Both the position numbers and the translations under genes were made by a program. The notes below the pieces were generated by a model. That model saw only the letters and a list, made by a program, of their open reading frames with translations, was not told the origin of the DNA and searched no databases. 64,000 nucleotides of DNA, taken from Metabacillus flavus. Its GTDB lineage: Bacteria; Bacillota; Bacilli; Bacillales; Bacillaceae. The stretch covers positions 62,001-126,000 of the forward strand of contig NZ_JAGVRK010000001.1 in the NCBI RefSeq assembly GCF_018283675.1, written 5' to 3'. Below are positions 1 through 64,000 of this stretch, in pieces. Positions within the stretch are counted from its first letter, which is position 1. Each line of letters opens with the position of its first letter.

Positions 1-852
1 GCTATTTCCATCGGTGTTTATTATGAAGGGGACGTCTGGGACGTGATTTCAAGAAAAGGTGCACCAGAGCGGGCACTTCCTTTCGGCACCGTTTTAACAT
101 TGGCGGCGACTGGATCGGAAATGAACAATATTTCCGTCATTACGGATTGGGAGAAAAATGAGAAGCGGGGCTGGGGAAGTCCGCTCGTATTTCCGCAGTT
201 CTCTATTCTAGATCCATCCTATACATATACCGTACCGCGCGATCAAACGGTATACGGTATCGTGGATATTATGTCCCACGCGCTTGAGCAATATTTCCAC
301 CGGACAGAGAATACCCCGATGATTGACCGGTTTATTGAATCGCTGCTTATTACTGTTATGGAAGCCGGAAAGGAATTGGTTCAGGATCTTCATAACTTCA
401 AACTGCGGGAGACGGTGATGTATGCCGGAACAACTGCATTCAATGAGACGCTATCGAACGGGACAGATGGAGGGGACTGGGGTTCACACCAAATTGAACA
501 TGCCGTGTCAGCTATCTATGATATTCCGCACGGCGGGGGACTTGCGATTCTTTTTCCAAACTGGATGAGCTATTGTTCTGAAATTGATCCTTCCAGGATG
601 AAAAAACTGGCGGTGAATGTGTTTAAGATTTCCCCTGAAGGAAAAAGTGAATTAGAGACGGCTAAAGAAGGAATTGCAGCGCTGAGAAGCTATTGGAATT
701 CAATTGGCGCACCAAGCAGACTGGCTGATTACGAAATTGATGATTCAAAGCTTGATCAGCTTGTTGAAAAATCATTCATGAAGGATGAAGTCGGAACCTA
801 TAAGGTACTTAATAAAGAGGACGTTAGGGAAATTCTTTTGCGAAGCATGTAA
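1..852 (+). CDS. Iron-containing alcohol (butanol-type) dehydrogenase, 3' part
   Basis: The frame is open from base 1, so the gene's 5' end lies outside the window; 283 codons and the stop are seen. The protein matches group III iron-dependent alcohol dehydrogenases of the YugJ/YugK or BdhA type (about 387 residues in full), which reduce aldehydes with NAD(P)H in the cytoplasm. What is visible is the metal-binding C-terminal half: a TGSEMNN segment, a helix with [11 protein letters not shown], and the block [11 protein letters not shown] followed by [10 protein letters not shown], which supply the conserved histidines. Roughly the first hundred residues (the nucleotide-binding Rossmann part) are missing. 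Position is odd: in B. subtilis ispE is preceded by veg and sspF, not by a dehydrogenase. Substrate cannot be told from sequence. Confidence 0.9.
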
Positions 853-918
853 AAGCTTCCCGAGGCTTGGCCTACAAGAGGCCCATGTCGAAAAACAGCG
901 ATATTTATCTTCTTTTTG

Positions 919-938
919 TGGTACAATGTGGATACAAT
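919..938 (+). promoter_or_regulatory. Likely extended -10 promoter for ispE
   Basis: A TG-G-TACAAT extended -10 lies at 919-927 and a second TACAAT at 933-938, in the 115-nt gap between the dehydrogenase and ispE. No good -35 box is seen at 17 nt. This would let ispE be transcribed independently of the upstream gene. Confidence 0.45.
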
Positions 939-967
939 TTCAGTTCGTTTTAGAAGCAGGTGAGAGT

Positions 968-1840
968 ATGCGTGTTCTAGAAAAAGCGCCGGCGAAGATT
1001 AATCTGTCGCTGGACGTTTTACATAAAAGAAAAGATGGGTTTCATGAGGTGGAAATGGTGATGACGACCATTGATCTGGCAGACCGGATCGAGCTGATTG
1101 ATATGGGGCCAAGAGGCGGCATATCCATTACCTCCCACAACCGGTTCGTTCCGGATGATCACCGGAACCTCGCTTATCAGGCCGCAAGCTTATTGAAAGA
1201 ACGCTTTGGCATTAAGCGGGGAGTGTCAATCGGGATTACAAAGGTCATTCCTGTAGCAGCGGGGCTGGCAGGCGGAAGCAGTGATGCTGCGGCGGCTTTA
1301 AGGGGCCTGAACAGACTGTGGAATCTAGGGCTGACCCTGGATGAACTGGCTGAAATCGGAGCTGAAATCGGTTCTGACGTATCCTTTTGCGTATACGGCG
1401 GAACAGCTGTTGCAACCGGGCGCGGAGAAAAAATCCGCCACATTGAAGCTCCTCCTCACTGCTGGGTGATCCTGGCCAAGCCTACAGCAGGGGTGTCAAC
1501 GGCAGATGTCTACCGCGGTTTGAAGCTTGACGGCGTTCAGCATCCGCACACCGGCAAAATGGTAGGTGCCATTCAGGAAAAAAACTATGAAGGCATTTGC
1601 GATAATCTTGGAAATGTCCTTGAGACCGTTACCCTGAAAATGCAGCCGGAAGTCGCCATGATTAAGGATCAGATGAAACGGTTTGGAGCAGATGCTGTAT
1701 TGATGAGCGGAAGCGGTCCTACAGTGTTTGGTCTGGTTCAATATGAATCAAAGGTCCACCGGATTTACAATGGGCTAAGAGGATTTTGCGATCAGGTATT
1801 TGCCGTAAGAATGCTCGGCGAGCGATGCGAACTTGATTAA
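968..1840 (+). CDS. ispE: 4-diphosphocytidyl-2-C-methyl-D-erythritol kinase
   Basis: IspE phosphorylates CDP-methylerythritol with ATP, the fourth step of the MEP (non-mevalonate) isoprenoid pathway, in the cytosol. The 290-residue product has the normal family length. It shows the N-terminal APAKINLSL motif with Lys10, the GHMP-kinase ATP loop [15 protein letters not shown] at about 95-109, and SDVSF with the probable catalytic Asp137. The open frame extends upstream into the dehydrogenase gene. ATG 968 was chosen because [13 protein letters not shown] aligns with the family start and a GGTGAG ribosome site sits just before it. The later pathway genes ispD and ispF are also in this window, at 59.8-60.9 kb. 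Confidence 0.97.
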
Positions 1841-1861
1841 AGACGTATATTAAGATATATT
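1833..1861 (+). promoter_or_regulatory. Sigma-A type promoter of purR
   Basis: TTGATT (1833-1838), a 17-nt spacer and TATATT (1856-1861). The -35 box overlaps the end of ispE. The site is 35 nt upstream of the purR start. Confidence 0.6.
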
Positions 1862-1870
1862 ATCTTTAAC

Positions 1871-1883
1871 AATATTCGGATTT
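1871..1883 (-). promoter_or_regulatory. Candidate PurBox (PurR half-site)
   Basis: Read on the minus strand the 13-mer is AAATCCGAATATT. It matches the B. subtilis PurBox consensus AWWWCCGAACWWT at 12 of 13 positions. It lies just downstream of the -10 box, where PurR binding would block initiation, consistent with the autoregulation known for purR. A second, convergent box at the usual spacing was not found, so this is a half-site only. Confidence 0.5.
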
Positions 1884-1896
1884 TGGGGGTTATTCC

Positions 1897-2727
1897 ATGA
1901 AGCTTCGTCGAAGCGGCAGACTCGTGGACATGACGAATTATATGCTTAATCATCCGCATTCGCTTGTCCCTCTTACCTATTTTTCGGAAAGATACCAGTC
2001 TGCAAAATCATCAATCAGTGAAGATTTAACGATCATTAAACAAACTTTTGAACAGCAGGGTGTAGGTTCTCTTCAAACGGTTCCGGGCGCAGCAGGCGGA
2101 GTGAAATTCGTACCGGGTATGCACCTTGACGAAGCAAGCTCAATCATTCACTCCATTAAACAGAGAATGGCAGCGCCTGACCGTCTGCTTCCTGGCGGCT
2201 ATCTTTATTTGACGGATATTCTCGGGGATCCGTCTATCGTGAATAAGGTAGGGAGAATGTTTGCCTCTGTTTTTGCAGAGCGGGATATCGATGTTGTAAT
2301 GACCGTTGCGACAAAAGGGATTCCTCTTGCTTATGCAGTAGCCAACGATTTGAATGTACCGGTTATCATTGTTAGAAAAGACAGCAAGGTGACGGAGGGT
2401 TCTACCGTCAGTATTAATTATGTTTCCGGGTCCTCCAAGAGAATCCAGACAATGGTCCTTGCGAAAAGAAGTTTGAGAGAAGGATCGAACGTTCTCATTA
2501 TTGATGATTTTATGAAGGCCGGGGGAACGATTAACGGTATGGTGAGCCTGCTGGATGAATTCCAGGCGAAGGTCGCTGGAATCGGTGTATTGGTTGAGAC
2601 CCAAGGTGTCGAAGAGCGTTTAGTGGATGAGTATATTTCTCTTGTGAAACTGACCGGTGTTGATGTGAAGGGCAAACAGATTGAGCTTCAGGAAGGTAAT
2701 TTTTTTGATGCTGCCAAGCGGCCGTAA
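1897..2727 (+). CDS. purR: Purine operon repressor PurR
   Basis: PurR represses purine synthesis and transport genes; PRPP lowers its DNA affinity. The protein has 276 residues (about 285 in B. subtilis). It has an N-terminal winged-helix domain (about 1-72, containing SAKSSISEDLTIIKQTFEQ) and a C-terminal type I phosphoribosyltransferase fold. The PRPP loop VLIIDDFMKAGGT is at 199-211. The ATG is the obvious start, preceded by GGGGGTTATT. The following ridA gene is 37 nt away and probably co-transcribed. Effector and target families are established knowledge; a candidate operator is seen just upstream. Confidence 0.97.
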   Translation: MKLRRSGRLVDMTNYMLNHPHSLVPLTYFSERYQSAKSSISEDLTIIKQTFEQQGVGSLQTVPGAAGGVKFVPGMHLDEASSIIHSIKQRMAAPDRLLPGGYLYLTDILGDPSIVNKVGRMFASVFAERDIDVVMTVATKGIPLAYAVANDLNVPVIIVRKDSKVTEGSTVSINYVSGSSKRIQTMVLAKRSLREGSNVLIIDDFMKAGGTINGMVSLLDEFQAKVAGIGVLVETQGVEERLVDEYISLVKLTGVDVKGKQIELQEGNFFDAAKRP

Positions 2728-2764
2728 CGGTTTTTTTGGCATTTAAAAAAGGAGCTGAAGAACG

Positions 2765-3139
2765 ATGGAAATCATTCAGACTAGTAAAGCGCCAGCTGCA
2801 ATCGGACCCTATTCTCAAGGGATGGCTGTGAACAATCTCGTATTCACTTCCGGACAAATCCCTCTCCGCCCTGATGGTGAAATGATGGAAGGCGGCGTGA
2901 GGGAGCAGACTCATCAGGTGTTCGCGAATCTGCAGGCCGTTCTGGAACAGGCCGGGAGTTCACTTGAGCAGGTTGTGAAAGCAACGGTTTTCATCAAGGA
3001 TATGAATGACTTTTCGGAAATCAATGATGTGTACGGGGAATATTTTCATACGCATAAGCCGGCAAGGTCCTGTGTGGAAGTGGCAAGACTGCCAAAAGAC
3101 GCACTTATTGAAATAGAATGCGTTGCCCTAACTAAATAG
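2765..3139 (+). CDS. ridA: Enamine/imine deaminase RidA (YabJ)
   Basis: A 124-residue RidA/YjgF/UK114 protein. It hydrolyses reactive enamine/imine intermediates such as 2-aminoacrylate that arise from PLP enzymes, and works as a cytosolic trimer. The family signature [20 protein letters not shown] is present at about 99-118, including the substrate-carboxylate-binding Arg101 and Glu118. Length is typical. A strong AAAGGAG ribosome site precedes the ATG. It follows purR by 37 nt; in B. subtilis yabJ was linked to purine repression, which fits the pairing. No terminator is seen before spoVG. Confidence 0.95.
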
Positions 3140-3207
3140 TTTACCCAAGTCAATAAGAAAACTTTCCTACCTTTCCCTGATTTTTCAAAAAAATTTTTTC
3201 AGAATGC

Positions 3208-3234
3208 AGGAATTGAGAAATTTCCGTGGAATTC
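3208..3234 (+). promoter_or_regulatory. Sigma-H promoter of spoVG
   Basis: AGGAATT (3208-3214), 11 nt, then GTGGAATTC (3226-3234). This matches the sigma-H pattern RnAGGAwWW-N11/12-RnnGAAT. An A/T-rich stretch lies directly upstream (3181-3200), as in the well-studied B. subtilis spoVG promoter. It explains early-stationary transcription of spoVG. Confidence 0.85.
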
Positions 3235-3276
3235 ATACTGTAAAGTTTTTCATCCAGGGAAAAGGTGGTGAACATA

Positions 3277-3570
3277 ATGGAAGTGACTGACGTTAGATTA
3301 CGCCGCGTTAACACAGAAGGCCGCATGAGAGCGATTGCATCCATTACACTCGATCACGAATTTGTTGTACATGACATTCGTGTAATCGATGGGAACAATG
3401 GCTTATTCGTAGCAATGCCAAGCAAAAGAACTCCAGACGGAGAATTCCGTGATATTGCCCATCCAATCAATTCGGGTACACGCGGAAAAATTCAAGAAGC
3501 TGTATTGACTGAGTATCACAGGCTTGGAGAAATGGAAGAAGTCGAATTTGAAGAAGCAGGTGCTTCCTAA
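3277..3570 (+). CDS. spoVG: Septation/stage V sporulation regulator SpoVG
   Basis: The 97-residue product has exactly the B. subtilis length and reads [11 protein letters not shown] at the start. SpoVG is a small nucleic-acid-binding protein that affects asymmetric septation, and capsule and virulence traits in other Firmicutes. The conserved core [21 protein letters not shown] and the segment FRDIAHPI are present. An in-frame ATG exists 12 nt upstream, but ATG 3277 with AAAGGTGGTG before it gives the family start. It is flanked by its own sigma-H promoter and a terminator, so it is likely monocistronic. Confidence 0.97.
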
Positions 3571-3580
3571 AATATGTTCG

Positions 3581-3610
3581 CCCTTGTTACCAAGTAACAA
3601 GGGTTTAATT
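3581..3610 (+). terminator. Intrinsic terminator after spoVG
   Basis: A perfect 10-bp stem CCCTTGTTAC / GTAACAAGGG (3581-3590 and 3594-3603) with a CAA loop is followed by TTTAATT. The T run is short. Confidence 0.7.
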
Positions 3611-3756
3611 ATGTCTTAAATGTGTTCTGCCGTTTATCATCCTGTCTAACTCCTCATCTAAGCAGTCCCTGGGCTGTCCTGTCCCTCGAGCCTGCTGATA
3701 AAGTCCTATCCTGATTTTTCTACAATGAGAAATATTCGGCACTTTAGCATCCTGCC

Positions 3757-3785
3757 TTGAAATGAAGCCATATTTAAGATATATT
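3757..3785 (+). promoter_or_regulatory. Sigma-A promoter of glmU-prs
   Basis: TTGAAA (3757-3762), exactly 17 nt, TATATT (3780-3785), 39 nt before glmU. The remaining part of the spoVG-glmU gap (3611-3756) shows nothing recognisable. Confidence 0.65.
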
Positions 3786-3823
3786 TTTTAATGGATAAAT
3801 AGGGATACTTGGGAGGCTTACAC

Positions 3824-5209
3824 ATGGAAAATCGTTTTGCAGTCATTCTAGCAGCTGGTCAAGGTACACGTATGAAATCCAAGCTTTATAAAGTTCTGCA
3901 CCCTGTTTGCGGCAAACCAATGGTTCAGCATGTAGCAGATGAAATGTCAAAATTAAACCTTGCTAAAATGGTGACAATTATTGGACATGGCGCAGAAATG
4001 GTGAAAGCACAGCTTGGAGAAAAAAGTGAATATGCTCTGCAAAGCGAGCAGCTTGGAACCGCTCATGCGGTGATGCAAGCTTCAAGCCAGCTCCATGATC
4101 TTGATGGTACGACGATCGTAGTATGCGGAGATACGCCGCTGATTACGTCTGAAACGATGGAGAATCTTCTTTCCCATCACAGCGAAACAAACTCAAAAGC
4201 AACCATTCTGACAGTTAAAGCAGAGGATCCAGCCGGTTATGGCCGTATCGTCCGCAACAGCTCAGGACTTGTTGAGAAGATTGTCGAGCACAAAGACGCT
4301 TCAGCAGAAGAGCGGAAAATTGATGAGATCAATACCGGTACATACTGCTTTGATAACAAAATGCTGTTCGAAACGCTGAGCAAAGTTTCGAATGACAACG
4401 TACAAGGTGAATACTACTTGCCTGATGTGATTGAAATTCTTAAGAACGAAGGCCAGGTGGTTTCTGCCTATCAAACTGACTCATTTGAAGAATCACTCGG
4501 GGTAAATGACCGCGTCGCGCTTTCACAAGCAGAAAAATATATGAAGAAACGCATCAATACCTTCCATATGCGCAATGGGGTTACCCTGATCGATCCTGAC
4601 CAGACTTACATTTCAGCTGATGCTGAGATTGGCAGAGATACCATGATTTATCCAGGGACGATAATTAAAGGGAATGCTAAAATCGGAGAAGACTGCGAAA
4701 TTGGCCCTAACACTGAGATTAAAGACAGTGTAATAGGCGACCGCACAGTGATTCGCCAATCAGTAGTTCACGATAGTGAAATTGGTAAGCAAGTCGCAGT
4801 GGGGCCGTTTGCTCATATTCGTCCGCAGTCCTCTGTTTCGGATGAAGTGAAAATCGGCAACTTTGTGGAAATCAAGAAAACATCTATGGGCAAAGGAAGC
4901 AAAGCCTCTCACTTGAGCTACATCGGCGATGCAGAAATCGGTTCAGATGTTAACCTTGGCTGCGGTTCGATCACAGTGAACTACGATGGGAAGAATAAGG
5001 CTCTAACAAAGGTGGAAGATGGGGCATTTATCGGATGCAATTCTAACTTGATTGCACCTGTAACGGTTGGAAAAGGAGCCTATGTTGCAGCAGGCTCAAC
5101 GATTACAGAAGATGTGCCGGGTCAAGCGCTATCGGTTGCACGCGCTAGACAAGTCAATAAAGAAGACTATGTCGGCCGTCTGAGCATGAATCAAAATTCT
5201 AATTCCTAA
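3824..5209 (+). CDS. glmU: Bifunctional UDP-GlcNAc pyrophosphorylase / glucosamine-1-phosphate acetyltransferase
   Basis: GlmU acetylates glucosamine-1-P and then uridylates it to UDP-GlcNAc, the precursor of peptidoglycan and teichoic acids; it is cytosolic and trimeric. The 461-residue protein has both halves. The N-terminal nucleotidyltransferase carries [15 protein letters not shown] at 9-23. The C-terminal left-handed beta-helix (from about residue 250) is built of hexapeptide repeats such as [18 protein letters not shown] and IGSDVN. ATG 3824 is preceded by GGGAGG at the right distance; the upstream GTG-type extension (MGGLH) overlaps that ribosome site. prs follows at 18 nt. Confidence 0.98.
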
Positions 5210-5227
5210 TTGGAGGTTCACCACATT

Positions 5228-6181
5228 ATGTCAAATCAGTACGGTGATGCAAATTTAAAGATTTTCTCACTGAATTCTAATCCCGGTCTTGCGGAAGAAA
5301 TAGCAAATGTTGTAGGCGTTCAGCTTGGAAAATGTTCCGTTACCCGTTTCAGTGACGGCGAAATTCAAATCAACATTGAAGAAAGTATCCGCGGCTGTGA
5401 CGTATACATCATTCAGTCTACAAGCGGACCTGTTAACGAACACCTGATGGAACTTTTGATTATGATTGATGCATTGAAACGTGCTTCTGCCAAAACGATT
5501 AACATTGTTATGCCTTATTACGGATACGCCCGTCAAGATCGTAAAGCGCGCGCGCGCGAGCCGATTACAGCGAAGCTTGTGGCGAATCTTCTTGAAACAG
5601 CAGGAGCGGACCGTGTTATCACTTTAGACTTGCACGCACCTCAGATTCAAGGATTCTTCGATATTCTGATTGACCACTTAATGGGTGTTCCGATCCTTGG
5701 AGATTACTTCAGCAAAAAGGATCTTAAAGATATCGTAATCGTTTCCCCGGACCACGGCGGAGTAACCCGTGCCCGTAAGCTGGCAGATCGTCTGAAAGCA
5801 CCGATTGCCATCATCGACAAACGCAGACCGCGCCCTAATGTGGTTGAAGTGATGAATATCGTCGGTAACATTGAAGGAAAAACAGCGATTCTGATTGATG
5901 ACATTATTGATACAGCTGGTACGATTACACTTGCAGCTAATGCACTCGTTGAAAACGGCGCATCTGAAGTGTATGCATGCTGTACACACCCTGTTCTGTC
6001 AGGCCCTGCAATCGAGAGAATCCAGAATTCCAAGATTAAGGAGCTTGTTGTAACAAACTCCATTGCGCTTACGGAAGAAAAGAAAATCGATAAGGTGATT
6101 GAACTCTCCGTAGCTCCCCTTATTGGTGAAGCAATCATCCGTATTCATGAAGAGCAATCTGTAAGTACACTGTTCGATTAA
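5228..6181 (+). CDS. prs: Ribose-phosphate pyrophosphokinase (PRPP synthetase)
   Basis: Makes PRPP from ribose-5-P and ATP for purine, pyrimidine, NAD, His and Trp synthesis. The 317 residues equal the B. subtilis enzyme in length. Visible motifs are [10 protein letters not shown] (41-50), the flexible loop [16 protein letters not shown] at about 97-112, [15 protein letters not shown] at about 172-186, and the PRPP-binding DDIIDTAGT at 224-232. ATG 5228 lies after TTGGAGGTTCACC; a further in-frame ATG upstream overlaps that site. It supplies the ligand sensed by PurR, encoded nearby. Confidence 0.98.
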
Positions 6182-6192
6182 TCCATCCTTAT

Positions 6193-6218
6193 GTTTAGAC
6201 CGGACGAATTGTGGGAAT
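6193..6218 (+). promoter_or_regulatory. Candidate sigma-B promoter of ctc
   Basis: GTTTAG (6193-6198), 14 nt, GGGAAT (6213-6218). This fits the sigma-B pattern GTTTWW-N12/15-GGGWAW with one mismatch. ctc is the classic sigma-B general-stress gene in B. subtilis. A TATAAT at 6223-6228 could add a sigma-A start, but no matching -35 is seen. Confidence 0.6.
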
Positions 6219-6262
6219 TGACTATAATAAGCAATTATCACGATGTTAGGAAGGTGTAGGAC

Positions 6263-6898
6263 ATGAGCACAACGATTAAAGCGAAAGAAAGAAAAGATTT
6301 AAAAAAATCCGCTACACGGGCAATTCGATTGCAAGGCCATGTGCCTGGCATCATATATGGATTTAAAACAGATAACAAAGCTGTCTCCATTGACAGCATC
6401 GAGCTATTGAAGGTTCTGCGTGATGAAGGACGCAACGCAATCATTCAGCTTGATGTAGATGGTAAAAAGCATTCAGTAATGGTTAATGATATGCAGCGCG
6501 ACACCATGAAGAACGAAATTTTGCATGCTGACTTTTTAGCTGTAAATATGAATTCTGAAGTGGATGTAGAAGTCCCGCTTACCTTAACCGGTGAATCGCA
6601 GGGCGTAAAAGACGGAGGAGTGCTTCAACAGCCTCTTTACCAGATTTCCGTTACAGCGAAGCCAAACGATATCCCGCAAACGATTGAAGTGGATATTTCA
6701 AGCCTTGCTGTCAATGAAACGCTGACTGTATCCGATTTGAAGGATTCCAAAAAATATACAATCAATCATGAAGATGATGAAGTTATCGCTTCTATTCTTC
6801 CTCCTCAAGCAGAAGAAGAAATTGATTCTGGCGAAGAGCAGGAGCCTGGTGAGCCTGAAAACGCTGAAGGGCGTGAAGGGGAAGACGAGGCTGAATAA
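6263..6898 (+). CDS. ctc: General stress protein Ctc / 50S ribosomal protein L25 (TL5 form)
   Basis: A 211-residue two-domain L25/Ctc protein that binds 5S rRNA in the large subunit and is made more under stress. The N-terminal L25 domain (about 1-92) opens with IKAKERKDLKKSATRAIR and contains GHVPGIIYG. The C-terminal TL5-type beta domain follows (about 95-185). The last 28 or so residues are a very acidic tail (EEEIDSGEEQEPGEPENAEG). It stands between prs and pth with its own promoter and a strong terminator. Confidence 0.95.
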   Translation: MSTTIKAKERKDLKKSATRAIRLQGHVPGIIYGFKTDNKAVSIDSIELLKVLRDEGRNAIIQLDVDGKKHSVMVNDMQRDTMKNEILHADFLAVNMNSEVDVEVPLTLTGESQGVKDGGVLQQPLYQISVTAKPNDIPQTIEVDISSLAVNETLTVSDLKDSKKYTINHEDDEVIASILPPQAEEEIDSGEEQEPGEPENAEGREGEDEAE

Positions 6899-6914
6899 AA
6901 GAATAACTAAGCCG

Positions 6915-6953
6915 GGCTGGCCAAAACATACTGTTTTGTGCCAGCCTCTTTTC
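6915..6953 (+). terminator. Strong intrinsic terminator after ctc
   Basis: Long hairpin: GGCTGG(C)CAAAACA (from 6915) pairs with TGTTTTGTGCCAGCC (to 6946) around a TAC loop with one bulge. TCTTTTCT follows. Confidence 0.85.
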
Positions 6954-7050
6954 TATGTGCCAAAACTTTTTTATAATATAATGGAGAAATTAAGAAGAAA
7001 AATTGGCTGGGAAACATCCGCCAGTTTTTATTTATAAAGGTGGGAATCAC

Positions 7051-7617
7051 TTGAAAGTTTTTGTTGGGCTCGGAAATCCAGGGAAACAATATGCAGAAAC
7101 ACGTCATAACGCTGGTTTCATGGTAATTGATGAACTGGCTCACCGTCTGTCGATCCCGCTTGACCGCTCCAAATTCAACGGGGTGTATGGCATTGGTTTT
7201 GCAGGAGGGACGAAGGTTTTACTCATTAAGCCGCTTACATATATGAATTTATCTGGAGAGTGTGTCCGTCCTCTTATGGATTTCTATGAGGTGCCAGATG
7301 AAGACATGGCGGTCATTTATGATGACCTTGATTTGCCGGCAGGAAAAATCAGGCTCCGTACAAAGGGCAGCGCAGGCGGTCATAATGGCATCAAGTCCAT
7401 GATCCAGCACTTTGGCACACAGGAGTTCAATCGTGTCCGGATCGGGATCGACCGTCCGCCAAGCGGGATGAAAGTGCCGGACTATGTACTCGGTCAATTT
7501 TCAAAGGACGAGCAGCCCCTTATTAAAGAAGCTGTAATCCGATCAGCAGATGCCTGCGCAGAATGGCTGAACAAACCATTTCTTCAGGTAATGAACGAGT
7601 TTAATCAGTCCAAGTAA
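7051..7617 (+). CDS. pth: Peptidyl-tRNA hydrolase (SpoVC)
   Basis: Cleaves peptidyl-tRNAs that drop off the ribosome; essential, and known as SpoVC in B. subtilis. The gene starts with TTG at 7051. Only this start gives the family N-terminus (M/L)[13 protein letters not shown], and AAAGGTGGG lies 7 nt before it. The product has 188 residues, as in B. subtilis. Catalytic His19 sits in ETRHNAGF, and [14 protein letters not shown] plus KGSAGGHNG complete the active site. A TATAAT at 6972-6977 just upstream, after the ctc terminator, is the likely -10 box although the -35 is weak. Confidence 0.97.
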
Positions 7618-7647
7618 GTATAATGGGTTCCTCAAGCGTTTATACTA
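7618..7647 (+). promoter_or_regulatory. Candidate sigma-F/sigma-G promoter of fin
   Basis: GTATA (7618-7622), 15 nt, GTTTATACTA (7638-7647). This matches the forespore pattern GYATA-N15-GGNNANANTW with one mismatch. fin is a sigma-F target in B. subtilis. Confidence 0.7.
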
Positions 7648-7672
7648 TCTGTAAAAAGCTTTTGGAGGAACT

Positions 7673-7903
7673 ATGGGTTACCACTACTATTGCCGCCATT
7701 GCGGCACAAAAGTCGGCACATTGGAAAATGAGGCTATTCATAGCGGAGAATTAGGTTTTCACTACCTAACAAGTGAAGAGAGACAGGAAATGATCCGCTA
7801 CATGGCGAATGGAGATATAGAGGTAAAAACTATTTGTGAGGATTGCCAGGAAGCGCTCGATCGGAACCCTGCTTTCCACCAGGTAGAAAAATTCATACAA
7901 TAA
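7673..7903 (+). CDS. fin: Anti-sigma-F factor Fin
   Basis: A 76-residue protein, the same length as B. subtilis Fin (YabK). Fin binds sigma-F and helps the forespore switch from sigma-F to sigma-G. Two zinc-binding cysteine pairs are visible: YCRHCG near the N-terminus and CEDC near residue 57-60. GGAGGAAC gives a good ribosome site. It has a forespore-type promoter and its own terminator, although mfd begins only 81 nt downstream. Confidence 0.95.
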
Positions 7904-7906
7904 AAA

Positions 7907-7936
7907 GCTTTGGCTTTTAGTCCCAAAGCGTTTTTC
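7907..7936 (+). terminator. Intrinsic terminator after fin
   Basis: Stem GCTTTGG (7907-7913) / CCAAAGC (7923-7929) is followed directly by GTTTTT. Confidence 0.8.
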
Positions 7937-7984
7937 TATTTGTCCGCCTGCATGGAGACAAATTTTGCGGAAGGAGGGAAATGC

Positions 7985-10900
7985 ATGAAAAGTCTGCATT
8001 CGTTTTTTTATTCAAACGAAGATTTTAAAACCATTGTTACCGGTCTGAAAGAAGGATTGAGAGAGCAGCTGCTGGCTGGGCTGTCCGGTTCGGCAAGAAC
8101 CCTTTTCACATCCTCTTTATATATGGAAACAGGAGAATCTGTCCTCGTTGTTACACACAACCTCTACCAGGCTCAAAAGGTATTTGAGGATTTGGCAAAC
8201 TTAGCGGGCGGTAATGTTTTTCTCTATCCTGTTAATGAACTGATTGCTTCTGATATGGCGGTAGCCAGTCCGGAGCTGATGGCTCAGAGGATGGAAGTGC
8301 TGAATCATTTGGCATCTGGTAAAAAAGGCATTGTGGTTGCACCGGCTGCTGCATTGCGGAGACTGCTTCCAGCCAAAAGCATGTGGAATGCAAGCCAGAA
8401 AACACTTTCGGTCGGAGATGAACTGGATACGGATTCATTTTTCAGCTGGCTTTCCCAAATTGGCTATGAACGGGCCAACATGGTTTCGGCACCGGGGGAA
8501 TTCAGTGTTCGCGGGGGTATTATTGACCTTTATCCGCTGACGGAGGAAAATCCCGTCCGGATTGAACTGTTTGATATTGAAGTGGACTCCATCCGTTCCT
8601 TTGACCTTGCGGATCAGCGTTCATTGAAAAAAATGGAGAGCATCGTGCTTGGTCCTGCCAAAGAAATTCTGCTGCAGCGTGAGCATCTTGAGCGCTGCGA
8701 AGAGCAATTAGAAGCAGGACTTTCCAAATCCTTAAAAAAACTGAAAAATGACCAGCAGAAGGAATTACTGCTCCAGAATGTCCAATATGAGCTTGAAATG
8801 CTCAGGAATGGCCAAGTTACAGAGGAAATGCATAAATATCTTTCCTTCTTCTATGAAAAGCCTGCTAGTTTACTAGATTATTTTGATGGTACTGCAACCG
8901 TTGTGATGGATGAGATCAGCCGTATTCATGAAATGATGGAGCAGCTTGAATCGGAAGAAGCGGAATGGATTACGAGCATGCTTGAAAGCGGGAAGATTGT
9001 TCATGACGTAAAAATTTCCCATGAGCAGCCTCTGGCACTTCCTTCCAACCCAATCGTATACCTTTCTTTATTTTTAAGACATGTTCCTCATACAAGTCCT
9101 CAAAATATTTTAAACGTATCGTGCAAGCAAATGCAGAATTTTCACGGCCAGATGAACGTCTTGAAGGGCGAGCTGGACCGATGGAATAAAGGGAAGTTCA
9201 TCACCGTCTTTCTGGGAGCAAGCGCAGAGCGGGTGCAAAAGCTCGAGCAGGTGCTTCAAGACTATGACATGTCCGCATCAATCATAAAAGACGGGGACCT
9301 GCTTAAACCGGGAAAAGCTTATATCCTAGAAGGGGATCTGCAAACTGGCTTTGAGCTTCCATTGCAGAAGATTGCGGTCATAACAGAAGAAGAACTGTTC
9401 AAAAAGCGCGTAAAGAAGCAGCCTAGACGCCAAAAGCTATCGAATGCGGAGCGGATTAAGAGCTACTCAGAGCTTCAAACAGGTGATTATGTCGTTCACA
9501 TTAATCATGGGATTGGAAAGTATTTAGGGATTGAAACCCTTGAAATCAACGGCAACCATAAGGATTATCTTCATATCCGCTACCAGGGCTCTGACAAACT
9601 TTACGTTCCGGTAGAGCAAATCGATCAGGTTCAGAAATACGTTGGATCGGAAGGGAAAGAGCCGAAAATTTACAAGCTGGGCGGAAACGACTGGCGCCGG
9701 GTGAAGAAAAAGGTAGAAACATCCGTTCAGGATATTGCGGATGATTTAATCAAGCTATATGCAGAAAGGGAAGCAAGCAGAGGCTACGCCTTTTCTCCGG
9801 ATGGAGAAATGCAGCGCGATTTCGAGGCTGCGTTCCCTTATCAGGAAACAGAGGATCAGATTCGTTCCATTCATGAAATTAAAATGGATATGGAGCGGGA
9901 ACGCCCGATGGACCGGCTTCTTTGCGGAGATGTTGGCTACGGGAAAACGGAGGTCGCCATCCGGGCAGCCTTCAAGGCTATTGCTGACGGAAAGCAGGTA
10001 GCACTCCTTGTTCCAACGACCATACTGGCCCAGCAGCACTACGAAACCGTTCGCGAACGGTTCCAGGACTATCCTATGACTGTCGGTCTTCTAAGCAGGT
10101 TCCGCACCCGCAAGGAAATGAATGAAACGACAAAAGGCTTGGAAAATGGAACGGTAGACCTTGTTATAGGAACGCACCGTCTTCTTTCCAAGGATGTTAA
10201 ATATAAAAATCTGGGACTTCTCATTATTGATGAGGAGCAGCGCTTTGGTGTTACCCATAAAGAAAAAATCAAGCAAATGAAAGCAAATGTGGACGTGCTG
10301 ACGCTTACCGCGACTCCAATTCCAAGAACACTGCACATGTCGATGCTCGGGGTCAGGGATTTGTCTGTTATAGAGACACCGCCTGAAAACCGCTATCCGG
10401 TTCAGACATATGTGGTCGAGAACAACGGAGGGCTTGTCAGAGAATCCATCGAACGGGAGCTCTCAAGAGGCGGGCAGGTATACGTTCTATACAACCGGGT
10501 GGAGGATATCAGCCGCAAAGCCGATGAAATTTCAATGCTTGTTCCGGACGCAAGGGTGACGTATGCCCATGGGAAAATGACGGAGAATGAACTGGAATCC
10601 GTCATGCTTAACTTCCTTGAAGGCCAGTCCGACGTTCTCGTCAGCACAACAATCATTGAAACAGGAGTCGACATTCCGAACGTGAACACCCTCATTGTGT
10701 ATGATGCCGATAAAATGGGTCTTTCCCAGCTCTATCAGCTTAGAGGGCGTGTCGGCCGTTCAAGCAGAGTCGCATATGCTTACTTCACATACCGCAAGGA
10801 CAAAGTTCTGACAGAGGTTGCAGAAAAAAGGCTGCAGGCGATAAAAGAATTTACGGAGCTTGGATCAGGATTCAAAATAGCGATGCGCGATTTATCCATT

Positions 10901-11509
10901 CGCGGCGCAGGAAACCTTCTTGGAGCACAGCAGCATGGCTTCATTGATTCCGTCGGATTTGATTTGTATTCCCAGATGCTTAAAGAGGCTATTGAAGAAC
11001 GCAAAGGCGATGCACCGAAGGAAAAAGCATTTGAGCCGGAAATCGATCTGGATCTGGATGCTTACATTCCAGAGGCGTACATTTCAGATGGAAAACAGAA
11101 AATCGATATGTACAAACGATTCAGAGCCATTACAACAGAAGAAGATCTGGCAGAGCTGCAAGAAGAAATGACGGATCGCTTCGGCACGTATCCGTCTGAA
11201 GTAAGCTATCTCTTTAAAGTGGCTGAAGCGAAACTTCTTGCTATTCGTGAAAAAGTCGAAATCATTAAAGAAGCAAAAGACGTGATTTACATGTCCATCA
11301 ATGAGGAAGCCAGCCAGCGCACAGATGGCCAAAAGCTGTTTGAATTAAGCAGCCAGTACGGCCGCAAGGTAGGTCTCGGAATGGACGCGAACAAACTGAA
11401 AATTTCTGTACAGACAAAGGGCTTAAGTGCAGAAGAGCGTTTATCCATTTTGCTCGGTCTTCTTAAAGGGCTAAAGCATGTGAAAAAGGAAGAAATTTCA
11501 GCCAGCTGA
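7985..11509 (+). CDS. mfd: Transcription-repair coupling factor Mfd
   Basis: Mfd displaces RNA polymerase stalled at DNA lesions and recruits UvrA. The protein has 1174 residues (1177 in B. subtilis). Order: UvrB-like N-terminal region (with FSVRGGIIDLYP), RNA-polymerase-interacting CarD-like domain (around 505-570, GDYVVHINHGIGKYLG), then an SF2 translocase. Walker A is CGDVGYGKTEVA near residue 646, Walker B IIDEEQRFGV near 746, and the RecG-like TRG part LRGRVGRSSRVAYAY near 918. ATG 7985 was chosen after GGAAGGAGG; the open frame begins earlier, inside the fin terminator. Confidence 0.98.
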   Translation: MKSLHSFFYSNEDFKTIVTGLKEGLREQLLAGLSGSARTLFTSSLYMETGESVLVVTHNLYQAQKVFEDLANLAGGNVFLYPVNELIASDMAVASPELMAQRMEVLNHLASGKKGIVVAPAAALRRLLPAKSMWNASQKTLSVGDELDTDSFFSWLSQIGYERANMVSAPGEFSVRGGIIDLYPLTEENPVRIELFDIEVDSIRSFDLADQRSLKKMESIVLGPAKEILLQREHLERCEEQLEAGLSKSLKKLKNDQQKELLLQNVQYELEMLRNGQVTEEMHKYLSFFYEKPASLLDYFDGTATVVMDEISRIHEMMEQLESEEAEWITSMLESGKIVHDVKISHEQPLALPSNPIVYLSLFLRHVPHTSPQNILNVSCKQMQNFHGQMNVLKGELDRWNKGKFITVFLGASAERVQKLEQVLQDYDMSASIIKDGDLLKPGKAYILEGDLQTGFELPLQKIAVITEEELFKKRVKKQPRRQKLSNAERIKSYSELQTGDYVVHINHGIGKYLGIETLEINGNHKDYLHIRYQGSDKLYVPVEQIDQVQKYVGSEGKEPKIYKLGGNDWRRVKKKVETSVQDIADDLIKLYAEREASRGYAFSPDGEMQRDFEAAFPYQETEDQIRSIHEIKMDMERERPMDRLLCGDVGYGKTEVAIRAAFKAIADGKQVALLVPTTILAQQHYETVRERFQDYPMTVGLLSRFRTRKEMNETTKGLENGTVDLVIGTHRLLSKDVKYKNLGLLIIDEEQRFGVTHKEKIKQMKANVDVLTLTATPIPRTLHMSMLGVRDLSVIETPPENRYPVQTYVVENNGGLVRESIERELSRGGQVYVLYNRVEDISRKADEISMLVPDARVTYAHGKMTENELESVMLNFLEGQSDVLVSTTIIETGVDIPNVNTLIVYDADKMGLSQLYQLRGRVGRSSRVAYAYFTYRKDKVLTEVAEKRLQAIKEFTELGSGFKIAMRDLSIRGAGNLLGAQQHGFIDSVGFDLYSQMLKEAIEERKGDAPKEKAFEPEIDLDLDAYIPEAYISDGKQKIDMYKRFRAITTEEDLAELQEEMTDRFGTYPSEVSYLFKVAEAKLLAIREKVEIIKEAKDVIYMSINEEASQRTDGQKLFELSSQYGRKVGLGMDANKLKISVQTKGLSAEERLSILLGLLKGLKHVKKEEISAS

Positions 11510-11538
11510 TCATCTGCTTATTTTTTCATTTATTGTGT

Positions 11539-11567
11539 GTATATTACCTTTATTGTGAAGGATACTA
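11539..11567 (+). promoter_or_regulatory. Sigma-G promoter of spoVT
   Basis: GTATA (11539-11543), 17 nt, GATACTA (11561-11567). This fits GHATR-N17/18-CATNHTA with one mismatch. spoVT is a sigma-G target in B. subtilis. Confidence 0.75.
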
Positions 11568-11579
11568 ACTTCAACAAAT

Positions 11580-11611
11580 GGTGACGGCTGCAGTAACATG
11601 GAGCCATCACC
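11580..11611 (+). other. 5' UTR hairpin of spoVT
   Basis: GGTGA-C-GGCT pairs with AGCC-A-TCACC around a 14-nt loop, between the sigma-G promoter and the start codon. There is no T run, so it is not a terminator. It may stabilise the leader; no function is shown. Confidence 0.5.
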
Positions 11612-11649
11612 TGGTATCAATTCACAAGATGAAAGTGAGGCAGCAATAG

Positions 11650-12186
11650 ATGAAGGCAACTGGCATTGTTCGTCGAATTGATGATTTAGGACGTGTGGTT
11701 ATTCCGAAAGAAATCCGCAGAACGCTTCGTATCCGCGAAGGGGATCCGCTGGAAATTTTTGTAGACCGCGACGGCGAAGTCATTCTGAAGAAATATTCAC
11801 CAATAAGTGAACTTGGAGATTTTGCAAGGGAGTACGCGGACGCTCTTTACGACAGCATGGGCCACCCGGTGCTGATTTGTGACAGAGACGCTTTCATCGC
11901 AGTTTCCGGAAGTTCAAAAAAGGAATACATGAACCGCAACATCAGCGAAGACATTGAACGATCTATGGAAGAAAGAAGCTCCATTCTTAAAACTGATGCC
12001 GGAGAGCTTCAGCTTCTTGAAGGGGTCAAAGAAGAAGTCAAAGCCTATACCATTGGCCCGATTATCGCAAATGGAGATCCAATTGGCGCAGTCGTTATCT
12101 TCTCCAAAGAAGGAACACTTGGCGAAGTGGAGAAAAAAGCGGTAGAAACAGCAGCCAGCTTCCTTGCACGCCAAATGGAGAACTAG
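11650..12186 (+). CDS. spoVT: Stage V sporulation transcription regulator SpoVT
   Basis: A 178-residue forespore regulator that tunes sigma-G genes and spore germination properties. Residues 1-50 are an AbrB-type swapped-hairpin DNA-binding domain (MKATGIVRRIDDLGRVVIPKE, then IREGDPLEIFVDRDGEVILKKY). The rest (about 56-178) is a GAF domain ending in ETAASFLARQME. Length equals the B. subtilis protein. It is monocistronic, with a sigma-G promoter upstream and a terminator downstream. Confidence 0.97.
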   Translation: MKATGIVRRIDDLGRVVIPKEIRRTLRIREGDPLEIFVDRDGEVILKKYSPISELGDFAREYADALYDSMGHPVLICDRDAFIAVSGSSKKEYMNRNISEDIERSMEERSSILKTDAGELQLLEGVKEEVKAYTIGPIIANGDPIGAVVIFSKEGTLGEVEKKAVETAASFLARQMEN

Positions 12187-12212
12187 GTTTCGATCTTATT
12201 ATATGTACTACG

Positions 12213-12240
12213 AAAAGGCAGCCTCCGGGCTGTCTTTTAA
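12213..12240 (+). terminator. Intrinsic terminator after spoVT
   Basis: AAAAGGCAGCC (12213 on) pairs with GGGCTGTCTTTT across a TCC loop. The T run lies inside the 3' arm. Confidence 0.75.
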
Positions 12241-12404
12241 TGTATGGAGAACCTATTTGAGCATCTGGATAAAAACGTTTGGATTTTGTCTAGTGCAGGA
12301 CCCCGCGCTGTTAGCTGAACATCCTTAATTACAAGACGCCTCCGCTTTTCATGGTGTCCAGCTCCGGGCGCTGTGCCGCAGGGCCATTTCACCCCCTCGG
12401 TCGA

Positions 12405-12464
12405 GGGCCTTCACGATGAAGGCCCGTTCAGCGTTGCGACAGGACGTCGCGCTCTTAGCTGAAC
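12405..12464. repeat. Structured repeat unit 1 (H1 + H2 hairpins)
   Basis: H1: GGGCCTTCA (12405-12413), loop CGA, TGAAGGCCC (12417-12425). H2 outer stem GTTCAGC (12426-12432) / GCTGAAC (12458-12464); inner stem GCGAC (12436-12440), loop AGGAC, GTCGC (12446-12450). All stems are perfect. Confidence 0.75.
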
Positions 12465-12513
12465 AACCTTACTTGAGCGCCTCTCGGTCGGGAGCTCCAC
12501 CGTCTTTCACGGA

Positions 12514-12572
12514 GGCCTGCAGGAGGCAGGCCAGTTCTGCGTTGCGGCAGGACGCCGCGCTTTTAGCAGAAC
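12514..12572. repeat. Structured repeat unit 2 (H1 + H2 hairpins)
   Basis: H1: GGCCTGC (12514-12520), loop AGGAG, GCAGGCC (12526-12532). H2 outer stem GTTCTGC (12534-12540) / GCAGAAC (12566-12572); inner stem GCGGC (12544-12548), loop AGGAC, GCCGC (12554-12558). Relative to unit 1 both H2 stems carry paired, compensating changes, while the AGGAC loop is unchanged. Confidence 0.75.
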
Positions 12573-12603
12573 CTCCTTACTAGAAGCGCCCTCCGCATTT
12601 CAA

Positions 12604-12727
12604 ATTGTCCAGCTGCGGCGTCTAGCCCCTCGAGGTCATAAGTGAATTATCCTGCGGAAGGAAAAACCGCCTTCCTCCGGAGAATTCTCTTATGCTTGTC
12701 GGGGCTGGACAAGACGCCTCCGCTTTT
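12604..12727. repeat. Long palindromic intergenic element
   Basis: A nested inverted repeat. GGCGTCTAGCCCC near 12617-12629 pairs with GGGGCT...AGACGCC near 12700-12717. GGTCATAAG pairs with CTTATGCTTG further in. The tip is GGAAGG-AAAAA-CCGCCTTCC (about 12656-12675). This shape, GCCCCTCGAGGTCATAAG to CTTATGCTTGTCGGGGC, is one I recall from spacers of many Bacillaceae genomes. Confidence 0.65.
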
Positions 12728-12731
12728 CTCG

Positions 12732-12740
12732 TGATATAAT
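12732..12740 (+). promoter_or_regulatory. Extended -10 promoter of the yabM operon
   Basis: TG-A-TATAAT at 12732-12740, 34 nt before yabM and just after the repeat block; no clear -35. Confidence 0.55.
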
Positions 12741-12773
12741 ATCCTCGTCAGTGAATTTGGAAGGAGAATGGGG

Positions 12774-14378
12774 ATGGCTGTGCCGTCTAGAAAGAGCGTT
12801 ATTTGGCAGGGGGCTTTCGTTTTGACGATTGCCGGTTTGCTTACAAAAATAATGAGTGCCGCCTATCGCGTGCCTTATCAAAATATCGTTGGAGATATTG
12901 GATTTTACATATATCAGCAGGTTTATCCGTTTTACGGAATATCCATTATGCTTGCTACATCAGGATTTCCGATTATCGTTTCGAAGCTGTTCGCTGAATA
13001 TGGTGAAGGGCACAACCCTGCTGACTTGAGAAAAATTTGGAAAGTCAGCAGTTTATTTCTTGTGTTTACCGGACTTTTTTCATTTTCTCTTTTGTATGCC
13101 GGTTCTGGATGGATCGCGGGCATTATGGGAGACATGCATCTTAAACCATTAATTGAAATTATCTCATTTTCTTTTTTGCTCGCTCCCTTCATATCTGTGC
13201 TACGGGGTTATTTTCAGGGAATGCATCATATGTTTCCTACGGCTCTTTCCCAGGTAGTTGAGCAGGCATTTCGTGTGGTTACGATCATAGGTGTTGCCTA
13301 TATTCTGCTGAAAAATGGGCGCAACTTTTATGAGGCAGGGCAAGGGGCGCTTTTTGGGTCTCTTACCGGAGGAGCTGCTGCCCTGATTGTCCTGGCTGTC
13401 TACTGGTTCCGCAGGGATCACAGGGAGCTAAACGGGCCTTTGAGTCCTTCTACAATCAGGACATGGGATTTATTAAAAGACTTAATTCTATTTACATTTA
13501 CAATCTGTGTCAGCAGCCTGCTGCTGATTTTAATTCAGCTCGTTGACGCTCTGCAGCTGTTTTCAATGCTGATCAATAAAGGCATGGATCCGACTGCTGC
13601 AAAAACAGCCAAGGGAATTTACGACCGGGGACAGCCCCTGATTCAGCTTGGAACCGTCGTTGCCACCTCACTATCCTTGTCTCTTGTTCCTTTGATTTCC
13701 AGTGCGAAGCGCAGAAATGATGAGAAGTTTATTAAGGATAAAATTAATTTATCGATTAAGGTGTGTTTAGCTGTTGGAGCGGGTGCTACAGCAGGGCTGA
13801 TCGGCATTGTCGAGGAAACGAATATTATGCTTTTCCGGAACAATTACGGGTCAGACATTTTAGGGATTTTGAGCCTGTCCATTCTGTTTACATCCTTATC
13901 GATGACAATCGCTGCTATTCTTCAAGGATTGAATCAAACTATTTACCCTGCTATATCCGTTATTGCAGGTGTCATCATAAAAGTTGCTTTAAACATTGTG
14001 CTGATTCCCCGTTATGAAGCGGATGGAGCTGCTGTTGCGACCGTCGCGGCCTTCTTCGTTGTGACGGTGATGAATATTTATTTTCTCAGAAAAAAGCAGT
14101 ACAAGCTTCACGAGTACCGGAGTATTATCAAAATCGTTCTCTCTTCTGTACTCATGCTTGCCGTTTTAAAAGGCTATATGGCAGGTTTTGAGTGGGTGCT
14201 TGGAAGAAACAGAGCACTTGCCTCCATTGAGGCCATAACAGCAGTCGCGGTTGGCGGCGCCGTCTACATGTTTGCTGTCATCAAATTAAATGTTTTTAAC
14301 AGCGATGAACTGGATATTGTTCCATTCGGCACAAAAATCCGGCTGTGGTCGCAGAAGAAAAGGGATGTGAAAAAATGA
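12774..14378 (+). CDS. yabM: MATE/MurJ-superfamily polysaccharide flippase YabM (SpoVB family)
   Basis: A 534-residue integral membrane protein with about 14 hydrophobic segments, of the MOP flippase superfamily that also contains SpoVB, MurJ and Wzx. Members move lipid-linked wall or polysaccharide precursors across the membrane. The N-terminus WQGAFVLTIAGLLTKIMSAAYRVPYQNI is typical. Two in-frame ATGs are possible. ATG 12774 is chosen because AAGGAG (12761-12766) is 7 nt before it but only 1 nt before ATG 12768. It overlaps yabN by 4 nt (ATGA). The substrate is not known from sequence; SpoVB-like sporulation roles are possible. Confidence 0.92.
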   Translation: MAVPSRKSVIWQGAFVLTIAGLLTKIMSAAYRVPYQNIVGDIGFYIYQQVYPFYGISIMLATSGFPIIVSKLFAEYGEGHNPADLRKIWKVSSLFLVFTGLFSFSLLYAGSGWIAGIMGDMHLKPLIEIISFSFLLAPFISVLRGYFQGMHHMFPTALSQVVEQAFRVVTIIGVAYILLKNGRNFYEAGQGALFGSLTGGAAALIVLAVYWFRRDHRELNGPLSPSTIRTWDLLKDLILFTFTICVSSLLLILIQLVDALQLFSMLINKGMDPTAAKTAKGIYDRGQPLIQLGTVVATSLSLSLVPLISSAKRRNDEKFIKDKINLSIKVCLAVGAGATAGLIGIVEETNIMLFRNNYGSDILGILSLSILFTSLSMTIAAILQGLNQTIYPAISVIAGVIIKVALNIVLIPRYEADGAAVATVAAFFVVTVMNIYFLRKKQYKLHEYRSIIKIVLSSVLMLAVLKGYMAGFEWVLGRNRALASIEAITAVAVGGAVYMFAVIKLNVFNSDELDIVPFGTKIRLWSQKKRDVKK

Positions 14379-15838
14379 ACACCATTCATATAGCCGGCCT
14401 CGGCGCTGGCGACATCAACCAGCTTCCGCTTGGAATTTACCGTCTTCTCCAATCCTCAAACCGGGTTTATACAAGAACGATGGACCACCCTGTTCTGGAA
14501 GAACTGAGGAATGAAATAACGATAACCGGCTCTTTTGATGAAATGTACATGCAGCATTCGAAGTTCGAGGATGTATATGAAGAAATCGCTTCTTTCCTGA
14601 TCAAAGAGGCAGCCGATGGAGATGTCGTCTACACGGTCCCGGGACATCCGATGGTCGCTGAAAAAACGGTTCAGATTTTGCTTGAGGAATCGAAGCATCA
14701 TCCATTCCAAGTCCGTGTCGCAGGAGGACAAAGCTTTTTGGATGCGACCTTCGCATCGCTGAACATTGATCCAATTGAAGGTTTTCAAATGATGGATGCC
14801 CTGACTCTTAAAAGAGGAGATTTGCAATTCACCCAGCATATCATTTTATGTCAGGTATATGATCAGATGGTGGCGTCTGAGGTCAAGCTCACCCTTATGG
14901 AAGAGCTGCCTTTTGATTATGAGGTTTACATCGTTACAGCTGCAGGAAGCAAGCAGGAAGAAATTCTTAAGGTTCCGCTATTTGAACTGGACCGGGTTTC
15001 CACTGTCTCCAACCTTACCAGCCTCTATATTCCGCCTGTTCAGGATGAAAAGCTCCTTTATCACCGGTTTGATGCTTTCAGGGGAATTATTGCCTCGCTG
15101 CGGGGACCAGGAGGATGTCCTTGGGATCAGAAGCAGACCTTCCAATCGCTGAAAAAGTATTTGATTGAAGAATGCTATGAGCTCCTGGATGCGATTGAGT
15201 CAGAGGACATCGACCATATGATTGAGGAAATGGGAGACGTGCTTCTTCAAGTTGTCCTGCAGGCACAGATTGGAGAAGACGAAGGACTTTTCTCTATCGA
15301 TGAAGTCATCCGGACCATTTCTGAAAAAATGGTGCGGCGTCACCCTCATGTCTTTGGCAGCATAAAAGCCGATACGGCAGAAGAGGTGCTAATAAACTGG
15401 GAAGAAATTAAGAAAGCGGAAGGAAAAGCACCTGCAGAGTCATTGCTTGATTCCGTTCCCGGGGCTTTGCCGGCCCTTTCGAAGGCGTATCAGCTTCAGA
15501 AAAAGGCTGCAAAAGCAGGCTTTGACTGGGATAAGGCCGAGGATGCATGGCTTAAGGTAAAAGAAGAGATCCTGGAGTTTGAAGAAGAGCTTAAAGAAAA
15601 TCCCGGTGAAGATAATAAAGCACTTCTTAAGGAATTCGGTGATGTCTTATTTGCACTTGTAAACATCGGAAGATTCCTGAAAATCGAACCTGAAGAAGCG
15701 CTGTCCTCAACAAATCAGAAATTCACCTCGCGTTTTCAATATATTGAAAAGAAAGCGAAAGATAATGGAGAAGTCCTCGAAGAATTGACGCTTGAAAAAA
15801 TGGACAGCTACTGGGATGAAGCAAAAGGATTGGAATAG
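14375..15838 (+). CDS. yabN: YabN: tetrapyrrole-methylase-like / MazG nucleotide pyrophosphohydrolase fusion
   Basis: 487 residues in two parts. The N-terminal half (about 1-220) is a SAM-dependent tetrapyrrole methyltransferase-like domain, starting MNTIHIAGLGAGDINQLPLGI and containing TVPGHPMVAEKTVQILL. The C-terminal half is MazG, a house-cleaning NTP pyrophosphohydrolase, with GGCPWDQKQTFQSLKKYLIEE and the EExxE metal site in EECYELLD plus EEMGDVLLQ. B. subtilis YabN has the same fusion. The ATG overlaps the yabM stop (ATGA), indicating translational coupling. The substrate of the methylase half is unknown. Confidence 0.95.
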   Translation: MNTIHIAGLGAGDINQLPLGIYRLLQSSNRVYTRTMDHPVLEELRNEITITGSFDEMYMQHSKFEDVYEEIASFLIKEAADGDVVYTVPGHPMVAEKTVQILLEESKHHPFQVRVAGGQSFLDATFASLNIDPIEGFQMMDALTLKRGDLQFTQHIILCQVYDQMVASEVKLTLMEELPFDYEVYIVTAAGSKQEEILKVPLFELDRVSTVSNLTSLYIPPVQDEKLLYHRFDAFRGIIASLRGPGGCPWDQKQTFQSLKKYLIEECYELLDAIESEDIDHMIEEMGDVLLQVVLQAQIGEDEGLFSIDEVIRTISEKMVRRHPHVFGSIKADTAEEVLINWEEIKKAEGKAPAESLLDSVPGALPALSKAYQLQKKAAKAGFDWDKAEDAWLKVKEEILEFEEELKENPGEDNKALLKEFGDVLFALVNIGRFLKIEPEEALSSTNQKFTSRFQYIEKKAKDNGEVLEELTLEKMDSYWDEAKGLE

Positions 15839-15858
15839 ACAGAAAGAAGGGGTTTGAA

Positions 15859-16122
15859 ATGAGACTAGATAAATTTCTGAAGGTATCCAGACTGATTAAA
15901 CGCCGCACGCTGGCAAAGGAAGTTGCCGATCAGGGACGTATTGAAATCAATGGAACTGCCGCAAAGGCAAGCTCCAATGTAAAAGAAGGGGATGAAATGG
16001 TCATCCGCTTTGGCCAAAAGCGTGTGACCGTCCGCATCGACCATTTAAAAGAAACAACGAAAAAAGAAGCGGCAGCCGAAATGTACACAATTATTAAAGA
16101 AGAAAAACTAGGCGAGAACTGA
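15859..16122 (+). CDS. rqcP: S4-domain ribosome-quality-control factor RqcP (YabO)
   Basis: An 87-residue protein made almost entirely of one S4 RNA-binding domain (MRLDKFLKVSRLIKRRTLAKEVADQG, then INGTAAKASSNVKEGDEM), of the Hsp15 family. RqcP acts with RqcH and peptidyl-tRNA-carrying 50S subunits in alanine tailing of stalled nascent chains. AGAAAGAAGGGG supports the start. It lies 20 nt after yabN and completes the yabMNO set. Confidence 0.94.
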   Translation: MRLDKFLKVSRLIKRRTLAKEVADQGRIEINGTAAKASSNVKEGDEMVIRFGQKRVTVRIDHLKETTKKEAAAEMYTIIKEEKLGEN

Positions 16123-16153
16123 TTCTGCTTGACTGGGCTTGTTCTTTTTCTCC

Positions 16154-16181
16154 CGTTTTGCTCATAGATATAAGCAAAACG
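16154..16181. other. Inverted repeat between rqcP and yabP
   Basis: A perfect 9-bp stem CGTTTTGCT (16154-16162) / AGCAAAACG (16173-16181) with a 10-nt A/T loop. No T run follows on the + strand. CTCAT/ATGAG arms (16161-16165, 16184-16188) overlap it. It may be an operator or mRNA stem. No clear sigma-E promoter was recognised here although yabP is a sigma-E gene in B. subtilis. Confidence 0.45.
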
Positions 16182-16205
16182 ATATGAGAAGCGGGGGTAC
16201 AGAGG

Positions 16206-16511
16206 ATGAATTACTATCAGCAAAATCAGCCTCAGACAAATACAGTACCGGAAAACCATGATCTTGTGATGAAAGGCAGAAAACTCCTTGAAATTACAGG
16301 TGTTAAAGAAGTAGAAAGCTTTGATAATGAAGAGTTTCTGCTGGATACGGTTATGGGAGCATTGGCGGTCCGCGGTGAAAATCTTCAGATGCAGAACCTT
16401 GATGTGGATAAAGGAATTGTGTCCATTAAGGGCCGCATACTGGACATTGTTTACCTGGACGAACAGCATGCGGAGAAAGCTAAAGGATTCTTTAGCAAAT
16501 TATTTAAATGA
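16206..16511 (+). CDS. yabP: Sporulation protein YabP
   Basis: A 101-residue member of the YabP/YqfC family. These are mother-cell sporulation proteins found only in spore formers; B. subtilis YabP has about 100 residues. The core reads HDLVMKGRKLLEITGVKEVESFDNEEF, then MGALAVRGENLQM and KGIVSIKGRILDIVY. GAGG lies 5 nt before the ATG. It overlaps yabQ by 4 nt. The biochemical role is unknown. Confidence 0.93.
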   Translation: MNYYQQNQPQTNTVPENHDLVMKGRKLLEITGVKEVESFDNEEFLLDTVMGALAVRGENLQMQNLDVDKGIVSIKGRILDIVYLDEQHAEKAKGFFSKLFK

Positions 16512-17143
16512 CGTTAACAGTACAGTTTTATACCATGTTTGCCATGGCAGGAATGGGAGCATGGCTTGGAGCAGCCCTGGATACATATAGAAGATTTCTT
16601 GTCCGTTCCAAAAGGGCCGGCTGGGTTGTTTTCTTTCATGATCTGGTGTTTTGGCTGCTCCAAAGTGTTCTCTTTTTTTATGTGCTGCTTCTTGTAAATG
16701 AAGGGGAACTGAGAATTTACATGTTCCTCGCCATTTTATGCGGTTTCGCTGCTTATCAAAGCCTGCTAAAGGGTATATACCTGGCAGTCTTAAATTTTTT
16801 TATCCGAACCGTCGTGCTTATCTTCAAGCTTTTCGCGGGAATCGTAAACTTTGTTCTGATTAAACCCATTAAGGGATTTATCACTTTAATTGCAGTTATC
16901 ATCATCGGTTTGATGAATCTTTTTTGGAAAATATTAAAATGGGCGTTTCTTTTTATCTGGGGAGCCGTTAAAATCGTATTAGCACCTGTACGATGGGCCT
17001 TGCTTCTCATCTGGAAAATGCTTCCCGGTTTTTTGAAAACATTTTTTTCGAGAATCTTTTCAAAAGCGGAAGGAATTACGAATCAAGCCAAGAACTTATT
17101 GATTAGTGCGTGGAAATCGATCAAACGAATCACTGGAAAGTGA
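16508..17143 (+). CDS. yabQ: Spore cortex protein YabQ
   Basis: A 211-residue membrane protein with about five hydrophobic segments (starting at residues 4, 40, 72, 95 and 125) and a basic C-terminus. B. subtilis YabQ localises to the outer forespore membrane and is needed for cortex formation. It starts inside the yabP stop (ATGA), so the pair is translationally coupled. The last third, beyond the membrane segments, is rich in Lys, Phe and Trp and poorly conserved in my recollection. Confidence 0.92.
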   Translation: MTLTVQFYTMFAMAGMGAWLGAALDTYRRFLVRSKRAGWVVFFHDLVFWLLQSVLFFYVLLLVNEGELRIYMFLAILCGFAAYQSLLKGIYLAVLNFFIRTVVLIFKLFAGIVNFVLIKPIKGFITLIAVIIIGLMNLFWKILKWAFLFIWGAVKIVLAPVRWALLLIWKMLPGFLKTFFSRIFSKAEGITNQAKNLLISAWKSIKRITGK

Positions 17144-17155
17144 GGGAAAGTATAA

Positions 17156-17530
17156 ATGTCAGCAGAAAGAAGCCATAAAGTGACGCAGCTTCAATCCCAA
17201 TACATGCAGCAGCAGGAGCGCAATGATCAAATCCTAAAGCGCAGAAAAAGAGGTCTATTTCGCCGTTTAACCGTCTTTGGAGCCATCGTCGCTTTATTCG
17301 CGATTTTTATTATTACAGGAATGATCAATCAGTCAGCAGCCCTTTCAGAACAAGCCGAGCAAAAGGACAAGCTAACGGGTGAGCTGAATGATCTGAAAAA
17401 AGAACAAAGTATGCTTGAAGAAGAAATCGGCAAGCTTAACGACGATGACTATATTGCAGAACTTGCGAGAAGAGATTATTTCCTCTCTGGAGAGAATGAA
17501 ATTATTTTCAGTTCACCGGACAAAAAATAG
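17156..17530 (+). CDS. divIC: Cell-division protein DivIC
   Basis: A 124-residue bitopic membrane protein of the FtsB/DivIC family, essential for septation with FtsL and DivIB. It has a basic N-terminal cytoplasmic part (about 1-38, with KRRKRGLFRR). One transmembrane helix follows (about 40-62, LTVFGAIVALFAIFIITGMI), then an extracellular leucine-zipper coiled coil (about 66-100). The end contains the family's DDDYIAELARRDYFLS. AGGGAAAG precedes the ATG. It closes the yabP-yabQ-divIC run. Confidence 0.96.
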   Translation: MSAERSHKVTQLQSQYMQQQERNDQILKRRKRGLFRRLTVFGAIVALFAIFIITGMINQSAALSEQAEQKDKLTGELNDLKKEQSMLEEEIGKLNDDDYIAELARRDYFLSGENEIIFSSPDKK

Positions 17531-17536
17531 CCTTTA

Positions 17537-17566
17537 TTGACACTATGATTTTGGTTTAGGTATAAT
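17537..17566 (+). promoter_or_regulatory. Consensus sigma-A promoter of yabR
   Basis: TTGACA (17537-17542), 18 nt, TATAAT (17561-17566): both hexamers are perfect. Confidence 0.9.
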
Positions 17567-17614
17567 TAAAGAAATGATGATTTTTTTATCAGTTTAAGGA
17601 GGAGCATTTTTTTT

Positions 17615-18073
17615 ATGTCCATTGAAGTTGGCAGCAAGTTACAAGGTAAAGTAACTGGTATTACGAATTTCGGAGCTTTTGTTGAGCTTCCGGGAGGTTC
17701 CACGGGTCTAGTTCACATAAGCGAAGTAGCCGATAATTACGTGAAAGACATTAACGACCATCTTAAAGTTGGCGACATGGTTGAAGTAAAAGTCATCAAC
17801 GTTGAAAAAGATGGAAAGATCGGTCTATCGATTAAGAAAGCAATCGACCGTCCAGACCGTCCTGAACGTCCTGAGCGTCCTCGTCAGGATCGCCCGCGTA
17901 CAGACCGTCCGCACCGCGGTGGCGGAGGCGGAGCAGGAAGAAACGAATTCCGTCCTAAAGAGAATTTTGAACAAAAGATGAGCCGCTTCCTTAAAGACAG
18001 TGAAGACCGGTTATCTTCTCTTAAAAGAAATACAGAATCAAAACGCGGCGGACGCGGAGCAAAAAGAGGCTAA
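17615..18073 (+). CDS. yabR: S1-domain RNA-binding protein YabR
   Basis: 152 residues. One S1 domain fills about 1-75 (VGSKLQGKVTGITNFGAFVELPGG, then GLVHISEVADNYV and GKIGLSIKKA). It is followed by a low-complexity linker of repeated RPxRP/DRP units and a Gly run (about 79-110), then a basic C-terminus. It belongs with the general stress protein 13/YugI type of S1 proteins thought to bind RNA or ribosomes. GGAGGAGC lies 13 nt before the ATG, over a poly-T stretch, which is rather long. Strong promoter and terminator make it monocistronic. Confidence 0.93.
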   Translation: MSIEVGSKLQGKVTGITNFGAFVELPGGSTGLVHISEVADNYVKDINDHLKVGDMVEVKVINVEKDGKIGLSIKKAIDRPDRPERPERPRQDRPRTDRPHRGGGGGAGRNEFRPKENFEQKMSRFLKDSEDRLSSLKRNTESKRGGRGAKRG

Positions 18074-18095
18074 CTTGCTGCTGTCAATATAGATA

Positions 18096-18121
18096 AAAAC
18101 ACTCCTTTGGGGTGTTTTTTT
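18096..18121 (+). terminator. Intrinsic terminator after yabR
   Basis: AAACACTCC / GGGGTGTTT with a TTT loop and a run of seven T. Confidence 0.9.
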
Positions 18122-18194
18122 GTATTCCTATCGAATGACTCAGTGGAAGAAAGCCGGTCAATTTACGGTTTCTTGAAAAAATTTAAAATTAGTC

Positions 18195-18223
18195 TTGACT
18201 GAAAACCCAAAGCTTTGTATTAT
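18195..18223 (+). promoter_or_regulatory. Promoter of the tRNA-Met/tRNA-Glu pair
   Basis: TTGACT (18195-18200), 17 nt, TATTAT (18218-18223), about 80 nt before tRNA-Met. Confidence 0.8.
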
Positions 18224-18303
18224 AGAACTTGTGCTTCATAGGACAGCAAGCCTGTTTGAAAGAAGCGCAGCCCGCACGGCCTTGGCAGGTCGCGCATATA
18301 TTT

Positions 18304-18380
18304 GGCGGTGTAGCTCAGCTGGCTAGAGCGTACGGTTCATACCCGTGAGGTCGGGGGTTCGATCCCCTCCGCCGCTACCA
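18304..18380 (+). tRNA. tRNA-Met (CAT), elongator type
   Basis: A 77-nt cloverleaf with encoded CCA. Acceptor GGCGGTG/CGCCGCT has a G-U at the first pair; the anticodon loop TTCATAC gives CAT; the T loop is GTTCGATCC. The D arm and lack of the C1-A72 mismatch fit an elongator rather than initiator tRNA. B. subtilis has the same Met-Glu pair upstream of spoIIE. Confidence 0.93.
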
Positions 18381-18402
18381 ATTTTTTAAAAAAGAATTAT
18401 GA

Positions 18403-18474
18403 GGCCCGTTGGTCAAGCGGTTAAGACACCGCCCTTTCACGGCGGTAACACGGGTTCGAATCCCGTACGGGTCA
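18403..18474 (+). tRNA. tRNA-Glu (TTC)
   Basis: 72 nt up to the discriminator A. Acceptor GGCCCGT pairs with ACGGGTC; anticodon stem CCGCC/GGCGG encloses CTTTCAC with anticodon TTC; T loop GTTCGAAT. The next bases are TCA, so CCA is not encoded and must be added after processing. Confidence 0.95.
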
Positions 18475-18486
18475 TCATTCCATTGA

Positions 18487-18512
18487 AAACTTCCTATAGT
18501 GGAAGTTTTTTT
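18487..18512 (+). terminator. Intrinsic terminator after the tRNA pair
   Basis: AAACTTCC (18487-18494) / GGAAGTTT (18501 on) with a TATAGT loop and seven T. Confidence 0.9.
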
Positions 18513-18847
18513 CGTTTAAAGAAAAGTTTTATTCAAAGACCCTCATCCTGAACACAGGCGAGCAGTCCCGTCCAATTTAGCAGGATCCTTCTTATAAATA
18601 TACCTTCATCCAGTAATCCGCTTTTATTGCTCCCGTTACCCCCTATAACTCTAGTGCGGAGCCAAAATCAACAGGCAAGTTTAATAATCTCAAATTTTAT
18701 TCCAAATAGTTTTCAGTCTTTTCTACATGTTCATTGAAATGACGTCAGCAATCTTCTTTTTCTTTTGTAAATGCTGGGAGATTCCCTCTAAATCATGAAG
18801 GAACAAGCTGAAACCGTCGAACGCTTTCTTGGTCAAGCACCCTTGTT
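18513..18847. other. Gene-free spacer upstream of spoIIE
   Basis: About 335 nt without a supported reading frame. The only recognised site is a Spo0A-box-like CGTCGAA at 18815-18821 (6 of 7 to TGTCGAA). The rest is A/T-rich with no repeat seen. Confidence 0.5.
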
Positions 18848-18880
18848 TTGACAAAATCCATTTTTTCCGTCCGCTATAAT
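18848..18880 (+). promoter_or_regulatory. Spo0A-dependent spoIIE promoter with 21-bp spacer
   Basis: TTGACA (18848-18853) and TATAAT (18875-18880) are perfect hexamers separated by 21 nt instead of 17. The wide spacing is the hallmark of Spo0A~P-activated sigma-A promoters such as B. subtilis spoIIE and spoIIG. TTTTGACAAAA over the -35 contains an imperfect reverse 0A box, and CGTCGAA lies 27 nt upstream of the -35. Confidence 0.85.
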
Positions 18881-18912
18881 TACCTCAACAAACCGATTTG
18901 GGGGTATGTATA

Positions 18913-21399
18913 GTGCAGAAAGCTGAAAGAAGATTAATGGAACCAATTACCGGAGCAGCGATTGAAAAAACACAGCATGCAATTCAAAGATCTACGAAAA
19001 GAGCGGGTGCCTATTTTCAATCCATTCTGTTTCATAAAGGACTTCTATATATGTTTATCGGATTTTTACTTGGACGAGCTATCATCCTAACTGAGATCCT
19101 GCCGTTTGCCCTTCCGTTCTTTGGAGTCCTCTTCTTAATGAAGAAAGACAAGGCGCTGATCGGGGCCCTGTCACTGGCGGCCGGAGGACTGACAATCTCG
19201 CTGGAAACTTCCCTCATCATTACATGCCACCTGCTGTTCTTCTTATTTTTGCAAAAGGCCGGTGCCTTTATATTTAAGGATCGGGTACGGACACTGCCTT
19301 TCATCATCCTGCTCGCCGTAGCGGGGACAAGGATAGCCTTCACCTTCGCAGTATATGGGACGATTTCCTCCTATGATGCGATGATGGCCGGAGTAGAAGC
19401 CGGTTTGGCGTTTATCCTTACTCTCATTTTTCTGCAAAGCATTCCGCTCATCTCCAGTCCGCGGTATAAGCAGTCACTGAAATCAGAGGAAATCATTTGT
19501 CTGATGATTCTCATTGCTTCGGTAATGACCGGTTTAACCGGAGTCTCTTATATGGACTTCAAAGCGGAGCACGTTTTTTCCAGATACATGGTCTTGTTAT
19601 TTGCCTTTATCGGAGGATCAAGCATCGGCTGTACCGTCGGGGTAGTAACCGGTCTGATCTTAAGTCTTGCAAATGTAGGAAACCTGTACCAAATGAGTCT
19701 GCTGGCATTTTCAGGTTTGCTCGGCGGACTATTAAAAGAAGGGCAGAAGCTTGGGGCGGCAGCAGGCTTGCTCATCGGGTCAATGCTGCTGTCCCTGTAC
19801 GGCGGCGGTACGTCCGATCTCATGGCCACTATGGTGGAATCCATGGCTGCAATTGTTTTGTTTTTCCTTACACCAAAAGGAATTACAGCGAGTCTTGCGA
19901 AGCACATCCCTGGAACAAATGAACATGCGATGGAACAGCAGCTGTACGCTACGAGAATAAGAGATGTCACCGCGCATCGGGTGGATCAGTTCTCTGGAGT
20001 ATTTGAAGCCCTGTCCCAAAGCTTTAACGCCTTCTATGAAAAGGGAGAGGCGGACTCGGCAAGGGAAACGGATTTATTTTTAAGTACGATTACAGAAAAA
20101 ACATGCCATCATTGCTATAAAAAAGAAAAGTGCTGGGTCAATAATTTTCAAGCTACCTATGATCTAATGACACAGGTGACAAATGAGACGAGTGCGGATA
20201 CGTATTCAGTTAACCGAAAACTGAAGAAGGAATTTCATGCACATTGCTCTAAGGCGACTCAGGTAGAAGTGGCCATTGAACAGGAGCTCAATGAGTTTAA
20301 AGCGAATCAGAAATTGAATAAGCAAGTACAGGAGAGCCGCAGACTGGTAGCTGAACAGCTGCTTGGCGTCTCCAAGGTAATGGAGGACTTTTCCCGGGAA
20401 ATCAGACGTGAGCGGGAAAATCACTTTTTACTGGAAGAGCAGATACTAGAAGCTCTCCAGAATTTCGGAGTGGAAATCGGTCATGTTGAAATATACAGCT
20501 TGGAGCAGGGGAATGTAGACATGGAAATGTCGATCCCGTTTTGCCAGGGCCATGGCGAATGCGAAAAAATCATTGCTCCAATGCTTTCAGATATATTGGA
20601 AGAGCAGGTCATAGTGAAGCACGAGGAGTGCGGCCTGTATCCAAACGGATTCTGCCACGTATCATTCGGTTCAGCCAAGAGCTTTAAAGTAGATATCGGA
20701 GCGGCGCATGCTGCAAAAGGAGGCGGGCTCGTTTCAGGAGACAGCTATTCTATGATTGATTTGGGGGTTGGAAAATATGCCATTGCCATAAGCGACGGAA
20801 TGGGAAATGGAGCAAGAGCACAGTTTGAAAGCAACGAAACCATTAAGCTCCTTGAAAAAATCCTGCAATCGGGGATTGATGAAAAGGTGGCGATTAAAAC
20901 CGTCAACTCGATTCTGTCTCTTCGAACGACAGATGAAGTGTACTCAACACTTGATTTGGCTATTGTAGATTTGCAGGATGCCATGTGCAAATTCCTTAAG
21001 ATCGGTTCAACGCCAAGCTTTATCAAACGGGGGGATAAAGTGATAAAAATACAGGCGAGCAATTTGCCGATTGGAATTATCGAAGACTTTGATGTGGATG
21101 TGGTAGGCGAGCAGCTTAAAGCAGGGGATTTGCTTATCATGATGAGCGACGGGATTTTTGAAGGACCTAAACATGTAGAGAATCATGAAATTTGGATGAA
21201 GAGAAAAGTAACGGAGCTGGAAACAAATGATCCTCAGGAGGTGGCGGATTTAATCATGGAAGAGGTCATCAGGACCCGTTCCGGAAAAATCGATGATGAT
21301 ATGACGATCATCGCGGCGAAGATTGAACATAACACTCCAAAATGGGCGGCAATTTCTACAAACCGCTATTTTCAAAAGAAAAAGCAGAGTGTTTCCTAA
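18913..21399 (+). CDS. spoIIE: Stage II sporulation protein E (PP2C phosphatase)
   Basis: SpoIIE sits at the polar septum, interacts with FtsZ, and dephosphorylates SpoIIAA-P to release sigma-F in the forespore. The 828 residues begin at GTG 18913 (V/M-QKAERR, matching MEKAERR of B. subtilis), 8 nt after GGGGG. There are about ten hydrophobic helices (about 35-320), a central FtsZ-binding/oligomerisation region with Cys pairs CHHCYKKEKC, and a C-terminal PP2C domain (about 590-820). The metal-site aspartates lie in GDSYSM near 610, SDGMGNGARA, MMSDGIFEG and DDDMT. It is driven by the 21-bp-spaced promoter. Confidence 0.98.
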   Translation: MQKAERRLMEPITGAAIEKTQHAIQRSTKRAGAYFQSILFHKGLLYMFIGFLLGRAIILTEILPFALPFFGVLFLMKKDKALIGALSLAAGGLTISLETSLIITCHLLFFLFLQKAGAFIFKDRVRTLPFIILLAVAGTRIAFTFAVYGTISSYDAMMAGVEAGLAFILTLIFLQSIPLISSPRYKQSLKSEEIICLMILIASVMTGLTGVSYMDFKAEHVFSRYMVLLFAFIGGSSIGCTVGVVTGLILSLANVGNLYQMSLLAFSGLLGGLLKEGQKLGAAAGLLIGSMLLSLYGGGTSDLMATMVESMAAIVLFFLTPKGITASLAKHIPGTNEHAMEQQLYATRIRDVTAHRVDQFSGVFEALSQSFNAFYEKGEADSARETDLFLSTITEKTCHHCYKKEKCWVNNFQATYDLMTQVTNETSADTYSVNRKLKKEFHAHCSKATQVEVAIEQELNEFKANQKLNKQVQESRRLVAEQLLGVSKVMEDFSREIRRERENHFLLEEQILEALQNFGVEIGHVEIYSLEQGNVDMEMSIPFCQGHGECEKIIAPMLSDILEEQVIVKHEECGLYPNGFCHVSFGSAKSFKVDIGAAHAAKGGGLVSGDSYSMIDLGVGKYAIAISDGMGNGARAQFESNETIKLLEKILQSGIDEKVAIKTVNSILSLRTTDEVYSTLDLAIVDLQDAMCKFLKIGSTPSFIKRGDKVIKIQASNLPIGIIEDFDVDVVGEQLKAGDLLIMMSDGIFEGPKHVENHEIWMKRKVTELETNDPQEVADLIMEEVIRTRSGKIDDDMTIIAAKIEHNTPKWAAISTNRYFQKKKQSVS

Positions 21400-21533
21400 A
21401 GGGTTGCTGTTCACCCAAAGCAGACGGGCAGCGGAACCAAGGTAAATTTCAAAGCACGTCCAATTTAATAGTATGAAAATTGTACTTCTGTGGCAAGGCT
21501 GATAGATATCAGACCTAACAGGAGGGGAAAGCA

Positions 21534-22271
21534 ATGAATCGAGGAAGAATTAAACAGATCCTGCTCATCACTGACGGATGTTCCAATCATGGAGAGGACC
21601 CGGTCGCAATGGCAGCGTATGCCAACGAGCAAGGGATCACAGTAAACGTAATTGGGGTGGTGGATGAAAAGGTTATTGATGAGGCCGCTATGAGAGAGAT
21701 TGAGAGCATTGCAGCTTCCGGAGGCGGAGTCAGCCAGACGGTCTACACTCAAGTGCTGTCTCAAACGGTACAAATGGTCACAAGAAAAGCGATGACGCAA
21801 ACCATCCAGGGGGTCGTCAACAAAGAGCTTCAGCAAATTCTCGGGAAAAAGGTTTCAATGGAGGAGCTGCCGCCTGATAAGAGGGGGGAAGTTATGGAGG
21901 TAGTAGACGAGCTGGGGGAAACCATGCATTTAGAAATGGTCATCATGGTCGACGCAAGTGCGAGCATGACACCGAAGCTCCCTACTGTAAAAGAGGCGCT
22001 GCTGGACCTATCCATCAGCCTGAATTCCCGGATTGGCGAAAATGAGTTCTCTGTATGTGTATTTCCTGGGAAACGTGCGGATGTGGAGACAGTTATAGAC
22101 TGGACACCTCGGCTGGAGTCCATATCCTCGGTATTTTCCCGGCTTTCGGCTGGAGGGCTGACCCCGACAGGACCCGCAATTCGCGAGGGGGCCGCTCTTT
22201 TCAGCAAAAAAAGAGGAAGCCGAAAAGACCTGCTGGATGATGAGGGGTATCGCTATGAAGGTGGCCGATAA
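21534..22271 (+). CDS. yabS: von Willebrand factor A domain protein YabS
   Basis: 245 residues, same length as B. subtilis YabS, which is induced during sporulation. The VWA-like fold is visible twice: ILLITDGCSNHGEDPVAMA at the N-terminus, and VIMVDASASMTPKL near residue 138 with a MIDAS-type DxSxS, later GLTPTGPAI giving the conserved Thr. Function is unknown. The reading frame overlaps the kinase gene yabT by 17 nt, which suggests coupling. Confidence 0.92.
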   Translation: MNRGRIKQILLITDGCSNHGEDPVAMAAYANEQGITVNVIGVVDEKVIDEAAMREIESIAASGGGVSQTVYTQVLSQTVQMVTRKAMTQTIQGVVNKELQQILGKKVSMEELPPDKRGEVMEVVDELGETMHLEMVIMVDASASMTPKLPTVKEALLDLSISLNSRIGENEFSVCVFPGKRADVETVIDWTPRLESISSVFSRLSAGGLTPTGPAIREGAALFSKKRGSRKDLLDDEGYRYEGGR

Positions 22272-23283
22272 AGTACTCCCCGGAACGAAAATCAAGGGGA
22301 AGTGGCATCAGAACGAATACACCGTGATCAAGTCTCTCGGAAAAGGAGCGAACGGAGCGGTCTATTTAGTTCAGAGAAGCAGCGGACTTGCGGCGTTAAA
22401 ACTGAGTGACAACAGCATGTCCATTACATCTGAAGTGAATGTGCTGAAACACTTTTCAAAGGTCCAGGGGAAAAGCCTTGGGCCTCATTTATTTGATACG
22501 GATGATTGGGATCAGGGAGGGGGCAGCCCCGTTCCTTCTTTTTACGTAATGGAATACATAAAAGGCGTTCCTTTTTTGGATTTTGTAAAATCAAGAGGCT
22601 CTGAATGGATTCCTGTCCTCCTGCTCCAGCTTCTAGGCAGCTTATCCAATCTGCATGAAGCGGGCTGGGTTTTCGGAGATCTTAAACCGGAAAACCTTCT
22701 TGTAACGGATTCGCCCGTTACTGTTAAGATTATTGATGTAGGCGGAACGACGGCAGTAGGCAGATCCATAAAAGAGTATACAGAATTTTTTGACAGAGGG
22801 TATTGGGGAATGGGATCCCGCAAAGCGGATCCTGGCTATGATCTTTTTGCGGCAGCCATGATTGCGATCAATGCCGGATGCGGCGGAAGGTTTCTGAAAA
22901 ACAGCGAGGGAGAAAAGCTTTTATTTGAGAAAATTGACAGTGTACCGCTTCTTTATCAACAGCGGAGTGTTTTAAGGAAGGCATTAAAAGGGCAATATGC
23001 CAAAGCGGAAGAGATGAAAAATGAACTGCTTCAATGCCTGGCAGAGCCGGAAACAAGGCGAACTCCTGCAAAGGCGAAGAGAAGCAGATCCGGCCAAAAA
23101 CAAACGGTTGCAACGTCATCTGCGCAGCCAAAAAGACATACAGCCAAAAAGAAGCCCATTACGAAACGCAAAAGGAACAGCGGCGGCAGTCATTCGAGCA
23201 GCGGCTGGATGGATACCTTCATTGTCGTAAGCGGAGTCTTCATATTGTACGCCCTCTACATCTACCATTTTCTGCTTCCGTAA
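22255..23283 (+). CDS. yabT: Membrane-anchored Ser/Thr protein kinase YabT
   Basis: 342 residues. Hanks-type kinase domain: glycine loop GKGANGAVYL (29-38), Lys49 in AALKL, catalytic loop FGDLKPENLLV with Asp142 (the usual HRD is FGD), and metal site IDVGG in place of DFG. A Lys/Arg-rich linker (about 265-315, with KKKPITKRKR) is consistent with DNA binding. One C-terminal membrane helix follows (about 320-340). B. subtilis YabT is DNA-activated and phosphorylates RecA during spore development. ATG 22255 is chosen for GAGGGG 7 nt upstream; an earlier in-frame ATG at 22237 lacks a ribosome site. Confidence 0.93.
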   Translation: MKVADKVLPGTKIKGKWHQNEYTVIKSLGKGANGAVYLVQRSSGLAALKLSDNSMSITSEVNVLKHFSKVQGKSLGPHLFDTDDWDQGGGSPVPSFYVMEYIKGVPFLDFVKSRGSEWIPVLLLQLLGSLSNLHEAGWVFGDLKPENLLVTDSPVTVKIIDVGGTTAVGRSIKEYTEFFDRGYWGMGSRKADPGYDLFAAAMIAINAGCGGRFLKNSEGEKLLFEKIDSVPLLYQQRSVLRKALKGQYAKAEEMKNELLQCLAEPETRRTPAKAKRSRSGQKQTVATSSAQPKRHTAKKKPITKRKRNSGGSHSSSGWMDTFIVVSGVFILYALYIYHFLLP

Positions 23284-23316
23284 AAATGGTGATTTTGTGA
23301 ACAAACAGTCTGATTT

Positions 23317-23346
23317 TTGCGGAAATCCGGATAAAAATGGTACGAT
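23317..23346 (+). promoter_or_regulatory. Possible promoter upstream of tilS
   Basis: TTGCGG (23317-23322), 18 nt, TACGAT (23341-23346), about 40 nt before the GTG start of tilS. Confidence 0.4.
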
Positions 23347-23384
23347 ATCCTTAGTGCAAAATTGTCAGTAAATGAGGGAGAGAC

Positions 23385-24809
23385 GTGGTACCCTTTATTC
23401 AATTTATAAAAAAGCACCAGCTGATCGAGCCCTCTTCAACCATCTTGGCAGGCGTTTCCGGAGGCCCCGATTCGCTTAGTCTGCTGCATATGCTCCTCAG
23501 CATCCGAAAAGAATGGGATTTGAATCTCGTTGTTCTTCATGTTGATCACATGTTCAGGGGAAAAGAATCGGAAGAAGAGATGGAGTTTGTCCGGTTCTTT
23601 TGCATGGAACATGATGTACCATTTGAATGCTGCCAGATTGATGCAGGAGCATATGCCATTTCCCATCAGATGAGTGCGCAGGAAGCGGCAAGGGCATGCC
23701 GGTATCAGTTCTTTGAAAAAATGATGAAGCATTACCGGGCATCAGCCTTAGCGCTTGGCCATCACGGAGACGATCAGGTTGAAACCATATTAATGAGGCT
23801 GGTCCGCGGCGGCAAGGGAACGGCACTTGCCGGGATTCAGCCTAAACGGGAGTTTGCCGGCGGATTCATTATACGGCCCCTTCTTGGCATGACTCGGAAG
23901 GAAATCCTGGATTATTGCGATAAGGAAAGATTGGCCCCCCGATTTGATCCGAGCAATGAGAAAGAAACCTATACACGGAATAGGTTCCGAAAAAGGATCC
24001 TTCCGTTTCTGAAAGAAGAAAACCCTCAGGTGCATGAAAAGTTCCAGTCCTTCAGCGAGAACTTAACGGAAGACGAGCGGTTTTTGCAGGAATTAACGGA
24101 GCATGAGATGAATACAGTATGGAGAAGCAAAGACGGTTTTGCAGAGCTTGAAATCGATCTGCTGAAAAGGTTGCCTTTACCTTTACAAAGAAGAGGGATT
24201 CAACTAATATTAAACTATCTTTACAAAAGTGTTCCGTCTTCATTATCATCCATACATACAGAAAGCGTTCTATCTTTGCTTTCCCAATCTCACCCTTCCG
24301 GATCTCTCCACCTTCCAAATGGTTTAAAGGCCGTTAAATCCTATAACCTCTGCATGTTTACTTTTGAACAAGCAGAATCGGAGCCGTACCAGCTGGAATT
24401 GCCGATTCCGGGCGTGGCTATGCTTCCCTCGGGAGGCCGTATAGAAGCGCAGCTGGTTACAGAGAGTCCTGGTGCTGACAGGGGAAAGAACAGCCTTCTT
24501 ATAAAGCGGGACAACGTCCTGCTGCCGCTTTCAATCCGTTCCAGGAAAAATGGGGACAAACTGAAAGTCAAAGGCATGAATGGCACAAAAAAAGTCAAAG
24601 ATATATTTATTGACAAGAAGATCGCAATAGAAGCCAGGAATCAGTGGCCGGTTCTTGAAGACGCAAATGGAACGATTTTGTGGCTGCCGGGTCTGACGAA
24701 ATCAGCCTGGGAGGAAAATGATTGGTCTGAGGGCGAATTCATTTTTTTACAATATCATCAACAAGGATCTTCTAGGGGGCAAAACACGAATGATGAAACA
24801 GGATATTGA
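23385..24809 (+). CDS. tilS: tRNA(Ile)-lysidine synthetase
   Basis: TilS ligates lysine to C34 of the CAT-anticodon tRNA-Ile, allowing AUA decoding; it is essential. The 474 residues start at GTG 23385 after GGGAG. The ATP-pyrophosphatase loop is SGGPDS at 25-30, followed by HVDHMFRG and [17 protein letters not shown]. The C-terminal domain carries [12 protein letters not shown]. It overlaps hprT by 20 nt; in B. subtilis TilS and HprT act together and influence ftsH transcription, so the tilS-hprT-ftsH order is meaningful. Confidence 0.97.
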
Positions 24810-25338
24810 AAAAATCTTGGTTACAGAAGAAGAAATACAGGCAAAAGTTAAAGAATTGGGAACACTGTTAACTGAAGAGTACAAAGAAACCTTTCCTTTA
24901 GCTATTGGAGTACTAAAAGGTGCACTGCCTTTTATGACCGATCTTCTTAAGCACATCGATACATATTTGGAAATGGATTTTATGGATGTTTCAAGCTACG
25001 GTTCATCAACTGTCTCCTCAGGGGAAGTAAAGATCCTAAAGGATCTGAACACTTCTGTCGAAGGCCGCGACATCCTTATCATAGAAGATATTATCGACAG
25101 TGGTTTAACATTAAGCTATCTTGTGGAATTATTCAGGTATCGGAAAGCCAAGTCCATCAAGATTGTCACTCTTTTGGATAAGCCGAGCGGAAGAAAAGCG
25201 GACATCCAGGCTGACTATGTTGGATTTGAAGTGCCGGATGCCTTTGTTGTAGGATACGGGCTCGATTATATTGAGCGCTACCGTAATCTTCCTTACGTCG
25301 GCGTTTTGAAACCCCGCGTTTACCAAAACACCAACTGA
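24790..25338 (+). CDS. hprT: Hypoxanthine phosphoribosyltransferase
   Basis: Salvages hypoxanthine and guanine to IMP and GMP with PRPP. Starting at ATG 24790 ([10 protein letters not shown]) it has 182 residues, like the B. subtilis enzyme (about 180). The PRPP loop is EDIIDSGLT at 99-107. [15 protein letters not shown], the flexible loop that closes over the active site, is at about 66-80. The open frame continues upstream into tilS, but GGGGGC at 24776-24781 supports the chosen start. The 20-nt overlap with tilS points to translational coupling. Confidence 0.97.
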
Positions 25339-25367
25339 GGATTAAGGCCTGAATAAATGGCGCCATA

Positions 25368-25396
25368 TTGTTTGTATTGGCATGATTTTCTATGAT
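25368..25396 (+). promoter_or_regulatory. Promoter of ftsH
   Basis: TTGTTT (25368-25373), 17 nt, TATGAT (25391-25396). Confidence 0.6.
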
Positions 25397-25437
25397 ACTA
25401 TTTAAACTAATTGTGTCTACTGTGGAGGAGGTAAGGA

Positions 25438-27375
25438 ATGAAACGGATCTTCCGAAATACGATCTTTTATTTACTCATATTTTTGGTTGTGATCGGAATC
25501 GTTAGTACCTTTAACGGTCAAAATCCGAAAACAGAACCATTGACTTACACCAATTTCGTTTCGAAATTAGAAGCGGGAGACGTTAAGCAGATAACGGCAA
25601 AACCCGTACGCGGTGTTTTTGAAGTAAAAGGACAGCTTAAAGGCGCTAAGAAAGATGAATACTTTTTGACTCATGTTCCAAGCGAGTCAATCGATCAGAT
25701 TACAGCAGCTGCAAAATCAAGCCAGACGGAATTTCAGCCTGCTGAAGAAACAAGCGGATGGGTGACTTTTTTCACATCCATCATTCCTTTTGTCATCATC
25801 TTCATTCTTTTCTTCTTCCTGCTTAATCAGGCTCAGGGCGGCGGAAGCCGTGTAATGAACTTCGGCAAAAGCAAAGCGAAGCTGTACAGCGAAGAAAAGA
25901 AAAAGGTTAAGTTTAAAGATGTAGCAGGAGCAGATGAAGAAAAGCAGGAGCTTGTGGAGGTCGTTGATTTCCTTAAAGATCCCCGCAAATTCTCTGAACT
26001 CGGTGCCAGAATTCCTAAAGGTGTTCTCCTTGTGGGACCTCCGGGTACAGGTAAAACGCTTCTTGCACGTGCAGTAGCGGGCGAAGCCGGCGTGCCGTTT
26101 TTCTCCATAAGCGGTTCAGACTTCGTAGAAATGTTCGTTGGGGTCGGTGCATCCCGTGTACGTGACCTATTCGAAAATGCGAAAAAGAATGCACCATGTA
26201 TTATCTTTATTGATGAAATTGATGCAGTTGGACGCCAGCGCGGAGCCGGTCTTGGCGGAGGCCATGATGAGCGCGAGCAAACGCTGAACCAATTGCTTGT
26301 TGAAATGGATGGTTTCAGTGCCAATGAGGGAATCATCATTGTCGCCGCAACAAACCGTGCTGATATTCTTGACCCGGCGCTTCTTCGTCCGGGACGTTTT
26401 GACCGCCAGATTACAGTAGACCGTCCAGATGTAAAAGGACGCGAAGCGGTGCTGAAGGTTCATTCCCGCAACAAGCCTCTTGACAACTCTGTTGATTTGA
26501 AAGCTATTGCGATGAGAACACCAGGCTTCTCCGGTGCAGATCTTGAGAACCTGCTTAACGAAGCAGCACTTGTGGCTGCCCGTACAAACAAGAAGAAAAT
26601 CGACATGCTTGATATTGATGAAGCAACAGACCGCGTAATCGCAGGACCAGCGAAGAAAAGCCGTGTTATTTCTGAAAAAGAGCGCAACATTGTCGCATAT
26701 CATGAAGGCGGCCATACAATTATCGGCCATGTCCTTGATGAAGCTGAAATGGTACATAAAGTAACCATCGTACCGCGCGGCCAGGCAGGCGGTTATGCCG
26801 TTATGCTTCCTAAGGAAGACCGTTACTTTATGACAAAGCCAGAACTTCTTGATAAAATTACCGGCCTTCTTGGAGGACGCGTGGCAGAGGAAATCGTATT
26901 CGGCGAAGTCAGCACAGGAGCTTCAAATGACTTCCAGAGAGCGACAGGAATTGCCCGCCGTATGGTTACAGAATTCGGTATGTCTGATAAGCTTGGACCG
27001 CTTCAGTTTGGCCAGTCCCAAGGACAAGTGTTCTTAGGCCGCGATATTAACAACGAGCCAAACTATAGTGATGCCATCGCTCATGAAATCGATATAGAGA
27101 TTCAAAACTTTATTAAAGTGAGTTATGAGCGTGCCAAAACCATTCTTACAGAAAACCGCGACAAGCTTGAGCTTGTAGCTAAAACTCTTCTTGAAGTAGA
27201 GACACTTGATGCGAAGCAAATCGATCACCTGATGAAGCACGGCAAGCTTCCGGAGCGAATCGAAGACCTTGAAGACACAAGTGATTCTTCAGATGTAAAA
27301 ATTAACATTCAGAGAAAGACAGAAGAACCATCTCCATTGGATGATCCTGAACGTCCGGAACTGAAAAAAGACTGA
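25438..27375 (+). CDS. ftsH: ATP-dependent zinc metalloprotease FtsH
   Basis: A membrane AAA+ protease that removes misassembled membrane proteins and regulatory substrates such as Spo0E in B. subtilis. It has 645 residues. There is an N-terminal membrane helix (about 6-24), an extracytoplasmic domain to about 110, and a second helix (about 112-132). Then come the AAA module with Walker A GPPGTGKT at 200-207, Walker [15 protein letters not shown] region [19 protein letters not shown], and the zinc site HEGGH at 422-426. GGAGGAGG precedes the ATG. It is monocistronic between its own promoter and a strong terminator. Confidence 0.98.
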
Positions 27376-27386
27376 CCCATTTATAA

Positions 27387-27416
27387 GACCGCATTCTTCC
27401 GGGAATGCGGTCTTTT
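27387..27416 (+). terminator. Intrinsic terminator after ftsH
   Basis: A 10-bp stem GACCGCATTC / GAATGCGGTC (27387-27396, 27403-27412) followed by TTTTG. Confidence 0.85.
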
Positions 27417-27446
27417 GTATGAAAGAAGCAGATAGAGTGGAGCACG

Positions 27447-27475
27447 TTGCCGTCTTGTTTTACCTGTTTTATGAT
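27447..27475 (+). promoter_or_regulatory. Promoter of coaX-hslO-yacD
   Basis: TTGCCG (27447-27452), 17 nt, TATGAT (27470-27475). A second TATGAT overlaps at 27475-27480. Confidence 0.55.
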
Positions 27476-27535
27476 ATGATGGTGGCGGAATGTTTTACAA
27501 AGACTTAGAGAAACTATATAGAGTGGTGAAAATCG

Positions 27536-28300
27536 TTGATTTTAGTATTGGATGTCGGGAATACAAATACAGTTATCGGTGTGTATGAAAAAGAAGAGCT
27601 GAACTATCATTGGCGGATTGAAACAAGCCGTAATAAGACAGAAGATGAGTTTGGCATGCTGTTTACATCTCTTTTTGAGCATGTTGGAATTTCCTTTAAG
27701 GATTTTGAGGGAATCATCATTTCTTCTGTAGTTCCTCCTATCATGTTCTCACTTGAACGTATGTGCAAAAAGTACTTTGATATCAAACCCCAGGTTGTCG
27801 GACCGGGCATCAAAACCGGTTTGAATATTAAATATGAAAACCCGAGAGAAGTAGGGGCAGACCGGATTGTGAATGCGGTAGCGGGAATCCACCTCTACGG
27901 AAGTCCGCTGATCATTGTTGATTTCGGTACAGCGACTACTTATTGCTATATTAACGAGGATAAACAATATATGGGCGGAGCGATTGCGCCGGGAGTGAAT
28001 ATTTCAACAGAAGCGCTCTATTCAAGAGCAGCCAAGCTTCCAAGAATTGAAATTGCAAGGCCTGAGAATATCATTGGCAAAAATACAGTGAGCGCGATGC
28101 AATCCGGTATTTTATTTGGCTATGTCGGCCAAGTCGAGGGGATTGTAAGGAGAATGAAGGAGGAAACCGGCCAAAATCCGAAGGTTATCGGTACTGGCGG
28201 TTTAGCGGGTCTTATTGCGAATGAATCCAATACGATTGATATCGTGGATCCCTTCTTAACCTTAAAAGGGCTGCAGCTGATTTACAGCAGAAATCAATAA
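27536..28300 (+). CDS. coaX: Type III pantothenate kinase
   Basis: Phosphorylates pantothenate in the first step of coenzyme A synthesis; the type III enzyme is not inhibited by CoA. 254 residues from a TTG start at 27536 that yields (M)[11 protein letters not shown], the family's N-terminal phosphate-binding motif. Other ASKHA-fold blocks are [16 protein letters not shown] and [14 protein letters not shown], followed by [17 protein letters not shown] lies 10 nt before the TTG. hslO follows 41 nt downstream. Confidence 0.96.
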
Positions 28301-28341
28301 TTCACATACAGGAGCAGGATCCTGAAGGGGGCATTTATAGA

Positions 28342-29217
28342 ATGGACTACTTAGTAAAAGCATTGGCATATGATGGACAAGTCCGCGCATATGCTGTTAA
28401 ATCCACCGATACCGTCGGAGAGGGCCAAAGAAGGCATCAAACCTGGCCAACCGCTTCAGCTGCGCTGGGCAGAACACTGACGGCCGGCTTAATGCTTGGA
28501 ACGATGCTAAAAGGCAATGATAAATTGACAATTAAAGTGGAAGGGAACGGTCCGCTTGGCCCGATTCTTGTAGATGCGAATGCTAAAGGGGAAGTAAGAG
28601 GATATGTTACCCATCCGCAGACTCACTTTGATTTAAATAAATTCGGGAAGCTGGATGTGGCCCGCGCTGTTGGTACAGAAGGAATGCTGACCGTAGTTAA
28701 GGATCTTGGCATGAGAGAGCATTTTACAGGGCAGGTTCCAATTGTTTCAGGAGAACTCGGTGAGGATTTCACGTATTACCTTGTTTCATCCGAACAGGTT
28801 CCGTCTTCTGTAGGAGTCGGTGTGCTTGTCAACCCGGACAATACCATTCTTGCTTCAGGAGGATTCGTTGTCCAGCTTTTACCGGGAGCAGAAGAAGAAA
28901 CAATTGCGAAAATTGAAGAGCGGCTGACAGCGATGGAGCCGATCTCTAAGCTCATTGAAAAAGGCTTGTCTCCAGAGCAAATCCTGGATGAGGTTCTAGG
29001 GGAAGGAAATGCAAAGATTCTTGAGACCTTGCCGGTATCCTTTCAATGCCAATGTTCGAAAGAGCGATTTGGTTCAGCAATCATCAGCCTTGGAACGAAA
29101 GAAATCGATGAGATGATTGAAGAAGATGGCCAGGCGGAAGCTCAGTGTCATTTCTGCAATGAAATCTATATTTTTTCTAAAGAAGAGCTTGAAGAACTGA
29201 AAGCAGAATCTAAATAA
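28342..29217 (+). CDS. hslO: Redox-regulated chaperonin Hsp33
   Basis: A cytosolic holdase that turns on when its zinc-bound thiols oxidise. 291 residues with the typical start [19 protein letters not shown]. The redox switch at the C-terminus has all four cysteines: Cys236 and Cys238 (CQC) and Cys269 and Cys272 (CHFC). GAAGGGGGC serves as ribosome site. It lies between coaX and a predicted extracytoplasmic folding factor, as in B. subtilis. Confidence 0.97.
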
Positions 29218-29239
29218 TACGGAGCCAGGGAGTGGGGAA

Positions 29240-30115
29240 ATGAACAAAAGAGCCCTGTGGTTCGTGATTATTGGACTTGCCGTTTTGAATCTCGGAACAT
29301 TTCTTTATTTTATGAAAAAAGAACCAGCTCCGGCAGAATCATCCGAAACGGTAGCGAAAATCGGCCAAACAGAAGTAACGAGAGAAGAATGGCTTGCACA
29401 GCTTGAAAACCGGTTCGGAAAAGAAACGCTCGAACAAATGGTGAACAGCCGTGTTGTTGAAGAGCTTTCAAAGAAATATAAAATTAACGTCAAGGATGAA
29501 ACCATCGACCGGGAGCTTGATATATTTAAGGCTTCCTCCAATGTAACGGAGAGTGAAGGCCTGGAAAATGAAAAAGAATGGCGGAAACAGATTCGCTACA
29601 GCATTTTGCTTGAGGAGCTGTTAACGAGAGATGTGAATGTTTCCGAAGAAGCGATGAAGACCTACTATAGCAAAAACAAAGCTCATTATACGTTCGAAGA
29701 TGCTTATCACCTTTCGCATATTGCATTAAGAAGTGAGAAGCAGGCAGAAGAAGTAATCAACGAGCTGAAAGCAGGCTCCAGTTTTCAAGCACTTGCTGAG
29801 GAACATGCATCTGCTGCGGAACAGCAGGGAGATCTTGGTTTCATTACTGAAGGTCAGGCGTCTGTACCGAGGGCTTATATGAAAGCGGCTGGTTCTATGA
29901 AAGCCGGGGGATACAGCGGCCAGCCGGTAAAGACTGAAAAGGGGTACGCAGTTTTATTTTTAAATGAGAAAATAAACGGCCGGACCTATTCATACAATGA
30001 GGTAAAAGAGCAGATCCGCCGCCAGCTTGCACTTGAGCAGATGGAGGGGGAGGTCTCAGTAAAACCTCTGTGGGAAGAAGCAAAAGCAGAATGGTTTTAT
30101 GGGCAAAAAGATTGA
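29240..30115 (+). CDS. yacD: Parvulin-type peptidyl-prolyl isomerase, membrane anchored (YacD)
   Basis: 291 residues with one N-terminal hydrophobic segment (about 5-25, ALWFVIIGLAVLNLGTFLYF), then a SurA/PrsA-like N-domain and a parvulin domain (about 137-230, HLSHIALRSEKQAEEVINEL, then GDLGFITEG). Unlike lipoprotein PrsA, there is no lipobox cysteine after the hydrophobic segment, so it is probably held by an uncleaved signal anchor outside the membrane. It should assist folding of exported proteins. The next promoter (for cysK) overlaps its stop codon. Confidence 0.9.
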   Translation: MNKRALWFVIIGLAVLNLGTFLYFMKKEPAPAESSETVAKIGQTEVTREEWLAQLENRFGKETLEQMVNSRVVEELSKKYKINVKDETIDRELDIFKASSNVTESEGLENEKEWRKQIRYSILLEELLTRDVNVSEEAMKTYYSKNKAHYTFEDAYHLSHIALRSEKQAEEVINELKAGSSFQALAEEHASAAEQQGDLGFITEGQASVPRAYMKAAGSMKAGGYSGQPVKTEKGYAVLFLNEKINGRTYSYNEVKEQIRRQLALEQMEGEVSVKPLWEEAKAEWFYGQKD

Positions 30116-30140
30116 CAATTCCGAATTGTATTGGTAGATT
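30112..30140 (+). promoter_or_regulatory. cysK promoter with overlapping 15-bp palindrome
   Basis: TTGACA (30112-30117), 17 nt, TAGATT (30135-30140). A perfect inverted repeat ACAATTC-C-GAATTGT spans 30115-30129, so a bound repressor would cover the -35 and spacer. cysK is repressed by CymR in B. subtilis; whether this is a CymR site is an inference. Confidence 0.65.
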
Positions 30141-30182
30141 TTAATAAAACCAATAAAAATACTCGGATTAGAGGTGCTTTCA

Positions 30183-31100
30183 ATGCGTGTGGCAAATTCT
30201 ATTCATGAACTGATTGGGGAAACCCCCATTGTAAAGTTGAATAAACTAGTTGAAGACGACTATGCAGATGTCTATTTAAAGCTTGAATTTATGAACCCGG
30301 GCAGCAGTGTAAAAGACCGTATTGCTCTTGCTATGATTGAAGCGGCAGAAAAGAACGGCAGTCTTAAGCCCGGCGACACGATAATTGAACCGACAAGCGG
30401 GAATACAGGAATCGGTCTTGCAATGGTTGCGGCGGCAAAAGGAATCAAAGCGATTCTTGTTATGCCGGATACGATGAGCATGGAGCGCAGAAACCTGCTG
30501 CGTGCTTATGGAGCTGAGCTTGTGCTGACTCCCGGAGCAGAAGGAATGGGCGGTGCAATCCGCAAGGCAGAAGAGCTCTCCAAGGAACATGGATACTTCA
30601 TGCCGCAGCAATTCAAAAACGAAGCGAACCCTGAGGTCCATCGTCTGACAACAGGCCCGGAAATTGTCCGTCAAATGGATCAGCTGGATGCGTTTATCGC
30701 AGGCATCGGGACAGGCGGAACCATCACGGGTGCTGGTGAAGTTTTAAAAGAGCATTTTCCTGGAGTTAAGATTTACGCAGTGGAGCCAGCGGATTCTCCG
30801 GTTCTAGCCGGAGGAAAACCAGGACCACACAAAATCCAGGGAATCGGAGCGGGATTTGTTCCTGATATCTTGAATACCGAGCTTTATGAAGAAATCATCC
30901 CTGTGAAAAATGAAGATGCTTTCGAATATGCGCGCCTTGCTGCGAAAACAGAGGGTGTTCTTGGAGGGATTTCCTCCGGTGCAGCCATCTATGCAGCACT
31001 GAAGGTTGCGAAGGAGCTTGGCAAGGGCAAAAAAGTTCTTGCGATCATTCCCAGTAATGGAGAGCGTTACTTAAGTACACCGCTTTATCAATTTGAATAG
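30183..31100 (+). CDS. cysK: Cysteine synthase A (O-acetylserine sulfhydrylase)
   Basis: Makes cysteine from O-acetylserine and sulfide with PLP, following CysE, whose gene is at 62.9 kb. 305 residues. The PLP lysine is Lys44 in [22 protein letters not shown] binds substrate, and [16 protein letters not shown] holds the cofactor phosphate. In B. subtilis CysK also partners CymR as a sensor of cysteine status. ATG 30183 is chosen with AGAGGTG 6 nt upstream; a GTG nine bases earlier lies inside that site. Confidence 0.98.
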
Positions 31101-31107
31101 AATGTGT

Positions 31108-31138
31108 AAAAACAGTCCTCGGACTGTTTTTATTTTTG
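31108..31138 (+). terminator. Intrinsic terminator after cysK
   Basis: AAAAACAGTCC / GGACTGTTTTT with a TC turn, followed by ATTTTTG. Confidence 0.88.
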
Positions 31139-31190
31139 TCCGCAGGTAGCAGAATGAAGCGGACATCAAGTAAAATATCGTTATATGTCC
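31137..31190 (+). promoter_or_regulatory. Overlapping inverted repeats in the folate-operon leader
   Basis: TGTCCGC (31137-31143) is complementary to GCGGACA (31159-31165). GGACAT (31161-31166) is also complementary to ATGTCC (31185-31190). The shared middle arm makes the two stems mutually exclusive. The second stem ends 5 nt before AGGAGTG, the pabB ribosome site. No clear promoter hexamers were recognised in this gap. Confidence 0.5.
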
Positions 31191-31207
31191 AAATAGGAGT
31201 GTGCCTC

Positions 31208-32608
31208 ATGCAAAAACCGGTTTACTATCCTTTTCATAAAAAAATAAAGCGAATGAATGATTTTTTTCAAACATACATGAACCTTTCAGTGAGAGAGAAG
31301 CATCACGCGCTGCTCGAAAGCGGCAGAGGAGGCCGATACAGCATAGCTGGATTGTCTCCGCGCTCTATCATTTCAGCTAAAAATCGTGAAATCATGCTGA
31401 CGGAAGATGGAAAGCAGCAAAGCTTCCAAGAGGACGATGCGCTTGCTTGGCTTCAGGAGCGGATGGCTGAAATTCATGTCGAGAAGAATCCTGATCTTCC
31501 GGACTTTCAAAGCGGAGCAATTGGGTTCATCAGCTATGATGCGGTTCGGCATTTTGAAAAGCTTCCGGAAAAAGGGGAGGACGATCTCCAAACACCGGAT
31601 TTTTTCTGGATGATCTTCCATGAGCTGGCGATTTTGGATCATGATGCGGATGAAGTGTACTTGGTTGTACTGGAGGACAGATCGGCACCAGAGCAGGCAC
31701 AGCTTCGACTTGCCACGCTTGAGAAAATGTGGCTTAACCCGGCTCCAAACTTAGAACGGAAACATTATCCTCAGGAGGGGACCGAGGCTAAGCATCATTT
31801 CACCCCAAATCAGTTCAAGGAAGCCGTCATAAAGATAAAGGATTATATTGCAGCAGGGGATGTGTTCCAGGTCAATTTATCGACAAGACAAGCTGCCAGG
31901 CTTCATGACCATCCCATCCGCATCTATGAAAAACTAAGGGAGATTAACCCGTCTCCTTATATGAGCTACCTGGAGACACCGGATTTCCAGATTGTCTCTG
32001 CCTCGCCTGAGCTTTTAGTGAAAAAAAGCGGAACACTTCTTAGTACAAGGCCGATCGCAGGAACGAGATCGCGCGGGAAGGATCATGAAGAGGATCTAAA
32101 GCTTGCTGCGGAGCTCATTGATAACGAAAAGGAACGGGCGGAACACGTTATGCTAGTTGACCTGGAACGAAACGATCTCGGCCGGGTGTGCAAATATGGA
32201 ACAGTGGAAGTCGATGAGTTTATGGCCATTGAAAGATACTCCCATGTGATGCACATTGTTTCAAATGTGCAGGGAGAAATAGCAGATGGAAAAAATTTTT
32301 CCGATATCATCCGCGCCGTATTCCCGGGCGGCACAATAACAGGCGCCCCAAAGGTTCGGACGATGGAAATCATTGAGGAGCTTGAACCGAAACGGCGGGG
32401 AATTTATACAGGATCTATCGGATGGATTGATTTTAATGGCGATTTGGAGTTGAATATAATTATCAGAACTCTTTTTGCCCAAAATGGAACGGGTTATATT
32501 CAGGCAGGTGCCGGAATTGTAATTGACTCGAATCCGGACTATGAGTATAAGGAGTCTCTGAAAAAGGCGGCCGCTGTCTTAAAAGCGGCAGAGCAGAGTG
32601 GAGCTTGA
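31208..32608 (+). CDS. pabB: Para-aminobenzoate synthase component I
   Basis: Converts chorismate to aminodeoxychorismate with ammonia supplied by PabA; first committed enzyme for the folate pABA ring. 466 residues (470 in B. subtilis). The C-terminal chorismate-binding domain has DVFQVNLSTRQ, RPIAGTRSRG, EKERAEHVMLVDLERNDLGRV, FPGGTITGAPKVRTMEIIEEL and GSIGWIDFNG. ATG 31208 was chosen with AGGAGTG upstream; the frame opens further up, in the cysK terminator. It begins the pabB-pabA-pabC-folP-folB-folK-yazB-dusB run. Confidence 0.97.
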   Translation: MQKPVYYPFHKKIKRMNDFFQTYMNLSVREKHHALLESGRGGRYSIAGLSPRSIISAKNREIMLTEDGKQQSFQEDDALAWLQERMAEIHVEKNPDLPDFQSGAIGFISYDAVRHFEKLPEKGEDDLQTPDFFWMIFHELAILDHDADEVYLVVLEDRSAPEQAQLRLATLEKMWLNPAPNLERKHYPQEGTEAKHHFTPNQFKEAVIKIKDYIAAGDVFQVNLSTRQAARLHDHPIRIYEKLREINPSPYMSYLETPDFQIVSASPELLVKKSGTLLSTRPIAGTRSRGKDHEEDLKLAAELIDNEKERAEHVMLVDLERNDLGRVCKYGTVEVDEFMAIERYSHVMHIVSNVQGEIADGKNFSDIIRAVFPGGTITGAPKVRTMEIIEELEPKRRGIYTGSIGWIDFNGDLELNIIIRTLFAQNGTGYIQAGAGIVIDSNPDYEYKESLKKAAAVLKAAEQSGA

Positions 32609-32635
32609 GCTAATGAAAGGATGAGGTGAGCAGAG
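32591..32635 (+). promoter_or_regulatory. Probable TRAP (MtrB) binding site over the pabA ribosome site
   Basis: GAG triplets begin at 32591, 32596, 32601, 32607, 32623, 32628 and 32633. Spacers are 2-3 nt, and two register positions in the middle are not GAG (near 32612 and 32617, the latter AAG). This is the (G/U)AG-N2-3 periodicity bound by the 11-mer TRAP. It overlaps the Shine-Dalgarno AGGATGAGGTGAG and the GTG start of pabA. In B. subtilis TRAP with tryptophan represses translation of this same gene (trpG/pabA). Confidence 0.8.
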
Positions 32636-33225
32636 TGATTTTAATGATTGATAATTACGATTCATTTACGTACAACCTGGTACAGTATTTGGGAGAGCTT
32701 GGAGAGGAACTGATGGTGAGGCGCAATGATGAAATCACCATACAGGAAATCCGTGAGCTGAATCCGGAATTCTTAATGATTTCACCGGGACCATGCAGCC
32801 CGAATGAAGCGGGGATCAGCATGGAAGCAATTCGTGAATTTGCCGGCGAAATTCCGATTTTCGGAGTATGCCTTGGCCACCAGTCGATCGCCCAGGTATT
32901 CGGCGGGGACGTTGTAAGAGCTGAACGGCTCATGCACGGAAAAGTATCCGAAATCCAGCATGATGGGCAAACGATTTTCAGCGGGATTGAAACACCATTT
33001 CTTGCGACCCGGTATCATTCACTTATTGTGAAAAAAGAAACCCTCCCGGACTGCTTCATTGTTTCCGCAAAGACGGAGCAGGATGAAATTATGGCCATTC
33101 GCCATAAAGAGCTTCCGATTGAAGGAGTGCAGTTCCATCCGGAGTCCATTATGACGTCCGCAGGAAAGAACCTGTTGAAGAATTTTATTGAAACCTACAA
33201 GAAAGCGGAAGAGAGCGTCTTGTAA
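32635..33225 (+). CDS. pabA: Glutamine amidotransferase shared by PABA and anthranilate synthesis
   Basis: Releases ammonia from glutamine for PabB and, in B. subtilis, also for TrpE, which is why it is tryptophan-regulated. 196 residues from GTG 32635, giving (M)[20 protein letters not shown]. An in-frame GTG nine bases earlier is inside the GAG repeats. Class I amidotransferase triad: Cys79 in GVCLGHQ and the His/Glu of VQFHPES. The stop overlaps the pabC start by one base (TAATG). Confidence 0.97.
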
Positions 33226-34082
33226 TGTTTATTTTTCTTAATTCTAAAATGATAAAGGCCGAAGAGGCGAGCATCTCCCTCTTCGACCATGGATATATGT
33301 ACGGCCTTGGGGTATTCGAGACATTCCGTGCCTACCAGGGCCACTCTTTTTTACTGAAGGACCATTTGACGAGGCTTCATGCCTCCTTATCAGAGCTTGG
33401 GATCAAGACGTCTCTAACTGCAGAGCAGGTCCATGGGATGGTTCAGGAACTGCTCACTGCCAATCAAATGGAAGATGGAAACGCGGCAGTAAGGCTGACT
33501 GTTTCAGCGGGTAATGGAGGTCCGGGATTTTCAAATCAGATTTATGAAGAACCGGTGATCTCCTGTTTTTTAAGGCCGATTGCTGCCCCGGCTGACCAAA
33601 AACAGGGGCAGGTGCTTACGTTAAGAAGGAATACGCCTGAGGGAGCATTCCGGATGAAGTCGAGCCATTACATGAACAATTTTCTGGCTAAAAAAGAGCT
33701 GAATGGCAGGCTGAATACAGAGGGCATTTTTTTAACTAAAGAAGAGGCCGTTTGCGAAGGCATTGTGTCCAATTTGTTTTGGGTGAAGAACGGGACAGTC
33801 TTTACTCCGGCACCAGAAACAGGTGCATTGGATGGGATTACCCGCCAATTCGTCCTCGCTCTATGCAGAAAATTGAATTTACCATATAGAGAAGGTTTTT
33901 TTCCGCTGGATGATCTGCTTTCCGCAGAAGAAGCCTTCATGACCAATTCTGTGCAGGAAATGATTCCATTCTCCAAAATCAATATCCAATCTTTTGCAGG
34001 TAAGGATGGAGCCGTTACACAGAAACTAAAAGAAGAGTATTCAAAATACCGGCATGCTCTATGGTCACGAGATGAGCTGTAA
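33225..34082 (+). CDS. pabC: Aminodeoxychorismate lyase
   Basis: A PLP enzyme (fold type IV) that splits aminodeoxychorismate into p-aminobenzoate and pyruvate. 285 residues, starting [34 protein letters not shown], typical of the class IV aminotransferase family. Lys145 in RMKSSHYMNN is the likely PLP lysine, and TNSVQEMIPF is near the C-terminus. The ATG shares its A with the pabA stop (TAATG), so it is translationally coupled and could respond to TRAP control of pabA. Confidence 0.95.
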   Translation: MFIFLNSKMIKAEEASISLFDHGYMYGLGVFETFRAYQGHSFLLKDHLTRLHASLSELGIKTSLTAEQVHGMVQELLTANQMEDGNAAVRLTVSAGNGGPGFSNQIYEEPVISCFLRPIAAPADQKQGQVLTLRRNTPEGAFRMKSSHYMNNFLAKKELNGRLNTEGIFLTKEEAVCEGIVSNLFWVKNGTVFTPAPETGALDGITRQFVLALCRKLNLPYREGFFPLDDLLSAEEAFMTNSVQEMIPFSKINIQSFAGKDGAVTQKLKEEYSKYRHALWSRDEL

Positions 34083-34095
34083 AGGATGAGGTTTG

Positions 34096-34953
34096 ATGGG
34101 GTTAACGACATTAGCGAAGCAGTCCGGAATGGATTGCCGCGGCTACACATTAAATTACAATGAAAAGACACTGATAATGGGGATTTTAAATGTTACACCG
34201 GACTCGTTTTCCGATGGAGGGAAATACAATTCTCTGGACCAGGCAATACTGCGTGCGAAAACCCTTGTTGATGAGGGTGCAGACATCATTGATATAGGAG
34301 GGGAATCGACTAGGCCAGGAGCTGAGTATGTTCCTGAAGAGGAAGAAATGGAACGTGTGATTCCTGTTATTGAGCGATTATCTAAAGAAGTGAATGCACC
34401 CATTTCGATTGACACATACAAAGCTGCTGTGGCAAGAGAAGCGCTTAAAGCAGGAGCTCACATTGTGAATGATATATGGGGGGCAAAGGCAGAGCCTGCT
34501 ATTGCAGCAGCAGCAGCGGAGTTTGATGCGCCAATCATTCTTATGCACAATAGGAAGGAACGCAATTACGATAGGCTGCTTCCCGATATGATTACGGACC
34601 TGATGGAAAGTGCAGCTATTGCAGAGCTTGCAGGTGTAAAGAATGATAAAATCATCCTTGACCCGGGAATCGGTTTTGCAAAAACCTTCAATGACAACTT
34701 GGAAGTGATGGGAAACTTGGAGGCCTTCACCAGCCTTGGATATCCGGTCCTCCTTGGGACCTCAAGAAAAACGTTTATCGGAAAGGTTTTGGACCTGCCT
34801 CCTGAAGAAAGAATGGAAGGGACGGGCGCGACCGTCTGCCTTGGTATTCAGAAAGGCTGCGCAATTGTCCGCGTCCATGATGTAAAGGAAATAGCAAGGA
34901 TGGCGAAAATGATGGATGCCATGATTGGGAAGGGGAGTCATGCCCATGGATAA
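34096..34953 (+). CDS. folP: Dihydropteroate synthase
   Basis: Joins p-aminobenzoate to hydroxymethyl-dihydropterin pyrophosphate; the sulfonamide target (sul in B. subtilis). 285 residues in a TIM barrel: MGILNVTPDSFSDGGKY near residue 28, DIGGESTRPGA near 73, DIWGAK, IILDPGIGFAKTFNDNL and LLGTSRKTFIG. ATG 34096 is chosen over an adjacent TTG at 34093; GGATGAGG lies just upstream, rather close. It overlaps folB by 8 nt. Confidence 0.97.
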   Translation: MGLTTLAKQSGMDCRGYTLNYNEKTLIMGILNVTPDSFSDGGKYNSLDQAILRAKTLVDEGADIIDIGGESTRPGAEYVPEEEEMERVIPVIERLSKEVNAPISIDTYKAAVAREALKAGAHIVNDIWGAKAEPAIAAAAAEFDAPIILMHNRKERNYDRLLPDMITDLMESAAIAELAGVKNDKIILDPGIGFAKTFNDNLEVMGNLEAFTSLGYPVLLGTSRKTFIGKVLDLPPEERMEGTGATVCLGIQKGCAIVRVHDVKEIARMAKMMDAMIGKGSHAHG

Positions 34954-35308
34954 AATCTATGTATCCGGAATGGAGTTTTACGGATATCATGGTGTGTATA
35001 AGGAAGAAAACAAGCTTGGCCAAAGATTCCGGGCCGATCTCACGATAGAGAAGGATCTAAAAAAAGCAGGGGAAACAGATGAGCTTGAATATACAGTGAA
35101 CTATGCAGATCTTTATAAGATTTGCCAGCGCGTTATAGAAGGCGAGCCCAAGAAGCTTGTGGAAACACTGGCTGAAAAAATCGCCTCTGATATTCTCGAA
35201 GCGTTTCCTGATATTCAGTCTGCAACCGTCAAGCTAATCAAGCCTGACCCTCCCATACCAGGACACTATGATTATGTTGCAGTTGAAATCACAAGGGAAC
35301 GAACATGA
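34946..35308 (+). CDS. folB: Dihydroneopterin aldolase
   Basis: Cleaves dihydroneopterin to 6-hydroxymethyl-dihydropterin and glycolaldehyde. 120 residues, identical in length to B. subtilis FolB, starting MDKIYVSGMEFYGYHGV. Conserved Tyr and Glu (GVYKEENKLGQRF) and the late block LIKPDPPIPGHYDYVAVEI are seen. ATG 34946 has AAGGGGAG 8 nt before it; an ATG six bases earlier would be too close to that site. Its stop overlaps the folK start (ATGA). Confidence 0.97.
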   Translation: MDKIYVSGMEFYGYHGVYKEENKLGQRFRADLTIEKDLKKAGETDELEYTVNYADLYKICQRVIEGEPKKLVETLAEKIASDILEAFPDIQSATVKLIKPDPPIPGHYDYVAVEITRERT

Positions 35309-35832
35309 AGGCGACTGTCTATCTTGCTCTGGGTTCCAATATGGGAGACAGGGAATCGTATTTGATGGATGCCATAAAACTCCTTAATGAAGAACGGGAG
35401 ATCGAGGTAACGAAGCAATCCTCCATCTATGAAACAGATCCTGTCGGTTTTACGGAACAGAACGCTTTTTTAAATATGGCGGTGGAAATTTCAACCACAT
35501 GCACTCCGCACGAATTACTTGATAAAACCCAGCATATCGAACAATCCCTGGGAAGAACCAGGAAAATCAGGTGGGGGCCGCGTACTTTAGACCTTGACAT
35601 TTTATTGTATAATCATGAAAATATTGAAACAGAGCGGTTAATTGTTCCTCACCCTCGAATGACGGAACGGGCTTTTGTTTTAATACCTTTAAATGAAATG
35701 AATTCAGATGCTTATATACCGGTGATCGACAAGCCGATTTCGGCCATCATAGATCAATTATCAGATAAAGAAGGGGTCAGACTATGGAAGCTGAGAAATG
35801 GGGAAGGCGGATTCGGGCCTACCGAAAGCTGA
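35305..35832 (+). CDS. folK: 2-amino-4-hydroxy-6-hydroxymethyldihydropteridine pyrophosphokinase
   Basis: Transfers pyrophosphate from ATP to the pterin, making the substrate of FolP. 175 residues: ALGSNMGDRESYL near the N-terminus, SSIYETDPVGFTEQNAFLN, and the signature RWGPRTLDLDILLYN near 92-106, then VPHPRMTERAFVL. It begins in the folB stop (ATGA) and its last 49 nt overlap yazB in another frame. Confidence 0.97.
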   Translation: MKATVYLALGSNMGDRESYLMDAIKLLNEEREIEVTKQSSIYETDPVGFTEQNAFLNMAVEISTTCTPHELLDKTQHIEQSLGRTRKIRWGPRTLDLDILLYNHENIETERLIVPHPRMTERAFVLIPLNEMNSDAYIPVIDKPISAIIDQLSDKEGVRLWKLRNGEGGFGPTES

Positions 35833-35990
35833 AGGGCTATACCCAGGAAAGTTTTGCAAAGGATCTTGGCATCTCGGTTTCAGTCCTTGGCGAAGTAGAG
35901 CGGGGCAACCGGGTACCCAGCCGTGATTTTGTGAAAGAGATTGCTGATACGCTTAAAGTGACAGTTGAGGAATTATCACCGAAAGAATAA
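35784..35990 (+). CDS. yazB: Small XRE-family helix-turn-helix protein YazB
   Basis: A 68-residue Cro/CI-type DNA-binding protein, nearly all one HTH domain: GRRIRAYRKLKGYTQESFAKDLGISVSVLGEVERGNRVPS. B. subtilis has the same gene (YazB) at the same place, with no known target that I can recall. The 49-nt overlap with folK is notable but conserved in layout. AAAGAAGGGGTC within folK gives a ribosome site. Confidence 0.9.
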   Translation: MEAEKWGRRIRAYRKLKGYTQESFAKDLGISVSVLGEVERGNRVPSRDFVKEIADTLKVTVEELSPKE

Positions 35991-36017
35991 AAGAATCAAT
36001 GAAAGGAGAAAGAGGTT

Positions 36018-37019
36018 ATGTTTAAGATTGGCGATATTCAGATGAAAAATCGCGTCGTCCTTGCTCCTATGGCTGGAGTATGCAACGCCGCCTTCCGTCT
36101 GACCGTCAAAGAATTCGGTGCTGGCCTTGTTTGTGCGGAAATGGTCAGCGATAAGGCGATTCTATATAACAATGCAAAAACGATGGGCATGCTTTTCATC
36201 GATGAACGGGAAAAACCATTAAGCCTGCAAATTTTTGGCGGAGAAAAAGATACATTAGTAGAAGCTGCGAAGTTTGTTGATAAAAACACAACAGCCGATA
36301 TTATTGATATTAACATGGGTTGCCCGGTGCCGAAGATTACGAAATGCGATGCAGGTGCGAGATGGCTGCTCGACCCGAATAAGATTTATGAAATGGTATC
36401 AGCGGTTGTTGATGCAGTCGATAAGCCTGTTACGGTTAAAATGAGAACAGGCTGGGACAGCGATCATATTTTTGCCATTGAGAATGCGCGCGCTGTTGAA
36501 CGTGCTGGAGGACAGGCTGTGGCAGTCCACGGTCGAACACGTGTACAAATGTATGAAGGCCATGCAGACTGGGATATCATTAAACAGGTGAAAGACTCCG
36601 TAAACATACCGGTTATCGGGAATGGAGATGTTCAAACACCTCAGGATGCAAAAAGAATGCTTGAAACAACAGGGGTAGACGGAGTTATGATTGGCCGTGC
36701 TGCACTTGGAAATCCATGGATGATTTACCGTACGGTTAATTACCTCGAAACAGGTGAACTTGCAGAAGAACCATCCGCAAGAGAAAAAATGACTGTATGC
36801 AAGCTGCACCTTGACCGTCTGATTGAACTGAAGGGTGAATATGTAGCGGTCCGCGAAATGCGCAAGCACGCTGCATGGTACTTGAAAGGCATCCGCGGGA
36901 ATGCAAATGTCCGAAACGGAGTCAATAAATGTGACACACGACAGGATCTAGTCACTCTGCTGGACCAATTTACAGAAGAAGTTGAAGCAAGACAAGAAAA
37001 TAGCGCTAAAGCTGTTTAA
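36018..37019 (+). CDS. dusB: tRNA-dihydrouridine synthase DusB
   Basis: An FMN enzyme that reduces uridine to dihydrouridine in the tRNA D-loop. 333 residues. LAPMAGVCNAAFRLTVKEFG is at the N-terminus, with the catalytic cysteine in NMGCPVPKITKCDAGARWL near residue 100. GNGDVQTPQDAKRMLE and GVMIGRAALGNPWM form the FMN phosphate site. GGAGAAAGAGG precedes the ATG. It ends the folate run and is followed by a hairpin terminator before lysS. Confidence 0.95.
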   Translation: MFKIGDIQMKNRVVLAPMAGVCNAAFRLTVKEFGAGLVCAEMVSDKAILYNNAKTMGMLFIDEREKPLSLQIFGGEKDTLVEAAKFVDKNTTADIIDINMGCPVPKITKCDAGARWLLDPNKIYEMVSAVVDAVDKPVTVKMRTGWDSDHIFAIENARAVERAGGQAVAVHGRTRVQMYEGHADWDIIKQVKDSVNIPVIGNGDVQTPQDAKRMLETTGVDGVMIGRAALGNPWMIYRTVNYLETGELAEEPSAREKMTVCKLHLDRLIELKGEYVAVREMRKHAAWYLKGIRGNANVRNGVNKCDTRQDLVTLLDQFTEEVEARQENSAKAV

Positions 37020-37024
37020 GAAAT

Positions 37025-37058
37025 AAAGGGGCCGGCTTGTTGCGGCCGCCCTTTTTAA
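37025..37058 (+). terminator. Probable terminator after dusB
   Basis: An imperfect G/C-rich hairpin: AAAGGGGCCGGC against GCGGCCGCCCTTTTT around TTGT, with five T. Confidence 0.65.
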
Positions 37059-38582
<1,524 letters not shown>

Positions 38583-38593
38583 AGGTTAATAAA

Positions 38594-38636
38594 GAAAGCC
38601 GGATGAACTTCATCCGGCTTTCTTTTTATTTTTTTG
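38594..38636 (+). terminator. Strong intrinsic terminator after lysS
   Basis: GAAAGCCGGATGAA / TTCATCCGGCTTTC (38594-38607, 38609-38622) with a tight turn, then TTTTTATTTTTTT. Confidence 0.92.
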
Positions 38637-38646
38637 AAAAAAACTA

Positions 38647-38675
38647 TTGCACTGGGCTTTCCAGGGTGGTATATT
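38647..38675 (+). promoter_or_regulatory. rrn operon promoter P1
   Basis: TTGCAC (38647-38652), 17 nt, TATATT (38670-38675). First of a tandem pair upstream of 16S copy 1. Confidence 0.75.
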
Positions 38676-38731
38676 AATATTCGTTGCTGCAAAACGCAGT
38701 TGCGAAACGGAAATTAAGATGAAAAAAGTTA

Positions 38732-38760
38732 TTGACATCATAATCTCTGAATGGTATTAT
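38732..38760 (+). promoter_or_regulatory. rrn operon promoter P2
   Basis: TTGACA (38732-38737), 17 nt, TATTAT (38755-38760), inside an A/T-rich region. A boxA-like antitermination stretch with CTTTGAAAACT follows at 38787-38797. Tandem P1/P2 is usual for Bacillus rrn operons. Confidence 0.85.
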
Positions 38761-38855
38761 AATAAAGCTTCACTTTTCCAAATGATCTTTGAAAACTAAA
38801 CAAATCGAAGTGCCAACGTTAATTCAAGAGCAACAAACAAGAGCTAGTCAAACTA

Positions 38856-43566
<4,711 letters not shown>

Positions 43567-43643
43567 TATTCAAGTAAGGCTGCTTTACTCGTGCAGCAAT
43601 CGTTATCTAGTTTTGAAAGAGCAAAAAAGATTTAAAAAATATC

Positions 43644-43671
43644 TTGATTTCTTCTGAAATTATAGTATAAT
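43644..43671 (+). promoter_or_regulatory. Internal promoter in the 23S-5S spacer of operon 1
   Basis: TTGATT (43644-43649), 16 nt, TATAAT (43666-43671), about 30 nt before 5S copy 1. The extra A/T-rich segment that carries it is absent from the corresponding spacer of operon 2. An internal promoter feeding a tRNA cluster is known for B. subtilis rrnB. Confidence 0.65.
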
Positions 43672-43699
43672 AAATCTTATCGCTTTTTTAAAGAACATG

Positions 43700-43815
<116 letters not shown>

Positions 43816-43858
43816 ATATACATATGATGTTAAAGCTTTAACCAGCTTTAACACTTTC

Positions 43859-43934
43859 GGAGGATTAGCTCAGCTGGGAGAGCATCTGCCTTACAAGCAG
43901 AGGGTCGGCGGTTCGATCCCGTCATCCTCCACCA
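43859..43934 (+). tRNA. tRNA-Val (TAC)
   Basis: 76 nt with encoded CCA. Acceptor GGAGGAT/ATCCTCC, anticodon loop CTTACAA, T loop GTTCGATC. Confidence 0.96.
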
Positions 43935-43957
43935 TTCATTCTATCAATAGATTTATA

Positions 43958-43983
43958 GCCGGTGTAGCTCAATTGGCAGAGCA
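43958..43983 (+). pseudogene. tRNA-Thr-like 5' half, broken
   Basis: The first 26 nt (GCCGGTGTAGCTCAATTGGC, then AGAGCA) match the acceptor strand and D arm of the intact tRNA-Thr at 44104 with two differences. From 43984 the sequence is unrelated to any tRNA, and no anticodon arm, T arm or 3' acceptor follows until the next complete gene. It cannot fold into a tRNA. Confidence 0.8.
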
Positions 43984-44103
43984 CGATCGAATATGCATCC
44001 TGAAATTACTTCAGCGCACAGATCGAGCAGCCTCTTGACTAAACATCCTGAGATCTGGGCGACCTTATCAAGCAGGAACGGCTTTGTACCGTAAATTTTA
44101 TAT
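43984..44103. other. 120-nt insert between the tRNA half and tRNA-Thr
   Basis: Not tRNA-like and without a reading frame. It can fold: CGATC (43984-43988) pairs with GATCG (44021-44025), enclosing TGC/GCA and a CTGAA-ATTAC-TTCAG hairpin. ACGG-CTTTGTA-CCGT forms a second one near 44078-44092. No T run is present. B. subtilis has tRNA-Val directly followed by tRNA-Thr here, so this is an addition. Confidence 0.6.
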
Positions 44104-44179
<76 letters not shown>

Positions 44180-44215
44180 CTTTCTTGGTAGTAGCATTTA
44201 TGCTCTATTAAAAGA

Positions 44216-44291
44216 GAGCCATTAGCTCAGTCGGTAGAGCATCTGACTTTTAATCAGAGGGTCGAAGGTTCGAGTCCTTCATGGCTCACCA
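44216..44291 (+). tRNA. tRNA-Lys (TTT)
   Basis: 76 nt with CCA. Acceptor GAGCCAT/ATGGCTC, anticodon loop CTTTTAA. Confidence 0.96.
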
Positions 44292-44306
44292 TTTATATTT
44301 TAATAT

Positions 44307-44388
44307 GCGGGTGTGGCGGAATTGGCAGACGCACTAGACTTAGGATCTAGCGCCTTATGGCGTGGGGGTTCGACTCCCTTCACCCGCA
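44307..44388 (+). tRNA. tRNA-Leu (TAG)
   Basis: 82 nt to the discriminator A; class II with long variable arm GCGCCTTATGGCGT. Acceptor GCGGGTG/CACCCGC, anticodon loop CTTAGGA. Next bases are TCT, so CCA is not encoded. Confidence 0.95.
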
Positions 44389-44399
44389 TCTTATATTTT

Positions 44400-44474
44400 G
44401 CGGAAGTAGTTCAGTGGTAGAACACCACCTTGCCAAGGTGGGGGTCGCGGGTTCGAATCCCGTCTTCCGCTCCA
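44400..44474 (+). tRNA. tRNA-Gly (GCC)
   Basis: 75 nt with encoded 3' end TCCA. Acceptor GCGGAAG/CTTCCGC, anticodon loop TTGCCAA. Confidence 0.96.
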
Positions 44475-44484
44475 ATCCCATGAC

Positions 44485-44570
44485 GCCGGGGTGGCGGAAT
44501 TGGCAGACGCACAGGACTTAAAATCCTGCGGTAGGTGACTACCGTACCGGTTCGATCCCGGTCCTCGGCA
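44485..44570 (+). tRNA. tRNA-Leu (TAA)
   Basis: 86 nt to the discriminator A; long variable arm CGGTAGGTGACTACCGT. Acceptor GCCGGGG/CCTCGGC, anticodon loop CTTAAAA. CCA not encoded (next bases CTT). Confidence 0.95.
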
Positions 44571-44587
44571 CTTGAGAAGCATATATT

Positions 44588-44664
44588 GCGCCCGTAGCTC
44601 AATTGGATAGAGCATTTGACTACGAATCAAAAGGTTAGAGGTTCGAGTCCTCTCGGGCGCGCCA
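44588..44664 (+). tRNA. tRNA-Arg (ACG)
   Basis: 77 nt with CCA. Acceptor GCGCCCG/CGGGCGC, anticodon loop CTACGAA; A34 would be edited to inosine. Confidence 0.96.
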
Positions 44665-44690
44665 TAATTTCATTATACTCAATTAAGGTT

Positions 44691-44767
44691 CGGGAAGTAG
44701 CTCAGCTTGGTAGAGCACTTGGTTTGGGACCAAGGGGTCGCAGGTTCGAATCCTGTCTTCCCGACCA
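44691..44767 (+). tRNA. tRNA-Pro (TGG)
   Basis: 77 nt with CCA. Acceptor CGGGAAG/CTTCCCG, anticodon loop TTTGGGA. Confidence 0.96.
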
Positions 44768-44777
44768 TCTATAATTT

Positions 44778-44853
44778 GGGGCCTTAGCTCAGCTGGGAGA
44801 GCGCCTGCCTTGCACGCAGGAGGTCAGCGGTTCGATCCCGCTAGGCTCCACCA
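44778..44853 (+). tRNA. tRNA-Ala (TGC)
   Basis: 76 nt with CCA. Acceptor GGGGCCT/AGGCTCC, anticodon loop TTGCACG. Only 4 nt separate it from the leader of the second rRNA operon. Confidence 0.96.
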
Positions 44854-44931
44854 TTTTATGATCTTTGAAAACTAAACAAATCGAAGTGCCAACGTTAATT
44901 CAAGAGCAACAAACAAGAGCTAGTCAAACTA

Positions 44932-46477
<1,546 letters not shown>

Positions 46478-46715
46478 AAGAATTATCAGCACCCATGCGG
46501 TGCACAATTAACGGACGCACTTCGGCTTTGTTTAGTTTTGAGAGATCATTCTCTCTATAAACTTGTTCTTTGAAAACTAGATAACGATATGAATGTCAAA
46601 CATTCACACGAGTAAGCAAGTAATCTTACGATTTTCTTCTGCGCTTGCGTATGAAGAGAACATCAAGTCTGAAAACATCTGTTTTCAGCTCTAACGAAGA
46701 TAACTTCCGTTATCA

Positions 46716-49643
<2,928 letters not shown>

Positions 49644-49716
49644 TATTCAAGTAAGGCTGCTTTACTCGTGCAGCAATCGTTATCTAGTTTTGAAAGAGCA
49701 ATCTTTCAACAAAATA

Positions 49717-49832
<116 letters not shown>

Positions 49833-49840
49833 ACATGAGA

Positions 49841-49873
49841 AAAAGGCTTGCCCCTTGGGGTGAGCCTTTTTTG
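49841..49873 (+). terminator. rrn operon terminator
   Basis: AAAAGGCTTGCCCC / GGGGTGAGCCTTTT with a TT turn and a T run; ends the rRNA-tRNA block. Confidence 0.92.
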
Positions 49874-50083
49874 TTTGGGTTCGAAGAGCCGGATACTAGA
49901 TTCGGGTGGAATTTGTTTTAGGGGGATATGCTAGGGATGGAGAGGAAGGAGGAGCAAATACTCGATTCGGTTGAACTTTGTTTTTGCGGGGAGAGGTTTT
50001 TTGAGGAATACGCTTGGGATAGAGGAAGGAAAAGCGAAGGGGGATACTCGATCCGGCCGGCACCCGCATTCCCGCGAGGCATG

Positions 50084-50311
50084 TCGATTGTGGAGGAATC
50101 GATAATAAAACGGGGGTTTTCGATAACATATGAAGTTTTTCGATAATAAATAGGTTCGGCTTCGATCATCGATACAGAATCCTGATCGTAACGGTAACGC
50201 CCAAGAAGGTGGATTCAGCGCGCCGCTGAATCACTTCCGATCATGTTCAATCCTCCTGAAAAGTCGATATCCGCTCATTTTAGTCGATATAAGCTTAGAA
50301 ATAGCCAATAT
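50084..50311. repeat. Phased TCGAT(A) motif array
   Basis: TCGAT(A) starts at 50084, 50099, 50120, 50140 and 50162 (steps 15, 21, 20, 22). A second group, AGTCGATAT, lies at 50262 and 50282 with a degenerate TAGCCAATAT at 50302 (steps of about 20). Further TCGAT copies sit at 49962, 50048, 50169, 50358, 50406 and 50524. Confidence 0.6.
50212..50232. other. Perfect hairpin in the rrn-mgtC spacer
   Basis: GATTCAGCG (50212-50220), loop CGC, CGCTGAATC (50224-50232). No T run on either side; it lies between the two TCGATA groups. Confidence 0.55.
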
Positions 50312-50588
50312 CCTCTCCAGCTGCGTCCAATGCTGTACCTAAGCGAAGGAATGGATCTCGATTCTCGCCCCAATTCCCTCCTGATGCCTCACCATTTCAG
50401 CAGTGTCGATCAAAAATGGGCGAGGTGTAATCAAAAATCCACCATTTCAATCAATCCCTCCTAAATACGGGCGGCCCCTGGCACCCCCCCTAAGTTCCTT
50501 CCCATAACGCCAAATCCTCCCGATCGATACCCACCCCATTTGCGCCGATATATCCAAAACTTCTCCGCCCCCATACCAGAATCCCATC

Positions 50589-50614
50589 GTTTCCCCCCCT
50601 TCCATAAAGGGTAT
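50589..50614 (+). promoter_or_regulatory. Possible sigma-B promoter of the mgtC-like gene
   Basis: GTTTCC (50589-50594), 14 nt, GGGTAT (50609-50614). The -10 is a perfect sigma-B match; the -35 has GTTT only. TATAAA at 50612-50617 overlaps as a possible sigma-A -10. Confidence 0.4.
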
Positions 50615-50661
50615 AAAAAAAGAATGATTTTTTAAGAATGAAAGTTTGAAGGGGAGAATTA

Positions 50662-51303
50662 ATGGAAACCATGAAGGATATTATCATATCTAAAGAATTT
50701 ACGATGATGGCCAGAATTATTTTTACGGCTTTCCTATGCGGCTTTATTGGTGCAGAACGTGAATTGAAGGGGCATCCGGCAGGTTTTAGAACTCATTTAA
50801 TTGTTGGTATAGGGGCATGTTTGCTGATGCTACTTTCTCTTTACGGGTTTGAAGACTACTTGGAGGAGTACCCCAGTACTCAATTTGATCCTTCCCGGAT
50901 TCCATCCTATGTGATTAGCGGAATTGGCTTCCTGGGGGCTGGGACTATTTTAGTTAAGGGAAGCAGTATCCATGGGCTGACAACCGCTGCGTCCATTTGG
51001 ATTTCGGCCGGACTGGGACTGGTGATAGGAGCCGGGATGTATATGCTTGCTTGTTTTACGGCAATTGTTGTAGTGATGAGCCTTTCTTTACTGAACCGCG
51101 TGCAATGGAGTTTTAATAAAAAGAAAGAAAGGGAAAGAATGAAAATAAAGGTGCAGCCAGAGGAAAGTCTGGAGGAAGTGCTGAGGGCATTGGAGCATAA
51201 TGACCTGGTTGTGTATAAAATGAGCATAAATAATTCCGGCAATGATCAAAATGAACCGGTTTATATCTTAGAGGTATCAAAAAAGGACGATTGGGATTCG
51301 TAA
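50662..51303 (+). CDS. MgtC/SapB-family membrane protein
   Basis: 213 residues. An N-terminal membrane domain of about four to five helices (about 14-148) carries the family signature GAERELKGHPAGFRTHLIVGIGACL, then GIGFLGAGTILVKG and GLTTAASIW. A short cytoplasmic C-terminal domain follows (about 155-213, ACT-like in the family). MgtC proteins are linked to magnesium limitation, membrane potential and acid or host stress; the exact function is unsettled. GAAGGGGAG supports ATG 50662. In B. subtilis rrnW is followed closely by ctsR, so this gene and its long spacer are an addition here. No terminator is seen before ctsR. Confidence 0.9.
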   Translation: METMKDIIISKEFTMMARIIFTAFLCGFIGAERELKGHPAGFRTHLIVGIGACLLMLLSLYGFEDYLEEYPSTQFDPSRIPSYVISGIGFLGAGTILVKGSSIHGLTTAASIWISAGLGLVIGAGMYMLACFTAIVVVMSLSLLNRVQWSFNKKKERERMKIKVQPEESLEEVLRALEHNDLVVYKMSINNSGNDQNEPVYILEVSKKDDWDS

Positions 51304-51328
51304 TGGAATGCCTCCTCGAATGAAATAG

Positions 51329-51357
51329 TTGAAAAAAAAGCGCGGACGTCATATATT
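51329..51357 (+). promoter_or_regulatory. Sigma-A promoter of the ctsR-clpC operon
   Basis: TTGAAA (51329-51334), 17 nt, TATATT (51352-51357), immediately upstream of the CtsR operator. Confidence 0.75.
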
Positions 51358-51363
51358 TATATT

Positions 51364-51387
51364 AGTCAAATATAGTCAAAGTCAAGT
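51364..51387 (+). promoter_or_regulatory. CtsR operator
   Basis: Tandem heptads AGTCAAA (51364-51370), TAT, AGTCAAA (51374-51380) match RGTCAAA-NAN-RGTCAAA perfectly. A third, partial GTCAAGT abuts at 51381-51387. The site overlaps the expected transcription start, so CtsR would block initiation until heat or protein stress inactivates it. Confidence 0.92.
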
Positions 51388-51401
51388 GAGGAGGAGGCTT
51401 G

Positions 51402-51863
51402 ATGAGAAACATTTCGGATATTATCGAGCAGTATTTAAAGCAGGTCCTCGATATGAGTGAAGAAGAAATCGTTGAACTGAAGAGAAGCGAGATTGCCGAT
51501 AAGTTCCAGTGTGTGCCCTCTCAGATTAATTATGTGATTAATACCCGCTTTACTGTCGAACGGGGATATATGGTTGAAAGCAAGCGCGGAGGCGGAGGCT
51601 ACATCAGGATTATTAAAGTTCAGTCCAACGATGAGGCCCATCTTCTGGATCAGATTTTGGAGCTTGCAGGGGACAGAATTCCGCAGGCATCTGCAGAGGA
51701 TATTGTTATGAGGCTGGCAGCGGAGCAGGTTATAACTCCGCGTGAAGCTAAGATTATGATAAGTGTGATGGATCGTTCAGTTCTTTATGTAGATTTGCCT
51801 TTAAGAGATGAATTACGGTCAAGAATGCTAAAGGCAATGCTGACGTCCCTTAAATATAAATAA
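51402..51863 (+). CDS. ctsR: Class III heat-shock repressor CtsR
   Basis: Represses clp genes and its own operon. 153 residues: winged helix-turn-helix N-terminus with NISDIIEQYLKQVLD and KRSEIADKFQCVPSQINYVINTRFT, the wing KRGGGGYIRI (glycine-rich loop that senses heat), and a C-terminal four-helix part ending VLYVDLPLRDELRSRMLKAMLTSLK. ATG 51402 has GAGGAGG 5 nt before it. First gene of the ctsR-mcsA-mcsB-clpC operon. Confidence 0.98.
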   Translation: MRNISDIIEQYLKQVLDMSEEEIVELKRSEIADKFQCVPSQINYVINTRFTVERGYMVESKRGGGGYIRIIKVQSNDEAHLLDQILELAGDRIPQASAEDIVMRLAAEQVITPREAKIMISVMDRSVLYVDLPLRDELRSRMLKAMLTSLKYK

Positions 51864-51884
51864 ACGTAAGGCAGGTGATCCTCA

Positions 51885-52436
51885 TTGATTTGTCAGGAGT
51901 GCCATGAAAGACCGGCAACGTTCCATTTCACCAAAGTGGTTAATGGTGAAAAAGCAGAAGTGCATATTTGTGAACACTGTGCGAAAGAGAATAGTAATAT
52001 GATGGTATTCGGAAGCGACGGCGGCTTTTCTATCAATTCCCTTTTATCAGGACTTCTAAATTTTGAAACGAAGCTTGGAAAGTCTGATGCATCCTCGATG
52101 TATCGGGCAGAGGAGGTTCGTCAATGCCCCCGCTGCAAGATGACGTTCCGTGAGTTCGGCAAGGCAGGCAGATTCGGATGTCCGGATTGCTATCGGACAT
52201 TTCAAAGTGAAATTACGCCTATTTTAAGAAAGGTTCATAGCGGCAACACTGTTCATGGAGGCAAAATCCCTAAGCGCATTGGAGGAAGCATTCATCTCCA
52301 AAAGAAAATGGAAGAGCTGAAGAAGCAGATGCAGCATCACATTTCACAGGAGGAATTTGAAAAAGCAGCCGAGCTCAGGGACGAAATTAAAGGGATTGTC
52401 AGAAAAATGAATGCGGATAGAGGGGAGGAGGCTTAA
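51885..52436 (+). CDS. mcsA: McsA, zinc-finger activator of the McsB arginine kinase
   Basis: 183 residues from TTG 51885 ((M)[22 protein letters not shown], the family start), with GCAGGTGAT upstream. Zinc sites CQEC/CEHC at the N-terminus and CPRC/CPDC in the middle; a UVR motif ([16 protein letters not shown]) near the C-terminus. McsA binds and activates McsB and helps handle CtsR. The mcsB start is one base after its stop. Confidence 0.96.
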
Positions 52437-52437
52437 G

Positions 52438-53511
52438 ATGTCATTGCAGGATTTTATGAACAATGCAATGAGTGCGTGGATGAGCCAGGAAGGCCCGGAC
52501 TCAGACATCGTATTGAGCAGCAGAGTGAGACTTGCCCGGAATATAGAGCAGTTCCGCTTTCCAACCTTAGCATCAGAAGAAGAATTCCAGAACATTCTCA
52601 AGCTTTTCGAAGAACAGTTTTCAGATCAGACGTTTCCTGATATCGGGTCCTTCGTCCTGCTAAAGATGAGTGAGCTCGAACCCGTGCAAAAGAGGGTATT
52701 GGTGGAGAAGCATTTGATTAGTCCGAGTCTGGCAGATGACTCATCCTTCTCCGGATGCCTGCTTTCTGTTAATGAAGAAGTGAGTATCATGGTGAATGAA
52801 GAGGACCACATTCGAATACAATGTTTGTTCCCGGGTCTTCAAGTAAAAGAGGCACTTGAAGTGGCAGGGAAGCTTGATGACTGGATTGAAAAAGAAGTAG
52901 ATTATGCTTTTGATGAGAATAGAGGATATCTGACAAGCTGTCCGACTAACGTAGGCACTGGGATGAGAGCATCTGTAATGATGCATCTTCCTGCACTCGC
53001 CTTGACGAAGCAAATGAACCGAATTGTACCGGCAATTAACCAGCTTGGTCTGGTTGTTAGAGGAATTTACGGGGAAGGCAGCGAAGCTTTAGGTAACCTA
53101 TTCCAAATTTCAAACCAGATCACGCTTGGAAAGTCGGAAGAGGATATAGCCGAGGATCTTCTCAGTGTTGTTCAGCAATTAATTGCCCAGGAACGCTCTG
53201 CAAGAGAAGCGGTGCTGCAAGCATCAAAAATTCAGCTTGAGGATCGCATTTATCGGTCGTATGGCATTTTGGCTAACAGCAGGATCATTGAATCGAAAGA
53301 AACAGCGAGATGTTTATCCGATGTTAGATTGGGAATTGATATAGGACTAATACAAAACGTTTCCAAAAATATTTTAAATGAACTGATGATTTTAACACAG
53401 CCGGGTTTTCTGCAGCAGTATTCAGGTACTGGACTGACACCGGATGAGCGGGATATCCGCAGAGCCGCATTAATTCGTGAACGTTTAAAAATGGAGATAG
53501 ATGGAGGCTGA
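52438..53511 (+). CDS. mcsB: Protein arginine kinase McsB
   Basis: Phosphorylates arginine residues on CtsR and on damaged proteins, marking them for ClpC-ClpP. 357 residues of the ATP:guanido phosphotransferase family: [11 protein letters not shown] near residue 26, active-site Cys168 in [32 protein letters not shown], and the late [14 protein letters not shown] 52438 follows GGGGAGGAGG. Near-contiguous with mcsA and clpC. Confidence 0.97.
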
Positions 53512-53516
53512 TAGGT

Positions 53517-55955
53517 ATGATGTTCGGCAGATTTACAGAGAGAGCGCAAAAAGTACTGGCACTGGCTCAGGAAGAAGCCGTTAGACTGGGACATAACAAT
53601 ATTGGAACAGAACATATCCTTCTTGGTCTTGTACGCGAAGGAGAAGGAATTGCTGCAAAAGCTTTGAATGCACTTGGATTGGGTTCAGAGAAAATTCAAA
53701 AAGAAGTGGAAAGTCTGATTGGCAGAGGCCAGGATATTTCTCAAACCATCCATTACACTCCGCGTGCCAAAAAGGTCATTGAGCTTTCAATGGATGAAGC
53801 GCGCAAGCTTGGTCATTCCTATGTAGGAACAGAGCACATCCTTCTTGGGTTAATCCGCGAAGGTGAAGGAGTAGCAGCTCGAGTACTTAATAATCTGGGT
53901 GTAAGTTTAAACAAAGCAAGGCAGCAGGTTCTTCAGCTGCTCGGAAGCAATGAGTCCTCTTCCGGCCATCAGGGCGGAGGGATGGCGAATGCCAATACAC
54001 CTACTTTAGATAGCCTGGCACGCGATTTAACGGTGATTGCACGCGAAGGAAGCCTTGATCCGGTTATCGGACGCGGGAAGGAAATTCAGCGTGTTATTGA
54101 GGTGCTAAGCCGCAGAACGAAGAACAACCCTGTCCTTATCGGGGAACCGGGTGTAGGTAAAACGGCGATTGCTGAAGGCCTTGCCCAGCAAATCGTTCAA
54201 AATGAAGTTCCGGAAATTCTTCGGGATAAGCGGGTAATGACACTTGATATGGGTACGGTTGTTGCCGGAACGAAATACCGCGGAGAATTTGAGGACCGCC
54301 TGAAAAAAGTGATGGATGAGATTCGCCAGGCAGGCAATATCATTCTTTTCATTGATGAGCTTCATACACTGATCGGTGCAGGCGGAGCAGAGGGAGCCAT
54401 TGATGCTTCCAACATTCTGAAGCCGTCCCTTGCACGCGGTGAGCTTCAGTGCATCGGTGCTACAACTCTTGATGAATACCGTAAATATATTGAAAAAGAT
54501 GCAGCGCTTGAAAGACGCTTCCAGCCTATTACAGTGGATGAACCGACTGTAGCGGAAAGTATTCAAATCCTGAGCGGCCTCCGCGACCGCTATGAAGCAC
54601 ATCACCGTGTTTCAATCACAGATGAAGCGATTGATGCAGCGGTTAAGCTTTCCGACCGTTACATCTCGGACCGATTCCTTCCGGATAAAGCAATCGATTT
54701 AATTGATGAAGCGGGATCTAAAGTGAGACTGCGTTCCTTCACTACACCTCCTAATTTGAAAGAATTAGAGATGAAGCTTGAAGAAGTAAGAAAAGAAAAG
54801 GATGCAGCTGTACAGAGCCAGGAATTTGAAAAAGCTGCTTCTTTACGCGATACAGAGCAAAGACTTCGTGAACAGCTGGATGAAACGAAGAAAACGTGGA
54901 AAGAAAAGCAGGGCCAGGAAAATTCTGAAGTGACGGTTGAAGATATTGCAATGGTCGTATCCAACTGGACAGGAGTTCCTGTATCACGCCTTGCCCAGAC
55001 AGAAACAGATAAGCTTCTGAACATGGAGCAGCTTCTGCACTCCCGTGTAATCGGCCAGGATGAAGCAGTAGTCGCAGTAGCCAAGGCTGTCCGCAGAGCG
55101 AGAGCCGGCTTGAAGGATCCTAAGCGTCCAATCGGTTCATTCGTTTTCCTTGGACCAACGGGTGTTGGTAAAACAGAACTTGCACGCGCACTTGCAGAAT
55201 CCATTTTCGGCGATGAGGATGCGATGATCCGCATCGACATGTCCGAATACATGGAGAAGCATTCAACCTCCCGTCTGGTTGGTTCACCTCCCGGATATGT
55301 AGGGTATGAAGAAGGGGGCCAGCTGACTGAGAAGGTTCGCCGCAAGCCATACTCCGTAGTCCTTCTGGATGAGATTGAAAAAGCTCACCCGGACGTCTTT
55401 AACATCCTGCTTCAAGTTCTTGAGGACGGCCGTTTGACTGATTCAAAAGGAAGAACTGTTGATTTCAGAAATACCATTCTGATCATGACATCCAACGTAG
55501 GAGCAAGCGAACTGAAACGGAATAAATATGTCGGCTTTAACGTTCAGGATGAAAGTCAGAACTACAAAGACATGAAGGGGAAAGTAATGGGCGAGCTGAA
55601 AAAAGCGTTCCGTCCTGAATTCATTAACCGGATTGACGAGATTATCGTGTTCCATTCCCTGGAGAAGAAACACTTGAAGGAAATCGTTACACTTATGTCC
55701 GGCCAGCTTACTAAACGTCTTGCAGAACAGGACCTATCCCTGTCGCTCACAGATGCTGCCATTGAAAAGATCACAGAGGAAGGCGTAGACCTTGAATATG
55801 GGGCGAGACCTCTTCGCAGAGCCATTCAGAAGCATGTAGAGGATCGTTTATCTGAAGAGCTTCTCAGAGGCAATATTGATAAAGGGCAAAGCATTACGCT
55901 TGACGTAGAAGGCAACGATTTTGTGGTGAAACAAGCAGAAAAATTAAATCAATAG
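53517..55955 (+). CDS. clpC: Clp protease ATPase subunit ClpC
   Basis: Hexameric AAA+ unfoldase feeding ClpP; binds phospho-arginine and adaptor MecA. 812 residues. Two Clp-N repeats ([22 protein letters not shown] and [22 protein letters not shown]) lie in 1-145. The first ATPase has GEPGVGKT near 205, a middle region with the UVR-like motif [14 protein letters not shown], and the second ATPase [10 protein letters not shown] near 545. VGFNVQDE lies in the ClpP-contacting region. The start MMFGRF matches B. subtilis. GGAGGCTG is about 10 nt upstream. Confidence 0.98.
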
Positions 55956-55964
55956 CATGTTGAA

Positions 55965-56007
55965 GCAGAGGCATACATTTTATTCCGTATGCCTCGCTTT
56001 CTATTTT
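55965..56007 (+). terminator. Intrinsic terminator after clpC
   Basis: GAGGCATAC (55968-55976) / GTATGCCTC (55987-55995), extendable by AGC/GCT, then TTTCTATTTT. Confidence 0.75.
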
Positions 56008-56038
56008 AAACAGAGCTGGAAAAAAGAGAGGTTGGACC

Positions 56039-57421
56039 ATGGCAAAAACGAAAACGAAATTTATGTGCCAGTCATGCGGCTATGAGTCTGCGAAATGGAT
56101 GGGGAAATGTCCCGGATGCGGCGCGTGGAATACGATGAACGAAGAAACGTTTAAAACAGGCACCGGAACTGGCTCAAGAAGAGCTGCCTTTCAGCATACC
56201 GCTCAGACCGCTCAAAAGGCATCTCCCATAACAAAAATTGAAACATCATCAGAACCGCGCATTATGACAAAAATGAAGGAATTGAACCGTGTCCTTGGCA
56301 ACGGAATTGTAAAGGGCTCTCTAGTTCTGATCGGGGGAGATCCCGGTATCGGGAAATCCACGCTGCTTCTCCAGGTATCCTCCCAGCTCGCTGATTTGGG
56401 TAACCGGGTTCTTTATATTTCCGGGGAGGAATCCGTTAAGCAGACAAAGCTTCGAGCGGACCGCCTTGATGTTTCATCAGATGAGCTGCTCGTTTTAGCT
56501 GAAACCGATATGGAATTTATCACGAAAGCCATTGATGAATCCGGGCCGGCTTTTGTCGTTATTGATTCCATTCAAACCGTATATCAGAGCGAGATTACCT
56601 CTGCACCTGGAAGTGTTTCGCAAGTAAGGGAATGTACAGCAGAATTGATGAGAATTGCGAAGACGAAGGGAATCGCAATTTTTATCGTAGGCCATGTTAC
56701 AAAGGAAGGCTCCATAGCGGGTCCGCGTCTGCTTGAGCATATGGTGGATGCTGTTCTGTATTTTGAAGGCGAACGCCATCATACATATCGGATTCTCCGT
56801 GCAGTAAAAAACCGCTTCGGTTCCACCAATGAGATGGGTATTTTTGAAATGAAGGAAGCGGGCCTTGCTGAAGTTTTGAATCCATCGGAAATTTTCCTGG
56901 AGGAGAGGTCAAAAGGGGCTGCAGGCTCAACAGTTGTTGCATCGATGGAAGGAACGAGGCCTGTCCTCGTCGAAATACAAGCATTAATCTCTCCGACAAG
57001 TTTTGGAAATCCAAGGAGGATGGCAACGGGGATTGACCATAACCGGGTGCCGCTTTTGATGGCGGTTCTCGAAAAGCGCGTCGGTCTGCTTCTTCAAAAC
57101 CAGGATGCCTACTTGAAAGTAGCGGGCGGAGTGAAGCTGGATGAACCGGCAATTGATCTCGCTGTTGCAGTAAGCATTGCTTCGAGCTTCCGCGATGTGC
57201 CGACCAATCCGATGGATATCATTATCGGCGAAGTGGGTTTGACTGGAGAGGTGAGAAGAGTTTCAAGAATTGAACAAAGAGTTCAGGAGGCCGCCAAGCT
57301 TGGCTTTAAGCGGGTGATTTTGCCTGAAGCCAATATCGGAGGCTGGACGCCGCCTGATGGTATTAAGATAATTGGAGTCAAAAGCGTAGCGGAAGCCTTG
57401 CAGCATTCACTGGGGGGATGA
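56039..57421 (+). CDS. radA: DNA repair protein RadA (Sms)
   Basis: A RecA-like/Lon-like motor that extends recombination intermediates. 460 residues: N-terminal C4 zinc finger ([21 protein letters not shown], about 10-30), Walker [13 protein letters not shown] near 100-111, the RadA signature KNRFG near 257, and a C-terminal Lon-protease-like domain. AGAGAGGTTGGACC precedes the ATG. disA begins 5 nt downstream, and the two act together in DNA damage checks. Confidence 0.97.
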
Positions 57422-57426
57422 TCAGC

Positions 57427-58494
57427 ATGTTGGATAAGCAGAAGTCTGCCAGATATTTGAAAGATATTTTGAGATTCATAGCTCCAGGAACACCAATCCG
57501 CGAGGGGATTGAGAACGTGCTCAGAGCCAAAACCGGCGGATTGATTGTGTTAGGTTACAATGAAAAAGTAAAGGATCTTGTGGACGGCGGTTTTTATATT
57601 CATTCTCCTTTTTCTCCTGCTCATCTGTACGAGCTGGCCAAAATGGACGGCTCCATCATTTTAAGTGATTCAGGACAAAAAATTCTTTTTGCCAATGCCC
57701 AGCTCGTGCCCGATTCGTCGATTCCCTCATCTGAGACCGGTATGAGGCACAGGACAGCTGAAAGAGTAGCAAAGCAGTCCGGATGCCTCGTAATTGCGAT
57801 ATCCCAGCGCAGAAATGTCATTACCCTTTACCATGGTGAGCATAAATACTCTCTTAGGGATATCGGGGTCATTTTGGTGAAAGCCAATCAGGCAATCCAG
57901 ACCCTGGAGAAATACAAAACGGTTTTCGATCAATCGATAGCAAGCCTGAATGCACTGGAGTTTGAAGAGCTTGTGACCTATGGAGAAGTGCTGCATGTTC
58001 TCCACCGGATTGAAATGGTGCTTCGGATTAAGAACGAAATCATTACGTATGTGAATGAGCTTGGGACAGAGGGCCGTCTGATCCGCCTTCAGATGAGTGA
58101 GCTTGTTACGGATATCGAGGGCGAGACGATGCTGCTTATTAAGGACTACAGCTTGAACCGTCTTCAGGATCCCCGCTCCGTTCTTAAACAGCTTCAGGAA
58201 TTGGCGAATTTTGATTTGCTGGAAGACTCCGTGCTTTTCAAACTGCTTGGCCATCCTCACTATACAAACACAGAGGAGCAGATTTTGCCGAGGGGCTACC
58301 GGATTCTCAGCAAGATTCAGCGTCTGCCCCCATCCATTATTGACAATCTTGTGACAAAGTTTCTCAATCTGAAACTTATCTTTCACGCATCCGTAGAACA
58401 GTTGGATGAGGTGGAGGGCATTGGTGAAATAAGAGCGAGAAAAATAAAAGAAGGCCTGAAAAGAATGCAGCAGCAGTCTTTGATTGACCGGTAA
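57427..58494 (+). CDS. disA: Diadenylate cyclase DisA (DNA-integrity scanning)
   Basis: Makes c-di-AMP from two ATP and stops on branched DNA, delaying sporulation when DNA is damaged. 355 residues: DAC domain (about 10-150) with the catalytic DGA motif read here as DGS (74-76, [10 protein letters not shown]) and RHR at 107-109. A spine domain follows, then a C-terminal HhH DNA-binding domain ([20 protein letters not shown]). ATG 57427 is chosen because GGGGGG (57412-57417) is 9 nt upstream; ATG 57418 would touch it. The Ala-to-Ser change in DGA is conservative but unusual. Confidence 0.95.
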
Positions 58495-58610
58495 GGTTTC
58501 TAATTATTTGAAAAAGGGTATTAAAGTTTTGTTTAACCAAATGAAATGTCAGTCTATTTTCATTCTTATTACAAATTTTGAAAATATGACGGCTGAACGT
58601 TTTAATTCTT

Positions 58611-58626
58611 GTATTCTGTTTATAAT
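58611..58626 (+). promoter_or_regulatory. Possible promoter of yacL
   Basis: TATAAT at 58621-58626 with a nearby upstream TG (58617-58618) but no convincing -35. It sits in the 152-nt gap after disA, which otherwise shows nothing. Confidence 0.4.
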
Positions 58627-58646
58627 GGTTAAAAGGAGGTGAAGGT

Positions 58647-59744
58647 ATGTTACAGCGAATCGTTCAAATCTTCTTTCTGATTACAGGAGGAGTATTGGGA
58701 ATCTTTTTTATGCCCGCATTACTAAAACTTATGAATCTACAGGACATACCTTTTTTGAATACACCGTATACACTCGCGATTTTAGGAGCCGTCATTTTCT
58801 TCCTGGCAACTTTCTGGCTTGTGGATTACGCTGTTAATTGGATTAAGAAGTGGGAAGAGTCCCTTGTAAAAGCTCCGGTAACAGATGTACTTTTCGGAAG
58901 TCTCGGATTGGTTTTTGGACTCATAATTGCTTTTCTTCTTGTTAATGTTATTCCGTTTAAAGATATTCCGTATCTGTTCAGCACGATCATTCCTGTGTTT
59001 CTGACCCTGCTGCTTGGCTATCTAGGATTTCAGGTAGGGTTTAAGAAGAAGGATGAACTGATTGGTCTATTCTCATTGCCGGCCCGCATTAATAAGAAAA
59101 AGGGAACCAGTGAAGATGAACCAGAGTATGAGGAGAAGAAGCTGAAAATCCTCGATACAAGCGTCATTATTGACGGGAGAATTGCAGATATCTGCCAGAC
59201 CGGTTTTCTTGAAGGCACCATTGTCATCCCTCAATTCGTACTTGGAGAGCTTCAGCATATTGCTGATTCATCCGATGTGCTGAAAAGAAACAGAGGCCGC
59301 AGGGGTCTTGATATTTTAAACCGCATACAAAAGGAATTGGCTATTAAAGTTGAGATTTACGAAGGCGATTTTGAAGAGATTCAGGAAGTGGACAGCAAGC
59401 TTGTAAAACTGGCTAAGCTGACTTCAGGTGTTGTTGTAACCAATGATTTCAACTTGAATAAGGTTTGCGAGCTTCAAAATGTAGCGGTATTCAACATTAA
59501 TGATTTAGCTAATGCTGTGAAGCCGGTTGTTCTTCCGGGTGAAGAGATGAAGGTACAGGTCATCAAAGACGGGAAAGAACACAATCAGGGCGTAGCTTAT
59601 TTGGATGATGGAACTATGATTGTCGTAGAAGACGGACGCAATTACATCGGCAAGCACATCGATGTCCTTGTAACATCCGTATTGCAGACTTCTGCAGGAC
59701 GAATGATTTTTGCCAAACCAAAGCTTCTTGAAAAAGCGCTCTAA
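58647..59744 (+). CDS. yacL: PIN/TRAM-domain membrane protein YacL
   Basis: 365 residues. Four N-terminal membrane helices (about 4-24, 42-62, 80-102, 110-130) are followed by a cytoplasmic PIN nuclease-like domain (about 170-285). That domain has [16 protein letters not shown], the LGELQHIAD acidic site and [17 protein letters not shown] domain ends the protein (about 300-355, with [21 protein letters not shown]). AAAGGAGGTGAAGGT is an excellent ribosome site. It likely acts on RNA at the membrane; substrate unknown. Confidence 0.94.
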
Positions 59745-59759
59745 ATAAGGAGAAACGAA

Positions 59760-60473
59760 ATGAACTATGAAGTTGTCATCCCGGCTGCGGGACAAGGAAA
59801 GCGAATGAATGCGGGAAAGAATAAGCAATTTATCGAGCTTGAAGGCAAGCCGGTTATTGCCCATACCCTATCCGTTTTTGAAGCAGACCCTTCCTGTACG
59901 GGAATCATCCTCGTGATCAACGAGGCAGAGCGGGACGAATTCATGGACATGATTGAGCGCTATTCCTTTTCCAAAATCAAAAAGATGGCAGGCGGCGGCG
60001 CCGAGCGTCAAGAGAGTGTATACAATGGGCTAAAACATGCATCGGAACCGATTGTTTTCATTCATGACGGTGCCAGACCCTTCATCGAGTATCCGATTCT
60101 GCAGGAACTTGCAGCAGCAGCCGAGCGGGAGGGTGCTGCTACACTTGCCGTACCTGTTAAAGATACGATTAAGCGGGTGGAACAGGGAGAAGTGCTGGAA
60201 ACAGTTGAACGATCAAGCTTGTGGGCGGTGCAAACCCCACAGGCTTTTCGTCTTTCTGAGATCCTTCATGCCCATGAAGATGCCGAACTGCACCATTATC
60301 AAGGAACAGATGATGCCAGTCTGATTGAAAGACTGGATAAGAAAGTACAAGTTATAACAGGGTCTTATGCTAACCTGAAGCTGACTACACCGGAAGATCT
60401 GCTCATTGCAGATGCTATTCTTAAACAAAGGAAAGGGGAAAAACTTCATGATACGAATCGGACAGGGATTTGA
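59760..60473 (+). CDS. ispD: 2-C-methyl-D-erythritol 4-phosphate cytidylyltransferase
   Basis: Third MEP-pathway enzyme: CTP plus methylerythritol phosphate gives CDP-methylerythritol, the substrate of IspE. 237 residues with the nucleotidyltransferase loop [19 protein letters not shown] near the start, [11 protein letters not shown] near 100, VPVKDTIK, and [17 protein letters not shown] gives the ribosome site. It overlaps ispF by 26 nt. Confidence 0.97.
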
Positions 60474-60924
60474 CGTTCACCAGCTTACAGAGGGGCGGCC
60501 TTTAATTATTGGAGGAATCGAAATTCCCTATGAAAAAGGGCTGCTTGGACATTCTGATGCAGATGTTCTGCTTCACACAGTAGCGGATGCTGTCCTTGGA
60601 GCGATAGGCGAAGGGGATATCGGCAGGCATTTCCCTGATACAGACCCGGAATTTAAAGATGCGGACTCAGCGAAGCTGCTTCAGTATGTATGGAATCTTG
60701 TGAAAGAGAAAGGCTATAAACTCGGAAATGCGGACTGCACAATCATTGCTCAGAAACCAAAAATGGCTCCATATATCGGCCAGATGAGGGATCGAATTGC
60801 ATTTCTTCTGGAAGCAGACCCTTCCCAAGTGAACGTGAAGGCAACAACCACAGAAAAACTCGGATTCACCGGACGCCAGGAAGGAATTGCAGCACAGGCT
60901 GCCGTCCTGCTTATTAAGGAATAA
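60448..60924 (+). CDS. ispF: 2-C-methyl-D-erythritol 2,4-cyclodiphosphate synthase
   Basis: Fifth MEP-pathway enzyme, cyclising the IspE product. 158 residues as in B. subtilis, starting [13 protein letters not shown] with the zinc ligands Asp and His of GFDVH and the third in [24 protein letters not shown] and the C-terminal [17 protein letters not shown] are typical. ATG 60448 has AAAGGGGAA 8 nt upstream; the open frame extends further up within ispD. Confidence 0.98.
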
Positions 60925-61027
60925 TCCGCTTTGTGCGGCATTCCAAATAATGATAAGATAAGGGTATTCATTGCGATTTTAGACATTATTGTGAAAGACA
61001 ATAAGGGATCTGTGGAGGTAAATAAGA

Positions 61028-62485
61028 ATGACAAGTGAAATTCGTGTGCGCTATGCACCAAGTCCGACCGGACATTTACATATTGGCAATGCAAGAACAG
61101 CTTTATTTAATTATCTTTTTGCAAGAAGCCAAAACGGAAAGTTCATCATCCGTATTGAAGATACAGATAAAAAAAGAAACATTGAAGGCGGCGAAGAAAG
61201 CCAGCTGAAGCATTTGAAATGGCTTGGCATGGACTGGGATGAAAGCATTGATGTAGGCGGAGAGTACGGGCCTTACCGCCAGTCTGAACGGACAGAAATT
61301 TATAAGAAGTATTATGAAGAGCTTCTAGAGAAAGATCTTGCCTACAAATGCTACTGCACAGAGGAAGAGCTTGAGCAGGAGCGCGAAGAGCAGACAGCAC
61401 GCGGAGAAATGCCGCGCTACTCCGGAAAATGCGCGAATCTGACAGATGAAGAACGCGCGAAGCTTGAGGCAGAGGGACGCCAGCCGAGCATCCGTTTCCG
61501 TGTTCCAAAAGCACAGGTTATTAAGTTCAACGATATCGTCAAGGAAGAGGTTTCCTTTGAATCAGATGGAATCGGCGACTTTGTTATCGTGAAAAAGGAT
61601 GGAACGCCTACTTACAACTTCGCGGTTGCGGCTGATGATCACCTAATGGAAATAACCCACATCCTGCGGGGAGATGATCATATTTCCAATACACCTAAAC
61701 AAATCATGATTTACGAGGCGCTGGGCTGGGATGTGCCTGTATTCGGCCATATGACGCTGATTGTGAATGAGGGCCGCAAAAAATTGAGCAAGCGGGATGA
61801 ATCCATTATCCAGTTTATTGAACAATACAAGGATCTAGGGTATTTGCCGGAAGCGCTTTTCAATTTTATTGCCATGCTTGGCTGGTCTCCGGTCGGGGAA
61901 GAAGAAATCTTCTCCCGCGAGCAATTCACTGAAATCTTTGATCCAAACCGTCTTTCTGTATCTCCGGCTGTTTTTGACACTCAAAAGCTGACGTGGATGA
62001 ACAACCAATACATGAAGCAGCTCGATCTTGAAACGGTAACAGAGCTTGCGCTTCCTCACCTTGTAAAAGCAGGAAAAGTGAGCGGGAATCCTTCTGCCGA
62101 AGAACTGGATTGGGCGAAAAAGCTGATTGCCCTTTATCAGGAGCAAATGAGCTTTGGAGCTGAAATTGTTGAGCTTTCTGATCTATTCTTTAAGGACGAG
62201 CTTGAATACAACCGCGAGGCAAGAAGCGTACTTGATGAAGAGCAGGTGCCGGAAGTAATGGCCGCCTTCAAAGAGGAGCTTGAAAAGCTTGATGCCTTCA
62301 CCGCGGATGAAATTAAGGCATCAATTAAAGCAGTCCAAAAATCAACAGGCCATAAGGGCAAAAAGCTCTTTATGCCAATCCGTGTTGCGGTTACAGGCCA
62401 AACTCATGGTCCTGAGCTCCCTCAATCGATTGAATTAATCGGCAAGGATAAAGTTTTATCTCGTCTTGCAAGTTTAATGCGTTAA
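61028..62485 (+). CDS. gltX: Glutamyl-tRNA synthetase
   Basis: Charges tRNA-Glu and, in bacilli, also mischarges tRNA-Gln for later amidation. 485 residues: class I HIGH motif in [21 protein letters not shown] (about 9-29), KMSKS-like KLSKRDE near 256-262, and the C-terminal anticodon domain. TGGAGGT lies 11 nt before the ATG. It has a 103-nt gap to ispF; no clear promoter or T-box was found there. Confidence 0.97.
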
Positions 62486-62489
62486 CATT

Positions 62490-62519
62490 TTGAATAAAAT
62501 ATAATATAGTATAGATAAT
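62490..62519 (+). promoter_or_regulatory. Promoter of the cysES T-box leader
   Basis: TTGAAT (62490-62495), 18 nt, GATAAT (62514-62519), in an A/T-rich run just after gltX. Confidence 0.5.
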
Positions 62520-62531
62520 ATTTTAAAACGT

Positions 62532-62775
62532 TGAAGAGGATAGTAGAGAACGGAATTCCTTTCCAGAGAAAACCTCCATGGCTGAGAGAGGTTGATGTGA
62601 AGCTGTTCTTGAATTGCACCTCCTGAGTCTTTTGCCGAACCGTTCAGTAAGCAAAAGCGTTCGCTCCGCGTTAAGGAGTCTAAAGTTGAGGGCAGGATTT
62701 TAAAATCGCCCTAAACAGAGTGGAACCGCGCAAAAAGGCGTCTCTGTCCGTATACAGAGGCGTCTTTTTTTATGC
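62532..62775 (+). promoter_or_regulatory. T-box riboswitch, tRNA-Cys specific, upstream of cysE-cysS
   Basis: It begins GAAGAGGATAGTAG, the usual T-box 5' motif. The specifier bulge GAATTGCACC presents TGC (62615-62617), a Cys codon. The T-box core TGGAACCGCG is at 62721-62730. The terminator is GCGTCTCTG (62738-62746) against CAGAGGCGT (62755-62763) followed by seven T. Uncharged tRNA-Cys would favour the antiterminator and readthrough into cysE and cysS. Confidence 0.95.
62738..62771 (+). terminator. Regulated terminator of the T-box
   Basis: A 9-bp stem (two G-U pairs) with an 8-nt loop and a run of seven T; part of the cys T-box. Confidence 0.88.
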
Positions 62776-62893
62776 CGAAAAATGAGCGGAATCACGTTCT
62801 GGTTCTGCATTCAGGTTTTTGGAGGATGCCGGTTTAACCGAACACCATCGCTTCAAGATGCTTATAAATAAAGGGGAAACAGGAGGGGAGACA

Positions 62894-63589
62894 TTGTTCA
62901 AGCTGCTGAAGGAAGATGTAGACGTTGTTTTTGATCAGGATCCGGCCGCACGAAGCTATCTGGAAGTCCTTCTGACCTATTCTGGATTGCATGCCGTATG
63001 GGCGCACCGGCTTGCCCATGCATTTTATAAGCGGAAGCTGTATTTTGCGGCAAGGGCTATTTCACAGATCAGCCGTTTCTTTACCGGAATTGAAATTCAT
63101 CCCGGAGCTAAAATCGGTCGGCGTTTTTTCATTGATCACGGCATGGGGGTCGTGATCGGAGAGACATGTGACATCGGGAACAATGTAACGGTTTTTCAAG
63201 GGGTAACGCTGGGCGGAACAGGGAAAGAAAAAGGGAAGCGCCATCCGACAATTATGGATAATGCCCTGATTGCAACAGGAGCAAAAGTTCTCGGTTCGAT
63301 TACAATAGGAGAGAATTCCAAGATTGGAGCGGGATCAGTCGTCCTTCAGGATGTGCCTGATCATTCAACGGTCGTCGGAATACCTGGGCGCGTCGTGATC
63401 CGCAACGGCCAAAAAATAAAACGGGATTTGAATCATACGGATCTTCCGGATCCCGTTTCTGATAAATTTAGAACATTAGAAGCTGAAATACTGAAATTAA
63501 AAGCTGAACTTGAAATGGTAAAAGAAGGGAAGAACGAAAATGGGCATCAGGCTTTACAACACGCTGACACGCGCAAAGGAAGAATTTGA
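62894..63589 (+). CDS. cysE: Serine O-acetyltransferase
   Basis: Makes O-acetylserine from serine and acetyl-CoA, the substrate of CysK. 231 residues from TTG 62894 ((M)[24 protein letters not shown], matching B. subtilis [21 protein letters not shown]) with AGGAGG 7 nt upstream. The open frame starts earlier, but those residues are not family-like. The left-handed beta-helix has [22 protein letters not shown] with the catalytic His/Asp, then [14 protein letters not shown]. The end overlaps cysS by 50 nt. Confidence 0.96.
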
Positions 63590-64000
63590 ACCGCTTGAGG
63601 AAGGCAAGGTAAAAATGTATGTGTGCGGTCCGACTGTATACAACTACATTCATATTGGAAACGCCCGGCCGGCTATCGTATATGACACCGTCCGAAAATA
63701 TCTGGAGTTCCGGGGCTACGACGTCCAATTTGTTTCAAATTTCACAGATGTAGACGATAAACTGATTAAAGCAGCCAATGAACTTGGCGAGGATGTCCCG
63801 ACAATTGCGGAACGCTTTATCGATGCCTATTTTGAAGATGTAACCGCCCTGGGCTGCAGCCATGCGGATGTTCACCCGCGTGTTACCGAAAACATGGATA
63901 TCATCATTGAGTTTGTAGAAGCACTGATTGAGAAGGGGTTTGCCTACGAGTCCGGAGGCGATGTTTATTATAAGACCCGTGCCTTTGAAGGGTATGGAAA
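63540..64000 (+). CDS. cysS: Cysteinyl-tRNA synthetase, 5' part
   Basis: Cut by the window end: about 153 of roughly 465 residues are seen. The start [44 protein letters not shown] contains the zinc Cys28 (VCGPTVY) and the HIGH-like [20 protein letters not shown] and [11 protein letters not shown] follow. GAAGGGAAG precedes ATG 63540. Co-transcribed with cysE under the Cys T-box, so cysteine synthesis and charging respond together. Confidence 0.96.

Follow-up and report, generated by a model that had tools for sequence, protein, structure and literature searches.

Tandem Bacillaceae-1 (RF01690) hairpin units in Metabacillus flavus as a probable mobile DNA module

In a 64,000-nucleotide stretch of the Metabacillus flavus genome (contig NZ_JAGVRK010000001.1, positions 62,001 to 126,000; hereafter, the window), two adjacent intergenic units certainly belong, by score, to Rfam family RF01690 and are new members of the already catalogued family Bacillaceae-1. 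What our analysis adds to this family is scarcity of wobble pairs, flank families, turnover, unbiased orientation, and an association with csrA. On balance, we consider that Bacillaceae-1 is probably a small nonautonomous mobile DNA hairpin module. According to this proposal, a 70-base core of two hairpins would ride inside larger, often palindromic, intergenic repeats and would be copied into new intergenic sites by machinery encoded elsewhere, and arrays would gain or lose copies via recombination between the repeated modules. The folded DNA, as a single strand or a cruciform, would be the thing recognized, and this recognition would preserve both the complementarity of the arms and the AGGAC loop.

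Units and spacer in the window

The units lie between a spoVT-like ORF (11650-12186) and a yabM-like ORF (12768-14378), names that reflect a presumed resemblance. A 63-codon minus-strand ORF is located at 12690-12881, and no listed ORF of at least 60 codons covers the units, in agreement with the first-pass annotation, which had placed them outside any gene. All stems and loops described there were found in both units (Table 1). In unit 1, the H1 stem is GGGCCTTC/GAAGGCCC (12405-12412 with 12418-12425), the H2 outer stem is GTTCAGC/GCTGAAC (12426-12432 with 12458-12464), and the H2 inner stem GCGAC/GTCGC encloses AGGAC at 12441-12445. The corresponding stems of unit 2 are GGCCTGC/GCAGGCC (12514-12520 with 12526-12532), GTTCTGC/GCAGAAC (12534-12540 with 12566-12572), and GCGGC/GCCGC around AGGAC at 12549-12553. 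The loop had been described as invariant; this holds for the H2 loop AGGAC but not for the H1 loops, which are ACGAT and AGGAG. A truncated third unit keeping AGGAC and the 3' arm was likewise confirmed, with 86% and 83% identity to the two full units over 35 nt.

Table 1. Features of the spoVT-yabM spacer (window coordinates)
Feature	Coordinates	Strand	Remarks
Truncated Bacillaceae-1 copy	12296-12330	+	H2 loop AGGAC, 3' arm, and tail only; direct-repeat family D1
Flanking-repeat module	12330-12404	+	tail ...GACGCCTCCGCTTTTC, then head CCAGCTCCGGGCGC...; direct-repeat family D2
Unit 1, hairpin H1	12405-12425	+	loop ACGAT; pairing backed by 46 copies
Unit 1, branched hairpin H2	12426-12464	+	loop AGGAC; pairing backed by 46 copies
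Unit 1 as Rfam RF01690 (Bacillaceae-1)	12408-12474	-	66.2 bits, positions 1-67
Flanking-repeat module	12475-12513	+	GAGCGCCTCTCGGTCGGGAGCTCCACCGTC...; recurs beside other copies in the genome
Unit 2, hairpin H1	12514-12532	+	loop AGGAG; pairing backed by 46 copies
Unit 2, branched hairpin H2	12534-12572	+	loop AGGAC; pairing backed by 46 copies
Unit 2 as Rfam RF01690 (Bacillaceae-1)	12516-12582	-	72.4 bits, positions 1-67
Carrier-type repeat without Bacillaceae-1 core	12581-12745	+	genome matches

The gathering cutoff of RF01690 is 35 bits and the full model has 67 positions. The E values of the two units, calculated for the whole window, were 6e-10 and 2e-11, and the Rfam matches reach beyond the last stem of each unit, to 12474 and 12582. 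Our own covariance model (R1), whose training set includes both units, gave 77.9 bits for unit 1 and 80.6 bits for unit 2 on the plus (AGGAC) strand. This strand is the reverse complement of the RF01690 model; Rfam models the minus strand here. On the strand modeled by Rfam, the consensus of Bacillaceae-1 is a pair of hairpins, each ending in an RUCCU-type loop. Read on that strand, the H2 loop is GUCCU in both units, and the H1 loop is CUCCU in unit 2 and AUCGU in unit 1.

The flank module between the truncated copy and unit 1 is also present in relatives and elsewhere in the M. flavus genome, and the core-less repeat downstream of unit 2 has 26 full or partial genome matches at an E value of ≤0.001, its own site counted. 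The first-pass annotation had set the units between a terminator and a promoter. A pattern scan found no sigma-70 promoter, and the sole terminator-like site (12219-12232) is on the minus strand, the number of such sites being about equal to that in shuffles; TATAAT is present within 12732-12742. Judged by eye, this setting is plausible, and the scan did not bear it out. A pair of rRNA operons separated by a tRNA cluster lies elsewhere in the window (38857-49832), with no adjoining Bacillaceae-1 match over the cutoff.

Covariation, wobble pairs, and orientation

We gathered 206 copies, of which the 179 with an ungapped length of 67 were used for pair counts and the other 27 were excluded. In a hand-picked subset of 46 diverse copies, including both window units, 99.0% of 782 pair cells were paired and changes on both sides were found in 15 of 17 pairs. 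The tool counted 213 of the 782 cells as changed on both sides and none as changed on one side only; the outermost H2 pair contributed ten U-G cells, which were scored as two-sided. None of 500 shuffles equaled the observed value on four of five covariation measures, computed on copies that were selected by covariance model and are thus biased toward pairing; the fifth measure, further pair types, was not raised (27, versus a shuffled mean of 28.6). The compensatory arm changes proposed in the first-pass annotation are real and are accompanied by strong covariation in further copies, and the covariance-model search that it had suggested returned 36 genomic copies. The matched differences between units 1 and 2 correspond to two subfamilies that also occur elsewhere in the M. 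flavus genome, and therefore they need not postdate a local duplication. Mismatched copies at 2867172 and 3772616 of this genome carry a left arm from one subfamily and a right arm from the other, as if units had recombined.

On its own strand, an RNA helix can accommodate G.U, whereas A.C is not tolerated. When the outermost H2 pair was left out, the 179 copies, which the covariance model had likewise selected in favor of pairing, contained 2,766 Watson-Crick, 31 G.U, 21 A.C, and 46 other cells (2,864 in total); when it was included, there were 52 G.U versus 21 A.C cells. Counted as events, G.U and A.C numbered 24 and 17 without this pair (P = 0.35) and 31 and 17 with it (P = 0.06). As a control, the acceptor and T stems of 29 of 30 distinct tRNAs (one was dropped due to poor pairing) contained 313 Watson-Crick, 33 G.U, 1 A.C, and 1 other cell of 348; tRNA is a single RNA class, and structured RNAs of other kinds may be stricter about wobble. 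The rare and nearly equal G.U and A.C cells point to a DNA palindrome. The G.U excess that appears when the outermost H2 pair is included leans toward an RNA on the AGGAC strand, and at 24:17 or 31:17 events the wobble asymmetry is not decisive for assigning a strand. The first-pass annotation had offered a selected fold, as RNA or cruciform DNA, or mobile palindromes. The evidence fits both, and the low wobble favors the DNA palindrome.

In the window (12573-12582) and in other copies, H2 is followed by an unpaired tail, UCCUU, that is conserved and has complementarity to the AGGA loop. The H2 loop was not AGGA in 18 of the 179 copies, and 11 of these still had a TCCT tail. Since the tail fails to track the loop changes, a pseudoknot between tail and loop is unsupported.

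Orientation was analyzed in 180 distinct spacers, each counted once, after 14 of the 206 records without a flanking ORF were dropped; genes were approximated by ORFs of at least 100 codons. Between genes in the same direction, the AGGAC strand was sense in 72 and antisense in 58 spacers (P = 0.25), the remaining spacers being convergent (28) or divergent (22). In M. flavus, 17 spacers were sense and 7 antisense (P = 0.06), and in the order set the counts were 28 and 26. Thus, a sense-strand 3'-untranslated region (3'-UTR) element, as suggested by the M. flavus counts, was not borne out in the wider sets. Our preferred reading is maintenance at the DNA level, and its grounds are the low wobble and the unbiased orientation. 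Assuming an origin at the contig start, the AGGAC strand was codirectional with replication in 24 of 31 arrays of M. flavus and 17 of 21 arrays of its relative G004, in a count that does not separate gene direction from replication.

Distribution, turnover, and carrier repeats

The 36 RF01690 copies over the cutoff in the M. flavus genome are on both strands, among 45 matches at an E value of ≤10. Within the genus, five of six genomes had matches at an E value of ≤0.001 (26 to 37 each), and genome G001 had none. In the order sample, 196 of 397 genomes had the element; in a phylum-wide sample it was detected in 5 of 398 genomes, four of the five being from the same order. In the control set of 14 genomes, Bacillus subtilis alone was over the cutoff. 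One genome outside the order (G491, locus L298; 5% contamination listed) has four copies at 39 to 41 bits, resulting from transfer or contamination. A blastn search of phage and plasmid collections with one 63-base consensus query gave no match at an E value of ≤1e-3; an origin from phages or plasmids was rejected on this result, and no vector was seen.

Across six species of the genus, the spoVT-yabM spacer contains no copies (G001 and G002), 1 copy (G003), 2 copies plus the truncated one (M. flavus), or 4 copies (G004 and G005). The G002 spacer was covered, since the next ORF starts approximately 775 bases after the spoVT-like ORF. Following the spoVT-like gene, this spacer (L067, reverse strand) contains a run of tandemly repeated short units (GTGCCTCCGACCTGGACTTCTGG...) and a carrier lacking the core, with no Bacillaceae-1. 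A scan of 40 named spoVT loci, out of 80 fetched, gave a single spacer copy, in Bacillus timonensis (L109, 3778-3844), in the opposite orientation and with different flanks. A conserved regulator of the downstream gene was rejected on this presence at 1 of 40 loci and on the opposite orientation. Two of the marks of a mobile (MITE/REP-like) repeat, many dispersed intergenic copies and presence or absence at the same site, were observed. We conclude that mobility is well supported by turnover and dispersal.

In M. flavus, the core sits inside larger repeats with the head GTCCAGCTCC.GCGC and the tail GGCGCYTNCGCTTTT. The tail pattern had 35 genome matches with at most one mismatch, 11 of them exact, versus 1 match for the reversed control. 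In other genomes, the core is embedded in quite different repeats: 200 copies with full flanks formed 8 flank clusters of at least two copies plus 20 singletons, with no alignment across clusters (E ≤ 1e-4). The largest cluster (138 copies) was joined by single linkage and contains, by eye, more than one carrier type; neighboring cores within array flanks also merge clusters. The core is thus carried in at least eight mutually nonaligning flank families. Left and right flanks formed 21.9 pairs with each other, versus 17.0 for between-genome swaps (102 copies from 42 genomes; P = 0.005); the excess is modest, and many single copies lack it. G079 and G095 contain sets of near-identical copies, carriers included, at scattered sites; in G095, one carrier type with near-identical cores has long similar flanks at seven loci (L263-L265, L268, and L270-L272). 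Visual inspection of the ends of the G079 copies revealed no clear target-site duplication. Among the general papers on REP, MITE, and bcr repeats that literature searches listed, we recognized none as a description of these Bacillaceae carrier repeats.

The csrA association, rival explanations, and known systems

The gene csrA (PF02599) was detected in 375 of the 397 genomes of the order sample. The element is present in 3 of 22 csrA-less versus 193 of 375 csrA-bearing genomes (Fisher P = 6e-4). Stratified by family, with four extra f23 genomes added and strata tallied by hand, 3 csrA-less carriers were observed versus 6.75 expected (P = 0.004). Without family f23, whose genomes are close relatives (element in 2 of 4 csrA-bearing and 0 of 15 csrA-less genomes), P was 0.063. 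Three csrA-less genomes (G163, G189, and G215) are only 62 to 90% complete. FliW was absent from all 19 csrA-less genomes checked, of 26, and so these csrA losses look real. The association between csrA and the element is suggestive.

The loops gave a mixed result. In the csrA-less G057, GGA was present in 0 of 11 H2 loops (6 scored, 5 off-length and read by eye), and the 6 scored copies retain 80 to 95% of their stem pairs. Conversely, every H2 loop that was read in G058 (5 of 5) and G039 (3 of 3), two genomes lacking both csrA and FliW, retains AGGAC; in G058 (7% contamination), loops were read for five of six copies, some of which look alike. In the csrA-bearing G095, GGA has disappeared from 7 of the 8 H2 loops scored, and the type multiplied at seven loci in this genome still has GGA. 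Over 152 distinct copies (39 genomes, three csrA-less ones excluded; no csrA test for G002 to G005), the GGA of the H2 loop was G in 94%, G in 98%, and A in 100% of copies, and the loop was closed by C-G in 97%. The second position of the H1 loop, in the same 152 copies from several families, was G (64%) or C (34%) and hardly ever another base. The H1 loop thus has two states (AGGAN and ACGAN) rather than random decay.

According to the main rival of the mobile DNA module, a transcribed AGGAC strand would present CAGGA(C/U)G hairpin loops, here likened to the CsrB repeat motif, that would bind and titrate CsrA by analogy with enterobacterial CsrB. We regard this decoy function as rather unlikely, but it remains live, and the element may be both mobile DNA and decoy. 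A simple mobile hairpin would not call for a GGA as constant as that of the H2 loop, and this near constancy under a C-G closing pair, the rarity of the element in csrA-less genomes, and the loss of GGA with mostly kept stems in G057 speak for a CsrA site. A passage of PMC4333381 notes that the reverse complement of Bacillaceae-1 resembles CsrA-binding sites and proposes CsrA binding. Against it stand the weakened stratified test without f23 and the incomplete csrA-less genomes, AGGAC in G058 and G039, GGA-less loops in the csrA-bearing G095, H1 loops that are often ACGA and then not a CsrA site, the low wobble, and the absence of a sense bias over all spacers. Furthermore, eight Bacillaceae-1 structures in B. 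subtilis are described, in the part of PMC8208703 that deals with them, as absent from earlier annotation resources, including tiling-array noncoding RNA predictions.

A cis-acting RNA, that is, a hairpin in a 3'-UTR or between genes that would stop transcription or protect mRNA ends, seems to us quite improbable. The predicted folds are very stable, tails such as GGCGCTTGCGCTTTT are found on the AGGAC strand, and sense copies are in excess in M. flavus; however, the 180 spacers are distributed over all gene arrangements, the site is not conserved, as seen at the named spoVT loci, and wobble is almost absent. Least probable of all, and close to negligible in our view, is that the product is an RNA read from the Rfam strand, with RUCCU loops. 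Rfam types RF01690 as 'Gene; sRNA', and Table 1 of PMC2864571 (Weinberg et al. 2010) lists Bacillaceae-1 with RNA 'Y' and cis-regulatory 'n'; however, according to a statement in PMC4333381, the discoverers were not confident of the strand, and A.C cells, which would be G.U on that strand, are no commoner than G.U. Returning to the mobile DNA module, a more specific version can be offered only tentatively: the hairpin module would move between unrelated Bacillales palindromic repeats, its arms would be kept strictly Watson-Crick by an enzyme acting on the folded single strand, it would not be a small RNA gene, and its AGGA loops may expose CsrA sites when transcribed.

Bacillaceae-1 was described in 2010, and in the portions of the literature cited here neither its strand nor its nature is settled; a passage of a 2022 review (PMC9029176) places it with the small RNA families of highest abundance. 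Should it be mobile folded DNA, then mobile DNA is being registered as small RNA genes by annotation pipelines. Wobble scarcity also offers a cheap way to tell DNA from RNA selection in repeat-like Rfam families other than this one. Should CsrA bind to it, the dozens of decoy sites scattered over each genome would represent a novel means of tuning a global regulator.

Among known repeats, Bhal-1, which the relevant passage of PMC2267715 gives as a 74-bp stem-loop with 36 copies in B. halodurans, fits in size, copy number, and host group; its identity with Bacillaceae-1, considered by description rather than by sequence, is a lead only. The repeats bcr1 to bcr18 of the Bacillus cereus group (PMC3446304) are likewise intergenic Bacillus repeats and are likened here by description. 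In that source, some are called MITE-like and about half of the copies are in transcripts, and bcr1 is called B. cereus group-specific in a reference title. With REP/BIME palindromes and the RAYT-mobilized GTAG repeats (PMC3733652, in whose main text the word Firmicutes is absent), Bacillaceae-1 shares an intergenic, high-copy, palindromic, nonautonomous, and clustered character, but it has a longer core of two hairpins. With CsrB/RsmZ-type RNAs, as presented in part of PMC4333381, it shares the GGA in hairpin loops, the C-G closing pair, two hairpins per unit, and arrays. Unlike these RNAs, it is dispersed, has no known transcript, is present in some csrA-less genomes, frequently has ACGA in H1, and shows little wobble. 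The closest system is Bacillaceae-1 itself as tabulated in PMC2864571: the core and its two hairpins are the same, and the window units score far above the gathering cutoff. RF01690 is filed as a small RNA of the other strand, whereas the copies analyzed here behave as dispersed palindromic DNA nested in repeats.
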